64,000 bases of DNA, taken from positions 2,692,501-2,756,500 of the forward strand of contig NZ_CP014545.1 of the NCBI RefSeq assembly GCF_001586275.1, given 5' to 3'. This document shows, in pieces, positions 1-64,000 of the stretch. This DNA comes from Sphingorhabdus sp. M41 (lineage in GTDB: Bacteria > Pseudomonadota > Alphaproteobacteria > Sphingomonadales > Sphingomonadaceae). The position numbers and the translations under genes were made by a program. Positions within the stretch are counted from its first letter, which is position 1, and every line of letters begins with the position of its first letter. Below the pieces are notes generated by a model. That model was not told the DNA's origin. It saw only the letters and a program-made list of their open reading frames with translations, and did not search any database.

Positions 1-888
1 CCGTTTCAGCAGACGCTGAGCGTAGCGTTTCAGCGGAGCCAACAACGTGCAAACGACCTGCAGCTGCAGATAGCCAGCGGCAAAAGCGTACAAACTTATG
101 GCGATCTTGGTCAGCTGGCGCCGCGGAACATCTCCGCTCATGCGATGCTCACCCGGATCGAAGCATATTCCGACACCGCCAAAAGTGTTGGCACGACGCT
201 GTCGCTTTACGATGCTCACCTCGGCAGAGCCAGCGATGCGGGGCAGTCCCTCAAGAACAAGCTGCTCGATGCCCTCGCGATCGGCGAGAGTATGGGCCTC
301 GACCAAGAGATTGAGAATGGCTTTGCCGCCTTCACTGGGGCCATGAACGCGAGCGAAGGTGGCAACCCGCTGTTCGGCGGAACAAACACTGCGGAGTCGC
401 CCTTCCGTCCGGAGACGCTCGGCGATCTCGCCGCTTATGATCGCAATACCGCCTTCGCCAACGACAGCATCCGCGCCAGTGCGACATTTCTCGATGGACA
501 AAACCTAAAATATGGCGTGGTGGCAAATGCCGTCGGGGCCGATCTGTTCGATGCATTCAAGACCCTGGCCAGTCTCGGCCCCCTGAACGGCAAGCTGACG
601 GACGCCCAGAAATCCGCTATCGATCAGGCAATCGGCGAACTCGATCGCGGGGTGGATACGGTTTTAGAAGCGCAGGGTGTCAACGGCGGCAACCAGACGC
701 GGCTCGAGCGGCTCGAACGTCAAGGCGAGGACCGGCATATCCTGCTGACCGGGATCGTTGGCGAAACGGAAGACGCGAATCTGGCTGAGATTGCCGGTCA
801 ACTGGCGCAAACCCGGACAATGATCGAGGCGAGCTATTCGGTATTTTCTCAGCTATCGCGGCTTAGCCTGACACAATATCTGCGCTGA
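1..888 (+). CDS. flgL: flagellar hook-filament junction protein FlgL (3' part)
   Basis: The reading frame is open from the first base of the window, so the gene starts upstream and only about 295 C-terminal codons are present. FlgL (HAP3) is the second junction protein between hook and filament and is exported by the flagellar type III system. The visible N-terminal part (QRSQQRANDLQLQIASGKSV) is the conserved D0/D1 helix shared with flagellins. The C-terminus (SYSVFSQLSRLSLTQYL) is the matching terminal helix. flgK, and probably flgE, should lie just outside the window. The next gene is convergent and starts 17 bp downstream. Confident assignment; FlgL is preferred over flagellin because a separate flagellin gene lies at 9.2 kb. 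Confidence 0.85.
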   Translation, partial: PFQQTLSVAFQRSQQRANDLQLQIASGKSVQTYGDLGQLAPRNISAHAMLTRIEAYSDTAKSVGTTLSLYDAHLGRASDAGQSLKNKLLDALAIGESMGLDQEIENGFAAFTGAMNASEGGNPLFGGTNTAESPFRPETLGDLAAYDRNTAFANDSIRASATFLDGQNLKYGVVANAVGADLFDAFKTLASLGPLNGKLTDAQKSAIDQAIGELDRGVDTVLEAQGVNGGNQTRLERLERQGEDRHILLTGIVGETEDANLAEIAGQLAQTRTMIEASYSVFSQLSRLSLTQYLR

Positions 889-904
889 CCCGCGTTCGGG
901 CTGC

Positions 905-2680
905 TCAACCCTCTTTGTTCACCATCAGCAGGTCTGCATATTTGCCGGCCGGGCTGGCTCCGGGCATTTTTCCCAGCGCTTCGGCCAGCATCTGTGTATC
1001 GCGTTCTGCCACGGGCCCGGTGAGCGCGACAAAGGCTTCACCGTTAGGCAAGTTAGCGAAGCTGGCCCCGAATTCGTTACGCAGGCGCGCCAGTCCGGGC
1101 TCGTCTCCCAGCATGGCATGAGCCACAGCCTGGCGCAGCACTATCGTTTGTTCAAGCGCAGTCAATTGGCCGGGGCGCGGCAGAACGCGATCAGGATTGG
1201 CTGCCAGGGCTTGCCAATTGTGACGCCGCCATTCGATCTCGGCGGCAATGGCGGCGCTGTCGGGAATCGATTCGAGTATCGCCAGTGCTTCGTCCGTGCG
1301 GCCGATATTGGCAAGCGCGATCGCTTCTATGCGTTGCCTGTCCCACCGCATTTCCTCGGGAAACGGGATCGCTTCCGTCTGACGCAGGATCTTCATCGCC
1401 AGTGGCGCTTCGCCTGCCAGCACATAGAGCGTAGCCACGCGGATCGAAAGCGGACCCACGGTTATCCCCACCGCCCGCTGCAGCATCTGATGTTGGAGCA
1501 GGTCGGCGGCGCGGCGATAGAGCCCGGCCCGTTGAAGACGTGTGGCAAAATTGCTGGCCATCAGATCGCCTTCGGCACCGGCCGGGACCAGATCACGAAA
1601 GTCCCAAAACATACCGGCAGCCTTGAGCAGCGGAACCTTGCTGGCGGGTTGCAACGCCCCGGCCAAGCGGGTTTGCAAGGCGCGCAAAACCGGCAAGGTA
1701 GACGAGCTCTGCACGTGATAGCGTAACAAGGTAGCGCCTGCTTCCAAAGCTGCACGATCATCGCCCAAGGCTGTCGCAGTGCGATAGGCAAGCAGTGTAG
1801 CTCGCCGTTCCAATTTGTCGCCGCGCCAGCGATAGCGCACTTTGTTCGCCAGTTTGAGCGCCTTATTCAGATCGGGGCGACTTACAGCACCCCGCTCCAT
1901 TGCAAATTCGGCCAAGGCAAGGCGCGCGGACAGGCGACGGCGTTCAACCGGTCCCGCTGCCGCAGCAAGCCAGACGCTCCGCGCTGCGGCATTTTTATTC
2001 ATCCGTGCAGCAGCATAGCCACGAAGGATATTGGCCAGCTGATCATCCAGCGGCAAAGCTGACAGCCAGATATCGGCCTGCGGCGCATGACCGCTACCAA
2101 TGGCGGCACTCGCCGCAGCGAAGATAAAGATATGCCGGGCTGCTCCCTTGCGCGCATTGATGGCGGGCAGAGCACAATTCATTTGTAAATAGGCCTGGTC
2201 GGCGAAACCGGATGAGGCCAGCGCGACCAACCGCCATGCGCAAGCTTCGGCTTGATTTGCCAACCGCGCAGTGCCGAGCAATTCGATACCTTCCCCATAT
2301 CGTCCCATGCCAATGCGCGCGCGTGCCCGCGCCAAAGCGAATGACCCGGTCAGCGCCACGTCGGGTTCGTCGGAAGCCATTACTTCCAACGCGCCTTCGG
2401 CTTCAGCGAAGCGGCCGCTATCGATCATCGCACGGGCATAGTTCCACCGTGCCTCCTGCCTGGTGTCGGATGTGCTGGCCGCAATCGCGCGCCATGCCGT
2501 CGCGCCGCTGGCTGCTTGCCAATATCCCGGACCCATGCCGAGCCGCCGGGCCGCAAGCGTTTCGGCGAAGGGCGCCAATGCCTTGTCGGTGGCAGCGCCT
2601 TGCTGTCCCTGCTCGAATGGCTGGGGCGCGGCGCTGGCCGAATTTGCGAGTAGAACGAACGCCGCCGCGAAGCCCTTCAT
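905..2680 (-). CDS. exported TPR-type helical repeat protein in the flagellar locus
   Basis: 591 residues. A signal peptide follows the ATG at 2680 (MKGFAAAFVLLANSASA), so the product should be periplasmic or outer-membrane associated. The rest is Ala/Leu-rich helical repeats of TPR character, for example WNYARAMIDSGRFAEAEGAL near residue 75 and ALANIGRTDEALAILESIP near residue 455. The start at 2680 overlaps the stop of the upstream small membrane gene in an ATGA, so the two are translationally coupled. It is flanked by flgL and fliM-operon genes, which suggests a flagellum-related envelope role. I do not recognise a named family and its function is unknown. Confidence 0.7.
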   Translation of the reverse strand: MKGFAAAFVLLANSASAAPQPFEQGQQGAATDKALAPFAETLAARRLGMGPGYWQAASGATAWRAIAASTSDTRQEARWNYARAMIDSGRFAEAEGALEVMASDEPDVALTGSFALARARARIGMGRYGEGIELLGTARLANQAEACAWRLVALASSGFADQAYLQMNCALPAINARKGAARHIFIFAAASAAIGSGHAPQADIWLSALPLDDQLANILRGYAAARMNKNAAARSVWLAAAAGPVERRRLSARLALAEFAMERGAVSRPDLNKALKLANKVRYRWRGDKLERRATLLAYRTATALGDDRAALEAGATLLRYHVQSSSTLPVLRALQTRLAGALQPASKVPLLKAAGMFWDFRDLVPAGAEGDLMASNFATRLQRAGLYRRAADLLQHQMLQRAVGITVGPLSIRVATLYVLAGEAPLAMKILRQTEAIPFPEEMRWDRQRIEAIALANIGRTDEALAILESIPDSAAIAAEIEWRRHNWQALAANPDRVLPRPGQLTALEQTIVLRQAVAHAMLGDEPGLARLRNEFGASFANLPNGEAFVALTGPVAERDTQMLAEALGKMPGASPAGKYADLLMVNKEG

Positions 2681-2919
2681 GTCCATAGCGCCATTATCGA
2701 TGCTGCAGACGCAAGACCGGTGGAGACCACAAAAAGTAATGCGACGAGCCACATGGGAAAACCTTTGGCTTCGCTTGACGCGCGCGTGGGATCACTGTCA
2801 CGCTGGCCGTCCGGGCCGCCGCTGTCTGCCTCTGACGATGGCACGTCCTCGTGCCGCCGGAGCGGTGTAGCGCTGCCAGCAACGATCTTGATTCCACCAG
2901 GTCTTTGGTCACCGCTCAT
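2677..2919 (-). CDS. small single-pass membrane protein
   Basis: 80 residues from the ATG at 2919 (MSGDQRPGG). A polar, probably disordered N-terminal half is followed by one C-terminal membrane helix (residues about 53-77, WLVALLFVVSTGLASAASIM). Its stop overlaps the start of the TPR protein gene (ATGA), so the pair forms an operon driven from the divergent promoter motif at 2947. The N-in, C-tail topology and coupling suggest a membrane partner for the exported TPR protein. No family recognised. Confidence 0.55.
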   Translation of the reverse strand: MSGDQRPGGIKIVAGSATPLRRHEDVPSSEADSGGPDGQRDSDPTRASSEAKGFPMWLVALLFVVSTGLASAASIMALWT

Positions 2920-2946
2920 ATTGCTCCGCCTATTGGTCTGTTTCAC

Positions 2947-2959
2947 TCCTATTATAGTA
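2947..2959. promoter_or_regulatory. divergent flagellar promoter palindrome
   Basis: TCCTATTATAGTA, an almost complete TCCTAT-T-ATAGGA palindrome, lies between the minus-strand gene starting at 2919 (28 bp away) and the plus-strand gene starting at 3011 (52 bp away). It carries TATTAT on the plus strand and TATAAT on the minus strand, both usable as -10 elements. It belongs to the same motif family as sites at 6280, 9091, 13053, 18621, 20493 and 25643. Confidence 0.55.
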
Positions 2960-3010
2960 AGAAAGACGCGTCATTGCCTGATGACGTGCGTAATTCTGTC
3001 AGGAGCAAGC

Positions 3011-3409
3011 ATGGCGAATATTCAGACAGCGTGGCTGGTTGCGATGAGCGTGGTTGTCGCGGTCCCTTCGGCGGCGGCCAGTCTGGCGAAGACTGACCCA
3101 GAAACTTTCGTAATGCTTGACCCGGTGTCGGTACCCATCATCGATGGCGGCCGACTAGAAGGAAGACTCGATTTTACGGTAGTGATTGCGGCCAGAGATA
3201 GCGCGTCGGCGGAGGATCTTGATGGCAATGTTGCAAAGCTGCGCGATACGCTTATCGACGCCGCACTCGATTTTTCGAGCCTCTATGCCAGCAGCAAGAC
3301 GCCGGTCGATGCGAGGTTGCTGGTGGCCAAGTTACAAGCAGCAATGCTTGCGAAAGACCCTCGGGTGGCGGCGATTTATTTGGTCGATGTATCGGCTCGC
3401 CCCGCCTGA
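3011..3409 (+). CDS. exported FliL-like protein
   Basis: 132 residues with an N-terminal signal peptide or anchor (residues 3-23, TAWLVAMSVVVAVPSAAA). The ATG at 3011 follows AGGAG in TCAGGAGCAAGC. The mature part has FVMLDPVSVPI, a Gly-rich turn (GGRLEGRLDFTVVI), then two helices and a final beta strand (AAIYLVDVSA). This layout resembles FliL-type periplasmic domains and can be aligned by eye along its length with the product at 30599-31042, next to motB. Its 3' end overlaps the convergent MotE-like gene by 34 bp. Probably a motor or stator-associated periplasmic protein; that role is inferred. Confidence 0.55.
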   Translation: MANIQTAWLVAMSVVVAVPSAAASLAKTDPETFVMLDPVSVPIIDGGRLEGRLDFTVVIAARDSASAEDLDGNVAKLRDTLIDAALDFSSLYASSKTPVDARLLVAKLQAAMLAKDPRVAAIYLVDVSARPA

Positions 3410-3960
3410 TTGGGCATTGCCGCTCCACTCTTTGGTCGCGGCCCCGATGCTACCTTCTGTCCCGCAAGCGCCATGCTCAGACGCGCAGCATTGCCGGGAC
3501 GCATCGCGGCCATAATCTGTGCGGTGGAGCGCTCGCGCATTCTTTTAGCCACTGCGATCTGCACATCAATGTCCAATTGCTCGAACACCAAGGCCGCCTG
3601 CTTAGGTTTCATTGACTGATAAATTCGGGCGAGTTGGTCGAATTCGGGCATTTCGGCCAGACCCCCAGGGCTTGCCGATTTGCCATTCTTGCGCCCGGCC
3701 TTGGCCGGCGCAGCTTTCTGTGCCCCCTGCGTCAGCTGCGCTGCGATCCGCGATTCCGTTGCCTTGGCCGCTTGCTCGCGCAGATCGAGCGCACGCTCCC
3801 GCTCGCGTGCTGCACGGTCTTTTGCGGCAATTTCCGTACCGATTGCGGTACCTAACCGGGTTGGCGGTGATTGCTTTTCTTCCGTAGCTGCGAGCGCCGT
3901 GGCAATGCCGGATAACCCGGTGGCACTGGCCAAAAACAAGAGGAGTGTGGGACGGATCAT
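3376..3960 (-). CDS. MotE-like flagellar protein (MgtE N-domain type)
   Basis: 194 residues starting at the ATG at 3960 (MIRPTLLLFLASATG). A signal peptide is followed by a charged coiled-coil stretch (residues about 40-75, KDRAARERERALDLREQAAK). Next comes an MgtE-N-like helical domain (residues about 103-168, with MPEFDQLARIYQSMKPKQAA, LDIDVQIAVAKRM and IMAAMRPGNAARLSMAL). MotE/FlbB proteins with this architecture are periplasmic chaperones or scaffolds for motor proteins in alphaproteobacteria. It is the last gene of the fliL-fliM operon. The family assignment is good; the exact role is inferred. Confidence 0.7.
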   Translation of the reverse strand: MIRPTLLLFLASATGLSGIATALAATEEKQSPPTRLGTAIGTEIAAKDRAARERERALDLREQAAKATESRIAAQLTQGAQKAAPAKAGRKNGKSASPGGLAEMPEFDQLARIYQSMKPKQAALVFEQLDIDVQIAVAKRMRERSTAQIMAAMRPGNAARLSMALAGQKVASGPRPKSGAAMPNQAGRADTSTK

Positions 3961-3962
3961 GG

Positions 3963-4652
3963 TCATACCGTTAATACCTTTGCAGTTTCGGTCTTTGCTA
4001 CGGTTTTTGTTTTTCTAGCATCATTGCCGTTTTTTCGTGGACCGCTGGTTCGGCTTCGAGCCTTCGGCTTGCCCGCTGCGATCGGTTTTTCAGTTTTCGC
4101 GCGGAGTTCACTGGCATCGCCTTCGGCATCGACAACATTGTCATTTTTGCTTGGACGGCTGGTTCGGCTTCGAGCCTTGGGCTTGCTCCCTGCGACCGCT
4201 TTTTCAGTTTTCGCGCGGAGTTCACTGGCATCACCTGCGGCATCGACAACATTGTCATTTTTGCTTGGACGGCTGGTTCGGCTTCGAGCCTTGGGCTTGC
4301 TCGCCGCGACCTGCTGTTCAGTTTTCGCGCAGAGCTTCCGCGCATCGTCTGCTGCATCAACGATTCGTTCAGCCATGGCGTTGGCGATCCCGACCAGCAC
4401 ACCTAGTTCTTCATGGATTTCCTTGCTTTCGCTCAGTCGCTGTACGCAATTTCTGGCGTCACCAGTCAGCGTAACTTTCAATTCGTCCAGCACGATGTGC
4501 GCCTGCCCTGTCGCCCGGTCCAGTGCTGTTACCAGCTGCCCCAATTCCGCGCCCTGTATCCGATCGATGCTGCGCATCATACGTACGCTCTGGACCAGCA
4601 CGGCCAGGCAAAGGATGATGGTCACAAGATTGATTGACATAGCGAAAGTCAT
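3963..4652 (-). CDS. membrane protein of the fliM operon with C-terminal tandem repeats (DUF6468-like)
   Basis: 229 residues. The ATG at 4652 overlaps the fliM stop (ATGA). An N-terminal membrane helix (SINLVTIILCLAVLVQSVRM) is followed by a helical segment (residues about 25-110, RIQGAELGQLVTALDRATGQ) of the kind often found next to fliL/fliM in alphaproteobacteria and annotated as DUF6468. The C-terminal half is three copies of a 38-residue Lys/Arg/Ser-rich repeat (KPKARSRTSRPSKND). The tail is strongly basic and probably disordered and cytoplasmic. Function unknown; the position implies a basal-body or switch accessory role. Confidence 0.6.
   Translation of the reverse strand: MTFAMSINLVTIILCLAVLVQSVRMMRSIDRIQGAELGQLVTALDRATGQAHIVLDELKVTLTGDARNCVQRLSESKEIHEELGVLVGIANAMAERIVDAADDARKLCAKTEQQVAASKPKARSRTSRPSKNDNVVDAAGDASELRAKTEKAVAGSKPKARSRTSRPSKNDNVVDAEGDASELRAKTEKPIAAGKPKARSRTSGPRKNGNDARKTKTVAKTETAKVLTV
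4035..4370 (-). repeat. three in-frame 114-bp tandem repeats inside a coding region
   Basis: The same 114-bp block recurs with exact spacing: the GGAC before CGGCTGG/CCGCTGG aligns at about 4038, 4152 and 4266. 114 bp is 38 codons, so the protein frame is kept. The copies are closely similar at the DNA level, suggesting recent expansion and likely copy-number variation between strains. Confidence 0.85.
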
Positions 4653-5695
4653 GATCGGATTCTCCGGGTTACATCGCCGCACAAAGCGACAGCTATTTTG
4701 GCGCGGCGTTGCCCAATATGGGCTTGAGCCAGCGATTGTCCTGCGCTTTGAACGTCGACCGGGTGGTCGGGCGTCTGGCCAAGAGAAACCGTCTGACCCA
4801 CCTGCAGGCTCTCGATTTCGGACAGGGTCATCGTGCGTTCGCCTAATACGACATCCAGTTCCAGTTCGGTCTGTCGGACCTGATCGTCCATATGCTGCAG
4901 CCAGCTGCGATCACCACCGACATTTTCGCCCATGAAGCGCCGGATCAGCTTCGACTTTACCGGTTCGAGCGTGGCGGAAGGAAATAGCACGGTAAACGGA
5001 CCGCCGCGGCCATCCATATCGATACGGAAGGTCGCGGCACTGGCGATATTCGAAGGGCTAGCGATCGCTGCGAAGCGTGGATTAGACTCGATTCGCTCAA
5101 GCTCGAGAGTGATCGGCGAAACAGGCTGGAACGCTTCCGCCAGATCCTCCAGCATCAAGTTGAGCATCTTTGATACCAGCAGCGTTTCGATGGAAGTGAA
5201 GCCCCTGCCATCAATCATCTGGCTGGAATTGCCCTTGCGCCCTCCCAATAGGGCATCGACCACGGCATAGATCAGCCCGGAATCCACTACGATAAGACCG
5301 TAATTCTCCCATTGGGGTACCTTGAATACCCCAATCATGGCGGGTAATTGCACCCGGTTCATGAAATCGCCAAAGCGAACCGTTTCAATATCGTCGAGAG
5401 AGATGTCGATCGCATCGGACGTCAGATTACGCATATTGGTGGCAAAGGTTCGCACCATGCGCTCACAGACGACTTCCAGCACTGGTAGCCGTTCATGGAT
5501 AATGATGCGGCTTTCGATCACCGCTCTCAGTCCTTGCTTTACGTCGGTTTTCTCTTCCGAGCCGCCGAACAGCGCGTCGATATCAGCCTGAGCGAAGGTA
5601 GAATCCTCTCCCTCGGCTCCGCTTACTGCCGATGGCGATTCGGGCAGATCGAATTCAACGAAGTCGTCGCCATCTGTGCCGCTTTCTATACTCAT
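4649..5695 (-). CDS. fliM: flagellar motor switch protein FliM
   Basis: 348 residues, the usual FliM length. FliM forms the middle of the C-ring and binds CheY-P. Near the N-terminus (residues about 34-44) is FAQADIDALFG, the CheY-binding and family signature peptide. The CheC-like middle domain follows (NMRNLTSDAIDISLDDIETV, then YGLIVVDSGLIYAVVDALLG). The C-terminal SpoA domain ends in VGQTVSLGQTPDHPVDVQSA. The start overlaps the fliL stop (ATGA), and the stop overlaps the next gene in the same way. Confidence 0.93.
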   Translation of the reverse strand: MSIESGTDGDDFVEFDLPESPSAVSGAEGEDSTFAQADIDALFGGSEEKTDVKQGLRAVIESRIIIHERLPVLEVVCERMVRTFATNMRNLTSDAIDISLDDIETVRFGDFMNRVQLPAMIGVFKVPQWENYGLIVVDSGLIYAVVDALLGGRKGNSSQMIDGRGFTSIETLLVSKMLNLMLEDLAEAFQPVSPITLELERIESNPRFAAIASPSNIASAATFRIDMDGRGGPFTVLFPSATLEPVKSKLIRRFMGENVGGDRSWLQHMDDQVRQTELELDVVLGERTMTLSEIESLQVGQTVSLGQTPDHPVDVQSAGQSLAQAHIGQRRAKIAVALCGDVTRRIRS

Positions 5696-6222
5696 TGCTG
5701 GATCAAATCCTGTACCAGAACGCCGCGAACCTTGTCTTGGCCGACGATGCCGACGGTGCGCAGCAGCAATTCTTCCTTCAGTCGGAACACTGCGGCGGAT
5801 CCCGATATATCTTCTGGCCGCAACTCTCGCAGGAATGGCTGATAGGCATCGATAATATTCGGCAATGCGGCGGTTATATCTTCGCTAGCGGCTTCGTCGC
5901 TCGGTTCGATTACCAGCCTCAGTTTAAGGAACCGAGCCTGCCCGTCTGGCGAGCGCAAGTTTACGACCATATCGGGTACGTCCACGCCGGGTATATGGTC
6001 GCCAGCGGCTACATTCTCACTATGCTCGGTCTCTTCTGAACCGAGCAGGGCAAATATACCCGCACCGCTTGCAGCCAGTATGAGTACCGCTGCGCCGAGC
6101 GCGATAAGCTTTTGCTTTTTTGAAAAGCGTGGCGCTTTCTCATCTGTGCCCGCCGAGGTGGGTTCATCGATTTCAGCATCGCCAGGCTGGTCGGTGTTCG
6201 TTGCTGTCACATCGTTAGCCAT
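5692..6222 (-). CDS. fliL: flagellar basal body-associated protein FliL
   Basis: 176 residues. The N-terminus is cytoplasmic and acidic, followed by one membrane helix (residues about 40-61, LIALGAAVLILAASGAGIFA). The periplasmic stomatin-like FliL domain has VDVPDMVVNLRSPDGQARFL and LKLRLVIEPSD. FliL surrounds the stator and supports torque generation. First gene of a fliL-fliM operon running to 3376, probably transcribed from the motif at 6280 (about 60 bp upstream). Confidence 0.9.
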   Translation of the reverse strand: MANDVTATNTDQPGDAEIDEPTSAGTDEKAPRFSKKQKLIALGAAVLILAASGAGIFALLGSEETEHSENVAAGDHIPGVDVPDMVVNLRSPDGQARFLKLRLVIEPSDEAASEDITAALPNIIDAYQPFLRELRPEDISGSAAVFRLKEELLLRTVGIVGQDKVRGVLVQDLIQQ

Positions 6223-6279
6223 CGCATCCCCCTATAGAGTAAAAAACTTGTCCGGAGGCAGTCTGCCCGCCGGTCATGC

Positions 6280-6292
6280 ATCTATTATAGGA
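6280..6292. promoter_or_regulatory. divergent flagellar promoter palindrome (fliL / flgF)
   Basis: ATCTATTATAGGA, read on the minus strand as TCCTATAATAGAT. It is roughly 60 bp from both the fliL start (minus) and the flgF start (plus), and gives a TATAAT -10 towards fliL and TATTAT towards flgF. Confidence 0.6.
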
Positions 6293-6300
6293 CAACAGCC

Positions 6301-6322
6301 CGGCAATATTTTCCGCTTGCCG
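6301..6322. promoter_or_regulatory. inverted repeat CGGCAA...TTGCCG, candidate regulator site
   Basis: CGGCAA and TTGCCG separated by 10 bp lie between the palindromic promoter and flgF, upstream of the minus-strand -10 towards fliL. A related CGGCA-N5-TGCCG repeat sits upstream of fliF at 18641. The resemblance to GC-rich ftr-type FlbD sites of Caulobacter is from memory and unverified. Confidence 0.35.
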
Positions 6323-6351
6323 CAATTTTTTCTCGCCACCTTGAGGAGGCA

Positions 6352-7098
6352 ATGATGGATCTTTCTGCGTTAATCCTGCTGAGCCAAGAGCAAGCCTTGC
6401 GGCGGCGGCTCGATGTCGTGGCCAATAATATGGCAAACGCAACCACCACTGGCTTCAAACGCGAACAGCCGCTGTTCCAGCAACATGTCGATCGCAATGC
6501 CGGGGCACCTGATGGGGCCCTACGCGGCGCATCGTTTGTGCTCGATTACGGCACGGTCCACGATACCAGTCAAGGCGTCTTTCAGACGACCGGCAACCCC
6601 CTCGATCTGATGATCGAGGGGCCAGGCTATTTTGCAGTCGATGACGGACGCGGGGGCACCGCCTATAGTCGCTCGGGGCATCTGCAGATACTTGAAAGCG
6701 GGGAACTGGGCACAGCAAGCGGGCACCGAGTGCTCGACGATCAGGGGCGGGCGATCACCGTTCCGGCCACCGGCACAGCTGGCCTGACCGTCCGCGCCGA
6801 TGGTACGCTGGAGGGCAGTGATGGGCCGCTCGGTCGGATCGCGGTGACTGTTTTTGACAACGAGGCGACCGTCGATCCGCAAGGCGATGGCCTGTTTTCA
6901 GGGCTTGGCGGCCGTGTGCTCGATGCGGCGGATACGCGCATCGCAGCGGGTGGCGTGGAAGGGTCTAACGTTCAACCGATCGCGGAAACAACTGCGATGA
7001 TCGACATCCTGCGTTCTTATCAGAGCAGCGTGAAGCTGGCCGATGCCATCAATGATATGCGCAAGCGTGCGATCGAACGGCTCGGCCGCGCCAGCTGA
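6352..7098 (+). CDS. flgF: flagellar basal-body rod protein FlgF
   Basis: 248 residues. FlgF is part of the proximal rod. The N-terminal rod motif is present (RRRLDVVANNMANATTTGFK, residues about 17-36), followed by the FlgF/G core (NPLDLMIEGPGYFAVDDGRG). The C-terminal helix is SNVQPIAETTAMIDILRSYQ. GAGGAGG lies just upstream; ATG codons at 6352 and 6355 are both possible. First gene of flgF-flgG-flgA-flgH. Confidence 0.92.
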   Translation: MMDLSALILLSQEQALRRRLDVVANNMANATTTGFKREQPLFQQHVDRNAGAPDGALRGASFVLDYGTVHDTSQGVFQTTGNPLDLMIEGPGYFAVDDGRGGTAYSRSGHLQILESGELGTASGHRVLDDQGRAITVPATGTAGLTVRADGTLEGSDGPLGRIAVTVFDNEATVDPQGDGLFSGLGGRVLDAADTRIAAGGVEGSNVQPIAETTAMIDILRSYQSSVKLADAINDMRKRAIERLGRAS

Positions 7099-7135
7099 CA
7101 TCTTCTTGGTTCAATTCGTTTGAAAGGAAAAATTT

Positions 7136-7921
7136 ATGCGTTCTTTATCTATCGCCGCGACCGGTATGCTGGCCCAGCAAACCAATGTGGACGTAATATC
7201 CAACAACATCGCCAATATGAATACGACTGGCTTCAAACGTCAGCGGGCTCAGTTCCAGGATCTGCTATATCAGCAGGTTTCTCGTCCTGGTGGCGCATCG
7301 GGTGGCGGATCCGCGATATCTCCTACCGGCATTCAGGTTGGCTCGGGCGTGCGCACCGGCAGCATCTACCGTATTGCCGAACAGGGCACGTTGGCGCAGA
7401 CCGATAACCGCTATGATGTAGCGATTCAGGGCCTCGGCTATTTTCAGGTCCAGCTGCCCTCGGGCGAGATCGGATATACCCGCGATGGCGGATTCCAATT
7501 GTCGAGTGAAGGAGAACTGGTCACTGCCCAAGGCCTGACGGTGGAACCGCCGGTAACCGTTCCGCAGGGTGCACTCGACGTGGTGATTTCAAAAACCGGC
7601 GAGGTTCAGGTCAAGCTGGCGGGTGAAGCCGAAATGCAGACTGTCGGTCAGCTGGAACTGGCCAGCTTCGTCAATGAAGGCGGGCTCGAAGCTGTGGGTG
7701 ACAATCTGTTCCTCGAAACCGCTGCATCGGGCGCGGCCAATGTCTCGCAGCCCGGCGAGCCCGGTTTCGGTACACTAGCGCAGGGCTTCGTGGAAGCTTC
7801 CAACGTCAATCCCGTGGCGGAAATTACCGCGCTCATCACTGCCCAGCGCGCGTATGAGATGAACAGCCGCATTGTGAAAACGGCAGACGAAATGCTGGCC
7901 ACCACCAGCCAGCTGCGTTGA
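7136..7921 (+). CDS. flgG: flagellar basal-body rod protein FlgG
   Basis: 261 residues, the typical FlgG length; forms the distal rod. The N-terminus MRSLSIAATGMLAQQTNVDV and the SNNIANMNTTGFKRQ motif are diagnostic. The FlgF/G core is RYDVAIQGLGYFQVQLPSGE and the C-terminal motif is VEASNVNPVAEITALITAQR. AAAGGAAAA precedes the ATG at 7136. Start and stop fit tightly between flgF and flgA. Confidence 0.95.
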   Translation: MRSLSIAATGMLAQQTNVDVISNNIANMNTTGFKRQRAQFQDLLYQQVSRPGGASGGGSAISPTGIQVGSGVRTGSIYRIAEQGTLAQTDNRYDVAIQGLGYFQVQLPSGEIGYTRDGGFQLSSEGELVTAQGLTVEPPVTVPQGALDVVISKTGEVQVKLAGEAEMQTVGQLELASFVNEGGLEAVGDNLFLETAASGAANVSQPGEPGFGTLAQGFVEASNVNPVAEITALITAQRAYEMNSRIVKTADEMLATTSQLR

Positions 7922-7926
7922 TCATC

Positions 7927-8232
7927 ATGCTGCGTTCAATCAGTCTGGCTTTGGCCTCCCTCAGCGTGCTTGCCTCTAGCCCGGCCTGGTGCGATCCCGG
8001 TGAAACAGCGGAAGCTGCTCCGCTCGGAGTGGAGCGCGGAGATGGTGTTGTACTGCTGTACCGCTCCGGAATGCTCGAGATTCGTGCCGATGGGCGCGCT
8101 CTGAGCAAGGGCGCTAAAGGTCAGCAAATACGCGTGTTCAATCAGGCGACCCGCCGGACAATTTCGGGCGTGGTCGAAGGCCCGGGTATGGTTGTCATAG
8201 AGGCCGCGCCGTCGGCCAGAGGGAGTTGGTAA
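7927..8232 (+). CDS. flgA: short P-ring chaperone FlgA (C-terminal domain only)
   Basis: 101 residues with a signal peptide (MLRSISLALASLSVLASSPA). The body matches only the C-terminal SAF/ChapFlgA part: VLLYRSGMLEIRADGRALSK, then GAKGQQIRVFNQATRRTISG and VVEGPGMVVIE. Full FlgA proteins are usually about 140-250 residues, so the N-terminal domain is missing. No frameshift is evident between flgG and this start, so it appears to be a natural short form. The start is 5 bp after the flgG stop; the stop overlaps the flgH ATG by one base. Confidence 0.75.
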   Translation: MLRSISLALASLSVLASSPAWCDPGETAEAAPLGVERGDGVVLLYRSGMLEIRADGRALSKGAKGQQIRVFNQATRRTISGVVEGPGMVVIEAAPSARGSW

Positions 8233-8996
8233 TGAGAATCGTAAGTATATTCGCCATGGCGGCGTTATTGACCGGCTGCGGCACCGTCGGGCGGATCAAG
8301 CAGATCGGGCTCGGCCCGGCCATGAGTCCGGCGGAGAACGCAGTGGCTCCGGCCATAGAAAGCTCGATCGGGCGGTCGAATGGACGTGACAGGGTTAATC
8401 CCGTCGCGGCCCAGCAGCAAGCTGGGGCAGCTTCGCCGGTGCCGCCGCCAGCGCAAAGCGCATCTTTGTTCCGCGATGGTGCAGGATCGCTGTTTCAGGA
8501 TCAGCGGGCGCGAAGAATCGGCGATATTCTGACGATCCACGTGTTGGTGGCAGACAGTGCCAGCTTTGCCAATACTACCAGTCGGCAGCGCAATGGATCG
8601 GAAAGCGCCGGCATTGCCTCGCTGTTCGGGCTCGACAAGCTCTTGCCCGGGGATCCATCCAAGCTGGTCAACGCAAACAGCGGATCGAACAGCGGCGGGC
8701 AAGGTCAGACCGCACGTAACGAATCGATCGACATGACGTTGGCTGCAATCGTAGTCGATGTTCAGCCCAATGGTAATTTGGTCATCCGCGGCAAACAGGA
8801 AATGCGCGTCAACTATGAATTACGAGATTTGGTGATTACCGGAATTATCCGGCCGCAGGATATCTCCCGTGATAATACGATATCGCATACCAAATTGGCC
8901 GATGCCCGGATCGCCTATGGCGGACGTGGACATCTGACGGATTTACAGCAAGCCCGCTACGGCCAGCAGATCTTCGATACGCTGTTTCCATTCTGA
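8232..8996 (+). CDS. flgH: flagellar L-ring lipoprotein FlgH
   Basis: 254 residues from the ATG at 8232. A lipoprotein signal with lipobox LTGC (Cys at about residue 16) anchors it in the outer membrane, where FlgH forms the L-ring. Family motifs: SASLFRDGAGSLFQDQRARR, IGDILTIHVLVADSASFANT, NGNLVIRGKQEMRVNYELRD and ARIAYGGRGHLTDLQQARYG. Last gene of the flgF operon. Confidence 0.94.
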   Translation: MRIVSIFAMAALLTGCGTVGRIKQIGLGPAMSPAENAVAPAIESSIGRSNGRDRVNPVAAQQQAGAASPVPPPAQSASLFRDGAGSLFQDQRARRIGDILTIHVLVADSASFANTTSRQRNGSESAGIASLFGLDKLLPGDPSKLVNANSGSNSGGQGQTARNESIDMTLAAIVVDVQPNGNLVIRGKQEMRVNYELRDLVITGIIRPQDISRDNTISHTKLADARIAYGGRGHLTDLQQARYGQQIFDTLFPF

Positions 8997-9090
8997 GTGG
9001 GGCTATCCGGTGCATATTCTGCGATATGATGGTTAACGTGCTATAAATCTTTGAAAAATGACCCACTCACGCCAACCGCCCGGGGAATTT

Positions 9091-9103
9091 TCCTATAATG
9101 AAA
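9091..9103 (+). promoter_or_regulatory. flagellin promoter, one-sided TCCTATAATGAAA motif
   Basis: TCCTATAATGAAA lies 85-97 bp upstream of the flagellin ATG, with a consensus TATAAT -10 at 9094. I see no good TTGACA at the -35 spacing (sequence GCCAAC), so an activator is likely. I see no sigma-54 (GG-N10-GC) or FliA-type element. The same one-sided form precedes fliF and fliK. The remaining leader carries a short inverted repeat (ACGA..TCGT, about 9105-9122). Confidence 0.6.
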
Positions 9104-9187
9104 TACGAGCGAAATCGTTCGTCGCTAGGTCGGCGTTTTCGGCCTGGGTCGCAGAAAGCGGCTCAATATCTCAGAAGGGAATGAATA

Positions 9188-10075
9188 ATGGCATTTACTG
9201 TCAATACTAATACCGGTGCAATGGCGGCTCTCCAGAGCCTTAACCAGACCAACCGTGGCATGTCGATGGTACAGAGCCGGATCAATACCGGTCTCAACGT
9301 GGCTTCGACCAAGGATGATTCCGCCAAGTTTGTCATCGCGCAAAAGCTGCGCGGCGACATGGCGGGGTTCCAGGCAGTTACTTCTTCGCTCAACAATGCG
9401 AAGAGTGTAACTGATGTTGCGGTGGCGGGCACAGAGCAGATTTCCGATCTGCTCAACCAGATGCGTGCCAAGGCTGTTGAAGCGTCCGATGGGGGCCTCG
9501 ATGCTGCCAGCCGTTCTACCATCGCCGAAGATTTGACCTCGCTGAAGAAGCAGATCGGTACGATCATTTCTTCTTCGGAATTCAACGGAGTCAATCTACT
9601 CAAAACCGGTGGTGGTACGGTTGGTGCACTGAAGTCTGTCCAGGACGGCGATGGCGCAACTGCCGGCTATCAGGCCGATACGTTGACTGTGGCCAATACC
9701 GGTCTGCAGGCGACCATCGAGGCCGCTCAAGGCACCGGTGGTACCGGCGGCGGACTCGGGGCTGCTGGCGCGGCCATCACTCTGGGCACCGCTACTGCAG
9801 CTGCAGAGCTGGTCGACGACATCGACAACATCGTCACGAGCGTCAAAACCCAGCTGTCAACGCTGGGTTCTACATCGCGTACGGTTGATGCGCAGCTTAC
9901 TTTTACCAGCAAGCTGTCGGATGTGGTCGAAGCCGGTATTGGTAACCTCGTGGATGCGGATCTTGCCAAGGAATCGGCGAAACTGCAGGCGCTTCAGGTC
10001 AAGCAACAGCTTGGCGTTCAGGCCCTGTCGATCGCAAACCAGGCACCGCAGTCGATCATCTCGCTATTCCGTTAA
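9188..10075 (+). CDS. fliC: flagellin
   Basis: 295 residues, a small flagellin with a short variable region. The N-terminal D0/D1 is MAFTVNTNTGAMAALQSLNQ, followed by VASTKDDSAKFVIAQKLRGD. The C-terminal D0 is QQLGVQALSIANQAPQSIIS-LFR. The middle (residues about 150-205) is Gly/Ala/Thr-rich and lacks large surface domains. AGAAGGGAATGAAT precedes the ATG. It is the only filament gene in the window. A FlaF homologue lies at 39.5 kb. Confidence 0.95.
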   Translation: MAFTVNTNTGAMAALQSLNQTNRGMSMVQSRINTGLNVASTKDDSAKFVIAQKLRGDMAGFQAVTSSLNNAKSVTDVAVAGTEQISDLLNQMRAKAVEASDGGLDAASRSTIAEDLTSLKKQIGTIISSSEFNGVNLLKTGGGTVGALKSVQDGDGATAGYQADTLTVANTGLQATIEAAQGTGGTGGGLGAAGAAITLGTATAAAELVDDIDNIVTSVKTQLSTLGSTSRTVDAQLTFTSKLSDVVEAGIGNLVDADLAKESAKLQALQVKQQLGVQALSIANQAPQSIISLFR

Positions 10076-10126
10076 GCGCATTCGCGCAATAGCCGCTTCG
10101 GCGGTTTGACGAATATGGTTTGATCG

Positions 10127-10180
10127 GAGGCCGGGCAATTTTTTGCCCGGCCTCACCCACCGGCAAAATACCGGGCTTTT
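10127..10180 (+). promoter_or_regulatory. overlapping alternative hairpins after flagellin (attenuator-like)
   Basis: A perfect 12-bp stem (GAGGCCGGGCAA, loop TTTT, TTGCCCGGCCTC) occupies 10127-10154. The right arm's GCCCGG (10145-10150) can instead pair with CCGGGC (10171-10176), which is followed by TTTT and then the next gene's ribosome-binding site. The two structures are mutually exclusive, so one may act as terminator or RBS cover and the other as antiterminator. Pairing is read directly; regulation is inferred. Confidence 0.5.
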
Positions 10181-10199
10181 CATGAGAGGGAGTAAGAAA

Positions 10200-10658
10200 A
10201 TGACGATGCAGTTCACGAACCAGGCCAGCGTTGTTCGCCCCGAAAACGTTAACATGTTGGAAAGATTCACTCGATCGCGTAAAATCAAAGATCGCCTTGG
10301 TAAAATGCACCTTGTTCTGACATTGAAACGTGAGGGGCCTTCCTCGCTGGCTACGATCACGCGCAAAAGTGACTACGAGGCAGAACGCCCGATCATGCTC
10401 TCCACACATGGCATGGAATTGCTCGCTGCCTATTTGATGGCCGCCCGTTATTCTGGCTCTACGGCGTTGCCACCCGAACAGGCATCCGACTGCAGCGGGC
10501 TGCAGATGGCACTGGTACAAAAGGTACCGGTGGCCGAGGTGGTCGTTTCGCTAAAGGACGGCGACCAGATGCTAGCATTGCCTGAAACTGTGTGGGAACA
10601 GCTGAGCACCGAGCTGCTGCTGACTTCCAGTCACGTCCGGGCACTAGATCATCCTTAA
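10200..10658 (+). CDS. unknown protein encoded directly downstream of flagellin
   Basis: 152 residues; ATG at 10200 with GAGAGGGAG upstream (ATG 10206 also possible). No signal peptide or membrane helix, so cytoplasmic. The N-terminal half is basic (MLERFTRSRKIKDRLGKMHL) and the C-terminal part is mixed (VAEVVVSLKDGDQMLALPET). It does not match FlbT, FliS, FliT or FlaG motifs that I know. The position between flagellin and a strong terminator, behind an attenuator-like leader, suggests a flagellin-linked regulator or assembly factor. Confidence 0.6.
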   Translation: MTMQFTNQASVVRPENVNMLERFTRSRKIKDRLGKMHLVLTLKREGPSSLATITRKSDYEAERPIMLSTHGMELLAAYLMAARYSGSTALPPEQASDCSGLQMALVQKVPVAEVVVSLKDGDQMLALPETVWEQLSTELLLTSSHVRALDHP

Positions 10659-10785
10659 GCTTGCACGGCAGAGCCTCAGCCCTCAATTGATATAACCGTG
10701 AAAACGGGCGCGCTTATGATCGCGCTTTCGCTTCCAAGCAAAACAGCACCCCCCCCTGACTTTGAGTGTTAGACGCAGCATCGAG

Positions 10786-10833
10786 ACAAGAGAAAGCCCG
10801 GTATCCGTCAGCGGATACCGGGCTTTCTCTTGT
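10786..10833. terminator. bidirectional terminator with a 22-bp perfect stem
   Basis: ACAAGAGAAAGCCCGGTATC-CG pairs perfectly with its complement across the loop TCAG. It ends both the flagellin-side transcript (plus) and the fliK-flgD transcript (minus) between convergent genes. Confidence 0.85.
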
Positions 10834-10852
10834 TCTAGAAATATGTTTGCCG

Positions 10853-11521
10853 CTAGCCGGAAAGAGCGACAGAGAGCAGCTTGTCGGCAGAAACCTGCTG
10901 GCCGCCAATGGTCAGCATGAGCATGCCGTTGACCTGGCTGACACCCTCGACCAGACCGACCGCGCGCAGCTCTGCCGGAATCGGCCCGCCGCTGGCGTCC
11001 TGCGCCAACAACTCCAAGCGATAGGCGCCCTTTGGCAGCGCCACGCCCGTGTCACTTTGGCCGTCCCAGGTGAATGTCCCGGTCCGGTCATTGCTGTCGA
11101 GCTGTCGCGTGGCGACGACCTTGCCCGCACTGTCAGTCACGCGGGCGCTGAGCGCTGTGGGTGAATAAGGCAGCTGCCACTGCCACTGGGAATTCACACC
11201 GGCACCGCCGCCAGTTTCATTCCCCTCGACCGTGGCTTCCCGTCCAATGAAGCCAGCAGCTTGAGCCAACGAGTCGACGCTCAGACGGGCCAGGATCTCG
11301 TTCAGCGTTCCGGTCTGCTGGATCGACTGTTCGACCTGTGAAAATTGCACCAGCTGCTGCGTGTATTGCGCCGTATCCATCGGCGAAAGGGGATCCTGGT
11401 TTTGCATCTGTGTGGTCAGCAATTTCAGAAACATGTCGAAATCACCGTTTAATTTGGTCGATGCCGATTGCGTCGACGGGGTCGCCGAACCGGTTGCGGC
11501 CAAAGCTTGATCGAAATTCAT
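10853..11521 (-). CDS. flgD: flagellar hook assembly (capping) protein FlgD
   Basis: 222 residues. FlgD caps the growing hook and is exported by the flagellar apparatus. The N-terminal signature (residues about 27-65) is present: FDMFLKLLTTQMQNQDPLSP, MDTAQYTQQLVQFSQVEQSI. The FlgD Ig/tudor part follows (GTFTWDGQSDTGVALPKGAY). The C-terminus VEGVSQVNGMLMLTIGGQQV is typical. It lies 11 bp after fliK in the same operon. Confidence 0.93.
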   Translation of the reverse strand: MNFDQALAATGSATPSTQSASTKLNGDFDMFLKLLTTQMQNQDPLSPMDTAQYTQQLVQFSQVEQSIQQTGTLNEILARLSVDSLAQAAGFIGREATVEGNETGGGAGVNSQWQWQLPYSPTALSARVTDSAGKVVATRQLDSNDRTGTFTWDGQSDTGVALPKGAYRLELLAQDASGGPIPAELRAVGLVEGVSQVNGMLMLTIGGQQVSADKLLSVALSG

Positions 11522-11532
11522 TATCTGCTCTC

Positions 11533-13020
11533 CTATGCGAGCATGTCGAGCCGCCCTGCGGCAGCTCGCATGGACCGCCTGTGTGGCGGAGGTGGAAGGG
11601 AAGAATCGTCGCTCTGATGGCGAGCGGATCCCGGATGTGCGGCATGGCTGTTGCCCTGCTGACGAGTGTGTCGCTGATCAGATGACCCGCCTTCAAAGCG
11701 GAAGCCTTGCGCATCGGTGCGGACACCGGCATCCTGCAGCGAACGTTGCAGTTCCCCGGCATCGCGTTTCAGCAGATCGAGCGCCATCGGCGTATCGGCA
11801 CGCATTTGCACCCGCAGCGCGCCATCTTCGCCAAATTGCAGTTTGACATGGATCTTGCCCAGTTCAGCAGGATCAAGACGGACAGTGATTTCTTCGGCTC
11901 CATTTCGGAGCTGACGCAAAATGGTGACGCCCAGATCGCGGCCGATATGCTCGCCCCTGCTGCTCGTGATGAGCCCAGTTTCCGGGGTTGATTCCAATGG
12001 GTATGCGGATCGCGCCGCTGCAACATCGCCGATCTTTTTGTCAATGTCATGCTTGGCCTCGAGATACTGCGCGATTTCGAATCCTGAAGCTGGATCGGCC
12101 ACCGTATTCGGCATCAACTTGGCCATATTATCGCTGGTGATCTGCAAGCCGCTCGGCAGCTGCGCGTCGGTGGAGACATCGCTTTTGGCCGGTTCAATTG
12201 CCGGCGCAGAGACTGGCAAGATTTGCTGTGTTGCGCCTTGGCTGTGCAATGGACCATATTTTTCAAACGCTGTCGGTAGATCACCGCCTAGTTGCAGCCG
12301 GGGCTCCGAACTTTCCGTCGTTTGTGGAGCAATATGCTCAATAGGCCGATGAGTGTTCAGCGCATCGGCCGGGGTTTGAGTTTCGCCGCCGGTGCCTTTG
12401 CCAGCATCTTCGGCAACGCTCGGCGGCAGCGCCATCATTTCCGCTGAAGGCGCTTGCGAAGCCGTTCCCGGGTCAGGCAAGCGGGGTTCGTCGGCCACCG
12501 CATCAGCAGCGATATCCGTACTGGTCACGATACTTTGTTGCTGAGGCAGCGCCATCACCTCCAGTGGGGGCGCTTGCAAAGCCATGTGCGGATCGGGCAG
12601 CTGCGGTGTTTGCGCTATGCTATTGGCATTGGCATCCGTGGTGTTCGCGCCACTCTGTTGCTGCGGCAAATAGGAAGCCATGTTCGTCGTGAGCTCACCA
12701 GCGGCAAGCAATGAAGAAGGTGGTTCGAATGATAACTCGGTATCGGCAATTTCTTCTGTGCTAACGGCCAGCGATGCCGACGAAATACCTGCTTTGAGCA
12801 GTGATGGGCCAAAAGATATTGATCCCGGCAAAAATATCGGAGTTTCCAGCGATGATAAAGATAATGATGAAGGTACCAGAGACAAATTACTATCACTGTC
12901 CGGCCCCGCGAGTATCTCTGCAAACCTTGCGTTAGAAGGAGCATTGACATCGAAATTAGCACCGGAATGGCTGGCTACACCGGACTGCGCGGACGCGGGA
13001 ATGAATGATGTCATCGTCAA
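11533..13020 (-). CDS. fliK: flagellar hook-length control protein FliK
   Basis: 495 residues. The long N-terminal region is low in complexity, rich in Pro/Gln/Ala/Ser and presumably disordered, as expected for a molecular ruler. The C-terminal FliK domain (residues about 375-455) has LRNGAEEITVRLDPAELGKI, HVKLQFGEDGALRVQMRADT and LKRDAGELQRSLQDAGVRTD. FliK switches export specificity by acting on FlhB. The promoter motif at 13053 lies about 33 bp upstream. ATG at 13020 or 13014 are both possible. Confidence 0.9.
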   Translation of the reverse strand: MTMTSFIPASAQSGVASHSGANFDVNAPSNARFAEILAGPDSDSNLSLVPSSLSLSSLETPIFLPGSISFGPSLLKAGISSASLAVSTEEIADTELSFEPPSSLLAAGELTTNMASYLPQQQSGANTTDANANSIAQTPQLPDPHMALQAPPLEVMALPQQQSIVTSTDIAADAVADEPRLPDPGTASQAPSAEMMALPPSVAEDAGKGTGGETQTPADALNTHRPIEHIAPQTTESSEPRLQLGGDLPTAFEKYGPLHSQGATQQILPVSAPAIEPAKSDVSTDAQLPSGLQITSDNMAKLMPNTVADPASGFEIAQYLEAKHDIDKKIGDVAAARSAYPLESTPETGLITSSRGEHIGRDLGVTILRQLRNGAEEITVRLDPAELGKIHVKLQFGEDGALRVQMRADTPMALDLLKRDAGELQRSLQDAGVRTDAQGFRFEGGSSDQRHTRQQGNSHAAHPGSARHQSDDSSLPPPPHRRSMRAAAGRLDMLA

Positions 13021-13052
13021 GAACCGGCGATCCTTCTACTAGCAATTAAAGT

Positions 13053-13062
13053 CATTATAGGA
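13053..13062 (-). promoter_or_regulatory. fliK-flgD promoter, one-sided TCCTATAATG motif
   Basis: On the minus strand this reads TCCTATAATGACT and is about 33 bp upstream of the fliK start. It contains a consensus TATAAT. The other half of the palindrome is absent; no gene is transcribed divergently from here (flhA ends at 13085 on the same strand). Confidence 0.6.
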
Positions 13063-13084
13063 GATTGTCATCTCACCGGACGAC

Positions 13085-15199
13085 TCAAGCCGCTACACCA
13101 AGCTGCGCCCGGCGCGTGATTGCGCCCAGCGAGCGGATTCTGACTCGGGGATGTATCTCGTTTTGTGAGACAATCATGGTTGCCGGCCGCACGCGTTCTA
13201 TGATCGAACGAAGAAACGGCCGATGAGTCGGGCTGGTCAGGATGCAGGGAATCTCTCCCTCACTCGCCAAACGGTCGAACAGAATCCGGAACTGGGCGAT
13301 GAATTCCTGCACCAGCGATGGGGCCAGTGCCAATTGCTGCGCGTCGCCCTCGCCCCTGATCGCCTCGGCAAATTCCATCTCCCATTCGGGCGACAGGGTC
13401 ACCACCGATAGCGCTCCGTCCCGTTGCAGCGCGGCGCAAATCTGGCGCGACAGACGCACCCGGACATATTCGGTAATCTGGCCCAGGTTCTGTGTGGCCG
13501 GGACGGCTTCCGCCACGCCCTCCAGAATGGTCGGCATGTCGCGGATCGATACGCCTTCTGACAGCAGATTCTGCAGGATGCGCTGAATCCCCGAGACGGT
13601 GATCTTTTGCGGAACCAGATCAGCCATCAGCTTCTCTGCCCCGGTATGGACTTCGGTTAGCAATTTCTGCGTTTCTGCGTAGGACAGCAAATCGGCAAGA
13701 TTGTCCTTGATAATTTCGGTCAGATGGGTGGTGACGACGGTCGAACCGTCGACCACAGTCAGGTTGCGGAAGCCGGCCTCGTCACGCAGATCGCGTTCGA
13801 TCCAAAGTGCGGGCAAACCGAAGACCGGTTCCTTGGTCGCTTCCCCGGCCAGACCGGTACTCTCCCCGGTAGGGTTGATGACCATCAGCTTGTTGAGCCT
13901 GATTTCTCCGCGTCCCGCCTCTGTCTCGCGGATATAGACAATATATTCGCTGGCACCCAATGTCATGTTATCGAGAATCCGGACTTGCGGGAGGACGAAG
14001 CCGTAATCGGTCGCCAATTGACGCCGCAGAGCGCGAACTTGATCGTCGAGACGCGGCTCGCTTTGCGATCCGTCAATGATCGGCAGCAGGCCATAGCCAA
14101 GTTCGATCCGCACCGAGTCGATCGAAAGCATCGCAGAAACCGGCTCTTCTGCAGCCTCATCTTTCTGCGCGGTCAACTCCGCCTCGACTGAGGCTGCGAG
14201 TTTGGTTTCTTCCGCCAGGCGCTGCATTTTCCAGGCAGCAAACAGGCATAGCCCACCAATAGTAGCGAAAGGGATCAGGGGTAGACCCGGGATAACACCG
14301 AAAACCAGCATGAGCGCTCCGGCGATGCCGATAGCCTGTGGATAGCGTCCGAGCTGCTCGGACAGAGCGATGCCTGCCTTGCCCGCCATCCCGCCCTTGG
14401 AAACCAGCAGGCCTGCTGCAATCGACACGATCAGCGCCGGAATCTGGCTGACCAGGCCATCCCCTACCGTCAACAATGTGTAAGTATGAAAGGCGGTGGA
14501 AAAATCCACATCATGAATTGTAGTGCCGACGATGATGCCGACCAGGATGTTGACTCCGGTGATCAGCAATCCAGCGATCGCTTCGCCCTTTACGAATTTG
14601 GATGCCCCGTCCATGGCGCCGAAAAAACCGCTTTCGGATTCGAGTTCGGTGCGTCGCGCGCGCGCCTCATGTTCATCAACTATCCCGGCATTGAGATCGG
14701 CATCGATTGCCATTTGTTTGCCGGGCATGGAATCAAGACTGAAGCGAGCGGCTACTTCCGCGATCCGTCCGGCGCCCTTGGTGATAACCACGAAATTGAT
14801 GATCACCAGAATCAGAAAGATCGTGAGGCCGATCACTGTCTGCCCGCCCATCAGGAATTCCCCGAACGCTCCGATTACGCCGCCTGCCGAATCTGGACCT
14901 TCGTGCCCGTTGCCCAGGATAAGCCGTGTGGAAGCCAGATTGAGTCCCAGGCGCAACATGGTGATGATCAGCAGGATCGTCGGAAAACCCGAAAGTTCCA
15001 GTGGCTTTTCGATGAACAGAACGGTCAGGAGGATCAAGACCGAAAAGGTGATGGAGATCGACAATCCAAAATCCAGAAGCCAAGCGGGCATAGGAAGGAT
15101 CAACATGCTGATGATTGCAATCACCGCCAGCGCCAAAGTGAAATCGCGATTGGCGAGAATGAGCGCAGCCCAATGCCTGAAATTAAATTGGCGTTCCAT
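13085..15199 (-). CDS. flhA: flagellar type III export gate protein FlhA
   Basis: 704 residues. The N-terminal half is a multi-helix membrane domain (starting ALILANRDFTLALAVIAIIS). The FHIPEP-family region includes GFPTILLIITMLRLGLNLAS, RFSLDSMPGKQMAIDADLNA and DGASKFVKGEAIAGLLITGV. The C-terminal cytoplasmic half (from about residue 350) binds export chaperone complexes. It follows flbD with a 31-bp gap, as in Caulobacter. Confidence 0.96.
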   Translation of the reverse strand: MERQFNFRHWAALILANRDFTLALAVIAIISMLILPMPAWLLDFGLSISITFSVLILLTVLFIEKPLELSGFPTILLIITMLRLGLNLASTRLILGNGHEGPDSAGGVIGAFGEFLMGGQTVIGLTIFLILVIINFVVITKGAGRIAEVAARFSLDSMPGKQMAIDADLNAGIVDEHEARARRTELESESGFFGAMDGASKFVKGEAIAGLLITGVNILVGIIVGTTIHDVDFSTAFHTYTLLTVGDGLVSQIPALIVSIAAGLLVSKGGMAGKAGIALSEQLGRYPQAIGIAGALMLVFGVIPGLPLIPFATIGGLCLFAAWKMQRLAEETKLAASVEAELTAQKDEAAEEPVSAMLSIDSVRIELGYGLLPIIDGSQSEPRLDDQVRALRRQLATDYGFVLPQVRILDNMTLGASEYIVYIRETEAGRGEIRLNKLMVINPTGESTGLAGEATKEPVFGLPALWIERDLRDEAGFRNLTVVDGSTVVTTHLTEIIKDNLADLLSYAETQKLLTEVHTGAEKLMADLVPQKITVSGIQRILQNLLSEGVSIRDMPTILEGVAEAVPATQNLGQITEYVRVRLSRQICAALQRDGALSVVTLSPEWEMEFAEAIRGEGDAQQLALAPSLVQEFIAQFRILFDRLASEGEIPCILTSPTHRPFLRSIIERVRPATMIVSQNEIHPRVRIRSLGAITRRAQLGVAA

Positions 15200-15230
15200 T
15201 GATCTTATATTTCCTTCTGCCGATGCCGGC

Positions 15231-16553
15231 TCAGCGGGCAGGTTCGACTTGCATTCCGGCTTCGACGTACATCTTCAGTTTATTGCGCATTGTCCGCACA
15301 GAAATGCCCAGCACGGACGATGCCGAAGTTCGATTGCCACCACAGCGCGAAAGCGTTGACAGGATCAAATCGCGTTCGACATCGGCTACTGTATGGCCAA
15401 CGAACGCTTTTATATTGTCGGCCATTCCACCAGCAATCGGAGAGGCATTCGCAAGGTTCAAATCTATTGTGTCGATGAGTTCGCCTTGGCAGGCCAAGCT
15501 GGCTTGCAGCAGAATAGTGCGCAATTCGTGAAGGTTGCCTGGCCAGTTATGTTTGGAAACCTGTTTCCTCGCCTCGGGCGAAAAAAAACGCTGCGGAAGA
15601 CGATGTGCCTCTGCAATTTCTGCCAGCATGGAGCGGGCAATAGGTATGATGTCGCCCGCCCGCTCTCTCAACGGGGGCAGATCGATGGTGCCGCCAGCAA
15701 AGTATCGGTTAAGTTCGCTATCAAGGGTGTGATCAACTGCCTGGGAGTCGATAGATGCTACCACCCGTGGCGGGCTGTCCGGCGCACCGCTCGACGCCAG
15801 GCTATTTTCGTTCCGGATTGGCTGCTGCCGAGGGGCGTTCAACAATTTGATGCGAAGATCAGACGGCATATGGGCAATACCGCGCAGGTACAGAGTCCCG
15901 CCACTCGCCTCGGCTATTTGTCCAATTGCGTGTCCGTCCTCGCTCTCTCTGCCGAATAGAGATTGGCCTAGCGACCTGCCATCATCCGCGTGGCAATCGC
16001 ATACGATGAATGGTCCATGGCGCCCGCTGTGCTGATGAATCGAGCGGGCCAGTGTCTCCCTGCCAGTGCCCATTTCTCCGCGCAGCAGGACAGGGCTATG
16101 CGTCATGGCAAGAGCCTGCGCTATCCTGAGCGTACGGATGAACGCAGGATCTTCGGCCACCAACTTCGTTTGGCGAGCAGCGACGCTCGCCAAGGCCGCC
16201 CCGATCAAGGCCGCGTCTGGTGGCAGCGGGATAAAGTCGCGTGCGCCTGCTCTGATGGCCGCCACCGCAGCGATCGGCGTTGCCGCCACGCCGCAGGCGA
16301 TTACCGGTATCGTGCTGGCCAGCCGAGCTATCCCGGCGATCAGTCGCACCATGTTCGTGCCAATATCCGCGAGTACGAGATCGGCCCCGCGCAGACGGAG
16401 AAACTCCAATGCTTCATCATGCGTGTGGGCGATACTCGCCTGCGCGCCTGCCGCACTCGCAATCCTCGCTGCTTGACCCACGACCGAATCGGGCAGGCCA
16501 ACGAGCATCAGGCGCATACGATGGCGGATCGCGTAGTTTGCAATCTCGGTCAT
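15231..16553 (-). CDS. flbD: FlbD-type flagellar regulator with a degenerate AAA+ domain
   Basis: 440 residues. The N-terminal pseudo-receiver (residues about 13-125) is FlbD-like (TIPVIACGVAATPIAAVAAI, RAGARDFIPLPPDAALIGAA). A sigma-54-interaction-type AAA+ domain (about 135-350) and a Fis-type HTH follow (about 404-428, GGNRTSASSVLGISVRTMRN). Key AAA+ residues are changed. Walker A reads GEMGTGRE, with Arg165 for Lys. No GAFTGA follows LFG (residues 199-201). The Walker B position reads GGTLYLRGI instead of GGTLxLDEI. Sensor II GNVREL is GNLHEL (His342). ATPase and sigma-54 remodelling are therefore unlikely, while DNA binding should remain. The start overlaps the fliN stop (ATGA). Confidence 0.85.
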   Translation of the reverse strand: MTEIANYAIRHRMRLMLVGLPDSVVGQAARIASAAGAQASIAHTHDEALEFLRLRGADLVLADIGTNMVRLIAGIARLASTIPVIACGVAATPIAAVAAIRAGARDFIPLPPDAALIGAALASVAARQTKLVAEDPAFIRTLRIAQALAMTHSPVLLRGEMGTGRETLARSIHQHSGRHGPFIVCDCHADDGRSLGQSLFGRESEDGHAIGQIAEASGGTLYLRGIAHMPSDLRIKLLNAPRQQPIRNENSLASSGAPDSPPRVVASIDSQAVDHTLDSELNRYFAGGTIDLPPLRERAGDIIPIARSMLAEIAEAHRLPQRFFSPEARKQVSKHNWPGNLHELRTILLQASLACQGELIDTIDLNLANASPIAGGMADNIKAFVGHTVADVERDLILSTLSRCGGNRTSASSVLGISVRTMRNKLKMYVEAGMQVEPAR

Positions 16554-16978
16554 TCCTCGTCCCGGCGTACTATTTCGGTGAGAGTGACGCCCAACAGGCC
16601 GTCGATCAACACAACTTCTCCACGAGCGATAAGACGACCATTTACCAGAATATCGACCGGTTCGCCCACCCGGCGATCGAGCTCGATCACGTGTCCGACT
16701 TTCAATCGCACCACGTCCGCCACCGACATTTTTGCCCGCCCCAGAATGGCCTGGATGGTGACCGGCACATCATAGACTGCATCCAGACTGGAGAGAGAAT
16801 TTTCTATTTCGGTGACCGACGTAGATGCCGCAAATTCGACGGGAACGACGGGTTCAACAAGCGCCGTATCGTCCGGCTCAATAAATTCATCAGGAACGAA
16901 GCTGGGGTCCACTTCCATTTCGTCCGCCACATTGGTTTCGCTATCTGTGTTTTCGGTTGGCAAAATACTCTCCATCAT
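16550..16978 (-). CDS. fliN: flagellar motor switch protein FliN (long form)
   Basis: 142 residues from the ATG at 16978, chosen for a GGA upstream and the ATGA overlap with the fliF stop (ATG 16990 is an alternative). The acidic N-terminal extension is about 60 residues. The SpoA domain (residues about 68-138) reads VYDVPVTIQAILGRAKMSVA, DVVRLKVGHVIELDRRVGEP, VDILVNGRLIARGEVVLIDG. FliN forms the base of the C-ring. fliF-fliN-flbD-flhA resembles the Caulobacter fliF operon without fliG and fliH. Confidence 0.9.
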   Translation of the reverse strand: MMESILPTENTDSETNVADEMEVDPSFVPDEFIEPDDTALVEPVVPVEFAASTSVTEIENSLSSLDAVYDVPVTIQAILGRAKMSVADVVRLKVGHVIELDRRVGEPVDILVNGRLIARGEVVLIDGLLGVTLTEIVRRDEE

Positions 16979-18570
16979 GCGTTCATCCATTGGCGAATGA
17001 CCGAAGCCGATTCAGCAGGACTCGATTGTACTGTTGCGCCGATCTTCTTGAGAGCGGACAGTTTGATGCTCCCTTCGACCTGGGCAAGTTCAATCCCTTC
17101 TTCGAGCTGGTTCACTTCGGCAGTGCGATCGCGCGCATCGATCAGAGCGCTGTCGCCCGAAGTAGCGCCGCCATCAGGTTGGTGCGGGGTCAAATCGATC
17201 GGATCATTTGTCCTTCTCTCGGACAGCTCGAGCGCTGTGGTGACATTTTTTTTGCCGCGGACCATTCGCAGCGCGACCAGTCCAACTGCCGCAATGAGGA
17301 GCAATTTGCCGAAATCGAGCATCACACCTATTGGCAAGTTGTCGATCAGGCTTTCCGCAAGGCCGGGCTCTTCTTCAGGTGCGGCAAAGGGCATCGCTTC
17401 GATCACCACACTGTCACCGCGCTCTTCGTTAAAGCCGACGGCACTTTCAACCAATGACTGAAGACGTTGCTTGCGTTCCTGCGGCAAGGACTTCGTATCG
17501 AGCATGACCGCAACGGTAAGCCGGTTTATCGCGCCCGGAGCCCGGATGGTAACAGTATTGCGCGAACTATTCTGATAGACAGTATCTTCGCTGGTTTCAT
17601 TGCTGTTGGACAGTCGGCTATCACCGTCGCCGCCTTGCAGGTCGCCGCCATCGGGCAGCTGTTCGGATACTGTAGCCGCGCCGCCCGCTTGGGATTCGCG
17701 CGACTGGTCGCCTGCTTCCACTGAAATTTGGCGCTGGATAACTTGATTATCGGGATCGAAAGTCTGTGCTTCCTCGCGCTCTTGGTCGCGTTTTATGTCG
17801 GCCGTCACTTCCGCGCGGACTTTGCCGCGACCGACCAAGGGCTCGAGAAGCGATTCCACCTGGCTGCGGATGCGGTTTTCTACTTTCGTTTGCCGCTCGT
17901 CCGCCATGCTCGAACCAGCCGAACCGGCTTCACCGGCCCGAGCAAGCAATGCGCCGTTCTGGTCGACCACGGAAATGGCGTCAGGTGACAGTTCGGGTAC
18001 AGAAGCGGCGACCAGATACCGGATCGCGTCAACATTCTCTGCCGAGAGTCTACCAGCGGTTTTGACGGTCACCGCCGCGCTGGCCTTGCGTTGTTCGGCC
18101 GCGAATAAGGCGCGTTCGGGCATCACAATGTGAACGCGTGCGCTCGAAATGTTTCTCACCGTGGCAATCGAGCGCGCCAGCTCGCCCTGGATTGCGCGGG
18201 TTTCATTCAAGCGTTCGCGCGCCGCGCTGATTCCGAAAGGCTGTTGCTCGTCGAGAACCTCGAAGCCGATCTTCCCGCCGAGCTGTTCACCGGCCATCGC
18301 CATTCGCAATTCGGCAATATGTTCACGCGGAACCATGACCGCCGTTCCGTCGGCCGTCAGTTCGAACGGGATGTCCTGTGTTTGCAGCTTTTCGACGATT
18401 GCCTGGGCAGAAGACGGTTCAAGATCGGTATACAGATAACCCATCTGCCCGCTAGCGCGCGATCCGACAGCAACGTAAGCGAGCGCGGCCATCAGCATCA
18501 CGGCTACTACTGCCATAATGATGAGGCGTCGCGAGCCGAACTGAGTGGTAAAATTCCTTAGACCTTCCAA
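16975..18570 (-). CDS. fliF: flagellar MS-ring protein FliF
   Basis: 531 residues. The start is a TTG at 18570 with GGGAGGG upstream. Two membrane helices lie near residues 17-37 (LIIMAVVAVMLMAALAYVAV) and about 425-445 (GVMLDFGKLLLIAAVGLVAL). The YscJ/FliF periplasmic domains include GYLYTDLEPSSAQAIVEKLQ and ERLNETRAIQGELARSIATV. The cytoplasmic FliG-binding C-terminus ends VIRQWMNA. The promoter motif at 18621 lies 51 bp upstream. Confidence 0.95.
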   Translation of the reverse strand: MEGLRNFTTQFGSRRLIIMAVVAVMLMAALAYVAVGSRASGQMGYLYTDLEPSSAQAIVEKLQTQDIPFELTADGTAVMVPREHIAELRMAMAGEQLGGKIGFEVLDEQQPFGISAARERLNETRAIQGELARSIATVRNISSARVHIVMPERALFAAEQRKASAAVTVKTAGRLSAENVDAIRYLVAASVPELSPDAISVVDQNGALLARAGEAGSAGSSMADERQTKVENRIRSQVESLLEPLVGRGKVRAEVTADIKRDQEREEAQTFDPDNQVIQRQISVEAGDQSRESQAGGAATVSEQLPDGGDLQGGDGDSRLSNSNETSEDTVYQNSSRNTVTIRAPGAINRLTVAVMLDTKSLPQERKQRLQSLVESAVGFNEERGDSVVIEAMPFAAPEEEPGLAESLIDNLPIGVMLDFGKLLLIAAVGLVALRMVRGKKNVTTALELSERRTNDPIDLTPHQPDGGATSGDSALIDARDRTAEVNQLEEGIELAQVEGSIKLSALKKIGATVQSSPAESASVIRQWMNA

Positions 18571-18620
18571 CTTGCCCTCCCAAGGCGCTTAGATATTCAT
18601 GAGGAATATCCCCGCGATTT

Positions 18621-18630
18621 CATTATAGGA
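18621..18630 (-). promoter_or_regulatory. fliF operon promoter, one-sided TCCTATAATG motif
   Basis: Minus-strand TCCTATAATGAAAT lies 51 bp upstream of fliF and is identical over TCCTATAATGAAA to the flagellin site at 9091. It sits in the 200-bp space between fliH and fliF, which otherwise holds no gene I can support. Confidence 0.6.
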
Positions 18631-18640
18631 CAGGTTGAGG

Positions 18641-18655
18641 CGGCAGGTTTTGCCG
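18641..18655. promoter_or_regulatory. inverted repeat CGGCA-N5-TGCCG upstream of fliF
   Basis: CGGCAGGTTTTGCCG is a 15-bp inverted repeat located 10 bp upstream of the TCCTATAATG element, around the usual -35 region. It is a candidate activator site, comparable with the CGGCAA/TTGCCG repeat at 6301. Confidence 0.4.
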
Positions 18656-18770
18656 GGGCGGAAATTTTTGCCGCATCGGCTGACTTTGTCGGATATTCAT
18701 GCAACTTGGGTGAAAGCGAGGCCGAGAGCGCCTCGCATTTGACCGCATGCAGAATAACGCCCGAACGCAT

Positions 18771-19400
18771 TCATGGTTCGCGCATTTGCTCCATCTCGGC
18801 TTCGATCGCGGCCTTGCGAGCCGCCGCATCGAGGATCATGGCACCGCAATCCCATTCCAGCGCGGCATCACCGTGTTCGATCTTTGCATCGCCGACAACA
18901 TGTAAATTGAGATTGCGCCGATCCTCGTTCTGGCGCGCGGCGATACGCAATTCTACTTCATCGCTCAGGTCGGGATGGACCCGCACGGTAATCTCGCTGC
19001 CTCGCGTAATTTCCAGCAGGATCTTTCCGATGGCTAAGTCAATCGCCTGCCCCGGATCCGCCTCAATCGCTCGCCCAGCGAGCAATTCCGCAGCGGCAAG
19101 ACCCAGTTCGGCCGCTTGTTGCGTTATGGTGTGCAAGATTCGTTCGCGGTCATCCTGCTCGATCTCAATTCCCGCTTGAAGCGCGTCGATCGCGGCCAGG
19201 ATCGCTTCGTCGCGGTCTTGTCGTGCGTGGGTCAATCCGGCCTCGAATCCTTCGCTTCTTGCGCGGGCGATTTCGCGTTCCCGGTCCTCCGACAGCGCCG
19301 CAAGTTCCGTTCGCAAAGCCTGCGCATCGAGCGCAAAGTCTGCAATATTCACGTCTGAGGATGAGAAACAGCGATCGAATGAATATGCTTGGATGCTCAT
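18771..19400 (-). CDS. fliH: flagellar export regulator FliH
   Basis: 209 residues. FliH binds and restrains the export ATPase FliI. The N-terminal half is a charged helix with the GxxxG/Ax3 pattern (EREIARARSEGFEAGLTHAR). The C-terminal domain has the FliH/YscL pattern (ITVRVHPDLSDEVELRIAAR, then ALEWDCGAMILDAAARKAAI). It lies 3 bp after fliG. No fliI or fliJ follows. Caulobacter calls this gene flbE. Confidence 0.85.
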   Translation of the reverse strand: MSIQAYSFDRCFSSSDVNIADFALDAQALRTELAALSEDREREIARARSEGFEAGLTHARQDRDEAILAAIDALQAGIEIEQDDRERILHTITQQAAELGLAAAELLAGRAIEADPGQAIDLAIGKILLEITRGSEITVRVHPDLSDEVELRIAARQNEDRRNLNLHVVGDAKIEHGDAALEWDCGAMILDAAARKAAIEAEMEQMREP

Positions 19401-19403
19401 GGC

Positions 19404-20441
19404 CTAGTAAACCATCGCGTCGTCGGATTTTGGATCGACGAGCACGATTTCTCCGCGGTCAGCCAGATTCTTGGCCAGGCGGATCAGTTCACTCTGAGCC
19501 TCGTCGCATTCGCGCGCGCGCACCGGTCCCATCGATTCCATCTCGTCCCGCAGCAACTTGGCCGCGCGGTCGGTGAGCGCTCCAAAAAACACCTCCTTGA
19601 TATTTTCGGGTGCGGCCTTGAGAGCGAGCGCCATGATCCGCTTGTCGGCTTGACGAACGACGACCGCCACCGATGCCGGGAGCAGATTGGCAAGATCTTC
19701 GAAAGTGAACATCAATTGCCGGATCCGGTCCGCTGAATCGGGTATTTTTGCTTCCAGCGCGGTCAGCATCGTTTCTTCGGTCTGGCGGTCCATTGCGTTG
19801 AAAATATCCGCCATGCTTTCATGGGGATCGCGCTTCTGCGTGCGAGACAGATTGCTCATGAACTCGTGCTTCAGAGTATCCTCGATTTGAGTAATTATTT
19901 CCTTCTGTACATTGTCCATCCGCAACATTCTCTGGATCACATCGACCGACATCGTGCCGGGCAATTCGGAAATCACCCGCGCTGCATGTTCGGGTTTCAG
20001 GCGCGATAGGATCACGGCTACCGTTTGCGGATATTCGTTGCGGAGATAGGCTGCGAGTACCGTCTCGTTGACATTGGAAAGCTTGTCCCACATCGTGCGA
20101 CCGGATGGGCCCCTTATGTCTTCCATGATCTCGCGTACGCGGTCGTCAGGCATCATTCCGATAAGCAGTCGTTCGGTGGATTCGTAACTACCGTGAAGCG
20201 AGGCCATACTGGCAACTTCACCGGTGAAATGGACCAGCAGATATTCCGCCACCGCTGCCGGAATCCGTCCCAGCTGCGCAATCGCGGCGGAGAGCTCCTT
20301 TATTTCCTCGGTCGATAGATGCTCCCAAATCGGACCACCATGTTCTTTCCCCAGCGCCAGCATTAATGCGGCCGCCCGCTGCGGGCCGTTGAATTTCTTC
20401 ATTTCGGGCGGTTCGCCCAATGTTGCAGTGTCGACAGTCAT
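19404..20441 (-). CDS. fliG: flagellar motor switch protein FliG
   Basis: 345 residues. The ATG at 20441 was chosen because AAGGGG lies 5 bp upstream. FliG is the C-ring rotor protein that contacts MotA. The N-domain has GPQRAAALMLALGKEHGGPI. The middle domain has NEYPQTVAVILSRLKPEHAA and RVISELPGTMSVDVIQRMLR. The C-terminal domain carries the charged torque helix (DKRIMALALKAAPENIKEVF, ALTDRAAKLLRDEMESMGPV). Probably transcribed from the palindrome at 20493. Confidence 0.95.
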   Translation of the reverse strand: MTVDTATLGEPPEMKKFNGPQRAAALMLALGKEHGGPIWEHLSTEEIKELSAAIAQLGRIPAAVAEYLLVHFTGEVASMASLHGSYESTERLLIGMMPDDRVREIMEDIRGPSGRTMWDKLSNVNETVLAAYLRNEYPQTVAVILSRLKPEHAARVISELPGTMSVDVIQRMLRMDNVQKEIITQIEDTLKHEFMSNLSRTQKRDPHESMADIFNAMDRQTEETMLTALEAKIPDSADRIRQLMFTFEDLANLLPASVAVVVRQADKRIMALALKAAPENIKEVFFGALTDRAAKLLRDEMESMGPVRARECDEAQSELIRLAKNLADRGEIVLVDPKSDDAMVY

Positions 20442-20492
20442 GCAAGCCCCTTCAAAAACGGTCCGTGTAGCCGCCCGCACCGGCAGCTTTCG

Positions 20493-20505
20493 TCCTATTA
20501 TAGAA
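20493..20505. promoter_or_regulatory. divergent flagellar promoter palindrome (fliG / FlaEY-like gene)
   Basis: TCCTATTATAGAA lies 52 bp from the fliG start (minus, TATAAT) and 40 bp from the start at 20545 (plus, TATTAT). Confidence 0.6.
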
Positions 20506-20544
20506 TGGAGATCGACCCGGCGGGGCCGCAGCAGGGACAAAAAG

Positions 20545-23241
20545 ATGAATTTGACAAATGGGTTGATCGGGCTGGGACTGCTGACCGGTAATGGCAGCCT
20601 GTTGGCGCTCGGTCAGACTGGCACGATAGAAACAAGAGCCATGCGCGATGCCAAAAAGGCGTTCAATCTTGCTCCCACTACACCGCCCTGGGCGGGCACA
20701 AGCAAGAATGCACCGGTGTCCGTCCGGGTTTCGCAGATAATGAAACTGGCGAGCCTGATCGACAGCGGCCAGAGTGGATCCAAAACCTTGCCCGAGGACG
20801 TGCAGACGAGTTTTGTCGCGTTCAAGGCCCTCGATCGGCTCAAGCTGCTGGCAGACGCGGCCATGAAGGCTGAAAGCGGCGCTGTCCGGGGCAAGCTCGA
20901 CGCGGCCTTCCAGCGTGGCCTGGTCGATCTGAAGACATATCTATCCGATGCCCCGTCGGACAAGGTGACGCTGGCGTTCGGCCAGGTCCAGCGGCGCTTC
21001 GAGACGCTCAAGATCGATGCCCCGCCGCTGTTCGAAACATTGGGCAAGGGACTGAGCAAAACGCGCGACGCGCCGCTGGCGGATCTCACCGGGCAGGAGG
21101 TTTTCACGCTTTCCATTACCAGAGGTACCCAATCGTCGCAGTTGCGCGTGGATCTGGCTGCCGGTCCGCAGCCGCCGACGCTTGATTCTGTTGCCGACCT
21201 GATCAACGCCACCATCGCCAATGTGAAGATGACCCTGCCCGACGGCTCGATCGCCTTGGATGAGAACGGCGAAGAACGGCGCAAATGGGAAACCGCATTC
21301 ATAGTCACCAAGGAAACGGGAAGTTGGGGGCTCAAAATCACCACGCCGGGCGGCGAACAGGTCAGCATGGATCAGGAGAATTCCGGCGACAGTCTGGTTC
21401 TGGCCGCCGGTCTTTCCCGTTCTGGCAGCGCTGAGGGGACGCGCGTCATGCGGCTGGACAATCCGGTCGCGCTGGACACGCGCATGACCATCGCAAGCCT
21501 GTCTGCCATCGACAGCCGAGCGACGGCACTGGCAGTAATCGAAGGCAGCGAACGTGTTACCGTACCTGGCGTGGAACCAGCCCCAACGACGGTCGCGGCG
21601 GCATTCTCGGTCAATGCGGTGGTCACGGCAAACGATGGTGGCACCTATCTGATCGGAACGACAGAAGGCGAGATAGGCACCAACCGGCTGGCGGGCGAAC
21701 GCGATCTCGTGCTCACCCGGCTCAGCAGCGAAGGGGCGATCGTCTGGCAGAAGACGCTGGGAACGAAAGCCGATGTCACCGGTGCCGCAATCAGTTTGGC
21801 GCCGAATGGCGACATAGTGATTGCCGGCACGGCTCGTGGCAATGTCGATGGGACCGAAAGCGATGGCGACATGCTCGTCGCGCGCTTTAACTCTGCCGGG
21901 CGCGAGCTGTCGACCACGTTGATTCGCGCGATCGGCCAGGATGCCGCGCATGCCCTGACCGTCGGCAACGATGGCTCCATCTATGTCGCCGGGCAAACTC
22001 ACTCAGGCGCTGACGCGACGATCATCCGGATCGATCCCAACGGCGTGTCCCGAGAGCGGCGATTGATTGACAGCAACGGCAATGACAAGATCTCCGCTCT
22101 AGCTATTGCAGGCGATGGCTCTCTGCTCGCCCTGACCCGTGAGGGAAGCGAAACATTCGTGCGCAAATTGGCTGCGCAGGATCTGACCGCAGAGCTCGGC
22201 GTCTACGCACTGGGCGATGTCGATGCACGAGTGCTCGCCATAAGCGATGACGGCCGGATTGCGGTCGGCGGGGCGACGACAGCAGCCATCAATGGCGTAC
22301 AAGCCAATTCCTTAAGTGGCGGGCGCGACGGTTTCGTCGCCCGGATCGAAGCGGACATGTCGGCCGCGCGAATTTCCTATATTGGAACTGCGGCCGACGA
22401 TCAGGTGGATAGCCTGACCTTTCTCAATGGTGATGTTTATGCAGGCGGGCGGACCACCGGCGATCTCGCCGGCCCACGGGCTGGCAGCATCGACGGTTAT
22501 GTCGCGCGTCTCGACAGCGCATCGGGCGCGGTCGCCAGTCGCCACCAGGTCGGACTGGCCTTTCACCAAACCGGACCGCTGCATATCGCGGCGGCACCGG
22601 GGGGCGACAATGCTCTGGGCGCGCTGGGCCTGCAACGCGGGATTGTCAGCGGGCGCGGTCCCGCCGAACTGATTCTGAAAACCGGTTTAAAAGGTGGCGA
22701 AAGCTTCCGAATTGCCGCGGGTGACGGGACGGCACGCCGGATCGAGATTGATACGAATGAGACGATGCAAAGTCTCGCCGACAAACTGCGCGCGGTGCTT
22801 GGCAGCAATGCTACGGTTACGACACCCAATACTGCGGCTGGACTTGGGCTGACGATAACCCCCCGCGCAGGGATGGAACTGACGCTTTTTAATGGGCCAG
22901 AGGGACGCGACGCGCTCTACAAGCTCGGGCTCGATCCCGGGTTGATCAAGGCCGATGCCGTGCGAACCGACAATGCACCCAAGATCAAGCCTGGCGGAAA
23001 TTTCAGCCTGAAGCTCGATACAGTTTTTGATCTATCGACCAAGGACGGCGCCGCTCGGGGGGCGGAAATTCTCGACAACGCCATCTCGATGACCAAGACC
23101 GCTTATCGCAGCCTATATTGGGATGATTTCAAAGCCCGGCTCGCAGAAGGCGGGCCTGCAGTGGGCGGCGGTTCGGTTTCGCCATATCTGTCGGCCCAGC
23201 TTGGCCGGTACCAGGACGCGCTGCAGCGGCTGGGTGGATAA
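20545..23241 (+). CDS. large flagellar-locus beta-propeller protein, FlaEY-like
   Basis: 898 residues; ATG at 20545 after CAGGGA. No classical signal peptide. The N-terminal helical region is followed by two segments resembling the flagellin-hook IN motif (about 185-225, VFTLSITRGTQSSQLRVDLA; about 719-753, ESFRIAAGDGTARRIEIDTN). Between them (about 355-680) is a run of SBBP-like propeller repeats (ISLAPNGDIVIAGTARGNVD, LTVGNDGSIYVAGQTHSGAD). The C-terminus is helical (KTAYRSLYWDDFKARLAEGG). Caulobacter FlaEY, a large flagellin-associated protein, is the closest family I recall; this rests on memory. It is followed at 24 bp by flgB. Possibly an exported hook-filament factor. Confidence 0.6.
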   Translation: MNLTNGLIGLGLLTGNGSLLALGQTGTIETRAMRDAKKAFNLAPTTPPWAGTSKNAPVSVRVSQIMKLASLIDSGQSGSKTLPEDVQTSFVAFKALDRLKLLADAAMKAESGAVRGKLDAAFQRGLVDLKTYLSDAPSDKVTLAFGQVQRRFETLKIDAPPLFETLGKGLSKTRDAPLADLTGQEVFTLSITRGTQSSQLRVDLAAGPQPPTLDSVADLINATIANVKMTLPDGSIALDENGEERRKWETAFIVTKETGSWGLKITTPGGEQVSMDQENSGDSLVLAAGLSRSGSAEGTRVMRLDNPVALDTRMTIASLSAIDSRATALAVIEGSERVTVPGVEPAPTTVAAAFSVNAVVTANDGGTYLIGTTEGEIGTNRLAGERDLVLTRLSSEGAIVWQKTLGTKADVTGAAISLAPNGDIVIAGTARGNVDGTESDGDMLVARFNSAGRELSTTLIRAIGQDAAHALTVGNDGSIYVAGQTHSGADATIIRIDPNGVSRERRLIDSNGNDKISALAIAGDGSLLALTREGSETFVRKLAAQDLTAELGVYALGDVDARVLAISDDGRIAVGGATTAAINGVQANSLSGGRDGFVARIEADMSAARISYIGTAADDQVDSLTFLNGDVYAGGRTTGDLAGPRAGSIDGYVARLDSASGAVASRHQVGLAFHQTGPLHIAAAPGGDNALGALGLQRGIVSGRGPAELILKTGLKGGESFRIAAGDGTARRIEIDTNETMQSLADKLRAVLGSNATVTTPNTAAGLGLTITPRAGMELTLFNGPEGRDALYKLGLDPGLIKADAVRTDNAPKIKPGGNFSLKLDTVFDLSTKDGAARGAEILDNAISMTKTAYRSLYWDDFKARLAEGGPAVGGGSVSPYLSAQLGRYQDALQRLGG

Positions 23242-23265
23242 TATGTCAAACAAGGAGATTTTTGC

Positions 23266-23670
23266 ATGACCAATCTCGTCGCCGGCCTCGTTGCCGGTAT
23301 GAAACATCTTGCACAGCGCCAAAATGTGGTGGCTCGTAATATCGCCAATGCCGATACGGCCGGCTACAAGGCGCGCGAGCTTGAAAAACCGGACTTTGCC
23401 GCCGCCTTAGGCAAGGCCGGATCTACCGGCATTGCCAAGCCGCGCGTTACGATCAGTCCGGCAATGCAGGCGATTGGCGCGCGTGGCCCCATACTGGCGG
23501 GGTCGATGATCCTCGACCAGAATGTAAGCGAAACCAAGCCCGACGGGAATAATGTGACGCTGGAAGACCAGGTGATGAAGCTCGGAACGATCCAGGCAGA
23601 CTTCACCGCATTGACCGGCCTCTACAAGAAGCAGATGCAGCTGATGCGGATCGCCACGCGCGGCAACTAG
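23266..23670 (+). CDS. flgB: flagellar basal-body rod protein FlgB
   Basis: 134 residues; FlgB is a proximal rod subunit. The rod signature is present (QRQNVVARNIANADTAGYKA, residues about 18-37). The C-terminal half has NNVTLEDQVMKLGTIQADFT and LTGLYKKQMQLMRIATRG, typical of FlgB. AAGGAG precedes the ATG. It is separated from flgC-fliE, its usual partners, by about 5 kb, and is instead cotranscribed with the FlaEY-like gene. Confidence 0.9.
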   Translation: MTNLVAGLVAGMKHLAQRQNVVARNIANADTAGYKARELEKPDFAAALGKAGSTGIAKPRVTISPAMQAIGARGPILAGSMILDQNVSETKPDGNNVTLEDQVMKLGTIQADFTALTGLYKKQMQLMRIATRGN

Positions 23671-23730
23671 ACCGCATTCGATCCAGCAACGCACCGAATA
23701 TCATGCGCGCGGACGCGCACTCTGCGGATA

Positions 23731-24165
23731 TCAGAATGCCGTGTTGATGGAAATCGGTCCGGTGCGATCGGAATGGTTGATTGTGCCGGTGGAATGATAA
23801 GAAACTCCGCCATTGCCCGAAGCGCGTTTGGCTTCCCGTGTCAAAGCGTCGAGAAGCTCGCCAGACAATTCCAGCTGTCTTTTCAGTATCTCTGCATTGG
23901 CTGAAGCGACGCGGTTCAGTTCGCTGATCACGTCAAACAGCTGCGCCCCTTCTTCGGGCGACAACCGCTCGTCCCAGCCGGTCTGTTCGCGGTTTAGCCG
24001 GGCGATCTCGACTTCGAGCTGTCCAACCAGCGTTTGCTTGGCTTTCCCCAGGGCCATGTGATCGGCGAGTTGGGCCGTCAGCGCCAGTTGCTGGGTTTCG
24101 TCCGCCATGATTTGGGTCAGCGATCTCGCCAGATCGAGCAACCTGACAAATGATAAATTATTCAT
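23731..24165 (-). CDS. flgN: FlgN-like hook-junction export chaperone
   Basis: 144 residues, mostly helical (residues 5-115). SLTQIMADETQQLALTAQLA and KAKQTLVGQLEVEIARLNRE have the FlgN pattern. The C-terminal 30 residues are polar and Gly/Ser/Thr-rich (SYHSTGTINHSDRTGPISIN). FlgN escorts FlgK and FlgL to the export gate. It comes last in flgI-flgJ-flgN, the usual order. Its start abuts the flgJ stop. Confidence 0.72.
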   Translation of the reverse strand: MNNLSFVRLLDLARSLTQIMADETQQLALTAQLADHMALGKAKQTLVGQLEVEIARLNREQTGWDERLSPEEGAQLFDVISELNRVASANAEILKRQLELSGELLDALTREAKRASGNGGVSYHSTGTINHSDRTGPISINTAF

Positions 24166-24482
24166 TATTCACCTCCCTGCAAGCGGATCATCTGCTCGAG
24201 CACGGCCGGCGCCAGGCCGATTCCGCCACGCTCTGCCATCAGGGAGCCGATCTTTTCCGCCATGATCCCGCGAAACATGGCTTCTCCCTGGCCGCCGGAA
24301 AACTCCGGGGACTGTTCAACGCTTTCCAACATGATCTTGGCCATCTGCCCCATGAACACGCCTTCGAATTCGCGCGCTGTAGCGGCCATGTCCGCAGCGG
24401 TCCGTTTTTCAGACGCAGCTGGCAGGGGTGGCTGGCTGCGGGCAACTGCGACCGGCAGCAGCGGCTGAGACGGATCGCTCAT
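24165..24482 (-). CDS. flgJ: rod-binding protein FlgJ (N-terminal domain only)
   Basis: 105 residues, matching the rod-capping domain: AREFEGVFMGQMAKIMLESV, GQGEAMFRGIMAEKIGSLMA, LAPAVLEQMIRLQGG. It lacks the C-terminal muramidase domain of enterobacterial FlgJ, which is normal for alphaproteobacteria. A separate lytic enzyme must open the peptidoglycan. The start overlaps the flgI stop (ATGA). Confidence 0.88.
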   Translation of the reverse strand: MSDPSQPLLPVAVARSQPPLPAASEKRTAADMAATAREFEGVFMGQMAKIMLESVEQSPEFSGGQGEAMFRGIMAEKIGSLMAERGGIGLAPAVLEQMIRLQGGE

Positions 24483-25609
24483 TGAACCATCACTTCCGCT
24501 TGAAGGGCACCGGACGTCTTAAGGGCCTGGATTATGGTGATCAGGTCCCGCGGCGATACACCCAATGCGTTCAGTCCTGCGATCAGCGATTGCAGCGACG
24601 CACCTTGGTCGATCATGGCGAGTGAAGCGGTGCTTCCATCGTCCACGGAGATATCGGTGCGCGGCACGACGACCGTTTCCCCATTGGAGAATGGTCCCGG
24701 TTGGGACGGGATGGGCTGTTCGACTATTGACACTGTTAGCCCACCCTGCGCGATTGCCACCGGGCTGATGCGGACGTCATTGGTCAGCACAACCGTACCC
24801 GATGCTTCATTGATGACGATCCGAGCAGGCTGTTCGACAGCCACGTTGAGATTTTCGATTCCCGAGATAAGATCCATGATCTGCCCCTGGCCGGTTGACA
24901 ACTGCACGGTCGCGGGATCAAGCGGGAGGGCCACACCGGGATAGCGGCCGTTGATAGCCTGCGCGATGCGCTGCGCTGTTGTGAAATCGGGATTTTTCAG
25001 TGCCAGTTTCATGTCGCCCGACTGATCGAGTGCGAACGGTACCTCACGTTCGATAATCGCTCCGCTGGCGATCCTGGCGGTTGTCGCAACGCCGCGGGTC
25101 ACGCTGGAGGCGGCGCCTTGCGCCTTGAAGCCGGAGATTGCCACCGGGCCTTGGGCTACCGCGTAGATCTGCCCATCAAGCGCACGCAGCGAACTGGCGA
25201 TGAGAATACCGCCTTGCAGACTGGTCGCATCCCCCATGGCTGAAACCTGCACATCAATGCGTGATCCTGTCCGAACAAAAGCAGGCATGGTTGCAGTAAT
25301 AGAAACCGCTGCGACGTTCTTGGTCCGAAGCTGCGTGTCGCGCACATTGATACCCATGCGTTCGAGCATCGACTGCATCGACTCCTCGGTGAATGGAATA
25401 TTGCGTGTCTTGTCGCCCGTTCCTGCCAGGCCAACCACCAGTCCATAACCGATGAGCATGTTTTCTCGTACATTCTGGAAATCGACGATGTCCTTGATTC
25501 GCGCCTGCTGCTGGGCCACGGCGGCATTTGGCAGGGTCAGTGCAGCGGCTGAAATCACCAGCGTCATGAAACGAAGTATCATTGATGCCGGGATAAATCT
25601 TGAAAGCAT
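24479..25609 (-). CDS. flgI: flagellar P-ring protein FlgI
   Basis: 376 residues with a signal peptide (about residues 10-32, MTLVISAAALTLPNAAVAQQ). FlgI forms the periplasmic P-ring. Family motifs: RIKDIVDFQNVRENMLIGYG, LVVGLAGTGDKTRNIPFTEE, IVINEASGTVVLTNDVRISP and LIAGLNALGVSPRDLITIIQ. The ATG at 25609 is preferred for GGA at proper spacing. First gene of flgI-flgJ-flgN, with the promoter palindrome 34 bp upstream. Confidence 0.96.
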   Translation of the reverse strand: MLSRFIPASMILRFMTLVISAAALTLPNAAVAQQQARIKDIVDFQNVRENMLIGYGLVVGLAGTGDKTRNIPFTEESMQSMLERMGINVRDTQLRTKNVAAVSITATMPAFVRTGSRIDVQVSAMGDATSLQGGILIASSLRALDGQIYAVAQGPVAISGFKAQGAASSVTRGVATTARIASGAIIEREVPFALDQSGDMKLALKNPDFTTAQRIAQAINGRYPGVALPLDPATVQLSTGQGQIMDLISGIENLNVAVEQPARIVINEASGTVVLTNDVRISPVAIAQGGLTVSIVEQPIPSQPGPFSNGETVVVPRTDISVDDGSTASLAMIDQGASLQSLIAGLNALGVSPRDLITIIQALKTSGALQAEVMVQ

Positions 25610-25642
25610 GGTGTGGGTCCAATTCCTATTGAGTGCACCGTG

Positions 25643-25655
25643 TCCTATTATAGGA
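25643..25655. promoter_or_regulatory. perfect divergent promoter palindrome (flgI / fliX)
   Basis: TCCTATTATAGGA is a perfect 6+1+6 palindrome, the most complete copy in the window. It lies 34 bp from flgI (minus) and 38 bp from fliX (plus). TATAAT on one strand and TATTAT on the other overlap, so polymerase could engage either way, but probably only one way at a time. Confidence 0.7.
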
Positions 25656-25692
25656 TCATGGCGACCTAAGTGGCGTGTGAAGGAGCAGCTTT

Positions 25693-26127
25693 ATGAAGGT
25701 GACAGGGCCGGTCGAGCCGATTCGATCACGGACGTACCACCAGACCTCGGATCGCTTCGATCCGAGGGAGGGCAAGGCGAATAATGCTGCCAGTTCAGCT
25801 CAGACCGCTTCTCGCCCAATGCAAGTACCGTCCGCACATCCGGCGCCGCCATCAACGTCGATGGCGATGCTGCTCGCCGTGGCCGCCGCCAATCCGGATC
25901 GCGAAAAGCGCCGCCGTATCGCCGAACATGGTCAACTCGCGCTCGACCAGCTCGAAGCGCTCGATAACGCGCTGGCATTAGGCACTGTGGACGAGACTTT
26001 GATCGCGAGTTTGACCGAATGGGCGCAGCAACTCGGTCTAAATGAACCAGCAGAAGTGGCGGAGATCATGGGAGAAGTGGAACTGCGGCTGAAGGTGGAG
26101 CTGGCCAAGCTCAATCGCGCAGTTTGA
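25693..26127 (+). CDS. fliX: flagellar assembly regulator FliX
   Basis: 144 residues; GAAGGAG precedes the ATG. A variable polar N-terminus (MKVTGPVEPIRSRTYHQTSD) is followed by the FliX core (residues about 58-144): MAMLLAVAAANPDREKRRRI, ALDQLEALDNALALGTVDET and VELRLKVELAKLNRA. In Caulobacter FliX binds FlbD and ties its activity to basal-body assembly. It is divergent from flgI and converges on flhB with a 4-bp gap. Confidence 0.8.
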   Translation: MKVTGPVEPIRSRTYHQTSDRFDPREGKANNAASSAQTASRPMQVPSAHPAPPSTSMAMLLAVAAANPDREKRRRIAEHGQLALDQLEALDNALALGTVDETLIASLTEWAQQLGLNEPAEVAEIMGEVELRLKVELAKLNRAV

Positions 26128-26131
26128 ACGA

Positions 26132-27205
26132 TTATCTTCGTCCGGCTTCTGCTGCCAGTTTCAACACGTAGCTGATGATTTCGGCTACGGCCGCATAATG
26201 TTCCACAGGGATCGGCCGGCCCAATTCACCCTGCGCATGGAGTGCCCTGGCGAGCGGCGGACTTTCGACGATCGGCACCCGGGCCTCGCTGGCGATGGCG
26301 CGAATGCGCAGGGCGATTGCATCCACACCCTTAGCGACCACGACCGGGGCCGCCATCCCATCGTGATCATATTTGAGTGCGACAGCGAAATGAGTAGGGT
26401 TGGTGACGATCACGGTCGCAGTCGGCACATCGCTCATCATTCTGTGGCGGGATTGCTCCATCGCGATTTGACGGATGCGCTGTTTGATTTGCGGATTGCC
26501 ATCGCTGTCTTTCGACTCGTCTTTCACCTCCTGCAGAGACATCATCATCTTTTTCAGGAAGGTACGGCGTTGATAGGCAAAATCAGCAATGGCCAACACG
26601 ATCGCCAGCAACGCCACTGCCTGAAGCATGCTGGACAGCAGGCTGTGCGCGATCCTGCCGATGGCTTCGGGGGGGGCCCCGACTACACCGCCAAGTTCCG
26701 ATGCCTTTGGCCAAACGATAAACATCGTCACTGCGATTACCAACACCAGCTTGGCCAGCGTCTTCGCGAACTCGACCAAGGCCTTTAAGCCAAACAGACG
26801 TTTCGCGCCATCCATTGGCGAGAATTTTTTCCAGTTCGGCTTGAGTCTGGCGAAGGCCAGCGTGGGGCGGCCTTGCAAGAACAGAGTGAGGAGGGCGAAC
26901 ACCATCAGGGTGATTAAAATTGGAGTCAAAGCGACGATGAAATGTCCCGCCAAGTAGCCTGCAAAAAGCGATGCTGAGCCCGCATCGAGCGAGACGTCTT
27001 CTGCCCCGCCCCACAGGGCTGCGCACAGATCCAACAATCGCGAGAGCGACCAGCCGCCGGTCGCCAAAACCGCAACCATAGCGCAGAACATCGTTGCATG
27101 ACGCATTTCAGGCGCCGACGCGACCTCGCCTTTTTTGCGCGCCTCCGCTAGCTTGCGGTCGGTCGGATCAAATGTTTTCTCGGCTGCATCACCTTGACTG
27201 GCCAT
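26132..27205 (-). CDS. flhB: flagellar export switch protein FlhB
   Basis: 357 residues from the ATG at 27205 (MASQGDAAEKTFDPTDRKLA). Four membrane helices occupy the first 210 residues. The autocleavage motif NPTH is present (VIVTNPTHFAVALKYDHDGM, about residue 269). Cleavage there switches export from rod/hook to filament substrates, with FliK. It is the last gene of flgC-fliE-fliQ-fliR-flhB. Confidence 0.95.
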   Translation of the reverse strand: MASQGDAAEKTFDPTDRKLAEARKKGEVASAPEMRHATMFCAMVAVLATGGWSLSRLLDLCAALWGGAEDVSLDAGSASLFAGYLAGHFIVALTPILITLMVFALLTLFLQGRPTLAFARLKPNWKKFSPMDGAKRLFGLKALVEFAKTLAKLVLVIAVTMFIVWPKASELGGVVGAPPEAIGRIAHSLLSSMLQAVALLAIVLAIADFAYQRRTFLKKMMMSLQEVKDESKDSDGNPQIKQRIRQIAMEQSRHRMMSDVPTATVIVTNPTHFAVALKYDHDGMAAPVVVAKGVDAIALRIRAIASEARVPIVESPPLARALHAQGELGRPIPVEHYAAVAEIISYVLKLAAEAGRR

Positions 27206-27209
27206 ATCG

Positions 27210-27974
27210 CTACACCTGCCATCCGGTGCGGATAAATTCTGCCGTGGCTTCTGCGAAGCCAAGCAGCATGGCACCGATGGTTATACCTACAAGGGCCAGA
27301 CCAAGCATGAGATTGAGTGGTTGGATCAAGAAGAAGACTTGTATTGTCGGCGCGATGCGGGTCGCCAGTCCCAGCGCCACGTTAAAGACGATGCCGTAGA
27401 TGACGATGGGCGCAGCCAGTGACACGCCCAGCACCATGGCCTGGCCTGCTACCCCCACGGCCAGTGTTGCGAAATCGGCTGCGGCAGGAAGTCCGCCGAC
27501 GGGAAACAGGCGGTAGCTGTCGAGGATCGCGCCCAGCCACATATGATGTACGCCCAACGACAGGCACAACAGCGTCGCAGCCAGCGTGGCCAGTTTTGCC
27601 AGAACCGGGACCGGTCCGCCCAATGCCTGATCGGCTACGACGGCAGCGGTAAGCCCGACTTGCAGGCTGGCCAGCGATCCGGCAATTGTAATAGCGTAAA
27701 AAAACAAACGCACGATCATGCCGATAGCCAGTCCGGTTACCGCTTCGGTAATGATAAGCAAGGCAAGTGTGCCATCGCTTGGTGGGGTGGGTAGGGCTGG
27801 ACGGATCAGGCCAAATAATGCCAGCGTTAGGCCAAGGGCAAACAACAGACGTATCTGCCCCGGAATCGCGCTCTCCGAAAAGAACGGCAGCACCATCAGC
27901 ACGGCACCCACCCGGGTGAATGCCACCAAGAGCAATGTTATATGCTGCGGTAGATCGGTCCAATTCAGAGACAT
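27210..27974 (-). CDS. fliR: flagellar export gate protein FliR
   Basis: 254 residues, about six membrane helices. Family features: LLVAFTRVGAVLMVLPFFSE near the N-terminus, IPGQIRLLFALGLTLALFGL, and APIVIYGIVFNVALGLATRI. FliR joins FliP and FliQ in the export gate. It lies 10 bp after fliQ and 4 bp before flhB. Confidence 0.94.
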   Translation of the reverse strand: MSLNWTDLPQHITLLLVAFTRVGAVLMVLPFFSESAIPGQIRLLFALGLTLALFGLIRPALPTPPSDGTLALLIITEAVTGLAIGMIVRLFFYAITIAGSLASLQVGLTAAVVADQALGGPVPVLAKLATLAATLLCLSLGVHHMWLGAILDSYRLFPVGGLPAAADFATLAVGVAGQAMVLGVSLAAPIVIYGIVFNVALGLATRIAPTIQVFFLIQPLNLMLGLALVGITIGAMLLGFAEATAEFIRTGWQV

Positions 27975-27984
27975 GACGCTCCGG

Positions 27985-28248
27985 TCAACCGCGCGTGATC
28001 AATTGACTGATGTCAGCCATCAAATGAGACAGGGTTGCGCCAATCATGGGCAAGCTCATCAGAAAAACAATGCCGATCGCAACCAGCTTGGGCACAAAAG
28101 TGAGGGTCATTTCCTGAATCTGAGTAAGGGCCTGAAATAGGCCGATGGCGACACCCACGATCAGGCAAATGAGCAACATCGGCCCGACCACCGTGAGCAT
28201 GACTATGAAAGCCGAGCCAGCCAGCTCCATAACATCGGCCGGTTCCAT
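27985..28248 (-). CDS. fliQ: flagellar export gate protein FliQ
   Basis: 87 residues with two membrane helices (about 15-37 and 50-70). The family pattern is clear: GPMLLICLIVGVAIGLFQAL, TQIQEMTLTFVPKLVAIGIV. Its start overlaps the fliE stop by one base. Confidence 0.94.
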   Translation of the reverse strand: MEPADVMELAGSAFIVMLTVVGPMLLICLIVGVAIGLFQALTQIQEMTLTFVPKLVAIGIVFLMSLPMIGATLSHLMADISQLITRG

Positions 28249-28580
28249 CAGATCTGCATCCGCATGATTTCGCCATAAGCGCTTACGACACGATCGCGCA
28301 CAGCGACCACCGTGTCGAGCGCTTGTTCCGCCGCACCGATTGCGGTGACCACATCGATCAGATTGCCCTTGCCGCCGACCTGCTGCAACCCAACCTGCTC
28401 AGCAGTCTTGAGCGATGTGGCTGCGTCGGTAACCATGCCTGAAACCAGCGATCCGAAATCCCCGTTGCTGCCGACTTGCATATCGGCCTGCACACCGGCG
28501 ATCGGAGTAGTGGACGGTTGGGATGTTGGTAGGGCAGTCCGGCCATAGGCCATTGCGGCGTCAAGCGCACCTATCGTCAT
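28248..28580 (-). CDS. fliE: flagellar hook-basal body protein FliE
   Basis: 110 residues. FliE links the MS-ring to the rod. The C-terminal half has the family pattern (TSLKTAEQVGLQQVGGKGNL, IDVVTAIGAAEQALDTVVAV, RDRVVSAYGEIMRMQI). It follows flgC by 34 bp, the normal flgC-fliE arrangement. Confidence 0.9.
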   Translation of the reverse strand: MTIGALDAAMAYGRTALPTSQPSTTPIAGVQADMQVGSNGDFGSLVSGMVTDAATSLKTAEQVGLQQVGGKGNLIDVVTAIGAAEQALDTVVAVRDRVVSAYGEIMRMQI

Positions 28581-28614
28581 AATTGTAAATCCATTTCAAG
28601 AGTAAGTGGAGAGA

Positions 28615-29025
28615 TTATCTTAGCAAATCGACCGTGCGCGACAGCATCGCGCGCGCGGCCTCGATTGCGTTTAGATTGGCCTCGTAAGAACGCTGTGCTG
28701 CCTTCATATCGGCAGCTTCGACCAATGCGTTTACATTAGGCATTGAGACATATCCGGCGGCATCCGCTGCCGGATGCCCCGGCTGATGAATTCGGCGGAA
28801 ATCGCTACGGTCGGTTTCCACGCCGTTGACTTTTACACCGACACTGTCAGCGCGGCCAAGTTCTGCCCTGAAATCGACCACACGTCGCCGATAGGGATCG
28901 CCGCCGGGTTCCGACGCGGTCGAATCCGCGTTGGCGAGATTTTCCGCGATTACTCGCATCCTGGTCGACTGGGCTTTCAGGCCGCTCGCCGAAATGGTGA
29001 GCGAAGTATCAAGTTCGCCAGACAT
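28615..29025 (-). CDS. flgC: flagellar basal-body rod protein FlgC
   Basis: 136 residues. The N-terminal rod helix (LTISASGLKAQSTRMRVIAE) is followed by NLANADSTASEPGGDPYRRR, where the usual ANAxT(T)..PGG.PY pattern is clear. The C-terminus (YVSMPNVNALVEAADMKAAQ, RSYEANLNAIEAARAMLSRT) is typical of FlgC. First gene of the flgC-fliE-fliQ-fliR-flhB operon, divergent from the short fliN. Confidence 0.94.
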   Translation of the reverse strand: MSGELDTSLTISASGLKAQSTRMRVIAENLANADSTASEPGGDPYRRRVVDFRAELGRADSVGVKVNGVETDRSDFRRIHQPGHPAADAAGYVSMPNVNALVEAADMKAAQRSYEANLNAIEAARAMLSRTVDLLR

Positions 29026-29063
29026 AGGTCCTCCTTTTTTGCCATCGCCCGTGGGGGGCTCTT

Positions 29064-29126
29064 TCCAATTCTAGGAAAAATTTGCCTAGTAGCGGTCGAA
29101 AACGCGAGATTTTTCCTATCAAGGGA
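29064..29126. promoter_or_regulatory. degenerate copies of the promoter palindrome (flgC / short fliN)
   Basis: TCCAATTCTAGGA (29064-29076, two mismatches to TCCTATTATAGGA) and TCCTATCAAGGGA (29114-29126, three mismatches) lie in the 118-bp divergent space between flgC and the short fliN. They are weaker matches than the other sites, so I treat this as tentative. Confidence 0.35.
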
Positions 29127-29143
29127 AATGAGGAGAGCTTTTT

Positions 29144-29380
29144 ATGTCAGTATTGGGCGATATTTACTTGGATGTTTCCATAGTGCTCGGGACCACGAAG
29201 GTTCCGATCCATCAAATCCTGAAAATGAGTCGCGGAGCGATAATTTCGCTCGACGCGTCGCGAGACGATCCATCCGAGGTGCTCGTAAATGGTCGCGCCA
29301 TCGCACGCGGCGAAGTGCAAGTGCAGAATGAAGGGATATCGCTGGAGATAACCGAAATCATGGAGCGTGAAGTCGAATGA
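29144..29380 (+). CDS. fliN: second FliN-type switch protein (short form)
   Basis: 78 residues, little more than one SpoA domain (VSIVLGTTKVPIHQILKMSR, VLVNGRAIARGEVQVQNEGI, SLEITEIMER). It is about half the length of the FliN at 16550 and lacks the acidic N-terminal extension. GAGGAGAGC precedes the ATG. It is coupled to fliO by ATGA overlap, as in the fliM-N-O-P order of enterics, so this may be the original fliNOP block. Whether both FliN forms enter the C-ring is unknown. Confidence 0.85.
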   Translation: MSVLGDIYLDVSIVLGTTKVPIHQILKMSRGAIISLDASRDDPSEVLVNGRAIARGEVQVQNEGISLEITEIMEREVE

Positions 29381-29787
29381 TTGAATTTGCCCCCGTTCTG
29401 CGCATGTTGGGTGCGCTCGGTATCGTTCTGGGCCTGTTATGGGCTGCCCTGTGGGTCGTCCGTCGCTATCGCATCACGTTGCCCGGTGGGCTGGCAAGCT
29501 CCGCGTGGAGCGGCCGAAATGACCGCCGTCTTGAAATAGTAGAACGATTATCACTCGACCAAAAACGCTCCGTGATTATTCTGCGTGCGGATGAACGCGA
29601 ATATCTGCTGACACTTGCCGGAGATGGTGCTGTGCTGCTCGACAGCTCCGAGGCGTCGGAAGCACCGCAGCGAGAGCGTGACGAGCCGGTTGGGGGTGCC
29701 GTAATTCCCTTTAGACAATTCCTTGCCAAGGCCATGCCCGATGGGATGGCCAATCCGCTGCGCCGCCGTGCCGGAGCGACCAAATGA
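29377..29787 (+). CDS. fliO: flagellar biosynthesis protein FliO
   Basis: 136 residues. One N-terminal membrane helix (VLRMLGALGIVLGLLWAALW) is followed by a cytoplasmic domain with the FliO pattern (RRLEIVERLSLDQKRSVIIL, RADEREYLLTLAGDGAVLLD). FliO helps assemble the FliP ring. It overlaps fliN upstream and fliP downstream by 4 bp each. Confidence 0.88.
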   Translation: MIEFAPVLRMLGALGIVLGLLWAALWVVRRYRITLPGGLASSAWSGRNDRRLEIVERLSLDQKRSVIILRADEREYLLTLAGDGAVLLDSSEASEAPQRERDEPVGGAVIPFRQFLAKAMPDGMANPLRRRAGATK

Positions 29788-30533
29788 AGTACCACCGCAT
29801 TCTGCGCATAGCCGTTGGTGGCGCGATTTGCCTGGCCGCCATGGTGACACCGGTGGTGGCGCGTGCGCAGGGACTGGATATCGGACTTGGCGGGGATGGG
29901 CCGATGTCAGGGCGGATTATCCAGTTGGTGATGATGATGACGGTGCTGAGCCTGGCCCCGGGCATATTGATGACGATCACTTCATTCACGCGGATTGTGG
30001 TTGCCCTTTCGCTATTGCGAAGTGGGTTGGGCGCGCCGGGTGTTCCGCCCAATCCGGTAATTATCAGTCTTGCCCTGTTTCTCAGCTTCTTCGTGATGGC
30101 CCCCACATTCGAGCAGGCTTGGGATAATGGGATTACCCCCTATACCGAGGGACGGATCGATGAGACTGCGGCCTTCACCCGCACAGCGGAGCCATTTCGA
30201 AAATTCATGCTGGCCGAAGTCAATGAAAGCGATCTTCAGCTGTTCATTGATCTGTCCAAGGAAAAGCCGGTCAGCCGTGCTGAGGTGAGTTTGTCGACGC
30301 TGGTCCCGGCCTTCATGATTTCTGAACTGAAACGGGCTTTCGAAATCGGCTTCCTGCTGCTGCTGCCCTTTCTGATTATCGATCTGGCCGTAGCTGCAGT
30401 GCTGATGGCGATGGGTATGATGATGCTGCCTCCACCGACCATATCGCTGCCAATGAAGATCATCTTCTTCGTGCTTGTTGATGGCTGGGCTCTTGTCGCT
30501 GGGTCATTGGTACGCAGCTTCAGTACTGGCTAG
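29784..30533 (+). CDS. fliP: flagellar export gate protein FliP
   Basis: 249 residues with a signal peptide (YHRILRIAVGGAICLAAMVT). Diagnostic motifs: SLAPGILMTITSFTRIVVAL, PNPVIISLALFLSFFVMAPT, LVPAFMISELKRAFEIGFLL and MAMGMMMLPPPTISLPMKII. FliP forms the core of the FliPQR gate. Last gene of fliN-fliO-fliP; the following operon is convergent, with 65 bp between. Confidence 0.96.
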   Translation: MKYHRILRIAVGGAICLAAMVTPVVARAQGLDIGLGGDGPMSGRIIQLVMMMTVLSLAPGILMTITSFTRIVVALSLLRSGLGAPGVPPNPVIISLALFLSFFVMAPTFEQAWDNGITPYTEGRIDETAAFTRTAEPFRKFMLAEVNESDLQLFIDLSKEKPVSRAEVSLSTLVPAFMISELKRAFEIGFLLLLPFLIIDLAVAAVLMAMGMMMLPPPTISLPMKIIFFVLVDGWALVAGSLVRSFSTG

Positions 30534-30598
30534 CCGCTGTGCCACGCTGAAATGAGAGAGTTTTATCATTGCGATGAACCCTGCCAATTTGGCTCATT

Positions 30599-31042
30599 TC
30601 ATGCGGGCACAGCGCTCGTGATCGCCACGGTCTTGACCCGGCCCTTGCCGAACGCATCTTGCGCCGCCTGCTGAACAAGTCGACGAAATGCTTTGAGATC
30701 GGGTAGCAGCCCGTCTTTACCTGCAGCCATAGGTGTCCGGTAGGCACGCATGTTGATCGCATGACGGATCAGAGGCAGGCGCGCCGTGATATCCTCTACC
30801 TGATCCAGTTCCACTTCGAGACTGATGGTGAAAGTGGCATAGCCCGCGAGTTGCCCGTTAGCGAAGGCCAGCGGGGTGATGATATCCGCCACTTCGACGA
30901 ACGCGAGTTCAGTTTCCGTCACAGTCTGTTCTGCTGTCTCAAGCCCGAGGACGCGAGCTGTGCTGAACGCAGCGCCGACACCGGTCACACCGCCGCCGAC
31001 AAGGATCGCAAGAGGGAGGAATATGGATTTGAGATTGGGCAT
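30599..31042 (-). CDS. FliL-like membrane-anchored periplasmic protein next to MotB
   Basis: 147 residues. An N-terminal membrane helix (SIFLPLAILVGGGVTGVGAA) precedes a periplasmic domain with TELAFVEVADIITPLAFANG, QLAGYATFTISLEVELDQVE and a closing strand (RVKTVAITSAV). The fold order (strand, Gly turn, strand, two helices, strand) matches FliL-type domains. It lines up by eye with the exported protein at 3011-3409. It is the last gene of the motA-che-motB operon, 12 bp after motB, so a stator-associated role is likely. Confidence 0.6.
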   Translation of the reverse strand: MPNLKSIFLPLAILVGGGVTGVGAAFSTARVLGLETAEQTVTETELAFVEVADIITPLAFANGQLAGYATFTISLEVELDQVEDITARLPLIRHAINMRAYRTPMAAGKDGLLPDLKAFRRLVQQAAQDAFGKGRVKTVAITSAVPA

Positions 31043-31054
31043 CGCTGGCGCCGT

Positions 31055-31897
31055 TCAGAACTGGAAGTCGGTCGTGGCAGGGAGCAGCGAACCTTGCGGT
31101 TCGAGTACGATTGTAATACGTCGATTTTCGGGGCGCTCGGGCTGTCCGGGATAAACCGGCTGGGTACCCGCCATGGCCACGATCCTGGCAAAGCGATCGG
31201 CGGAGAGGCCGGCCCCGGCCATGGCGCGGTGCGCGCTATGCGCACGCTGGCCCGAGAGCTGCCAGTTGTTTTCCGACAGACCGCCTACTCCGTCAGTATG
31301 GCCCTCAATCGCCAGTTGCATCCGTGATCCGGAGACATTGCGGGCAATCCGAGCCAGCAAGTTACGGGCAAAGTCGTTGAGTTGTGCGGTATTGGGTTTA
31401 AACATCGACCGGCGGGAGCTGTCCATCAGATCGATCCTCAGGCTGTCTGGGGTCTGTTCGAAGCGGATATGTTCCTTCGCGGCACGCCCCTCTTCGGACG
31501 ACGAGATCGATATGCGCAATTCCTGGGCCATGACCCGCAAGGGGGCGTCAGGCACACGAGCCTCCCCGCCGCGCGCAACGCCGGCAGTTGCGGCTTCCGA
31601 TGCCGGCGTGCCCTGCGAGACAACAGTATCGCCAGCAGCATTGCTCGATGCGCCGCCAGCTGAGCTGCTGCCAGCGCCCGATGAGGCTTGCGCAGAAGTT
31701 ACCGTGAAATAAGTCGCCAATCCCTTGAGCACTTCCTTGTCGGGAACGCTCAGCAGCCACAAGAGCATGAAGAAAGCCATCATGGCTGTCACGAAGTCTG
31801 CATAGGCCACTTTCCAGGCGCCACCGTGATGCCCGCCAGAAACTTTCTTGACCCGTTTGATGATGATCGGGCGCTGATCATTTTGCCCTGCAGCCAT
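31055..31897 (-). CDS. motB: flagellar stator protein MotB
   Basis: 280 residues. The single membrane helix (AYADFVTAMMAFFMLLWLLS, about residues 31-50) carries the proton-binding Asp in ADFVTAMMAF. The C-terminal OmpA-like peptidoglycan-binding domain has LAIEGHTDGVGGLSENNWQL, SGQRAHSAHRAMAGAGL and RRITIVLEPQ. A Ser/Gly/Ala-rich linker (about residues 75-100) separates the two. It is distant from motA (7.4 kb) but in the same operon. Confidence 0.95.
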   Translation of the reverse strand: MAAGQNDQRPIIIKRVKKVSGGHHGGAWKVAYADFVTAMMAFFMLLWLLSVPDKEVLKGLATYFTVTSAQASSGAGSSSAGGASSNAAGDTVVSQGTPASEAATAGVARGGEARVPDAPLRVMAQELRISISSSEEGRAAKEHIRFEQTPDSLRIDLMDSSRRSMFKPNTAQLNDFARNLLARIARNVSGSRMQLAIEGHTDGVGGLSENNWQLSGQRAHSAHRAMAGAGLSADRFARIVAMAGTQPVYPGQPERPENRRITIVLEPQGSLLPATTDFQF

Positions 31898-31898
31898 C

Positions 31899-32201
31899 TC
31901 AGTCCGCCTCGCGGCATGCTCGGTGCAAGCGCTGCTGGATCGCCTCGAGGCTCACCATGTCAACTGCCTGCGCGCCCGAGATACCTTGCGCCATATGATC
32001 GAGTACCCTAGCTGTTTCCTCGGCGCTCTGGATCACCAAGTCAAATTGCTGGAAGCTTTCAATATGATTCAGGATAAAGTCCTCGTCGCCCATTACATTA
32101 TGGGCGATTCCGGTCACGATCGTTCCTATTTGGCGCAACTCCGCCGCCAAAGCGCGGCACAATGGAGACACGTCAGACTGGATGGTAGAGAAAGCGTTCA
32201 T
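31899..32201 (-). CDS. unknown small helical protein in the chemotaxis operon
   Basis: 100 residues, predicted all-helical and soluble. A central segment (IESFQQFDLVIQSAEETARV) recalls the Q-x-x-D-L-x-x-Q pattern of CheZ-like or scaffold helices, but I cannot assign it to a family. It lies between cheD (34 bp upstream) and motB (1 bp downstream). No CheZ is seen elsewhere in the window, so a phosphatase or stator-coupling role is possible but speculative. Confidence 0.6.
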   Translation of the reverse strand: MNAFSTIQSDVSPLCRALAAELRQIGTIVTGIAHNVMGDEDFILNHIESFQQFDLVIQSAEETARVLDHMAQGISGAQAVDMVSLEAIQQRLHRACREAD

Positions 32202-32234
32202 GAATATTCCTAGTTCGATAGGCAGGTTGTGTCG

Positions 32235-32774
32235 TCAGAAGAGTTCGATGTCGTTGGTGGGCAGCGTTTGGGGCATCTGCTTGGGTAGCGGTACTTCATC
32301 TTGTACAGTCATCGCGCGAGCCTTGCCTGCAAACGGTTGGAATTCCACCCGCCGTGCGGCCTTGCCCCCGGTATCGAAAACGCCCACCGAAATATTTTCG
32401 GTCTCCATGAAGCGCAATGCGAAGGCGGCATTCTGGCTACCGATATGGCCCAATCCCGCTATCAAATTTGCGCCGCCGTAAATCTGGGCACGCAGATTTT
32501 CCCGGCGAGCCCCGCGCTTCATCAAGGCGTTAATCAGCACCTCTATCGCATGGCTGCCATAGCGTTGAAAGGTATCGTCACGCTGCTCTGTGCTGTCGCC
32601 TGGCTCGCCCAACAGGAAATGGTTCATGCCGCCCAATCGCGCCACACCGTCGTAAAGGCAAACGGCCACACAGGACCCCAGCAGCGTAGTGATCAAGACG
32701 TTGCCATCTCCGCTCACGGCGTGTTCGCCCTGAACGATATTGATCCGCTGAATTGGTATATGCTCCTGCTTCAT
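32235..32774 (-). CDS. cheD: chemoreceptor glutamine deamidase CheD
   Basis: 179 residues from the ATG at 32774, which overlaps the cheY stop by one base. Catalytic Cys in LLGSCVAVCLYDGVARLGGM, then NHFLLGEP with the His, and YGSHAIEVLINALMKRGA, LRAQIYGGANLIAGLGHIGS. CheD deamidates receptor glutamines. The Cys-His-Thr set looks intact. Confidence 0.94.
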   Translation of the reverse strand: MKQEHIPIQRINIVQGEHAVSGDGNVLITTLLGSCVAVCLYDGVARLGGMNHFLLGEPGDSTEQRDDTFQRYGSHAIEVLINALMKRGARRENLRAQIYGGANLIAGLGHIGSQNAAFALRFMETENISVGVFDTGGKAARRVEFQPFAGKARAMTVQDEVPLPKQMPQTLPTNDIELF

Positions 32775-33163
32775 CAACTCAATTCACCAAAGACTCGTTC
32801 GATTTTTTCCTTCAGCGCAGCGGCGGAGAAAGGTTTGATGATATAGTTGTTGACCCCGGCCTCCGCTGCCATTTTGACGACTTCGGCATCGGCGGTGCCG
32901 GTTAGCATGATAAACACGGTTTTGCCGATCACCGGGTCGGCGCGTACTTGCCGCAGAAAATCGAGCCCGTCCATGTCGGGCATATTGTAGTCCGACACGA
33001 TCAAATGGACCCGATTGGTGCGGACATCGTCAAGCGCTTCGGCAGCACCGGGCTTGTCGCGTACATCTTTGAAGCCGAGATCCTGCAAGGTGCGCCGGAT
33101 CATGGCGCGCATGCTGGATTGATCGTCGACGACCATTACTTTTATTGCGGATGCGGCAGGCAT
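32774..33163 (-). CDS. cheY: response regulator CheY
   Basis: 129 residues, a single receiver domain. Acidic pair DD in VMVVDDQSSMRAMIRRTLQ, phosphoacceptor Asp in LIVSDYNMPDMDGLDFLRQV, Thr in FIMLTGTADAEV and Lys in YIIKPFSAAALKEK are all present. This is the closest CheY type to motor-binding CheY. It lies between cheB and cheD. Confidence 0.93.
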   Translation of the reverse strand: MPAASAIKVMVVDDQSSMRAMIRRTLQDLGFKDVRDKPGAAEALDDVRTNRVHLIVSDYNMPDMDGLDFLRQVRADPVIGKTVFIMLTGTADAEVVKMAAEAGVNNYIIKPFSAAALKEKIERVFGELS

Positions 33164-33187
33164 TGCATGGTACCCTTTTCTCTGATC

Positions 33188-34267
33188 TCAGTTGGTTCGA
33201 CAGGCGGCGAGCATGGGAACTGGCAGCGCGGACAGAGCCAGTTCGCGTTCGACTGCGCCCCTTTCCATTGCCGCTCGCGGCATGCCGTAGATTACGCAGC
33301 TCTCTGCAGATTGACCGAAGGTCGCTGCGCCCGCTTGGCGCATGGTGCGCAGACCATCGGCGCCGTCTTCGCCCATCCCGGTAAGGATGGTGCCGACAGC
33401 GGCGGTTGGCGGGCATTGTTTGGCGACCGAATGGAACAATACGTCGACCGATGGACTATGCCCGGTCACAGCGGGGCCGGGTTTCAGGCGGATAGTCCCG
33501 CGCGGCCCGCCTAATATCGTCATGTGGCGCGAGCCTCCCGGTGCGATATATATCCTGCCCGGGCGTATCGGCATCGCATCCTCCGCTTCGACCACCGTGG
33601 CGGCACATGAATTGTCCAGACGCTTAGCGAACCCTGCAGTGAAACCCTCTGGCATATGCTGGACGATGAGCACGGGCGGGCAATCCGCAGGGAAGGCTGG
33701 AAGGATCGAAAACAGCGCTTCGACTCCGCCGGTAGATGACCCGATGGCAATCAGCGCGTCCTCTCGAAAATCCCCTCCCTCCTGGGGCTTGACGGCAGTG
33801 TGGTTCGCACCAAGCATTCCCGTACGGGTCGAAGCGCCGGCGGCGGCCTTTACGATTTTGCGGATTGAATGCCCATAGGCCAGCAAATCGTCGGCCTGGC
33901 CCGTCGGCTTGGAAATGCATTCAACCGCGCCCAAGCGCAGGGCTTCGATGGTCACCTCAGCACCATGGGCAGTAAGCGTTGAACACATTACGACCGGCAT
34001 CGGGCGCAAACGCATGATTTTCTCGAGAAAGGACAAACCGTCCATACCGGGCATTTCGACATCGAGTGTCAGTACATCAGGATCAAGCCGCTTGATCATG
34101 TCGCGCGCTACGAAGGGGTCGGGCGCTGACCCTACCACCTCAATGTCCCCATCGGCCGCAAGTATATTTGCCAGCACGGCACGCATGGCGGCGCTATCGT
34201 CGACAATCATTGCCCGGATCGTGCGGCTTGCGGCGGTATCGTCCGCGAGTTTGACGGGTGCGTTCAT
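33188..34267 (-). CDS. cheB: chemoreceptor methylesterase CheB
   Basis: 359 residues. The ATG at 34267 is chosen because it overlaps the cheR stop (ATGA). The receiver domain (residues about 17-135) has IRAMIVDDSAAMRAVLANIL and DVLTLDVEMPGMDGLSFLEK. The esterase domain has catalytic Ser in AIGSSTGGVEALFSILPAFP, His in VLIVQHMPEGFTAGFAKRLD and Asp in ILTGMGEDGADGLRTMRQAG. It removes receptor methyl groups once phosphorylated by CheA. Confidence 0.95.
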   Translation of the reverse strand: MNAPVKLADDTAASRTIRAMIVDDSAAMRAVLANILAADGDIEVVGSAPDPFVARDMIKRLDPDVLTLDVEMPGMDGLSFLEKIMRLRPMPVVMCSTLTAHGAEVTIEALRLGAVECISKPTGQADDLLAYGHSIRKIVKAAAGASTRTGMLGANHTAVKPQEGGDFREDALIAIGSSTGGVEALFSILPAFPADCPPVLIVQHMPEGFTAGFAKRLDNSCAATVVEAEDAMPIRPGRIYIAPGGSRHMTILGGPRGTIRLKPGPAVTGHSPSVDVLFHSVAKQCPPTAAVGTILTGMGEDGADGLRTMRQAGAATFGQSAESCVIYGMPRAAMERGAVERELALSALPVPMLAACRTN

Positions 34268-35112
34268 ACCTTGCTTCCGTTCCTGCGATAAATTGTCTGG
34301 CCGCATTTTTCGAACAACCCGTCAGCGCTTCCAGTCAGGCGTTCGCTATGTCCGATATAAAGGTGGCCATCCGGGTTCATTGCGGTCGCCATTTTTTGCT
34401 GCAACTCGGCCTGCGCCACTTCTTCAAAATAAATCATCACATTACGGCAGAAAATTACGTCGAACGCGCCGCGCATTGGCCAGTTGGCGAAAAGATTCAG
34501 CGGACGAGCAGTGATCAGAGCACGCACTTCGGGTTTCATGGCGAACCCGTCAGGCGTCTTGTCCATCCACCGGTCACGATAGCGAACCGGAACCGGCTCG
34601 ACCGTGCTGGCCGAATATTCACCGCGCGCAACGGCTGCGACCACTGGTGGACTGATATCAGTCGCCAGCAGCTTTACATCGTTCTTGAATACCCAGTCGC
34701 CGTCATTGCGGCCTGGTCCGAGCAAGCACATCGCGAGAGTGTAAATCTCTTCCCCGCTCGAACAGCCGGCCGACCAGATGCGCACTTTGTCGCCTGCCAG
34801 CGCGCTTCGCTTCAGCTTGGGCAAGACGGTCTCGCACAGATGATCAAAATGATGGGCTTCACGGAAAAAATGCGTGTGATTAGTTGTCAGTGAAGTCACC
34901 ATTTCGGCCCGTTCCTGCGCATCACGCTCAACGAGATCGAGATATTCGGAATAGCTGGCCAGACCGTGAAGCCGGACACGCCGAGCCAGTCGTGATTCCA
35001 CGAGCGTGGTCTTGCTTTCGACCAAATGGATGCGGGCTTCGCGCTGCATGATCGCGGCGATCACCGCGAAGTCACGCGAGCCCATTCCGGCCAGGGCGGT
35101 TAGTGAAGACAT
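34264..35112 (-). CDS. cheR: chemoreceptor methyltransferase CheR
   Basis: 282 residues from the ATG at 35112, preceded by GAGGATCGAG (a TTG at 35124 is the alternative). SAM-binding motif VRIWSAGCSSGEEIYTLAMC, then VKLLATDISPPVVAAVARGE and DVIFCRNVMIYFEEVAQAEL. TNHTHFFREAHHFDHLCETV is also diagnostic. It sits between cheW and cheB. The chemoreceptor at 40.5 kb ends in a WxxF tether that could recruit it. Confidence 0.95.
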   Translation of the reverse strand: MSSLTALAGMGSRDFAVIAAIMQREARIHLVESKTTLVESRLARRVRLHGLASYSEYLDLVERDAQERAEMVTSLTTNHTHFFREAHHFDHLCETVLPKLKRSALAGDKVRIWSAGCSSGEEIYTLAMCLLGPGRNDGDWVFKNDVKLLATDISPPVVAAVARGEYSASTVEPVPVRYRDRWMDKTPDGFAMKPEVRALITARPLNLFANWPMRGAFDVIFCRNVMIYFEEVAQAELQQKMATAMNPDGHLYIGHSERLTGSADGLFEKCGQTIYRRNGSKV

Positions 35113-35120
35113 CTCGATCC

Positions 35121-35612
35121 TCAAGCCGCAAGATCGAGATGCCGGGTAACGCTCAGCTTCTCGAGATTGAGGAGTGAGACCATGATCTCGTCCTTTTCAC
35201 CCTCTTCCGCTCGCCCGCGGCGGCTTACCTGAACCAGCCCGTCGATGACATTTGCATCGTCCGTCTCGATATCGGGTGCCGGCTGGATATCCTCACGGTT
35301 GATGGTGACAATATCGGCCACTTCATCGACGAGGAAACCCGCTTGCTTTTCGCCAATATTGACCACAAGTATGCACGAGCGATCATGCAACTGGCTGGGC
35401 GGCCAGCCAAGCCGCTCGGCGAGACCAATAACAGGAACGACGTGGCCGCGCAGGTTTGTTACGCCCTTGATGAAGCTAGGAACACTAGGCAGGGGCGTAG
35501 GATCTTCCCATTCGCGAATTTCGACCAAGGCTGCCATTTCGATCGCGAACATTTGCTCGCTCAGCCGAAAAGTTACCATCTTGGTATCACCCATAGTTTT
35601 TTCTTCACTCAT
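35121..35612 (-). CDS. cheW: chemotaxis coupling protein CheW
   Basis: 163 residues. The two-subdomain CheW fold is evident: MVTFRLSEQMFAIEMAALVE, PSFIKGVTNLRGHVVPVIGL, CILVVNIGEKQAGFLVDEVA and DIVTINREDIQPAPDIE. The C-terminus has a slightly longer acidic insert (RRGRAEEGEKDEI). The start overlaps the cheA stop (ATGA). Confidence 0.95.
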   Translation of the reverse strand: MSEEKTMGDTKMVTFRLSEQMFAIEMAALVEIREWEDPTPLPSVPSFIKGVTNLRGHVVPVIGLAERLGWPPSQLHDRSCILVVNIGEKQAGFLVDEVADIVTINREDIQPAPDIETDDANVIDGLVQVSRRGRAEEGEKDEIMVSLLNLEKLSVTRHLDLAA

Positions 35613-37735
35613 GCTGCTAGTCCTTTCAGGTTAAATTTGGCTTGGGTGGCGGTCGACGCGACCAACGCATCGATGTCGAGGATCAAGGCGATGGACCCAT
35701 CACCCAATATGGTCGCGCCGCCGAGCCCACGAATGGGATAGAGGTTCTGGTCGAGGCTCTTGATGACGACCTCGCGTCGATCTTCAATGGTATCGACCAG
35801 CAGGCCCATGCGGCCCGCCTCGCTTTCGACGATAATGACCACCGCGTCGTCGCCAGCTTGGCGTTCGCTGACAAGGCTGAATAACTCGGTTGCTCGCTGG
35901 ACTGGCACAAAATCGCCGCGCAACTCGATCACTTCGCTAGTCGGCGAGACGGGGCTCACTTGGCCGAAATCGGGTTTAACGGTTTCGACCACGCTGGCCA
36001 GTGGCAGAACATAGCGTTGCCCGGCGACGCGCACGATCATGCCATCAAGGATGGCCAGAGTAAGCGGCAAGACCATCGTGAAAGTCGTGCCTTGGCCAGG
36101 AACGGAAACGATTTCCACCCGGCCGCCAAGCGCTTCCACATTCGACCGAACGACATCCATACCCACGCCCCGCCCGGATATGTTCGATACGGTTTCCGCG
36201 GTCGAGAACCCGGGCGCGCAGATAAGGTTATCGATCTCTTCGTTGGTCAGCTGCGCATCGCTGGAAATAATGCCCTTCTCGATCGCCTTGGCTTTCACCC
36301 GTTCGCGATCAATTCCACGGCCATCATCTTTGACGCGCAGGAAAATGCGCGCACCCTTTTGTTCAGCGGAGAGTTGGAGGACGCCTTTGGAACTTTTTCC
36401 CGACGCTTCGCGCTCTTCAGGCAGCTCAATCCCGTGATCGACCGCGTTCCGGATCATATGTGTCAGCGGTTCGCCGATTTTTTCGATCACGCCCTTGTCG
36501 ACTTCGGTCGTCTCACCGACCATTTCAAGTTCAACCTGTTTTCCGGTTTCGGCGCATAGTTCGCGCACGATGCGGGGCACCCGGCTGAACGCCTGGCGCA
36601 CTGGCTGGGCGCGCAGCGACATTACGTTGTCCTGGATCTCGCGCGTCAGTCGCGCGAGTTCGGGCAGTTCCACGCGTTGCTGATCGGCTGCCGACAAGCG
36701 GTCGGACAGGATCGAGTTACGGATCACCAGTTCTCCGACCAGGTTCAGCAGCATGTCGAGCTTGGTCACGTCGACGCGGATGGTTTGGGGGATGATCGTT
36801 TCCACCTTGGCTTCACTGCCGCTTTCGGATGCCGCAGGCAGCGGTGCCGAAGCGGTGCTTTCAATAGCATCGCTGGCCACCGGATCGATTAGAGCGACCG
36901 CATCCACAGGAGCCGGATTGACCGGAGCATCCCGCTGGATTTCAATGACCGAACTCGGCGGTACGAAATCAAAGCATTCGTGCAAGGCAGTTTCTTCAAC
37001 CGTGCCCGGTGCTTCCAAATTATAGGACAAGTAACTGTTTTCAGGTTCGAGCTCGCGCAAAGGCGGTAATTGATCGTCGATCGACACCAGCTTGCCGCCC
37101 AGCCGCTCGACCTCGCGAATGACGAGCAGGGGTTCGCCACCATTGGCCAGCGCTTCCCGTGATGGGGTGAAACGGATCGTCCAGGCGGCTGGCTCAGCGA
37201 GCCCGAACTCATCAAGCTCCGCGCTGACCGGCTGAAAATCGAAACCATCCCCATCCAGATCGTCGAGCGATACAGCTACCGGCTGAAACCCGCCGTCATC
37301 GTCCGTGGTAGCGCTCGCACCGTTATCATTTTCGAGCCCTGCCCCAACTGCAGGCTGTCCCAGAGCAAGCTGCAAGGAGGCGAGAGCAGCCGCGTCGTCC
37401 GGCGGGCTACCACCAGAACGGGCCGCACCAACGTGGTCGCTGAGGACGTCGAAGGCCGACAGCATTACCCGGCAAACAGTCTCGTCCGCCTTGATCTTTT
37501 CTCCACGCACGTCGTCGAGCAAATTTTCGAAAACATGTGCAAAATCCTGCAACGCGGAATGGCCAAAGGCTCCCGCGCCGCCCTTGATCGAATGAACCGC
37601 GCGGAATACGCCGGCGATTACATCGACGGACGCATCACCGTCTGCCATCGCAGAAAGGCCTGCCTCGGCAGTGCCAAGTCCTTCTTCGGCTTCTTCGAAG
37701 AAGATCGCCTGAATGTCTTCATAATCGTCGCTCAT
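35609..37735 (-). CDS. cheA: chemotaxis histidine kinase CheA
   Basis: 708 residues from the ATG at 37735, which overlaps the cheY stop (ATGA). The HPt domain carries the phosphorylated His in VFRAVHSIKGGAGAFGHSAL (about residue 50). A long acidic linker and a P2-like segment (about 195-275) follow. Dimerisation: TKLDMLLNLVGELVIRNSIL. Kinase: LTHMIRNAVDHGIELPEERE, VKDDGRGIDRERVKAKAIEK and SGRGVGMDVVRSNVEALGGR. A C-terminal CheW-like domain ends the protein. Confidence 0.96.
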   Translation of the reverse strand: MSDDYEDIQAIFFEEAEEGLGTAEAGLSAMADGDASVDVIAGVFRAVHSIKGGAGAFGHSALQDFAHVFENLLDDVRGEKIKADETVCRVMLSAFDVLSDHVGAARSGGSPPDDAAALASLQLALGQPAVGAGLENDNGASATTDDDGGFQPVAVSLDDLDGDGFDFQPVSAELDEFGLAEPAAWTIRFTPSREALANGGEPLLVIREVERLGGKLVSIDDQLPPLRELEPENSYLSYNLEAPGTVEETALHECFDFVPPSSVIEIQRDAPVNPAPVDAVALIDPVASDAIESTASAPLPAASESGSEAKVETIIPQTIRVDVTKLDMLLNLVGELVIRNSILSDRLSAADQQRVELPELARLTREIQDNVMSLRAQPVRQAFSRVPRIVRELCAETGKQVELEMVGETTEVDKGVIEKIGEPLTHMIRNAVDHGIELPEEREASGKSSKGVLQLSAEQKGARIFLRVKDDGRGIDRERVKAKAIEKGIISSDAQLTNEEIDNLICAPGFSTAETVSNISGRGVGMDVVRSNVEALGGRVEIVSVPGQGTTFTMVLPLTLAILDGMIVRVAGQRYVLPLASVVETVKPDFGQVSPVSPTSEVIELRGDFVPVQRATELFSLVSERQAGDDAVVIIVESEAGRMGLLVDTIEDRREVVIKSLDQNLYPIRGLGGATILGDGSIALILDIDALVASTATQAKFNLKGLAA

Positions 37736-38097
37736 GGGCACACCTTCCGGATCGCCGCACCCAGTTTTTCCGGGTCAAAGGGTTTGGTTATCCAACCGGT
37801 CGCGCCGGCAGAGCGGGCGCGGGCCTTCTTTTCGTCGGAAAATTCGGTAGACAGCACGAGGATAGGTATCCCGCGAAACGCGGATTCTGCTCGCACGGCT
37901 TCGATCAGTTCGAAACCGTCCATCTTCGGCATGTTGATGTCGGTAATCAGCAGATCGGGCCGCACCTCGTGCATTCGCGCCAGGCCGTGCTCACCATCTT
38001 CAGCGTCCTCGATCGCGAAGCCCTGCTTGGTAAGCGAAGCCTTGAGCAACATGCGCATACTCGGCGAATCGTCGACGGTCAGGATCTTCTTGCTCAT
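37732..38097 (-). CDS. cheY: CheY-type response regulator upstream of cheA
   Basis: 121 residues, a single receiver domain. MSKKILTVDDSPSMRMLLKA carries the acidic pair, LLITDINMPKMDGFELIEAV the phosphoacceptor Asp, PILVLSTEFSDEKK the Ser/Thr and GWITKPFDPEKLG the Lys. The sequence type (cheY directly before cheA) is typical of alphaproteobacterial che clusters. With the second CheY it may act as motor ligand or phosphate sink. Confidence 0.92.
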   Translation of the reverse strand: MSKKILTVDDSPSMRMLLKASLTKQGFAIEDAEDGEHGLARMHEVRPDLLITDINMPKMDGFELIEAVRAESAFRGIPILVLSTEFSDEKKARARSAGATGWITKPFDPEKLGAAIRKVCP

Positions 38098-38450
38098 TTG
38101 TTTGTCCCTTCATCTTGACTGTCGGCATCGGACAAGTCCGCGTCGATGCCGGCTACGCTCGGCTCTCCAGTCAGTTTATCAATCCCATAAGCGGCGAATT
38201 GCGCCGTCAGCTGGTCGTTAAGGCCACGAATGGCGAACTTTATGTCCTCACGTTCCGCATCGCGTTGCGCGGCGATGAGCAATTGCAGCACAGCTTGGCC
38301 GATCACGACGGTGTCGCCGGCATCGATCACTAGGCCGTCAGGATTATCGAACGCCAGGACCAGACCGGCACGCAAGTCCTCGGCGGTTGTCGTGGTGCAG
38401 TTCACCGGCAGGTATAGGGCGCCGTCAGGCATTGGCTGTTCGCAGGTCAT
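38094..38450 (-). CDS. STAS-domain protein of the chemotaxis operon
   Basis: 118 residues from the ATG at 38450, with GAGG 7 bp upstream; overlaps motA by 26 bp and cheY by 4 bp. The core (GALYLPVNCTTTTAEDLRAG, LVIDAGDTVVIGQAVLQLLI, AAQRDAEREDIKFAIRGL) has the STAS anti-sigma-antagonist pattern. STAS proteins occur commonly just before cheY-cheA in alphaproteobacteria. The position where many STAS proteins have the phosphorylated Ser reads VVIGQAVLQL, with no Ser, so phosphorylation control is doubtful. Confidence 0.65.
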   Translation of the reverse strand: MTCEQPMPDGALYLPVNCTTTTAEDLRAGLVLAFDNPDGLVIDAGDTVVIGQAVLQLLIAAQRDAEREDIKFAIRGLNDQLTAQFAAYGIDKLTGEPSVAGIDADLSDADSQDEGTNK

Positions 38451-39309
38451 TTTTGGCCTCATCGAGTATAGTTTCGAGTTGAAGGAAGTTCGGTGCCCAT
38501 TCGGACGGGACCATCCGGCGGGCGATTTCGATCGCGACCGGAATAGGCAATCCTTGCGCGTAACCCACAATCGCGGTCTTCGCGATGTGAAAGGCGCGGG
38601 ATTCCTGCTCGACGATTTCGAGCAATTTCCAGGCGAGAGGTCCGACGAAACAATAGGCTAGCAGGACGCCAAGAAAGGTTCCGACGAGTGCGCCGCCGAT
38701 CATTCCGCCCAGGATATTGGCGGGCTGATCGATTGATCCCATGGTCTTGATCACGCCGAGGACAGCGGCGACGATCCCGATCGCGGGCAGGCCGTCGGCC
38801 ATGATCTGTAAGGCGTGCTGCGGTGCTAGCGCTTCATGATGGTGTCGTTCGATATCGGCCTCCATCGCGTCTGCCAATTGGTATGGATCTTCGAAATTGA
38901 CCGTCATCATACGCAGATAATCGGCAACAAATTCGATCAGATGGTGGTCGGCCAGCAAGCGCGGATAGCGAGAGAAGATTTCACTCTCTTCCGGATTGTC
39001 GAGATGCGGCTCGATTGCAGTAGCTCCACCGGTACGAAACGTGGTCAACAACGTGAACAGGAGGGTCAGCAGGTCGCTGTAATCATTATCTTTGCGGCGC
39101 GAACCCTTGAAGGAATGGATGACGCCGATACCGGCCTTTTTCACCGTACCGATGGAATTGGATACAAGAAATGCACCGATCGAAGCGCCGCCGATAGCCA
39201 GCATTTCGTGCGGCAAAGCATGCAGCACGATGTCCAGCTTGCCTCCGCTCAAGAGAAAGCTGCCGAACACACATACAAGAATGACGATGTAACCGACGCC
39301 ATTGAGCAT
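38425..39309 (-). CDS. motA: flagellar stator protein MotA
   Basis: 294 residues. Four membrane helices (two near residues 5-50 and two near 170-225). Family motifs: GYIVILVCVFGSFLLSGGKL, GEFLVSNS-like segment near residue 45, LQIMADGLPAIGIVAAVLGV, IGGALVGTFLGVLLAYCFVG and GLPIPVAIEIARRMVPSEWA. The conserved cytoplasmic loop and the Pro residues near helix 3 are present. First gene of the long motA-che-motB operon. Confidence 0.94.
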   Translation of the reverse strand: MLNGVGYIVILVCVFGSFLLSGGKLDIVLHALPHEMLAIGGASIGAFLVSNSIGTVKKAGIGVIHSFKGSRRKDNDYSDLLTLLFTLLTTFRTGGATAIEPHLDNPEESEIFSRYPRLLADHHLIEFVADYLRMMTVNFEDPYQLADAMEADIERHHHEALAPQHALQIMADGLPAIGIVAAVLGVIKTMGSIDQPANILGGMIGGALVGTFLGVLLAYCFVGPLAWKLLEIVEQESRAFHIAKTAIVGYAQGLPIPVAIEIARRMVPSEWAPNFLQLETILDEAKNDLRTANA

Positions 39310-39366
39310 AACCCTACGAAACTCCCTAATTACCTCAGGCCCAACGCTTGAACCTGAAATCTATAT

Positions 39367-39379
39367 TGGAATGATAGGA
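39367..39379 (-). promoter_or_regulatory. motA-che operon promoter motif
   Basis: Minus-strand TCCTATCATTCCA, about 58 bp upstream of motA, keeps the TCCTAT half of the flagellar palindrome and offers TATCAT as a -10. It is weaker than the basal-body gene sites, fitting a later class of promoter. Confidence 0.4.
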
Positions 39380-39521
39380 TGATTGCTTGCCAGCAGGCGT
39401 ACCAAACGGTGCTTTACTTCACCATGTTCAATCGAGGGCAGATTGAAAATGCGCGTTTTGCGTGCTCACGGCCCGTCAAATCCGCTAAAATACGGAGTAC
39501 CAACTCAGGGAGAAGAACTCC

Positions 39522-39884
39522 GTGTCGATATCAGCTTATCAATCAGCGATGAAAATTGCCGAAACACCGCGCGCGGCGGAGCATCGTCTGATGCGCGAGA
39601 TTACTGGTGAAATGATCACCGCAAAAGAGAGCAATGCCTTTGGGGCGACGCTGATGCACAGCCTGCACCGCAACCGCGAGATGTGGACGGTTTTTGCCGC
39701 CGCTTGCGGTACCGCGGAGAATGGTTTGTCCGACGAATTGCGGGCTTCCATCATTTCGCTCGCCAATTGGGTGGATCGCCATACGAGTCAGGTCATGGCG
39801 GGCAAAGAGTCGATCGACGACTTGCTCGAAGTAAACCGGTCAATAATGTCTGGGTTACTCGGCGGTACCGATCAGGGCCGATAA
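39522..39884 (+). CDS. flaF: flagellin-assembly regulator FlaF
   Basis: 120 residues. The GTG at 39522 follows GGGAG at good spacing; ATG at 39549 is an alternative. The FlaF pattern is clear: SAYQSAMKIAETPRAAEHRL, LMHSLHRNREMWTVFAAACG and LRASIISLANWVDRHTSQVM. In Caulobacter FlaF is required for flagellin synthesis and opposes FlbT, which represses flagellin mRNA. No FlbT is seen in the window. It is divergent from motA and followed by a strong terminator. Confidence 0.82.
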   Translation: MSISAYQSAMKIAETPRAAEHRLMREITGEMITAKESNAFGATLMHSLHRNREMWTVFAAACGTAENGLSDELRASIISLANWVDRHTSQVMAGKESIDDLLEVNRSIMSGLLGGTDQGR

Positions 39885-39935
39885 ATATCGCTTTTTCGTT
39901 CGGATCACAACACCGCCTTTCCCAAAGGCGAACCC

Positions 39936-39992
39936 AAGGGGCCGGTAGAAATGGCGTGATGTACACGCCAGTTCTACCGGCCCTTTTTTTTG
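39936..39992 (+). terminator. intrinsic terminator after flaF
   Basis: GGGCCGGTAGAA (39939-39950) pairs with TTCTACCGGCCC (39972-39983), continued by an inner TGGCGTG/CACGCCA stem and followed by an eight-T run (39984-39991). Confidence 0.9.
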
Positions 39993-40059
39993 GAGATGTA
40001 CAGGCGATTTGCCGTCACCGGTAGAGGCGTTCAATGCATCATGTAGAGACATGAACGCG

Positions 40060-40370
40060 AACTGCGCTTGGGGCGTCGTGCGATCCGAATATCCCCGGAG
40101 CGCTGCTCCTGTATTTTAGGTCGCCCGGGCATGACAGAGCCGCCGCCCCAGGGGTAGCGCGGCGGCGTTCCGAAACATGCATCGGTCGTAAGCCTGGGCC
40201 CACTACCATCATGGCCGTTTGACTTGTCATTGCCCGAAGCTATGACCGATCCCGGCACGGGTGAGACGCAAGCCTGGAGCGTGTTTTCACTTTTGCCATT
40301 GGCGGCAGGCTGGCTGCCCTTCCACTGTATCAGGCTCAGGAAAGAACGCAGCCCTTCGTTTCAAGCCTTG
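40060..40370 (-). pseudogene. decayed tandem copy of the chemoreceptor 3' end and its trailer
   Basis: This stretch repeats, with an offset of about 305-315 bp, the 3' end of the chemoreceptor gene and the sequence behind it. Matches include ATGACAGAGCCGCCG (40131 and 40436), GGCCGTTTGAC (40213, 40530), and TTTTGCCATTGGCGGCAGGC (40291, 40606). The frame is broken and the final WADF codons are lost. It is non-coding now. It explains the run of spurious open frames in 40030-40560. Confidence 0.75.
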
Positions 40371-40441
40371 CGGTTTGTCCTGCGGTCCGAATATTCCCCC
40401 AAGCGCACTGTGCTGCATGTTTGAATCGTCCGGACATGACA

Positions 40442-40470
40442 GAGCCGCCGTCCTGGGACAGGACGGCGGC
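40442..40470. terminator. hairpin behind the chemoreceptor gene (no T-run)
   Basis: AGCCGCCGTCCTG and CAGGACGGCGGCT form a perfect 13-bp stem around the loop GGA, 32 bp past the chemoreceptor stop. There is no T-tract on either strand, so it may be a transcript-stabilising or Rho-linked structure. A decayed copy sits at about 40140-40167. Confidence 0.5.
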
Positions 40471-40501
40471 TCTCCGAAGCAGGCCTCGGTTGTAAGTCTG
40501 G

Positions 40502-41917
40502 TTAGAAGTCGGCCCACTCACCGCTGTGGCCGTTTGACAGGCCGTTACCCGAGCCATTGGCCATTACATGCATAGGCGGGACGTAAGTCTGGGACTTGCT
40601 TTTACTTTTGCCATTGGCGGCAGGCTGGTTGGCCTTCTTTTTTGCCAAGGACTTGCGGTCGTCGCTAGCCAGTTCGAACTTTCCGGCATTTTCAGATAGC
40701 GCGTCTACCTCGGTCAGCAGATTACGTGCGGCAGCCGACGTTTCCTCGACCATGGCTGCATTTTGCTGCGTTGCCTGATCCATCAGGGAGATAGCTCCGC
40801 TGATTTCGGTAACCGCAGTCGACTGCACCTGATTGTCTGCGGCCATTTGGCCTAGAAGCTGATGGACCTCGCCGACACCCTCATTGATCGATTCAAGCGC
40901 GCTATCGACTTTGGTGACTGCTTCCACAGCGGTGCCGATGTCGGCCTGGGTGACCGTCAACTGGTCGCGCGCGGTCTGGGCCTCCTCTTCGGCGCGCATC
41001 GCCAGGGCGGAGACAAGGTCGGCGACGACCGCGAAACCGCGTCCTGCCTCCCCGGCTCGACCGGCTTCGACTGCGGCGTTCATTGCCAGGACGCGAGTCT
41101 GGAAGGCGATCTTGTCGAGGCCCTCGATGACGCTGTCGATCCCCTTGGCGCTTTCCGAAACACGGCCCATCGCCTGAACGGCCTCATCAGCGACAGAGCG
41201 ACCGCTCTTGACCGAACTGATCGCATCGTCAGCACGCGATACTGTGCGATTGGCAGAAGTAGCGGTAGCTTTCAAACGATCATCGATTTGACTAAGCGAG
41301 GAGGACGTTTCCTGCAACGTTGCGGCATTTGTTTCTGTCCGACGTGCCAGATCTTCCGATGCCTGAGCGATTTCGTGCGATCCTGTGCGAATTCCCCGAG
41401 CGCCTTCGTTGACCGAAACGATCATCTCTTGCAGCTGCGTGAGGGCAGTGTTGAAGTTTTCGCTGAGTTGAGCAAAGGCACCAGGCAACGGCTCTTCGAT
41501 CAATACATCGAGGCTACCTTCGGCCAGCTTGCTCAAATGTTCGGCCAACACCGTGGTCGCGGCCTCGCGCTCTGCCGAACTGGTCTGAATGTTTACTGCG
41601 TTATCACGGAAAGTGCCCATGGCTCGCGTCATCCGGCCCACGCAATCCTCGTAATCCGAGAATTGAATCAGACTGTCGAGATCGCCGCTAGCGAGTGCTT
41701 CCATCCGTACTACGGTGGTCACGTAAGGGTCGCAAATCAGCTTGCGAAGCCACATACCAGTACTGAAGATAATTATACATGATGCGATCCCGATACCGGT
41801 AGCGTGCGCACTGTCAAAAAAAGTGGCTACCGTAGTCGCCGCAACCAAAGCTGTCATTATGAGCACCAGCACCAGCATTTTCGTGCGGATTGGCGCAATT
41901 TTCACAAACCAATTCAT
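40502..41917 (-). CDS. methyl-accepting chemotaxis protein without a periplasmic sensor domain
   Basis: 471 residues. Two closely spaced N-terminal membrane helices (about 14-32 and 39-53, MLVLVLIMTALVAATTVATF and TGIGIASCIIIFSTGMWLRK) leave almost no periplasmic loop. A HAMP-like region follows, then the signalling domain with the hairpin tip FQTRVLAMNAAVEAGRAGEA and GRGFAVVADLVSALAMRAEE. The extreme C-terminus is EWADF, a WxxF-type CheR/CheB docking pentapeptide, on a Ser/Asn/Gly-rich flexible tail. It probably senses membrane or cytoplasmic signals. Confidence 0.92.
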   Translation of the reverse strand: MNWFVKIAPIRTKMLVLVLIMTALVAATTVATFFDSAHATGIGIASCIIIFSTGMWLRKLICDPYVTTVVRMEALASGDLDSLIQFSDYEDCVGRMTRAMGTFRDNAVNIQTSSAEREAATTVLAEHLSKLAEGSLDVLIEEPLPGAFAQLSENFNTALTQLQEMIVSVNEGARGIRTGSHEIAQASEDLARRTETNAATLQETSSSLSQIDDRLKATATSANRTVSRADDAISSVKSGRSVADEAVQAMGRVSESAKGIDSVIEGLDKIAFQTRVLAMNAAVEAGRAGEAGRGFAVVADLVSALAMRAEEEAQTARDQLTVTQADIGTAVEAVTKVDSALESINEGVGEVHQLLGQMAADNQVQSTAVTEISGAISLMDQATQQNAAMVEETSAAARNLLTEVDALSENAGKFELASDDRKSLAKKKANQPAANGKSKSKSQTYVPPMHVMANGSGNGLSNGHSGEWADF

Positions 41918-42945
41918 AAGCTTTATTCCCTCTGCAAAGGAGGTAGGTAAGCACTCATCGCTCCTATCCTCCGTCCAATGTACCTGTGATCTATAGATGA
42001 TCTATAGGGCGCGCTGGCGATCGGGGGCGAGAATGAGCATGAAATTATCTTTGGCATCCGCAATTGATATGCCTGACAAACAGGAACGCTTTACAGCAGC
42101 CACATCCTTGGCTGGGGCGCATGGCAACCAAAGATTTCGCATCAACGCTAGTGAAGATGCACACCAGTCGAGTTGGGCCACGGCTGATTTCCGAAGCGTG
42201 CAAACTCGATCATGAAACCGACAGCATATTGAAAAAAGTGCTTAAATTTCGATCTTTGGTCATAGTAGGATCCCCGTTCAACTTCGGAAATCTTATCTCA
42301 AGCGAATTTGTCCGAGCTTGCATTTCTACTGGCCTCAGACGGTGACCACTATGCACCCATGTGCGGGCGGCTTTACGTTGGCAGGGCTTTTTGAGTTCTT
42401 GCTTAACGGGTTGGTGCAGCCATTTCATCGCGGCTGGCAATATTGCCCTTAGCGGGATCGAACCCAACCAACTTAGCCGAACTAGCGGTCAGCGCTCAGG
42501 AGCCCGGTGCGGATCATGGTCGAAGCACTTATCCCGCAATGTTTACGACAGGTCCGAAGGCGTATTAGAAGGCTGTACTTCTGCAGTTTTGGGAATTGAT
42601 CGCCAACAAGATATAAGACTGCGAATGACACCGAACAGATTTTGTTCGACATATCATCGCCGCCTGCGTTCCTCACCAATCAGGTCGCAATCATGCAATG
42701 CTGGCAGTGATTGACGGTCATGAGTATGATTTTTTCGGGCAGTAATGCTATTGCTTGGGCCAGCTCTGGCATTGGCGGTAAACCGTCCTGCGACCGAAGG
42801 CATGGCCATTCAAAAAAATATTACGTAGTCCTACTTAATTTTATCGCAGGGTGCCGTCAAGGACAATACAAATCATGGGCATTTTGGTTTGTTCACAAAT
42901 TGGGTTCAAATTTCTCAAAAAATATCTATTCTTGGCGGGGGGCGC
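41918..42945. other. 1-kb spacer without a supportable gene
   Basis: Open frames here are short, overlap on both strands and lack recognisable motifs. There is a direct repeat GATCTATAG (41989 and 41999) upstream of the chemoreceptor. I read a tRNA-like T-arm (GGGATCGAACC near 42458) but no tRNA fold around it. The region may contain decayed genes. Confidence 0.5.
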
Positions 42946-43566
42946 ATGCAGGAATTTAGTAATATTTATATCATTGACAAGAGCTTAGAGAGAAGAAGTG
43001 ACGTTTGCCGCAAAGCGACATCCGCCAATTTCGTCGCACAACCTTTTGCAAATATCGAAGAATTAGGCAACAGATGGCCAAAGAGCGGGTACTTTTTGAT
43101 CGCTGACGAACACGGCGCTCTTGAAGACTTGGTTTCCGGCATCAAGGAGAGTGGCGAATACTTGCCAATCATCTCCTACAGGCCGGGGCCGTCACCTACC
43201 GATGTGTTGAGGTCCATGCGAGCCGGTTCAATTGATTATCTAGCCTATCCATTCCAATCGGCGGAACTGGTTGAATCCATTACTCGTATTGAGCGGGAAT
43301 GGAAATCTGTAGTTGCTCGCAATCGAGATCATATTTATGCGACCAGGCGGATTGGAACTCTCAGTGAGCGAGAATTTTCCGTTCTGCGGTGCATGTCGAT
43401 TGGCAGTTCAAATAAGGGCATTGCCCGTGAATTGGGCATCAGCCCTAGGACTGTTGAAATTCATCGCGCTAACCTGATCGATAAGCTCAATGTGGAAAAT
43501 ACTGTTAACGCCATCCGCCTGAACTGGGAGGCCTCGCAATCAAGCGTTGCCAAGCTCAATGTCTAA
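42946..43566 (+). CDS. FixJ/NarL-type regulator with a degenerate receiver
   Basis: 206 residues from the ATG at 42946 (GGCGGGGGGC upstream). The N-terminal receiver-like domain (residues 4-125) keeps an Asp in YFLIADEHGALEDL, but the conserved Lys of KPF is Tyr in DYLAYPFQSAELVESI. Phosphorylation signalling is therefore uncertain. The C-terminal LuxR HTH is intact (about 140-195): LSEREFSVLRCMSIGSSNKG, IARELGISPRTVEIHRANLI. It converges with and overlaps the next gene by 27 bp. Confidence 0.8.
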   Translation: MQEFSNIYIIDKSLERRSDVCRKATSANFVAQPFANIEELGNRWPKSGYFLIADEHGALEDLVSGIKESGEYLPIISYRPGPSPTDVLRSMRAGSIDYLAYPFQSAELVESITRIEREWKSVVARNRDHIYATRRIGTLSEREFSVLRCMSIGSSNKGIARELGISPRTVEIHRANLIDKLNVENTVNAIRLNWEASQSSVAKLNV

Positions 43567-43980
43567 ATAGGTCTTTTTGACTGCCGCAATCTGGACACTG
43601 ATGAATGCGCCAAGCATTGCCAGGCCTTCTGAAACCGCTGCGAAAGTTACATCCTGTGTGGCACGTGGCAACGCGATTGATGCGATAGAGTCTCCTCGAC
43701 GGTTGTGGCTCAACATATAGCTGGCTTCATTTCGAATGATGTAGATGACGGACAGCGCGACCAACCCACTCTGGTGAGAAGGTGATCTTGCGTCCTCTTT
43801 GGGCGCGCAATATCGATTAGAAAATATAGGTTGAACAGGAATCTCCGCGATCAAGGTTTCCAATTCACAAGCGATCTCAATCTCGCAACCTACTTCTACT
43901 TCCTGGATTTTCGCGCACAGTTCGATCATCTTCCCAGTCAAGGCGATGCTTTCAGCACGCTTCTTGGAGACATTTTTCAA
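43540..43980 (-). CDS. hypothetical protein overlapping the LuxR-type regulator tail to tail
   Basis: 146 residues. The N-terminal helix is charged (NVSKKRAESIALTGKMIELC), the middle is acidic (EIEIACELETLIAEIPVQPI), and the C-terminal half is mildly hydrophobic (AAVSEGLAMLGAFISVQIAA). No signal peptide. No family recognised. The composition is more AT-rich than the flagellar genes. Existence as a gene is likely from length, not proven. Confidence 0.45.
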   Translation of the reverse strand: MKNVSKKRAESIALTGKMIELCAKIQEVEVGCEIEIACELETLIAEIPVQPIFSNRYCAPKEDARSPSHQSGLVALSVIYIIRNEASYMLSHNRRGDSIASIALPRATQDVTFAAVSEGLAMLGAFISVQIAAVKKTYLDIELGNA

Positions 43981-44632
43981 AACTCTATCCTCTCATTGGG
44001 CACAGAGAGCCAGGTGAAAGTGAACTAGTGTTCAATCGTGAACCTTCGATTAGCAAATAGATGCACAGTATCACAAGAACATATAAATATGAAATATCCA
44101 AGAAAATTTTTAAGAAAAGCTGCTGATCTGCGAACTTCCGGCGCATCAATATTGATCGGCCTGGATTTGCAGCAAAGATATGCACAGCGTTAATCGATCA
44201 GAATTAAGCCGCTGGACATTCGAATTGTACAGCCGAACCAAAAACACACGCAATTTTACTACGCGAATGAAAGACGAGAGAATATAATGTTGTGACCGCT
44301 GGGGCTGCCAACTCAAAGCCTGTAAGGAACGACGGCCATGAAAGGCCAATCATCCTGAAGGCACTGGGCCTGGGGATCACATCAAAGCCAGCAGTTTAGA
44401 CTATTCAATATTGTCAGCATAAGCCGATTTTACAGACTGCGCAGCAGGAGACCTTGGATTCGTTCCTTCACCACTATGATGAAACCAAAGCACTTCTGAA
44501 TTCACAACATCAATTTGGTAAAATAGGTGCTGACGGGGAACGGGGAATACGTATTGGCCCCTAGTATCCTGCCAATGGAAAATTGAACTTAGCCCGCTCA
44601 TTAGTGCGCAACGCTTTTTAGGAGTGCGGCGC
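43981..44632. other. AT-rich spacer with no clear gene
   Basis: About 650 bp, visibly more AT-rich than the surroundings (for example 44040-44120). It holds only a possible toxin remnant (44401-44601). No RNA gene recognised. Confidence 0.5.
44401..44601 (-). pseudogene. possible RelE/ParE-type toxin remnant
   Basis: The last 66 codons of this frame read RGQYVFPVPRQHLFYQIDVV then NSEVLWFHHSGEG. This resembles the strand pair and closing helix of ParE/RelE toxins (the R-x-HLIFYR...VLRILH pattern). The N-terminal half of such a toxin is not visible in frame and no antitoxin gene adjoins it. Best read as a truncated relic; low certainty. Confidence 0.25.
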
Positions 44633-46267
44633 TTGACCGAAAATGCAACCACTGAATTTCGGTCCCGCTGGAATGCGATGACGTCGGCGCGACGTGACTC
44701 GGCGATGATCACGGCGGTCGGGTTCCTCGCATGGCTTGTGATCGAACGGACTGAAACATGCGATCGATTCTTTGACTGGGTCGCGAACCACCCGGACTAT
44801 GAAGTTGATTCGCTCATTCTCGCATTCATTCTTGCGGCGATCGGCATCGCCGTATTCGCAGTACGCCGATATCATGAGATGCTGACGGTCAGCGACGCCC
44901 GTGATTTGGCGGAACAGCACGTACATTCGCTAGCATTTCATGATCCGCTGACTGGCCTTCCCAATCGCTGGGCACTTCTGGAGCGGCTATCTGCGCTGTG
45001 CGCGGAAGGGGCAACGCAACATGCGGCGTTGATCTTCATCGATCTGGACCGCTTCAAGGATGTTAATGATTTGCATGGCCATGCCGCAGGTGATCGCTTG
45101 TTGCGATTGGTGGCGGATCGCCTTCGCAGCGAGATCGAAGACGAACAGATCTGCTACCGGTTGGGTGGCGACGAGTTCGCCATCATCGTTGAAATGCCCA
45201 CAGCCGATGACAAGATGCCGCAGACTGTCGCAAGCCACCTCGTGCATACAATGGCAGAACCGTTCTTCGACAACAGCCTGGTTCATCATATCGAGGCAAG
45301 CGCAGGAATCTCGATTTTCCCAAGCGACGCCGACCAGCCTGACGCACTGGCGCGTGCGGCCGATGTCGCGCTGTACCGTGCGAAGGATGCTGGCCGCGGC
45401 CTGCACAAATCATATGAAGCAGCGATGGATGACCAGATCAAAAGGCGCGCCATTCTTAAGGGAGAACTCCGAACCGCAATTATTGATCAGGAGTTTTTCC
45501 CGCACTATCAACCACTTATAGATCTTGAAACCGGCCTAATCGTCGGGTTTGAACTGCTGGCGCGGTGGAACCGCAAAGATGATCAAACTATTGGACCAGA
45601 TCAATTCATCTCGATCGCTGAGGAAAGCGGCCTGATCAATGACCTGATGTTCGGCCTGCTCGACAAGACTTGTATAGAGGCGCGCAACTGGGACCCAGCA
45701 CTCACCATTGCGATCAATATCTCACCGGTTCAACTAAAAGACCCCTGGCTCAGCCAGAAAATTCTCGGCGCCCTTGCGCGGCATGGCTTTGCCCCGTCGC
45801 GTTTGGCTATCGAGATTACCGAAAATGCGATCATTGGCGACGAAGAGAACGCCAAGCGCACCATTAGGTCGCTCAAAAATCAGGGCATGCGGATCGGTCT
45901 TGACGATTTCGGGACCGGTTATTCCAGTCTCCATCATCTGCGCATGCTTCCGTTCGACAAGATCAAGATAGACAGAAGCTTCATCATGAAGCTTGGGGAA
46001 GACCCTGAAGCATTCAAGATTGTCAAAGCGATTGTCGGTTTGGCCACGACCCTTGATTTGCGGGTCATAGCTGAGGGTATCGAATGCCCCGAAGTTGCCG
46101 CGATCCTCAAGTTGATGGGATGTGCGCAGGGGCAGGGCTATCATTTCGGCCGACCCATTTCCGGAGAAGCCGTCAGCCGCAAGCTGGTCGGACCGCACAC
46201 GCCCAATTGGACCCAACTCAACGACACGCCGCCATTCGACCTACCTGCTCGCGGATACTCAGTTTGA
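44633..46267 (+). CDS. membrane GGDEF-EAL cyclic-di-GMP protein
   Basis: About 544 residues. A TTG at 44633 lies 8 bp after AGGAG; GTG 44624 is possible but too close. Two membrane helices lie in the first 85 residues (MITAVGFLAWLVIER and LILAFILAAIGIAVFAVRRY). The GGDEF domain has an intact catalytic loop (YRLGGDEFAIIVEMPTADD). The EAL domain has ELL in VGFELLARWNRKDDQTIGPD, with the catalytic Glu kept, and LDDFGTGYSSLHHLRMLPFD, the Mg/loop-6 motif. Synthase, hydrolase or both are possible. It may tie motility to c-di-GMP. Confidence 0.9.
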   Translation: MTENATTEFRSRWNAMTSARRDSAMITAVGFLAWLVIERTETCDRFFDWVANHPDYEVDSLILAFILAAIGIAVFAVRRYHEMLTVSDARDLAEQHVHSLAFHDPLTGLPNRWALLERLSALCAEGATQHAALIFIDLDRFKDVNDLHGHAAGDRLLRLVADRLRSEIEDEQICYRLGGDEFAIIVEMPTADDKMPQTVASHLVHTMAEPFFDNSLVHHIEASAGISIFPSDADQPDALARAADVALYRAKDAGRGLHKSYEAAMDDQIKRRAILKGELRTAIIDQEFFPHYQPLIDLETGLIVGFELLARWNRKDDQTIGPDQFISIAEESGLINDLMFGLLDKTCIEARNWDPALTIAINISPVQLKDPWLSQKILGALARHGFAPSRLAIEITENAIIGDEENAKRTIRSLKNQGMRIGLDDFGTGYSSLHHLRMLPFDKIKIDRSFIMKLGEDPEAFKIVKAIVGLATTLDLRVIAEGIECPEVAAILKLMGCAQGQGYHFGRPISGEAVSRKLVGPHTPNWTQLNDTPPFDLPARGYSV

Positions 46268-46313
46268 GACCGCTGAATCACCATGAAACTCACCACTCAA
46301 AAGGACTAAACCT

Positions 46314-47039
46314 ATGCATTTAAGTACATTTTTTCGCGTGAGCGTGGCTGTGCTGGCCATGACAACCGCCGTTCAAGCCGGCGCAGAAGCGCCAGAGCAG
46401 ATCTATAAGCCAGGCCCTCATGAGGGTCACTCACACCTTGAGTATAACGGCCAAATTGGCGAGACCAACCACGCAGCGCGACCGCACGCGGTCGAACTGT
46501 TTCACGGAGTTTCAGACGGTCTTGCACTTGGCATAGCAGTCGAAAGCGAAGCGGAGGATTCACATTTCAAGGTAGAGAAAATCGCCATTGGCGCGCTGGT
46601 CGGTCTGACGCGCGAAGATGCCCCGGTTCATGCGGCCATGCTTGTAATGGCTGGTGTAACGACCGACGGCAATTTTCCGCAATTGGACACGCGGTTGATC
46701 CTCGAGCATGAGAGTGGTCCATGGACTGCGCTTGGCAACGTCTATTGGCGCCGTATCGACGCTCACGAAAAAGGCACATCGCTCGGCTACGCGGCTACGC
46801 TGCACCACAAGATTGCAGACCATGTTTCAGTGGGTGCCGAAGTATCCGGTCAGGCCGCACGCCTTAGCGGCTATAGCCATGGCTTTGATGCCGCGCAATA
46901 TGCTGGCCCAAGCGCCATAGTGTCGTGGGACGTAGCTGGCGGCAAGGAGATAGAGATCGGCGTCAAATATCTGCGCCGCATGGATTCGGGGAGCACTTAT
47001 CGCGACACGGTTCGGATGGCATTCGGTTTTGCTTTCTGA
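46314..47039 (+). CDS. exported protein, probably outer-membrane beta-barrel type
   Basis: 241 residues with a signal peptide (STFFRVSVAVLAMTTAVQAG). The mature protein has alternating beta strands (LGNVYWRRIDAHEKGTSLGY, ISAxVSWDV-like segments) and ends in a Phe (MAFGFAF), the usual C-terminal signal of outer-membrane barrels. An early His-rich segment (PHEGHSHLEYNG) might bind metal. No family recognised. It lies 46 bp after the GGDEF-EAL gene on the same strand. Confidence 0.6.
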   Translation: MHLSTFFRVSVAVLAMTTAVQAGAEAPEQIYKPGPHEGHSHLEYNGQIGETNHAARPHAVELFHGVSDGLALGIAVESEAEDSHFKVEKIAIGALVGLTREDAPVHAAMLVMAGVTTDGNFPQLDTRLILEHESGPWTALGNVYWRRIDAHEKGTSLGYAATLHHKIADHVSVGAEVSGQAARLSGYSHGFDAAQYAGPSAIVSWDVAGGKEIEIGVKYLRRMDSGSTYRDTVRMAFGFAF

Positions 47040-47491
47040 GCTTCTTGCTGGATCTGACGAATTGCCTTTTCGCAAAAATCGCGACCAGAGGAGATGAGCG
47101 ACAAGGCATGAAAGGCCCTATATCGTAACGGACCCAAACAACCTCATAATTGCTTTGGGGATATTATCTCCGCGATTGTTGATGGTGCTCAGCCGGTTGA
47201 TCTGACTGGTCGCAAGATCCTACGGATTGGCAGCGTTCCGCTCTGCTGGGCGGCACAGCGGAACGCTGCTCGGCTTCAACTGAAGCTCAAAACCTGCCAA
47301 TAACAATAGCGCATCTGGTGCCAGCGTTTTGGGCCATTGAGATAAACCGGCATTGGTGCCTACTATCGCTGCTGCCAAATGGTCTCTGGTCACGGGAACT
47401 CCCATGCGGCGCGAGCTACCCCTCTAAGAACTTGCCATTAAATTGGCCCACGGCGGCAGTGCTACGAGACGTTGAAAATTAAGGAAAAAGG
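47040..47491. other. spacer without a supportable gene
   Basis: About 450 bp between the exported protein and tRNA-Phe. Only short unsupported frames are present; I see no terminator with a T-run. Confidence 0.5.
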
Positions 47492-47567
47492 TGGTGCCCG
47501 AGGGCGGATTCGAACCACCGACACAGCGATTTTCAGTCGCTTGCTCTACCAACTGAGCTACTCGGGC
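47492..47567 (-). tRNA. tRNA-Phe (GAA)
   Basis: 76 nt including an encoded CCA. The 7-bp acceptor stem is GCCCGAG/CTCGGGC with discriminator A. D-loop AGCTCAGTTGGTAGAGC, anticodon arm AGCGA-CTGAAAA-TCGCT with anticodon GAA, and T-arm GGTGGTTCGAATCCGCC are all canonical. No integrated element adjoins its 3' end. Confidence 0.97.
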
Positions 47568-47668
47568 ATCTGGGCCGGCGCGATGCGCTGGCCACGTTAG
47601 GAAGCGACGCTATAGGCGGGGCTATTGCTGCTTGTCCAGCCTAAAAATGGCGGTTTTATTGCGCCTGT

Positions 47669-47872
47669 TCACTCCTCTCCATTTCGGCCGGATTCCCCGG
47701 TAAAATGATAGGCCAACTCATCCGGCGAAACCGCTGGTCCGGGTATTTTATAACCATCACCCAGCCATTGCAGCAGATCGCGATCCTTGCAACCAGCGCT
47801 GCAGAAAGGCGCGAATTCCGTGGTTGCTGTTTGGCCGCACACCGGACATTTCGAGGGTCTGCTACCCGCCAT
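47669..47872 (-). CDS. yacG: DNA gyrase inhibitor / zinc-binding protein YacG
   Basis: 67 residues. The four zinc Cys are in CPVCG and FCSAGCKDRDL, followed by LLQWLGDGYKIPG, typical of YacG. YacG binds GyrB and blocks DNA binding. It lies 3 bp after the sodium symporter gene on the same strand. Confidence 0.9.
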   Translation of the reverse strand: MAGSRPSKCPVCGQTATTEFAPFCSAGCKDRDLLQWLGDGYKIPGPAVSPDELAYHFTGESGRNGEE

Positions 47873-47875
47873 CTG

Positions 47876-49309
47876 CTATCCCTGCCCCACTAGATTCGGG
47901 AAAACGGCGAAGACGAATATCAGCGCCACACCGATTGGCGAGAGCCAGGCTACCAGAAAACGCCAGAGACCGAAGAGCGAGCCTTCGAGGCCGGTTTCTG
48001 CTTCGATCAGCTTCTTGTCAGCGCGCCAGCCTATGAACACAGCGGTCAGAAAGGCGGCGACCGGAAGCAATATTTTCGACACGAAATCATCAATCGTATC
48101 GAAGATATTCTTCTCTTCAAACAATGGCCAGAAGCCGAGCGGTCGGACATCGCTCCAGACATTGAGCGAGAGCGCACAGGCGACGCCGATCAGGAATATG
48201 ATCCCGCCGATGGACCAGGCGGCAAACCCTCGGTCCCAATTGAATTTGCGCATGGCCCAGGCCACTACGGCTTCCAGCAACGATATCGAACTGGTCAAAG
48301 CGGCAAAGAAAACCAGAATGAAAAACAGCAATCCGACCAGGGACCCGGCCGGCATGGTGTGAAAAGCTATCGGCAAAGACTGGAACACAAGAGTCGGTCC
48401 GGCAGCTGCATCAAGACCGACAGCGAAGACAATCGGGAAAATCATCAGGCCGGCGAGAAGAGCCACGCCAGTATCGGCAAAGGCGATCATCCCGGCTGTC
48501 GGCGCAAGCTTGGTCTCTTTCGACACATAACCGCCATAAGTGATCAGCGCGGCAGAGGCGACGCTCATCGAGAACAGCGCCTGCCCCAGAGCGTCATTCA
48601 TGACAGCTGGCGTCAGCTTGCTGAAATCCGGGGTGAAGAGAAAGGAAACCGCCTTGGCAAATTCGCCGGTAAAGGCACCGTAGAGCGTGATCAGCACCAG
48701 CAGCACAAAGAAGGTCGGCATCAGATAGGTTGCCGCTTTCTCGATGCCGTCGGTCACGCCGCGCGCGACGATCCAGATGGTTATCACCATGAACAAAGTG
48801 TGCATGCCGAGCAGCATCGGGATGTTGCCAAACAGGTCTGTCATCCGGCCGGGTATGGTTTCCGGGCTTTCCGAAGCCAGCGCCCCGACAAAGGGATTGC
48901 CGGAGAAGAGTGCGCCGAGAAAATCGCCGCTCATCACCCCGACATAATAAAGCACCCAGCCAGCGACGACGCTGTAGAAGGTCAGGATCAGAAAGGCATT
49001 AAGAATGCCGATTCCGCCAAATATGCCCCAATTTCTGCTGACATTCGAATCCTCGGCAACCTTGACGACGCTGTGATAGGCGTCGCTGCGGCCATGGCGA
49101 CCGATCACGATTTCGGACAATACCATCGGCATGCCGATCAAAAGGATGCAGCCGATATAGACAAGAACAAACGCACCGCCGCCATTTTCACCGGCCAGCG
49201 TCGGAAAACGCCAGATATTGCCGAGACCGACCGCGGCGCCAACCGCTGCCAAAATAAATGCGGTTCGTGAGGACCAACCCTCACCACCCGGTGCTACTGC
49301 GCCTGCCAT
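47876..49309 (-). CDS. sodium-dependent symporter of the NSS (LeuT-like) family
   Basis: 477 residues, about 12 membrane helices. Helix 1 carries the family signature (AAVGAAVGLGNIWRFPTLAG, ENGGGAFVLVYIGCILLIGM), the sodium- and substrate-binding unwound segment. Helix 6 and 8 segments (ALGQALFSMSVASAALITYG, LFFILVFFAALTSSISLLEA) agree with LeuT-type folds. Substrate (amino acid or related compound) cannot be told from sequence. Confidence 0.92.
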   Translation of the reverse strand: MAGAVAPGGEGWSSRTAFILAAVGAAVGLGNIWRFPTLAGENGGGAFVLVYIGCILLIGMPMVLSEIVIGRHGRSDAYHSVVKVAEDSNVSRNWGIFGGIGILNAFLILTFYSVVAGWVLYYVGVMSGDFLGALFSGNPFVGALASESPETIPGRMTDLFGNIPMLLGMHTLFMVITIWIVARGVTDGIEKAATYLMPTFFVLLVLITLYGAFTGEFAKAVSFLFTPDFSKLTPAVMNDALGQALFSMSVASAALITYGGYVSKETKLAPTAGMIAFADTGVALLAGLMIFPIVFAVGLDAAAGPTLVFQSLPIAFHTMPAGSLVGLLFFILVFFAALTSSISLLEAVVAWAMRKFNWDRGFAAWSIGGIIFLIGVACALSLNVWSDVRPLGFWPLFEEKNIFDTIDDFVSKILLPVAAFLTAVFIGWRADKKLIEAETGLEGSLFGLWRFLVAWLSPIGVALIFVFAVFPNLVGQG

Positions 49310-49361
49310 ATTTTATTCTCCCCGTTATCTCGAGCCGGTTGTGACTTTGTTACCCCTGTTA

Positions 49362-49742
49362 CTAGCTGCGCATCAACATAGGGCCAAGCGGTTTTCCGGC
49401 AAAAATATGGACGTGCAGATGGGCGACTTCCTGATGACCGTGCTTGCCGATATTGGCGAGCAGGCGATAGCCTGGCTCGACCATACCCGCTTCACGAGCC
49501 ACATGACCGACTGCGCGGACAAATCCGGCAATTTCAGCCTCGCTGGCAGACGCAGAGAAATCATCCCAACTGACATAGCGCCCCTTCGGGATGACCAGTA
49601 TATGCTCCGGTGCCTGCGGATTGATATCATGAAAGGCGAGCACCCACTCATCTTCATAGACGGTCTTGTTGGGAATTTCGCCGCGCAGGATTTTCGCGAA
49701 AATATTGTCATCATCATAAGGCTGGGTTGGATCAATCGCCAT
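49362..49742 (-). CDS. HIT-family nucleotide hydrolase (HinT-like)
   Basis: 126 residues. The histidine triad HxHxHxx is in VAHLHVHIFAGKPLGPM; PYDDDNIFAKILRGEIPNKT and HILVIPKGRYVSWDDF are typical of HinT, a purine-nucleoside phosphoramidase. Its start overlaps the hisE stop (TGATG). HIT genes often close his operons in sphingomonads. Confidence 0.93.
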   Translation of the reverse strand: MAIDPTQPYDDDNIFAKILRGEIPNKTVYEDEWVLAFHDINPQAPEHILVIPKGRYVSWDDFSASASEAEIAGFVRAVGHVAREAGMVEPGYRLLANIGKHGHQEVAHLHVHIFAGKPLGPMLMRS

Positions 49743-50062
49743 CAGCTTGTTCCTCTTGCCGCTTTTTCTTCCAGACCCGACAGACCCTCGCGGCGGGCCA
49801 GTTCGGCAATCACATCATCCAGCGACAGGCCCATGTCGGCGAGCAGCACCATCAGGTGAAACAGCAGGTCCGCAGCCTCGCCAGTCATCGCCGCCTTGTC
49901 ATCCAGCACCGCTGCAATCACCGCCTCTGTAGCTTCCTCGCCGAGTTTTTCGGCCATTTTGGCGCGGCCTTTGGCGCGCAGGCTGGCGACATAGCTGGCT
50001 TCAGGCTCCGCTTCGCGGCGCTCCAAAATCGTTTGTTCGAGAGATTTGAGAATATCGGTCAT
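49742..50062 (-). CDS. hisE: phosphoribosyl-ATP pyrophosphatase HisE
   Basis: 106 residues; second step of histidine synthesis. The MazG-like core is clear: GRAKMAEKLGEEATEAVIAA, VLDDKAAMTGEAADLLFHLM, VLLADMGLSLDDVIAELARR. The acidic residues EExxE and EAxD bind the metal ion. It lies 84 bp after hisF. Confidence 0.94.
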   Translation of the reverse strand: MTDILKSLEQTILERREAEPEASYVASLRAKGRAKMAEKLGEEATEAVIAAVLDDKAAMTGEAADLLFHLMVLLADMGLSLDDVIAELARREGLSGLEEKAARGTS

Positions 50063-50146
50063 CGCTGGCGGTTTGCGCGACCGATCGCCTGTTCGTCAAG
50101 TCCTAGCGGTCAAACTTGCTCGACCCGCAAACAAAGTCGGGAAGAA

Positions 50147-50908
50147 TCAGAGCCGTGCCGGCAGCTTCGCAGCACGTAGTGCAGCATGGGCGTCGGCTAT
50201 ACTATACTCGCCAAAGTGAAAAATTGAGGCCGCGAGTACGGCATTGGCATGCCCTTTGGTCACACCCTCTACCAGATGGCCGAGATTACCGACTCCGCCG
50301 CTCGCCACCACCGGAATGGAGACCGCATCGGCCAGCGTGCGGGTCAGCTCCAGATCATAGCCGTCACGGGTGCCATCGCGATCCATCGAGGTCACCAGCA
50401 ACTCCCCTGCCCCCAGATCGGCCATGCGTACGGCATGTTCGAGCGCATCAATGCCGGTCGGCGTACGACCACCATGAGTGAATATTTCCCATCGCCCTTC
50501 GGCCACCCGCCGTGCGTCGATCGAAGCAACCATGCACTGGCTGCCAAAGCGGGTGGCGATATCGCTGATCACCTCGGGCCGGGTTACGGCAGCGCTGTTG
50601 ACCGCAACCTTGTCTGCCCCTGCCATCAGCAGCGCGCGGGCGTCATCGGCCGTACGTACGCCGCCGCCGACGGTGACGGGCATGAAGCAGACCTCAGCCG
50701 TGCGCCGGACGACATCGATGATCGTGTCACGATTTTCATGAGATGCGGTGATGTCGAGGAAACAGAGCTCGTCGGCCCCGGCGGCGTCATAGGCCTGCGC
50801 CTGTTCGACCGGATCGCCTGCATCCTGCAGATCGACGAAATTAACGCCCTTGACCACCCGGCCATTGGCGACGTCAAGACAGGGGATAACGCGAATACGG
50901 ACGGTCAT
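50147..50908 (-). CDS. hisF: imidazole glycerol phosphate synthase subunit HisF
   Basis: 253 residues, a (beta/alpha)8 barrel. Motifs: [20 protein letters not shown] with the catalytic Asp, [60 protein letters not shown] and [20 protein letters not shown]. It forms IGP with HisH. Confidence 0.97.
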
Positions 50909-50918
50909 GCTCGTACCG

Positions 50919-50993
50919 CCGTTCGTCTCGAGCGAAGTCGAGAGACGTTTGCGCGCGAAACCAAAGTGTCTCGACTGCGCTCGACACGAACGG
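50919..50993. repeat. dispersed palindromic element between hisF and hisA
   Basis: 75 bp bounded by CCGTTCGT and ACGAACGG. Each arm holds its own smaller palindrome (GTCTCGA..TCGAGAGAC and GTGTCTCGA..TCGACAC). The termini match the element at 51744. It resembles the REP-like repeats scattered in sphingomonad and erythrobacter genomes. Confidence 0.8.
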
Positions 50994-51004
50994 ACTTAGA
51001 CCGC

Positions 51005-51733
51005 TCAACCACGATTGGCCATCGCAATCGCTGTCGCCAGATCGAGCCGCCCGTCGTAGAGCGCCCGGCCGGTAATTACACCTTCAATCCCGTCCTTGGC
51101 AAACTGGCTGAGCATATGGATGTCGTCCAGCCCCTTGACCCCGCCGCTGGCGATCACCGGGATATCGACGCCGCGGGCCAGGTCAACGGTGGCTTCAATA
51201 TTGCAGCCGGTGAGCATCCCGTCGCGACCGACATCGGTGAACAGGATCGAGGCGACGCCTGCATCTTCAAACCGGCGAGCCAGATCTCTGACGCTGACAT
51301 CCGAGACATCGGCCCAGCCTTCGGTCGCGACCATGCCATCCCGCGCATCGACAGCGACGACAATACCGCCTTCATATTCCTTCGCCATATCCTTGACGAA
51401 ATCCGGGTCCTTGAGGGCCGCGGTGCCGATCACCAGCCGCGCGACACCCAGTTCGAACCAGCGTTCGACCGTCTCGCGATTGCGAATACCGCCGCCCAGC
51501 TGGACATAGCCGGGAAAGCTGGCGACAATGGTTTCCACTGCTTCCGCATTTTGCGGCGATCCGGCAAAGGCGCCGTCGAGATCGACGACATGGATATGTT
51601 CGGCTCCTGCAGCGGCGAACAGGCCTGCCTGCTCCGCCGGATTGTCACCATAGACAGTGGCGCGATCCATATCGCCCTCGGCCAGACGCACGACTTCGCC
51701 GGATTTGAGATCAATGGCAGGAAATACGATCAT
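51005..51733 (-). CDS. hisA: phosphoribosylformimino-AICAR ribotide isomerase HisA
   Basis: 242 residues, (beta/alpha)8 barrel. Motifs: VFPAIDLKSGEVVRLAEGDM with the catalytic Asp, HVVDLDGAFAGSPQNAEAVE, VQLGGGIRNRETVERWFELG, ILFTDVGRDGMLTGCNIEAT and PVIASGGVKGLDDIHMLSQF. It sits in the hisB-H-A-F-E order. Confidence 0.97.
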   Translation of the reverse strand: MIVFPAIDLKSGEVVRLAEGDMDRATVYGDNPAEQAGLFAAAGAEHIHVVDLDGAFAGSPQNAEAVETIVASFPGYVQLGGGIRNRETVERWFELGVARLVIGTAALKDPDFVKDMAKEYEGGIVVAVDARDGMVATEGWADVSDVSVRDLARRFEDAGVASILFTDVGRDGMLTGCNIEATVDLARGVDIPVIASGGVKGLDDIHMLSQFAKDGIEGVITGRALYDGRLDLATAIAMANRG

Positions 51734-51743
51734 TTCGGTAATT

Positions 51744-51815
51744 CCGTTCGTGGTGAGCTTGTCGAACCATGGCGATCTGACGAGAAAGGTCCTTCGACAG
51801 GCTCAGGACGAACGG
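51744..51815. repeat. dispersed palindromic element between hisA and hisH
   Basis: 72 bp with the same CCGTTCGT...ACGAACGG ends as the element at 50919. The right arm TCCTTCGACAGGCTCAGGA is the type seen dispersed in sphingomonad genomes. Spacing the his genes by two copies suggests recurrent insertion or hairpins in the transcript. Confidence 0.8.
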
Positions 51816-51827
51816 TATTCAACATGG

Positions 51828-52448
51828 TCATGGTTTCCACTCCAGAAAACGATTGAGAAAGGCCAGTCCATAAGCCTGGCTTTTCTCCGGATGAAACTGC
51901 ACGCCAACGATATTATCGCGGGCAACCGCCGAGACCAGCGGAACGCCGTGGCTGGTCTTGGCCAATATGTCCGCTTCACTGGCGGCATCAAAATGATAGC
52001 CGTGCAGATAATAAGCTTCGCCCCGCTCGAGAAGATCATGTCCCTCGGTCGGGCTTACGTCATTCCAGCCCATATGCGGGATTTTTATGTCGTCACTGGC
52101 AGGCTCGATCGCCTTCACCGTTCCCTTTATCCAGCCGAGGCCTTCATGCTCGCCAAATTCGATGCCCTTGTCCGCCAGCATCTGCATCCCGACACAAATA
52201 CCGAGAAAAGGCACGCCTTGACCGCGGACCCGCTGGTCCAGCGCTGCCACCATGCCATCAATCGCCACCAAGGCATCGCGGCAGGCACCAAAAGCACCCA
52301 CACCGGGCAATATGATCCGGTCTGCACGCGCTACCAGTTCCGGCTCGGCGGTTACGGAGACGTTGCCCGCCCCTGCAGCAATCAGCGCATTGTGGACGCT
52401 ATGCAGATTGCCTGCGCCAAAATCTATGAGAGCAATGGTTTCAGACAT
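51828..52448 (-). CDS. hisH: imidazole glycerol phosphate synthase subunit HisH
   Basis: 206 residues from the ATG at 52448 (MSETIALIDFGAGNLHSVHN). Class I glutamine amidotransferase: catalytic Cys in FLGICVGMQMLADKGIEFGE, His-Glu in VGVQFHPEKSQAYGLAFLNR, oxyanion strand IILPGVGAFGACRDALVAID. It feeds ammonia to HisF. ATG at 52460 is possible but has a non-conserved extension. Confidence 0.96.
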   Translation of the reverse strand: MSETIALIDFGAGNLHSVHNALIAAGAGNVSVTAEPELVARADRIILPGVGAFGACRDALVAIDGMVAALDQRVRGQGVPFLGICVGMQMLADKGIEFGEHEGLGWIKGTVKAIEPASDDIKIPHMGWNDVSPTEGHDLLERGEAYYLHGYHFDAASEADILAKTSHGVPLVSAVARDNIVGVQFHPEKSQAYGLAFLNRFLEWKP

Positions 52449-52502
52449 AGCGCAAATCAACCGCCGAAGGCGCGGAAACTGAAATGCCCGCCATCGGTTC
52501 CG

Positions 52503-52561
52503 CGCGAAGCCGCGAAGGCGCGAAGATCATCCGCGAGCCGCACCTTCTTCGCGGCTTCGCG
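52503..52561. repeat. inverted repeat between hisH and hisB
   Basis: CGCGAAGCCGCGAAG (52503-52517) and CTTCGCGGCTTCGCG (52547-52561) are perfect 15-bp arms around a 29-bp loop, with partial extra copies of GCTTCGCG alongside. It may form a hairpin in the his transcript or be another dispersed element. Confidence 0.7.
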
Positions 52562-52613
52562 GCTTCGCGTGATAAAATCCTGAAGAAAAGCCCGCTGACG
52601 CGGGACGCGCAAC

Positions 52614-53207
52614 TCAGCCACCCAATTGCCCCTTGGTCGAGGGAATCGCGTCGCCCTTGCGCGGGTCGCGCTCGACCGCCTGACGCATCGCCCGGGCAAA
52701 GCCCTTGAAGATGCTTTCAGCAATATGATGGTTATTCTCGCCATAGAGCAGTTCGATATGCAGCGTGATCCCGGCGGCATCGGCGACGCTATGGAACCAG
52801 TGCTTGAACAGTTCGGTGTCCATCTCGCCGAGCCGTTCCTGCGTGAAACCAGCGTTCCAGACGAAATATGGCCGGCCGGAAATATCCAGCGCGACCCGGC
52901 TCAACGTCTCGTCCATCGGCGAATAGGCACTGCCGTAGCGGACGATGCCAGCCTTGTCGCCGAGCGCCTGGTTGATCGCCTGGCCCAGCGCGATGGCGCT
53001 GTCTTCGGTGGTATGATGCTGATCGACGTGGAGATCGCCCTTGATCCGCATTTTCAGATCAATCAGCGAATGGCGCGAAAATTGTTCGATCATATGATCG
53101 AGAAAACCGATGCCGGTAGACACGTCATATTGACCGGTTCCATCGAGGTTCAACTCGACAAAAATCTCGGTTTCCTTGGTATTTCGTTCGATTGTCGCTG
53201 TTCTCAT
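52614..53207 (-). CDS. hisB: imidazoleglycerol-phosphate dehydratase HisB
   Basis: 197 residues, monofunctional form. Metal-binding motifs: [60 protein letters not shown] and [20 protein letters not shown]. First gene of the his operon, divergent from sspB with 114 bp between. Confidence 0.97.
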
Positions 53208-53321
53208 GCAACAGGCCTATAATGGCTTGGACAAATCAGGCAAGAATTTCGCGGCCTTTGGGCCATGCGAAATTCATTTTACGCTCTTGACCCGATGCCC
53301 GCTACGCGCCACCTAGTGCAA

Positions 53322-53807
53322 ATGAGCGATGATGCACCCGATAGCCTGATTCCTTACGACGAAATCGTACAGGAAGCCCTGCGCGCGGTGGTAGGCCGAG
53401 TGCTGGGAGAAGTTGTAAGAGATGGCCTGCCCGGCGAACATCATTTCTACATCACCTTCAAGACCCGCGCGCCCGGTGTCGATATTCCCGATCATCTGAT
53501 CGCGCGATTCCCGGACGAGATGACGATTGTCATCCAGAACCGCTATTGGGACCTGAAGGTTGACGAGGACCGTTTCGAAGTCGGCCTGAGCTTCAACCAG
53601 ATCAGCTCGATGCTGCATATCCCCTTTGCCGCGATAACCTCCTTCGTTGATCCGGCGGTGGATTTTGCCCTGCAATTCCACGTCGACGAGATCGAAGGCG
53701 ATATCAATGGCCACGACCCCGCAGAAAATGACGGCGAGACGGAAGCGGTCGAAACCGTCGATGACGGCTCCAACGTGGTGACGGTGGACTTCGGCAAGAA
53801 AAAGTGA
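53322..53807 (+). CDS. sspB: ClpXP adaptor SspB (alpha type)
   Basis: 161 residues from the ATG at 53322 ([20 protein letters not shown]); upstream in-frame ATGs add non-conserved residues. The substrate-binding core has [40 protein letters not shown] and [20 protein letters not shown]. An acidic linker leads to a C-terminal ClpX-binding tail ([11 protein letters not shown]). It delivers ssrA-tagged proteins to ClpXP. The fumC GTG start overlaps its stop. Confidence 0.88.
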
Positions 53808-55198
53808 GCGGCACGCGCACCGAAACCGACTCCCTTGGCGAAATTGAGGTGCCGTCCGATGCCTATTGGGGTGCCCAGACCCAACGAAGCATAGAGAATT
53901 TCCCCTTCCCCCGTCAGGAACGCATGCCGATCCGGCTGATCCATGCGCTGGCCGCCGTCAAACAGGCAGCAGCCCGGGTCAATGGCATCCATGGACTGGA
54001 ACCGGAAATTTCCGCCGCGATTGAAAAAGCGGCCAATGCCGTGCGTACCGGCGAATATGACAATCAGTTTCCATTGACCATCTGGCAGACCGGGTCCGGC
54101 ACCCAGTCGAACATGAACGTCAATGAAGTGATCGCCGGCGTCGCCAACGAGGCAATATACGGCACCCGCGGCGGAAAATATCCGGTCCATCCCAATGACC
54201 ATGTCAATCGCGGCCAATCGTCCAATGACAGCTTTCCCACCGCCATGCATGTAGCGGCAGCGCGGGCGCTGGAAGTCGAACTGTTCCCGGCGCTCGAACA
54301 ATTGCACGACACGCTGGCGGAAAAAGCACAGAAGTGGAAATCGATCGTCAAGATCGGCCGCACCCATTTGCAGGACGCAACGCCGCTGACCCTGGGACAG
54401 GAATTTTCCGGCTATGCCGCGCAACTGGTCGCCGCCCGCGACCGGATCGAAAGCGTATTGCCCCGATTGCTGCAACTGGCGCAAGGCGGAACAGCGGTCG
54501 GAACCGGTCTCAATGCGCCGGAAAATTTCGGCGAGCATATCGCCAAGGAAATCTCCAAGATTACCGGCCTTAAATTCACCTCCGCGCCCAACAAGTTCGC
54601 CGAGCTGGCCGCACATGATACGATGGTCGAATTGTCCGGCGCGCTCAACACGCTAGCCGTGTCTCTGACCAAGATTGCCAATGATATCCGCCTGCTCGGC
54701 TCCGGCCCGCGTTCCGGCCTCGGCGAGCTCGACCTGCCGGCCAACGAACCGGGCAGCTCGATCATGCCGGGCAAGGTCAATCCGACCCAGTGCGAGATGC
54801 TGACGATGGTTGCTGCGCAGGTCATCGGCAACCATCAGGCAGTGACCGTCGGCGGCCTGCAGGGCCATCTCGAACTCAATGTGTTCAAGCCGCTGATCGG
54901 CGCCAATGTGCTGCGTTCGATCGAGATAATTTCCATCGGCATGTCCAGCTTTTCCGAACGTTGTGTGGAAGGTCTGGAGGCTAATGAAGCGCGGATCAAG
55001 GAACTGGTGGATAACAGTCTGATGCTGGTCACAGCCCTCGCGCCGGTGATCGGCTATGACAAGGCAGCGGCGATTGCCAAATATGCTCATAAAACCGGCC
55101 AGACCCTGCGCGCATCCGCGCTGGAGCTCGGTCTGGTTGACGCAGAAACCTACGATACCCATGTAAGACCTGAGAATATGGTCGGAAATCATTCCTGA
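53804..55198 (+). CDS. fumC: class II fumarate hydratase FumC
   Basis: 464 residues, iron-independent fumarase of the TCA cycle. GTG start overlapping the sspB stop. Motifs: [60 protein letters not shown] and the signature [19 protein letters not shown]. Confidence 0.97.
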
Positions 55199-55216
55199 TC
55201 CGGGAACCAGAACAAC

Positions 55217-55480
55217 ATGTCGCTAATCAGAAATATATTCACCGCCGCCGTGGGTTACGAGGCCCGCAAGCATACCAGAGGCCATGGCTTGCGCAATTTC
55301 GGCCTCGGCATGCTCGCGGCCCGTCTGGCCACCCGGTCCGTCCCCGGTGCGCTGCTGGTCGGCGGGGCGCTGATCGCCAAGAAAGTCTATGATGATAAAA
55401 AAGAGGCCGAAGCCCTGCCCGCATCCGAAGCGGTGATTGATATCGAGGGTCGTCCGGTTCCGGAAGATCGAGTGGTTTGA
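55217..55480 (+). CDS. small hypothetical membrane-associated protein
   Basis: 87 residues. A basic N-terminal half (YEARKHTRGHGLRNFGLGML), one short hydrophobic stretch (SVPGALLVGGALIAKKVYDD) and an acidic tail (EAVIDIEGRPVPEDRVV). It follows fumC by 18 bp. No family recognised; the type is common as an uncharacterised small protein in sphingomonads. A weak GGGGCA/TGCCCC hairpin lies just after the stop (55484-55498). Confidence 0.6.
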   Translation: MSLIRNIFTAAVGYEARKHTRGHGLRNFGLGMLAARLATRSVPGALLVGGALIAKKVYDDKKEAEALPASEAVIDIEGRPVPEDRVV

Positions 55481-55498
55481 ATTGGGGCATGTTGCCCC

Positions 55499-55861
55499 TG
55501 ACACTGTAATCAAAAAATACTGAATTGCAGTGACGATGGCAGTTTACCAAATGCACTAAATTGAGATCGCGCTGATCTGGCCATCCCCTGCCACCAAACC
55601 GCCCGAAACAAAATTTCCGATACGGGTAATAATCTATCCAAAATCACGCGCAATAGCGCGTGCTTGGCCCGAGCTTTGACGTACTTTGGACTTGCTCCTG
55701 CGCCTGGGGCAGGGTGACAAGCATCACCGCGATCGCGGTTGATGGAACCCGGCAGCCGAAATCCGATGACCAGACTCTCCCATCCCATTTGCAATATTGA
55801 TTGCAACTGACATTGCTGTAAGCTGCGCCCAAGTCGCAGATTGCAAGCGGCACAGGAGAGC
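55499..55861. other. spacer without a supportable gene
   Basis: About 360 bp. Frames on the minus strand have no recognisable features. A small stem (GCGCAATAGCGC, about 55647) is seen. The 3' end holds the leader and CAGGAGAG ribosome site of the MFS gene. Confidence 0.5.
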
Positions 55862-57145
55862 ATGTTGGCAACCACCGCGCAAACGGGGCATTCCCCCCGT
55901 AAATTCTATGGCTGGACCAATGTCGGGCTGTTCTTCTTCATTCAATTTGCCGCATCCGGCTTTGTCTATTTCGCCTATTCGGTGGTCTTTCCGGTGATGG
56001 TCGAGACGATGGGGTGGAACCGCGGCACGGCTTCGCTAGCACAGTCAATCGCCCTGATCATGCTGGGCCTGGCCTATCCGTTGACCGGCTATCTGCTCAG
56101 TCGATATGGCGTGCGCCAGACAGTCACCATCGGGCTGCTGGTCATGCTGTGCGGGCTGACCTTGCTTATCTTCGCGGTTACGGAAATATGGCAGTGGATC
56201 CTGATCTGGGGTGGCGTCATGGGTCTTTCCTTTGCTCTCACCGGTCCGATCTGCTCGCAAACCGCGATGATCAGCTGGTTCAGCATCAAAAGGTCCACCA
56301 CTATCGGGATCGTCATGACCGGTGGCGCGCTGGGCGGTGCCTTGGCGCAGCCGGCGCTCTCGACCATGATGGACCGGTCCGACAGCTGGCGCGCCGCCTG
56401 GATGATCGCCGCAGCCATGATCATCATCGCCCTGATTGCCACGCGGTTCATCATCAACCGGCCGCAGGACATCGGCCAGTTTCCCGACAATGTTAATCCG
56501 GGTCTGGCGGCACAGGATCCGCTGGCTCGAAACATGCGACCGAAAACCCATCGGACCGGCCACGACTGGACGATGAAGCAAGTCATCCGGACGCCAACCC
56601 TCTATCTCGTCATGCTGGTCACGCTTGGCTATCTGGCGACCTTCTTTTTCCTGCTCAACCACGGGATATTACACCTTACCGACAACGGGCTCTCCAGCCT
56701 GGAGGCGGCCTCCATCCTCGGGCTTGCGATTTTGGGCAGCGGTCTGGCGCGCATTCCTGCGGGTTGGCTCGGAGATCAGTTCGAACTGCGCTGGACCCTA
56801 TTCGGTTTCATTGCCCTGATGGCCATCGGCTTGACCGGTTTCTGGCTCGGCCATGGCGTTATCCTGCTCTCGATCATGGGCATGCTATTTGGCGCCGGCT
56901 ATGGCGGGCTGCTGGTATTGGGGCCGGTGGTAACGGGAAACTATTTCGGCGAACGCGCCTTTCCGATCATCAATTCGGTACTCGCGCCGGTCATGTTGCC
57001 TTTCGCCGCCGCAGCACCGGCCGGAGCAGGCTATATTTTCGAAGCGACCGGCAGCTATGATATCGCCTTTGCCGGTGCGATCGGATTGCTGATCGCAGGG
57101 CTGATTGCTGCATTTTTCCTGAAACCTCCACCAACGCCGGCCTAG
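55862..57145 (+). CDS. MFS transporter (monocarboxylate/oxalate-like type)
   Basis: 427 residues from the ATG at 55862, preceded by AGGAGAG. About 12 membrane helices with a large cytoplasmic loop after helix 6 (residues about 205-240, charged). GMSFxLTGP-like segment WGGVMGLSFALTGPICSQTA and RIPAGWLGDQFELRWTLFGF, the motif A-like loop, fit MFS carriers of organic anions. Substrate unknown. Confidence 0.88.
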   Translation: MLATTAQTGHSPRKFYGWTNVGLFFFIQFAASGFVYFAYSVVFPVMVETMGWNRGTASLAQSIALIMLGLAYPLTGYLLSRYGVRQTVTIGLLVMLCGLTLLIFAVTEIWQWILIWGGVMGLSFALTGPICSQTAMISWFSIKRSTTIGIVMTGGALGGALAQPALSTMMDRSDSWRAAWMIAAAMIIIALIATRFIINRPQDIGQFPDNVNPGLAAQDPLARNMRPKTHRTGHDWTMKQVIRTPTLYLVMLVTLGYLATFFFLLNHGILHLTDNGLSSLEAASILGLAILGSGLARIPAGWLGDQFELRWTLFGFIALMAIGLTGFWLGHGVILLSIMGMLFGAGYGGLLVLGPVVTGNYFGERAFPIINSVLAPVMLPFAAAAPAGAGYIFEATGSYDIAFAGAIGLLIAGLIAAFFLKPPPTPA

Positions 57146-57154
57146 CGCCAATCG

Positions 57155-58273
57155 CTAGATATTCCCGTCGCTGGAGAGCAGCGCCGCAATCGGACGGGTA
57201 CCGGGACGGCGCGCCAGCACGATCATCAAGATGGTCGTGAACGGTACTGCCAATATTGCCCCGGGAATGCCCCAAAGGCTGCTCCAGATCGCCAGCGAAA
57301 CCAGCACCACCATCGGACTGAGATTGACCGATTTGCTCAGCATCTTCGGCTCGACGATATTGCCGATAATCACCTGCGCCGTCGCCATCAGACCAGTCGC
57401 AATCAGCGGAATCGTCAAGCTGCCGAACTGGGCCACGGCAAACAGCGCCGGAAAAGCGACACCGACAAACGAGCCGATATAGGGGATATAGTTGAGTAGA
57501 CCGATGATGATCGCCCACAGGGCGGCATATTCCACGCCCAATATCAGCAATATCACCCAGCAGATGAGCCCGAGGATGATGTTGATCAGCGTCTTGGTTG
57601 CCAGATAGCTGCCGATATCGTGGTTCATCCGGGTGATCATGTTGAGCGTGTCGGTCGAATCGCTGTCCGAACCGAAAGCGCGGCGGACCTTTTCCGGAAA
57701 GCCGGTGATCTCGCTGAGCAGGAAGGACGCATATAAAATGGTGATGAAAACAAAGCCACCAAAGCTGGTCAGCGACGACAGGGCCGACTGGGCCAGAGCA
57801 GCAATATCGATCTCGGTGAAAAATCTCGTGGCAAATTCGCTGATCGCCTTGGCGACCGCTTCGGTGCCCCGGTCAAATATCGCAGCCGGGGATGCCATCA
57901 GTTCGGAAATTTCCGGCCTGCCCACTCCTTGCTTGGCCGGCATCGGGAACCATGCAGCAAACAGATTTTCCAGATTGCGCTGATAGACGGGCAGCGAGGG
58001 AACAAGATTTTGCAAACTCGCCACCAGCATCCGCGTCATTGCAAAAAGCAGCGCCAATACCCCGATCAGGGCAAGCGTCGCGCGCAGCCACAGCGGAGTC
58101 TGGCCCAGCCCCGGAATTCGGGCCACGGTTGCGCTGGCGGCGTAGAGAATCTGCAGCAATATAATTGCGGTCACGATCGGCAAGATAATGTCCTTGCCCA
58201 CGTAAAACAGCCAGCCGACCATGATCGTGATGCCGATCGCATAGAATATAGTACTGACACGTCCCTGGATCAT
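57155..58273 (-). CDS. AI-2E family transporter / membrane permease
   Basis: 372 residues, about eight membrane helices. The C-terminal part is characteristic: YIPYIGSFVGVAFPALFAVA, GNIVEPKMLSKSVNLSPMVV, LVSLAIWSSLWGIPGAILAV. Members export a range of compounds or ions; a role in AI-2 export is not implied. It converges with the MFS gene (9-bp gap). Confidence 0.9.
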   Translation of the reverse strand: MIQGRVSTIFYAIGITIMVGWLFYVGKDIILPIVTAIILLQILYAASATVARIPGLGQTPLWLRATLALIGVLALLFAMTRMLVASLQNLVPSLPVYQRNLENLFAAWFPMPAKQGVGRPEISELMASPAAIFDRGTEAVAKAISEFATRFFTEIDIAALAQSALSSLTSFGGFVFITILYASFLLSEITGFPEKVRRAFGSDSDSTDTLNMITRMNHDIGSYLATKTLINIILGLICWVILLILGVEYAALWAIIIGLLNYIPYIGSFVGVAFPALFAVAQFGSLTIPLIATGLMATAQVIIGNIVEPKMLSKSVNLSPMVVLVSLAIWSSLWGIPGAILAVPFTTILMIVLARRPGTRPIAALLSSDGNI

Positions 58274-58391
58274 AATTTTGCGATAGCCTTAATCTGCGGA
58301 ACTGTCATCAGGATGATTGCGCAACCGGCGGATATAGAAACATCGGGACAAGCATCTTGACGCGATGCGCCCTTCTCGGCCAATAGCCGCT

Positions 58392-59060
58392 ATGGCCGAC
58401 AATATTGCTTCCCAGAATATCGACAATGATCACCGCGAGCTCAATCGCAGGGGGCTGCTTTTCGTGCTGTCCTCCCCGTCGGGGGCTGGCAAATCGACGC
58501 TGGCGAAGATGTTGCTGGAAGCCGATGACGAGATCGCCATGTCGGTCTCCGTAACCACCCGGCCAAAACGCCCCGGTGAGGAACATGGCAAGGATTATTA
58601 TTTCGTCAGCGGCGACGAATTTGCAGAAATGGTCACCGACCAGAGCTTCCTGGAATATGCCACCGTATTCGGCAACCGTTACGGTACGCCGGCGGTACCG
58701 GTCAATCAAAGCCTGGAAGAAGGCCAGGACGTATTGTTCGACATCGATTGGCAGGGGACACAACAGCTCTACCAGCGCGCCGGACAGGATGTCGTGCGGG
58801 TCTTCATCCTGCCACCGTCACTCATCGAACTACGCAACCGGCTGGAAAGCCGCAATACCGACGCACCCGACATTATCGAAAGCCGGATGCAGCGCGCCGC
58901 CAGCGAAATCAGCCATTGGGACGGCTATGACTATGTCCTGATCAACGATAATCTCGACGCCTGCTTTACCAAGGTGAAGCAGATACTCGCCACCGAACGC
59001 ATGCGGCGCTCACGGCAAACCGGCCTGATCGGATTTGTCCGGGATCTGATGGCAGAATAG
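58392..59060 (+). CDS. gmk: guanylate kinase
   Basis: 222 residues from the ATG at 58392. P-loop in VLSSPSGAGKSTLAKMLLEA; GMP-binding region SVSVTTRPKRPGEEHGKDYY and FLEYATVFGNRYGTPAVPVN; Walker B-like VLFDIDWQGTQQLYQ. It phosphorylates GMP to GDP. ATGs at 58365 and later are possible but less conserved. Confidence 0.96.
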   Translation: MADNIASQNIDNDHRELNRRGLLFVLSSPSGAGKSTLAKMLLEADDEIAMSVSVTTRPKRPGEEHGKDYYFVSGDEFAEMVTDQSFLEYATVFGNRYGTPAVPVNQSLEEGQDVLFDIDWQGTQQLYQRAGQDVVRVFILPPSLIELRNRLESRNTDAPDIIESRMQRAASEISHWDGYDYVLINDNLDACFTKVKQILATERMRRSRQTGLIGFVRDLMAE

Positions 59061-59087
59061 ATTGATCCGGCAGGTGCCGGCGCCTTC

Positions 59088-59705
59088 TTACGATCCGGGC
59101 GCGCAAAATCGGATTTCTCCGGCCTTGCATCTTTTCACTGCATCGCGCCATTCTTCCATTTTCATTTCATAAGCGGCCTTGCGTTCGGCATCAGCCTTTT
59201 TGTCTGCGGCGATCTGCTCCCGGTTCAGCCGCTGCTGTTCCAGAAATTGGGCTTCGGACTGTTCGTTGAGGCGATTCAAATATTCTGCCCGTAGGGCATG
59301 GGACCGGTTGCGGATGCAGGAGATCAGTAGTTCCGGTTTTTTCTGTTTGGCCCTGAATTTCTCGGAAGCACCAGCCCATCGTTTTTCGACAATAGGCCTG
59401 CATATCGCAGGTATTTCTGCCAGTCGCGTGTCATAATCACTGCTCAGACTGCGGATAAACTGCTCATTCTCTGCTATGGCGGAATCGACATGTAATTCCG
59501 CTTGTTTCCGAGAATTCACACATTGCTCACTCGACCATATTTTGTAATATTTTTCATTATTTTCAGGATCAGACCGGCTATATTGCTCAGCCAGATATTG
59601 CTTGGCGGCCGCACAGTCGGCATCGGTGTCTTGCGCCATCGCAGCGCCGCTGAAAAACAAGGCGCCCAATAACGTACTGAAGAAGAATAATTTTCGTTGC
59701 AACAT
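59088..59705 (-). CDS. exported Cys-containing helical protein, unknown
   Basis: 205 residues. Signal peptide MLQRKLFFFSTLLGALFFSG (cleaved near AMAQ). The mature part is helical and charged, with Cys at intervals (DADCAAAKQYL, SEQCVNSRK, PAICRPIV, LISCIRNR, KRCKAGEIRFC) that could form disulphides in the periplasm. The segment NRLNEQSEAQFLEQQRLNRE is a strong coiled coil. No family identified. Confidence 0.6.
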   Translation of the reverse strand: MLQRKLFFFSTLLGALFFSGAAMAQDTDADCAAAKQYLAEQYSRSDPENNEKYYKIWSSEQCVNSRKQAELHVDSAIAENEQFIRSLSSDYDTRLAEIPAICRPIVEKRWAGASEKFRAKQKKPELLISCIRNRSHALRAEYLNRLNEQSEAQFLEQQRLNREQIAADKKADAERKAAYEMKMEEWRDAVKRCKAGEIRFCAPGS

Positions 59706-59805
59706 ATCTAGTCCTTTCGCTCAGGACCCCCGCGCATATTTCTATCGCGGTCGACAGCATGATTCAACAAACATCGTCGCGTTGATCAGCCCGTGCGCTG
59801 TCCGG

Positions 59806-60459
59806 TCACTCCGTGGCCCGCCTGATATAAAGGCCGTCAAAAACAGTGTTCCATGTCTTGCCGCCATCCTGCGAAGCTTGCCAGTGCTGCCTAACGCTGC
59901 CATCCTTTTGGGGCGCCCAGCCTATCTGGTTGATCACCATGCCTTTCTGGTCAAAAGGCCTATTCCGGTCGCTAAGCACCATTTCACCCCGATCATTGAG
60001 TCCGCCCTCGATATATAACGCCGCACCATCCGCGCCGATCCAGGTCTGATGCCATTTTCTACGGGCGGTATCATAGAAGCTCATGCTCATACCGGTATAG
60101 CCGCCCTTGGTCCTGTAATCCTCGCGGAGCACGCAGCCGCCATGTTCGCGCGATATCCTGTTCACCGCCGTCGGTTGATCCTTACCGGCTGCAGTCACAT
60201 CCCAGATGCCGATCCAGAAATCAAAGGCGCGATGCTCATCGCTAGCACAGGCTGGAACTGGCTTGGCAACAGAGCTCTCCGCCGGCTGCGCCTGAACGCG
60301 CATAAGCAAAGGGGATGGCACCAGAAGCGTTGCAATGGCTGCGCCCAGTAGGGGGCGGACGCGATGCCTGCTGTTCCGGAAACAGGAGCTTGCCCATGCG
60401 GTAGGCAATATATCCCGGTACAGCGTTTTGCTTGTTCGCACTCTGACACCATCCCCCAT
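59806..60459 (-). CDS. exported DUF1579-like protein
   Basis: 217 residues from the ATG at 60459. A long basic N-region precedes a hydrophobic export segment (LLGAAIATLLVPSPLLMRVQ). The mature domain begins with a typical FDFWIGIWDV segment (DEHRAFDFWIGIWDVTAAGK), continues SFYDTARRKWHQTWIGADGA and ends GWAPQKDGSVRQHWQASQDG. Such domains are lipocalin-like beta structures of unknown ligand. A 250-bp spacer without a gene lies upstream. Confidence 0.65.
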   Translation of the reverse strand: MGDGVRVRTSKTLYRDILPTAWASSCFRNSRHRVRPLLGAAIATLLVPSPLLMRVQAQPAESSVAKPVPACASDEHRAFDFWIGIWDVTAAGKDQPTAVNRISREHGGCVLREDYRTKGGYTGMSMSFYDTARRKWHQTWIGADGAALYIEGGLNDRGEMVLSDRNRPFDQKGMVINQIGWAPQKDGSVRQHWQASQDGGKTWNTVFDGLYIRRATE

Positions 60460-60710
60460 GGTTAAGCTTTGATGCGACCCGAAAGCGTTATGCTTTTTCC
60501 GGATTATCACTCAGCTGATCCCTGCATAGCATCGTGCCGCGATCCTTCATTTTGGATTCGACCAACAGCAGTCGGTGCTCGACAAAAGGCCAAAGCCATG
60601 GCGCCCCGTGCAATATGGGGACAATTAACCGGGGATCGCGTCCAAAAGAGCGTTGGTTTTACGCCTCCGACCCGTTACCAAAGCGGAAGCGACGGTATCA
60701 GGGGGCAGAT

Positions 60711-62741
60711 ATGATAGAAGCACGGGAAATTGATGTTCTGATCGTCGGCGGTGGATTTTCCACGATGGCGCTGATCCGGGAACTGGACGCGAGCGGTATC
60801 AACTGGCTGATGGTGTCGGAAATGACACCGATCTGGCAACAGCTGGAAGCAGCCGGCACGCTCGATTTTGATCTGGTCAGTTCTCTCCAGAGCAGCGTCT
60901 ATTCCTTCGAACTGGTCGAAATGCTGAAGGAGCAGGGCGAGGATTTCAAAGACGGCTTTCCGACCGCCCGGCAATATTACGCGATCCACAAGAAATATGC
61001 CGCACGTTACGCTGATCGCATATACTCCGGCAAAGTCGACAGCATCGACAATCATCCCGATCACAGCATCGTCCATCTCGAAAGTGGCGAAAAATTCAGG
61101 GCCAAACAGGTCGTTGTCGCAACGGCTTTCCGGCGGAAGATGAACAGCAATCTGAAACAGATCCGGGTCGATGAAAGTTTCGCTGGCAAAAGCGTAGCGG
61201 TGGCCGCCACCGGAGACAGTTCCAACCTGCTGATCGCCAGACTCGTCGCCCATGGTGCCCAAGTCCATCTCGTGTCCAACGGTTTCATCATTCTCGACAA
61301 GATGTTCGCCACTTTCTCCCCATTTGACGATGGTCCGCGCTTCGTGCCGCTCGATCAGCTCGAGTGCCACAATTTCTCCGAAATTACCAAATGGGGCTAT
61401 CGCGCCTTCATCGATGGCGGCTATATTCATGGCCTGATCCATCATCTTTTCGCCAGGATTTTTGATCGCGACAGCCTGGGTGTGCGACACCCGAAATCAA
61501 TCCGGCCCAGTCAGGAGATGAAAGGCTTTTTCAAAGCGAAAGCGCCAATCGAAAATGGCCATATCGCGATCAAATATTGGCCGGTTGATGTATACAAGCG
61601 CTATTGCGAAGCGACGCTCGAGCAGAAGATCAGCGAAGGCTATCTGATCAACGATCTGCCCTTCTTTCTCGAACATGGTCATGTGAAGCTGTGGGACAAG
61701 TCGGCGACAACCATTGATCACGAAGCAAAAACAATCAGCGAAGCCGGTGAAACCGCTGCATTCGATCTGTTCATCGATGGTGACAACGAAGAACCGGCAA
61801 TTCCGGAAATCCGGATGCACAGCGGTGGAAAAGCAGGTAATTTTGCCTATAAACCCCGGGAACAGTTTTTCGGCGTGACATCCCCTCAACTCGACAATAT
61901 CTACACGATCGGTTTCACGCGACCGTTTACCGGCGGGCTTAACAATATCACCGAAATGCAATGTCTGCTCGTCCACCGGATGATCGCAGAGCCGGCATTT
62001 CGCGGCCAGATCCGGGACAATCTACCGCAGCGGATCAGCGACTATAACGCGACCTATTATGCCAACCGCCCCGAGAAAAGGACCGATCATCTGGTCTGGT
62101 ATGGCACGTTTACCGACGAAATCGCCAAGCTGCTCGGCATTCGCCCGTCGCGCAAAGAGGTGGCGGCAAAAAGCGGCCTGATGCGTTATTTCATGTTTCC
62201 GAACAATGTGTTCCGATTTCGCGAGACCGGCCGCTATGCGGTCGAAGGCGTCAGCGAACTGATCGAACATACCGCAAAACAATATCATGATTACAAAGTG
62301 CTGGCGTTACTGGTGATCCGCTATCCGTTTTTCGAGCTGCTTGCGCTCGGCACAATCCTGCTCGCGCCGGTCCCCTGGTGGCTAAAAATACCCGCAGCAA
62401 TCATTCACAACCGGCTGCCCTTCACCGCGATTCTGGTAGGAAAATTCGGCCTGCCAACGCGGGATAGCAAAGCTATTTTCAACTATCGCAAGGCAATCAG
62501 CTTCCCGGTGCTGGCCTACCCGTTACTGGCCGCAATCATCTGGGCAACGGCAGGCATGAATGCAGCGTTCGGCTTTTCCGCGGGTTTGCTCGCCTATGTA
62601 TACGCCATGATCCACCTCGGCACGGCCAAGGGCTGGAACCGCAAATTTTTCAATGACATGAAGAGCAAGCGTTCACCGGAAATGGTCAGGTTTTTTGAGC
62701 GGTATCGGGAGGCTTTTCGGCGGGTTTCTAGCAAAAAATAA
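60711..62741 (+). CDS. FAD/NAD(P)-binding monooxygenase-like protein with a C-terminal membrane domain
   Basis: 676 residues; ATG at 60711 after GGGGGCAG. The N-terminal FAD site is GxGxxS-like (DVLIVGGGFSTMALIRELDA). A second Rossmann motif occurs near residue 160 (GKSVAVAATGDSSNLLIARL). The SidA/ornithine-oxygenase-type segment PFTGGLNNITEMQCLLVHRM lies near 415. After about residue 520 come hydrophobic segments (VLALLVIRYPFFELLALGTI, FPVLAYPLLAAIIWATAGMN), which are unusual for this family. Substrate unknown. Confidence 0.7.
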   Translation: MIEAREIDVLIVGGGFSTMALIRELDASGINWLMVSEMTPIWQQLEAAGTLDFDLVSSLQSSVYSFELVEMLKEQGEDFKDGFPTARQYYAIHKKYAARYADRIYSGKVDSIDNHPDHSIVHLESGEKFRAKQVVVATAFRRKMNSNLKQIRVDESFAGKSVAVAATGDSSNLLIARLVAHGAQVHLVSNGFIILDKMFATFSPFDDGPRFVPLDQLECHNFSEITKWGYRAFIDGGYIHGLIHHLFARIFDRDSLGVRHPKSIRPSQEMKGFFKAKAPIENGHIAIKYWPVDVYKRYCEATLEQKISEGYLINDLPFFLEHGHVKLWDKSATTIDHEAKTISEAGETAAFDLFIDGDNEEPAIPEIRMHSGGKAGNFAYKPREQFFGVTSPQLDNIYTIGFTRPFTGGLNNITEMQCLLVHRMIAEPAFRGQIRDNLPQRISDYNATYYANRPEKRTDHLVWYGTFTDEIAKLLGIRPSRKEVAAKSGLMRYFMFPNNVFRFRETGRYAVEGVSELIEHTAKQYHDYKVLALLVIRYPFFELLALGTILLAPVPWWLKIPAAIIHNRLPFTAILVGKFGLPTRDSKAIFNYRKAISFPVLAYPLLAAIIWATAGMNAAFGFSAGLLAYVYAMIHLGTAKGWNRKFFNDMKSKRSPEMVRFFERYREAFRRVSSKK

Positions 62742-62901
62742 TCTCCGTCCCACCGTGAGCACCATCACGCGCACCACAATCTATCCTGCCTTATCTCCAT
62801 CCCTCATCAAGCGGCGATATTTTGAGGATAGGTAATATTGTGTTACCAATTACGAAACCAAAAAATGGTCGCTATCGGAAACAATGGATTGGGGGCAGTC
62901 T

Positions 62902-63921
62902 ATGAAGCGGCTATTGCATTCTACTATTTTAAGAACACCTGTTTTGGCAGTCGCGCTTGGCGCGGTTGGTTTGAGTGGGTGTGCGACCATGAGGGGTGCG
63001 CCGATCAATGTACTGGATGAGTCTAACGCCGCCCTCATAGCGGCACCTGACAAATCCCTGACTACTAGAGAGGAAATCATCACTCACTATGTAGGGATCG
63101 ATAACGATGATCGAAAACGGGAGTTTCGCAACCGCGTCGTTGACCATTATATGGGTCAAATCGACAAACAATATGAAAAATACTCAACGCGACTGTTTTC
63201 TGAAGGAATAGAGCTGGCCCTTGGCTTCGATGCTGCAATTATCGGACTGGCTTCAACCGCATCTCTGTTCGAGGAAGTGGCGGACGATTTAGCGACCGTC
63301 ATATCTGGTTTTGCCGGACTAAGGTCCGCCATAGACAAAAACCTCTATTTTGATCGAACTCTTCCAGCACTGATCGTCACGATGGACGCCGGACGAACAA
63401 GAGTTGAAACCGAGATCATTGCGAAGAAGCAGCAATCCGCGGCTGACTACACCATTGAGGCTGCCATTCGCGACTTGCGACGTTACCAGCATGTTGGGAC
63501 ATTGATGAGGGCTGTAACGCGGGTTACCGAGACGGCCAGCCAAGAACTTGCAGCCGCGGAAACGGATCGAATGAATATCGTGGAATACAAGTGCGAGCCA
63601 AATGCTGTGCTACGCCCGAAGCTTATCTCGATCCAAAAGCTAATCGGACCAACTATAAAAGCAGCCGAGTCCGGCAGGACACCTGCGGAAAAGCGTGCAG
63701 GTCGTGAAGGACTAGCCAAGCTTGCGGAGCCGTTTGGCATCTCTGTGCCACCCGGGTTTGCCTTCGCCGGGACGCAAGAGGACATCGACAAAATCTCCCT
63801 TGCGATGGCATCGGCCATGATCGGTAGCGGTGCGGAACGTAATTTCTGCACAGCAGCCGAGATTGAAGCTCTCGAGAAAGAGCTCGCGAAACTCGGATTC
63901 TCAACCCCCATACAACCATAG
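62902..63921 (+). CDS. lipoprotein of unknown function
   Basis: 339 residues from the ATG at 62902 (GGGGGCAG upstream). A signal peptide ends in the lipobox LSGC (Cys at about residue 27). The rest is mostly helical: FRNRVVDHYMGQIDKQYEKY, LASTASLFEEVADDLATVIS, FAGLRSAIDKNLYFDRTLPA and ETEIIAKKQQSAADYTIEAA. Outer-membrane attachment is expected, as no Asp follows the Cys. It is cotranscribed with the next gene, 9 bp downstream. No family recognised. Confidence 0.7.
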   Translation: MKRLLHSTILRTPVLAVALGAVGLSGCATMRGAPINVLDESNAALIAAPDKSLTTREEIITHYVGIDNDDRKREFRNRVVDHYMGQIDKQYEKYSTRLFSEGIELALGFDAAIIGLASTASLFEEVADDLATVISGFAGLRSAIDKNLYFDRTLPALIVTMDAGRTRVETEIIAKKQQSAADYTIEAAIRDLRRYQHVGTLMRAVTRVTETASQELAAAETDRMNIVEYKCEPNAVLRPKLISIQKLIGPTIKAAESGRTPAEKRAGREGLAKLAEPFGISVPPGFAFAGTQEDIDKISLAMASAMIGSGAERNFCTAAEIEALEKELAKLGFSTPIQP

Positions 63922-63930
63922 GAGTTCAAT

Positions 63931-64000
63931 ATGCAGGTCACGGTCCCGCATGATGCCAATCTCACACTCGAGAAGCTAGAAGAGCGAATTAACGATGTCG
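63931..64000 (+). CDS. 5' end of a gene cut by the window edge
   Basis: Only 23 codons are present (MQVTVPHDANLTLEKLEERI). AGGAG at 63922 fits the ATG at 63931. It probably forms an operon with the lipoprotein; nothing more can be said. Confidence 0.5.
   Translation, partial: MQVTVPHDANLTLEKLEERINDV

Follow-up and report, generated by a model that had tools for sequence, protein, structure and literature searches.

A sphingomonad lineage of FlbD lacking key motifs of a sigma54 activator, and its predicted role at sigma70 flagellar promoters

The window, which is the whole stretch of 64,000 nucleotides analysed here from Sphingorhabdus sp. M41, carries a flagellar gene cluster that includes flbD, its presumed partner gene fliX, and the remnants of the motifs expected of a sigma54 activator. 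The motif remnants were read from the translation, the helix-turn-helix (HTH) from Pfam and the alignment.

15231..16553, minus strand: flbD, 440 aa, with a degenerate receiver (residues 13-121), a dead AAA+ domain (128-366) and a Fis-type HTH (384-432)
13085..15199, minus strand: flhA, downstream neighbor of flbD, named by sequence and position
16550..16990, minus strand: fliN, upstream neighbor, overlapping the start of flbD
16975..18570, minus strand: fliF, lying upstream in the same unit as flbD
25693..26127, plus strand: fliX, the FlbD partner (PF10768, 56 bits)
16056..16079, minus strand: Walker A remnant GEMGTGRE, Lys165 replaced by Arg
15921..15959, minus strand: L1 region beginning LFGRESED, GAFTGA loop deleted
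15876..15902, minus strand: Walker B remnant GGTLYLRGI, Asp-Glu replaced by Arg-Gly at residues 224-225
15522..15545, minus strand: sensor II remnant WPGNLHEL, Arg replaced by His342
15258..15404, minus strand: HTH containing GNRTSASSVLGISVRTMRNKL, which hardly varies in the clade described below

The gene order over positions 15231-20540 is fliG-fliH-fliF-fliN-flbD-flhA, whereas canonical clusters have fliF before fliG.

The window protein belongs to a rapidly evolving version of the flagellar regulator FlbD found in sphingomonads. Among NCBIfam models the FlbD model NF050807 ranks first (309 bits over residues 13-438; runner-up 133 bits), with a score far under its 750-bit equivalog cut-off. 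Orthology, proposed in the initial annotation, is further supported by the place of the gene between fliN and flhA, by its grouping in the tree and by the presence of fliX in the genome. The reading frame is intact, and its codon-position GC resembles that of flhA and fliF. In Pfam searches the Sigma54_activat match is weak (65.9 bits), the AAA lid is found, the receiver domain falls below the cut-off and HTH_8 scores normally (45.7 bits), in agreement with the annotation of an intact Fis-type DNA-binding domain. In addition to FlbD, six strong and two weak PF00158 proteins are encoded in the genome.

Four sequence motifs used here to recognize a sigma54 activator are missing from this protein: the GAFTGA loop, the Walker A Lys, the Walker B Asp-Glu and the sensor II Arg. 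The LFG at residues 199-201 is followed by RESEDGHAIG with no loop, and both translation and alignment bear out the annotated Arg165, Arg-Gly 224-225 and His342. An AlphaFold model built from 29 sequences (mean pLDDT 82.5, pTM 0.64) is predicted to keep the AAA+ fold; the nearest solved structures are NtrX of Brucella, NtrC4, NtrC1 and LuxO, with VpsR lower.

The initial annotation had named the same four losses throughout the clade as what would support its reading. We compared 86 FlbD sequences, drawn from the best 30 loci by gene order, the loci of a family search and the best 80 of 114 named relatives; a protein counted as FlbD if it scored 425 bits or more with the degenerate profile A1, the best score below this limit being 313 bits. 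Thirty sequences are of the sphingomonad type, 29 recognized by an HTH of the SVRT form and one (locus L078), whose HTH lies off the contig, by its AAA+ part. Two of the four losses are clade-wide. Arg replaces the Walker B Asp in all 30, and the GAFTGA Thr is absent from all 30, which mostly read GAFPGA or GDFPGA, with the loop deleted or destroyed in a few. The other 56 sequences all retain Asp-Glu and carry GAFTGA or GSFTGA (51) or GAFSGA (5). The Walker A Lys, in turn, is lost in only 3/30 sphingomonad-type sequences and kept in 27/30, the Arg of the window protein recurring in L064 and L054, from Sphingomonas CFBP 8760 and PP-F2F-G114-C0414. The sensor II Arg is lost in 11/30 and kept in 19/30, and the Walker B Glu is kept in 13/30. 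Sister species with intact motifs were absent among those compared, and strain-specific decay as the cause of the losses was excluded, the two key losses being common to the whole clade. Named members among the matches listed belong to Sphingomonas, Sphingosinicella and one "Sphingomonadales bacterium". A match to flbD in Sphingomonas sp. 7/4-4 (L077, 8001-9315) contains three stops and is either a broken gene or a sequencing error.

In the tree, the 27 sphingomonad-type sequences that were included form one clade on a long stem (support 100/100), and the sister of this clade (97/97) is a canonical FlbD from the same family (L128). Three other bEBPs of the M41 genome fall outside the FlbD group (100/99), a placement to be taken with caution given the long branches in the tree. 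In terms of sequence, the common ancestor of the sphingomonad-type FlbDs had lost the loop predicted to contact sigma54 and the Walker B Asp predicted to handle Mg and ATP. No FlbD branch in the tree is longer than that of the window sequence (2.99), whose place inside the clade is therefore unsure. This branch, together with the losses of the window protein that go beyond those of the clade (Walker A Lys, loop and sensor II Arg), could be read as signs of a pseudogene undergoing decay in a strain that is losing its flagellum. We regard this as very improbable and reject it, because the key losses are common to the whole clade, the frame is full length, the HTH is intact, flagellar gene order is as in relatives, and the -10 elements and palindromes described below are in place.

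Of the three domains, it is the HTH that shows the lowest dN in 12/13 close clade pairs (the exception is L126/L127), in line with the purifying selection on the HTH that the initial annotation had named as support. The AAA+ domain exceeds the receiver in dN in 10/13 clade pairs, as compared with 3/9 canonical pairs (one tie). Among close degenerate pairs omega is 0.05-0.39 for AAA+ and 0-0.14 for the HTH; these values come from other clade pairs, since the search found no close relative of the window FlbD. Taken together, dN and omega indicate that the AAA+ domain of the clade is relaxed and not neutral; some constraint on it persists, and it may interact with ATP or with a partner. Given the frequencies of the Walker A Lys and sensor II Arg, ATP binding may survive in relatives.

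In some relatives the AAA+ domain has disappeared. We first met these proteins when a promoter-pattern search pointed to genomes without any FlbD recorded until then. An HTH-only profile run over 397 genomes of the family gives a sharply two-peaked distribution (at least 91 bits versus at most 48 bits) and places FlbD in 26 of them: four canonical full-length proteins, one canonical-type fragment (G298, a 71-aa frame in a genome that is 7% contaminated), ten full-length degenerate proteins and 11 without AAA+. Each of these AAA-less FlbDs is encoded by a short ORF between fliN and flhA with the same HTH as the full-length proteins; with starts chosen by us, their lengths are 94-188 aa. The shortest are those of G391 and G424 (94-95 aa), G543 has an apparently complete receiver fused to the HTH, and most of the others keep part of the receiver. 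In the 11 AAA-less clusters 360-635 bp separate the fliN match from the flhA match, compared with 1339-1540 bp across 11 clusters with a full-length degenerate FlbD, which leaves no room for an AAA+ domain. Omega is 0.04-0.45 in five pairs of these genes, which thus evolve as genes. For two of the proteins Pfam reports HTH models only, plus a sub-cut-off receiver in one, and the 95-aa FlbD tested is scarcely more than an HTH_8, much like Fis or a stand-alone HTH_8 protein; they differ from the latter in occupying the place of flbD with the HTH of FlbD, and the simplest account is therefore that they arose from FlbD through the loss of domains.

The predicted loss of sigma54 contact is matched by an absence of exact sigma54 sites from the flagellar clusters. 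The pattern TGGCMCRN4TTGCW has no exact match in the window and three one-mismatch matches (3.1 expected), in line with the annotated lack of sigma54 promoters there, and on the same grounds we rejected the use of sigma54 from elsewhere in the cluster. Four exact sites lie outside the window in the M41 genome (one for the backward pattern), and rpoN is intact. When 11 degenerate and 10 canonical flagellar clusters were compared (one canonical cluster spanning only 31.8 kb), exact sites were found in 0/11 and 9/10, respectively; the canonical sites lie 7-163 bp before ORFs of 292-683 aa, mostly fliK-like by position only. rpoN is kept in 35/37 genomes, and the remaining two are 80% and 67% complete.

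A second set of features lies at the promoters of the window, where we find candidate FlbD operators resembling the 13-bp palindrome GGCAA-N3-TTGCC.

18642..18654, minus strand: candidate FlbD operator GGCAAAACCTGCC, fliF promoter, one mismatch to the palindrome
18660-18672: second candidate operator copy, fliF promoter, one mismatch
18622..18630, minus strand: -10 element TCCTATAAT of the fliF-fliN-flbD-flhA promoter, its TATAAT beginning 14 bp past the operator
6302..6314, minus strand: fliL-fliM promoter, candidate operator with one weak half in the window
6284..6292, minus strand: -10 element TCCTATAAT, fliL-fliM
29074..29086, minus strand: candidate operator upstream of flgC, the third in the window, with one mismatch

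With at most one mismatch, the palindrome is present upstream of fliF in 10/10 canonical clusters (seven exact) and 11/11 degenerate clusters (none exact). What follows it differs. In canonical clusters TTAA at +5 and TTTAC at +16, each in 8/10, form a CtrA-type box, whereas neither occurs at those places in the 11 degenerate clusters. In 9/11 of the latter an exact TATAAT lies 14-16 bp past the palindrome or 31-32 bp past its upstream copy; of the two exceptions, G275 has TATAGT and G344 has none. We refer to the palindrome followed by TATAAT as the composite. With one mismatch allowed in each part it is found at both fliF and fliL in 10/11 full-length degenerate clusters (G344 has none), and in AAA-less genomes at fliF in 10/11 (not G458; gap 13-15) and at fliL in all eight in which fliL lies within the fetched stretch (gap 12). 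Canonical clusters contain 16 matches versus 7.2 expected, none of them upstream of fliF in its direction. Two palindromes (at most two mismatches) 16-18 bp apart precede fliF in 17/17 named sphingomonad loci among the matches listed, with a -10 of TATAAT in 11 and TATAAA or TATAAG in 6; a stricter composite scan recovers 11 of these 17. Before flgC, the palindrome (at most two mismatches) is present in 8/8 clusters in which flgC was located. The Fis-type HTH is conserved, and so is the palindrome, at up to two mismatches, at flagellar operons.

Across the 397 genomes, the exact composite pattern matches 34, comprising 9/10 with degenerate FlbD, 10/11 with AAA-less FlbD and 15/376 others, and the backward control matches 4/397. 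Association of the pattern with sphingomonad-type FlbD (19/21 versus 15/376) has a Fisher p of 3e-21, although the species are related and the counts are consequently not independent. Two of the 15 others (G495 and G523) have the match at a fliL promoter in a 20-kb stretch without fliF or flbD; at these loci (L211 and L210) flhA is absent or partial and flagella are apparently being lost.

Two further observations concern the -10 element and its surroundings. TCCTATAAT occurs six times in the window versus 0.19 expected, also preceding flagellin (9091-9099), lying between fliK and flhA (13054-13062) and between flgI and fliX (25647-25655), and once inside the ORF at 35609-37741 (37019-37027); no clear palindrome was seen at the flagellin copy. 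Between fliL and flgF (6280-6292) the -10 lies within another palindrome, TCCTATWATAGGA, with two mismatches in the window, which is found 60-65 bp from flgF in 9/10 clusters and 49 bp in one. This site is possibly a two-way promoter at which the operator acts as a block for flgF. Motif-free k-mer enrichment returned nothing, and a search for GGCA/TGCC dyads across spacings was uninformative, because the coding sequence of GC-rich genomes is full of them.

The link between operator and FlbD rests on co-occurrence and position, and the palindrome and TATAAT could be elements of a different flagellar regulator found alongside FlbD. G344, which has a degenerate FlbD and no composite promoter, would fit this, as would the canonical sigma54 sites, of which 6/9 have no palindrome (at most one mismatch) within 120 bp. 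In the remaining three the palindrome (one exact, two with one mismatch) lies 57-113 bp away, as for an enhancer, and it spans clades that share nearly the same recognition helix. A Fis-type HTH dimer is expected to have a palindromic site. Moreover, none of nine sampled congeners without FlbD has the composite promoter. Among 22 named canonical loci listed, an exact palindrome lies 3.8-4.9 kb before flbD in eight and the other 14 have no exact one. We consider a different regulator distinctly unlikely and infer that FlbD would bind the palindrome.

At fliF and fliL the candidate operator covers the place of a -35 element, 11-16 bp before TATAAT, with no recognizable -35 and no extended -10: none of 39 composite promoters comes within two mismatches of TTGACA at a spacing of 16-18 (two do at three mismatches), and none has a TGn extended -10. 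The absence of both elements would speak for activation. We posit, with a probability of roughly three in four, that FlbD is an ATP-independent, promoter-proximal regulator of sigma70 promoters. A FlbD dimer would bind the palindrome without ATP, in place of the CtrA-type box found at canonical fliF promoters. The bound protein would recruit or hold sigma70-RNA polymerase, as in class II activation, and so set the level of the early flagellar operons, its own gene included. The AAA+ remnant would serve as a spacer or dimer scaffold and has been deleted in some lineages. The plain DNA-binding regulator suggested in the initial annotation is supported, at the level of prediction, by the clade-wide losses, the AAA-less FlbDs, the low dN of the HTH and the missing sigma54 sites. 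As to the sign of regulation at these promoters, we would put activation at about 65% and repression at about 30%. Points against our explanation are that the fliF palindrome is exact in 7/10 canonical and in no degenerate cluster, that G344 and G458 have no composite at fliF, and that the fliL operator of the window itself is weak on one side.

A serious rival, given that in Caulobacter fliF and further class II genes are under repression by FlbD (according to the available text of PMC3930126 and PMC3096577), is that sphingomonad FlbD kept only this ancestral repression and dropped sigma54 activation, blocking sigma70 polymerase over the -35 once the basal body is built, with activity supplied by another factor or by basal promoter strength. 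The fliF palindrome of canonical clusters, the fact that blocking requires no ATP, and the retention of FliX in 10/12 full-length degenerate genomes are all in keeping with this rival. Set against them are the 39 promoters without -35 or extended -10 and the vanished CtrA-type box, with which a bare repressor model leaves no activator, and the tandem second copy 16-18 bp upstream at fliF in many degenerate clusters; on balance we think repression alone unlikely, though worth serious consideration. Less probable still is an AAA+ domain that binds ATP without hydrolysis and acts as an oligomerization switch at sigma70 promoters (of the kind reported in the accessible part of PMC10274813). This would account for the Walker A Lys in 27/30 sequences, for an AAA+ omega well below 1 and for the AAA+ fold in the structure model, but the window protein has Arg at the Lys position and the domain is missing in 11 genomes, 10 of which have the same fliF promoter layout.

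Caulobacter FlbD, a sigma54 activator of late flagellar genes and fliF repressor with FliX as partner, is the nearest known system. Sphingomonad FlbD resembles it in its receiver-AAA+-HTH layout, a near-identical recognition helix, FliX and the palindrome at fliF; the likeness of the fliN-flbD-flhA locus was judged against canonical alphaproteobacterial FlbDs and not against the Caulobacter record itself. It differs in lacking GAFTGA and the Walker B Asp, and in some relatives AAA+ altogether, and its cluster differs in having no exact sigma54 site and no CtrA-type box at fliF. The GAFTGA-less NtrC proteins of Rhodobacter capsulatus and Caulobacter likewise have the body of an enhancer-binding protein, have lost sigma54 contact and act at sigma70 promoters (as described in the sections of PMC10274813 available), although they form a different family. 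Growth of Caulobacter on ammonium depends on the Walker residues K178 and D235 of NtrC (PMC10274813, same sections), in contrast to sphingomonad FlbD, in which Arg has replaced the Walker B Asp in every sequence compared and AAA+ can be absent. VspR of Vibrio cholerae, which has no GAFTGA, controls sigma70 promoters with no requirement for ATP (PMC10274813, in part). A sigma70 route therefore exists, as these NtrC proteins and VspR attest (PMC10274813; PMC12421884; both from partial text). VspR/VpsR are bEBP-like, as is FlbD, and VpsR structures are among the fold matches, but they are neither orthologous to FlbD nor flagellar. VpsR is an atypical sigma70 activator. As a putative sigma70-acting degenerate bEBP, sphingomonad FlbD has its candidate operator at -10-bearing promoters.

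The distribution of FliX bears on the receiver domain. PF10768 is found in 11/12 canonical genomes (missing in G322, an assembly of 200 contigs); in the full-length degenerate genomes the one in G382 was found by our own profile only (113.6 bits) and G344 has none. Among the AAA-less genomes FliX is present in 1/11; this genome is G543, whose FlbD alone in the group keeps a full receiver, a single and suggestive case for contact with the receiver. The place of FliX contact on FlbD is called unclear in the part of PMC3096577 available. Where it is retained, FliX probably acts on FlbD by way of the receiver domain.

FliA was rejected as a general replacement. The FliA model scores above its cut-off in 13/23 genomes with sphingomonad-type FlbD and reaches 175.6-183.9 of the 189.6 bits in the M41 genome, G422, G297, G387 and G509, but G253, G275, G344, G350 and G401 have no FliA-level match (best 106-111 bits). 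The window cluster is also not the usual flagellum of the genus, given that a search of 29 congeners with the window FlhA gave 18 matches at only 36-41% identity, one partial match and none in ten. Elsewhere in the M41 genome (G000:C1, about 2113300-2118100; L264, 4326-9065) lies an FlhA-like protein of 437 aa without the membrane half (model positions 274-678), with a FliA-like sigma factor (183.9 bits), a canonical bEBP and an exact sigma54 site all within 5 kb. This module is either an orphan or a relic of the congeners' flagellum.

Our literature search, which covered few subscription papers, found no published account of motor loss from FlbD in sphingomonads, and the topic is not treated in the parts of PMC6180460 and PMC13015449 that were covered. 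The FlbD of Sphingomonas sp. WG is termed a sigma54 activator in the available text of PMC8921679, which calls the flagellar gene organization of strain S2M10 similar to that of WG; the FlbD of S2M10 (L042) is degenerate in our alignment. We predict that "sigma54 activator FlbD" is the wrong label in sphingomonads. On a slightly better than even footing, we suggest that the circuit moved from sigma54 to sigma70, reusing the operator at former CtrA promoters, that AAA+ was then deleted, down to an activator of 94 aa, and that FliX contacts the full receiver. The family would thereby offer a graded natural series, from a working motor through a dead motor to no motor, with matching promoter changes, in which the order of dismantling of a sigma54 circuit may be read.
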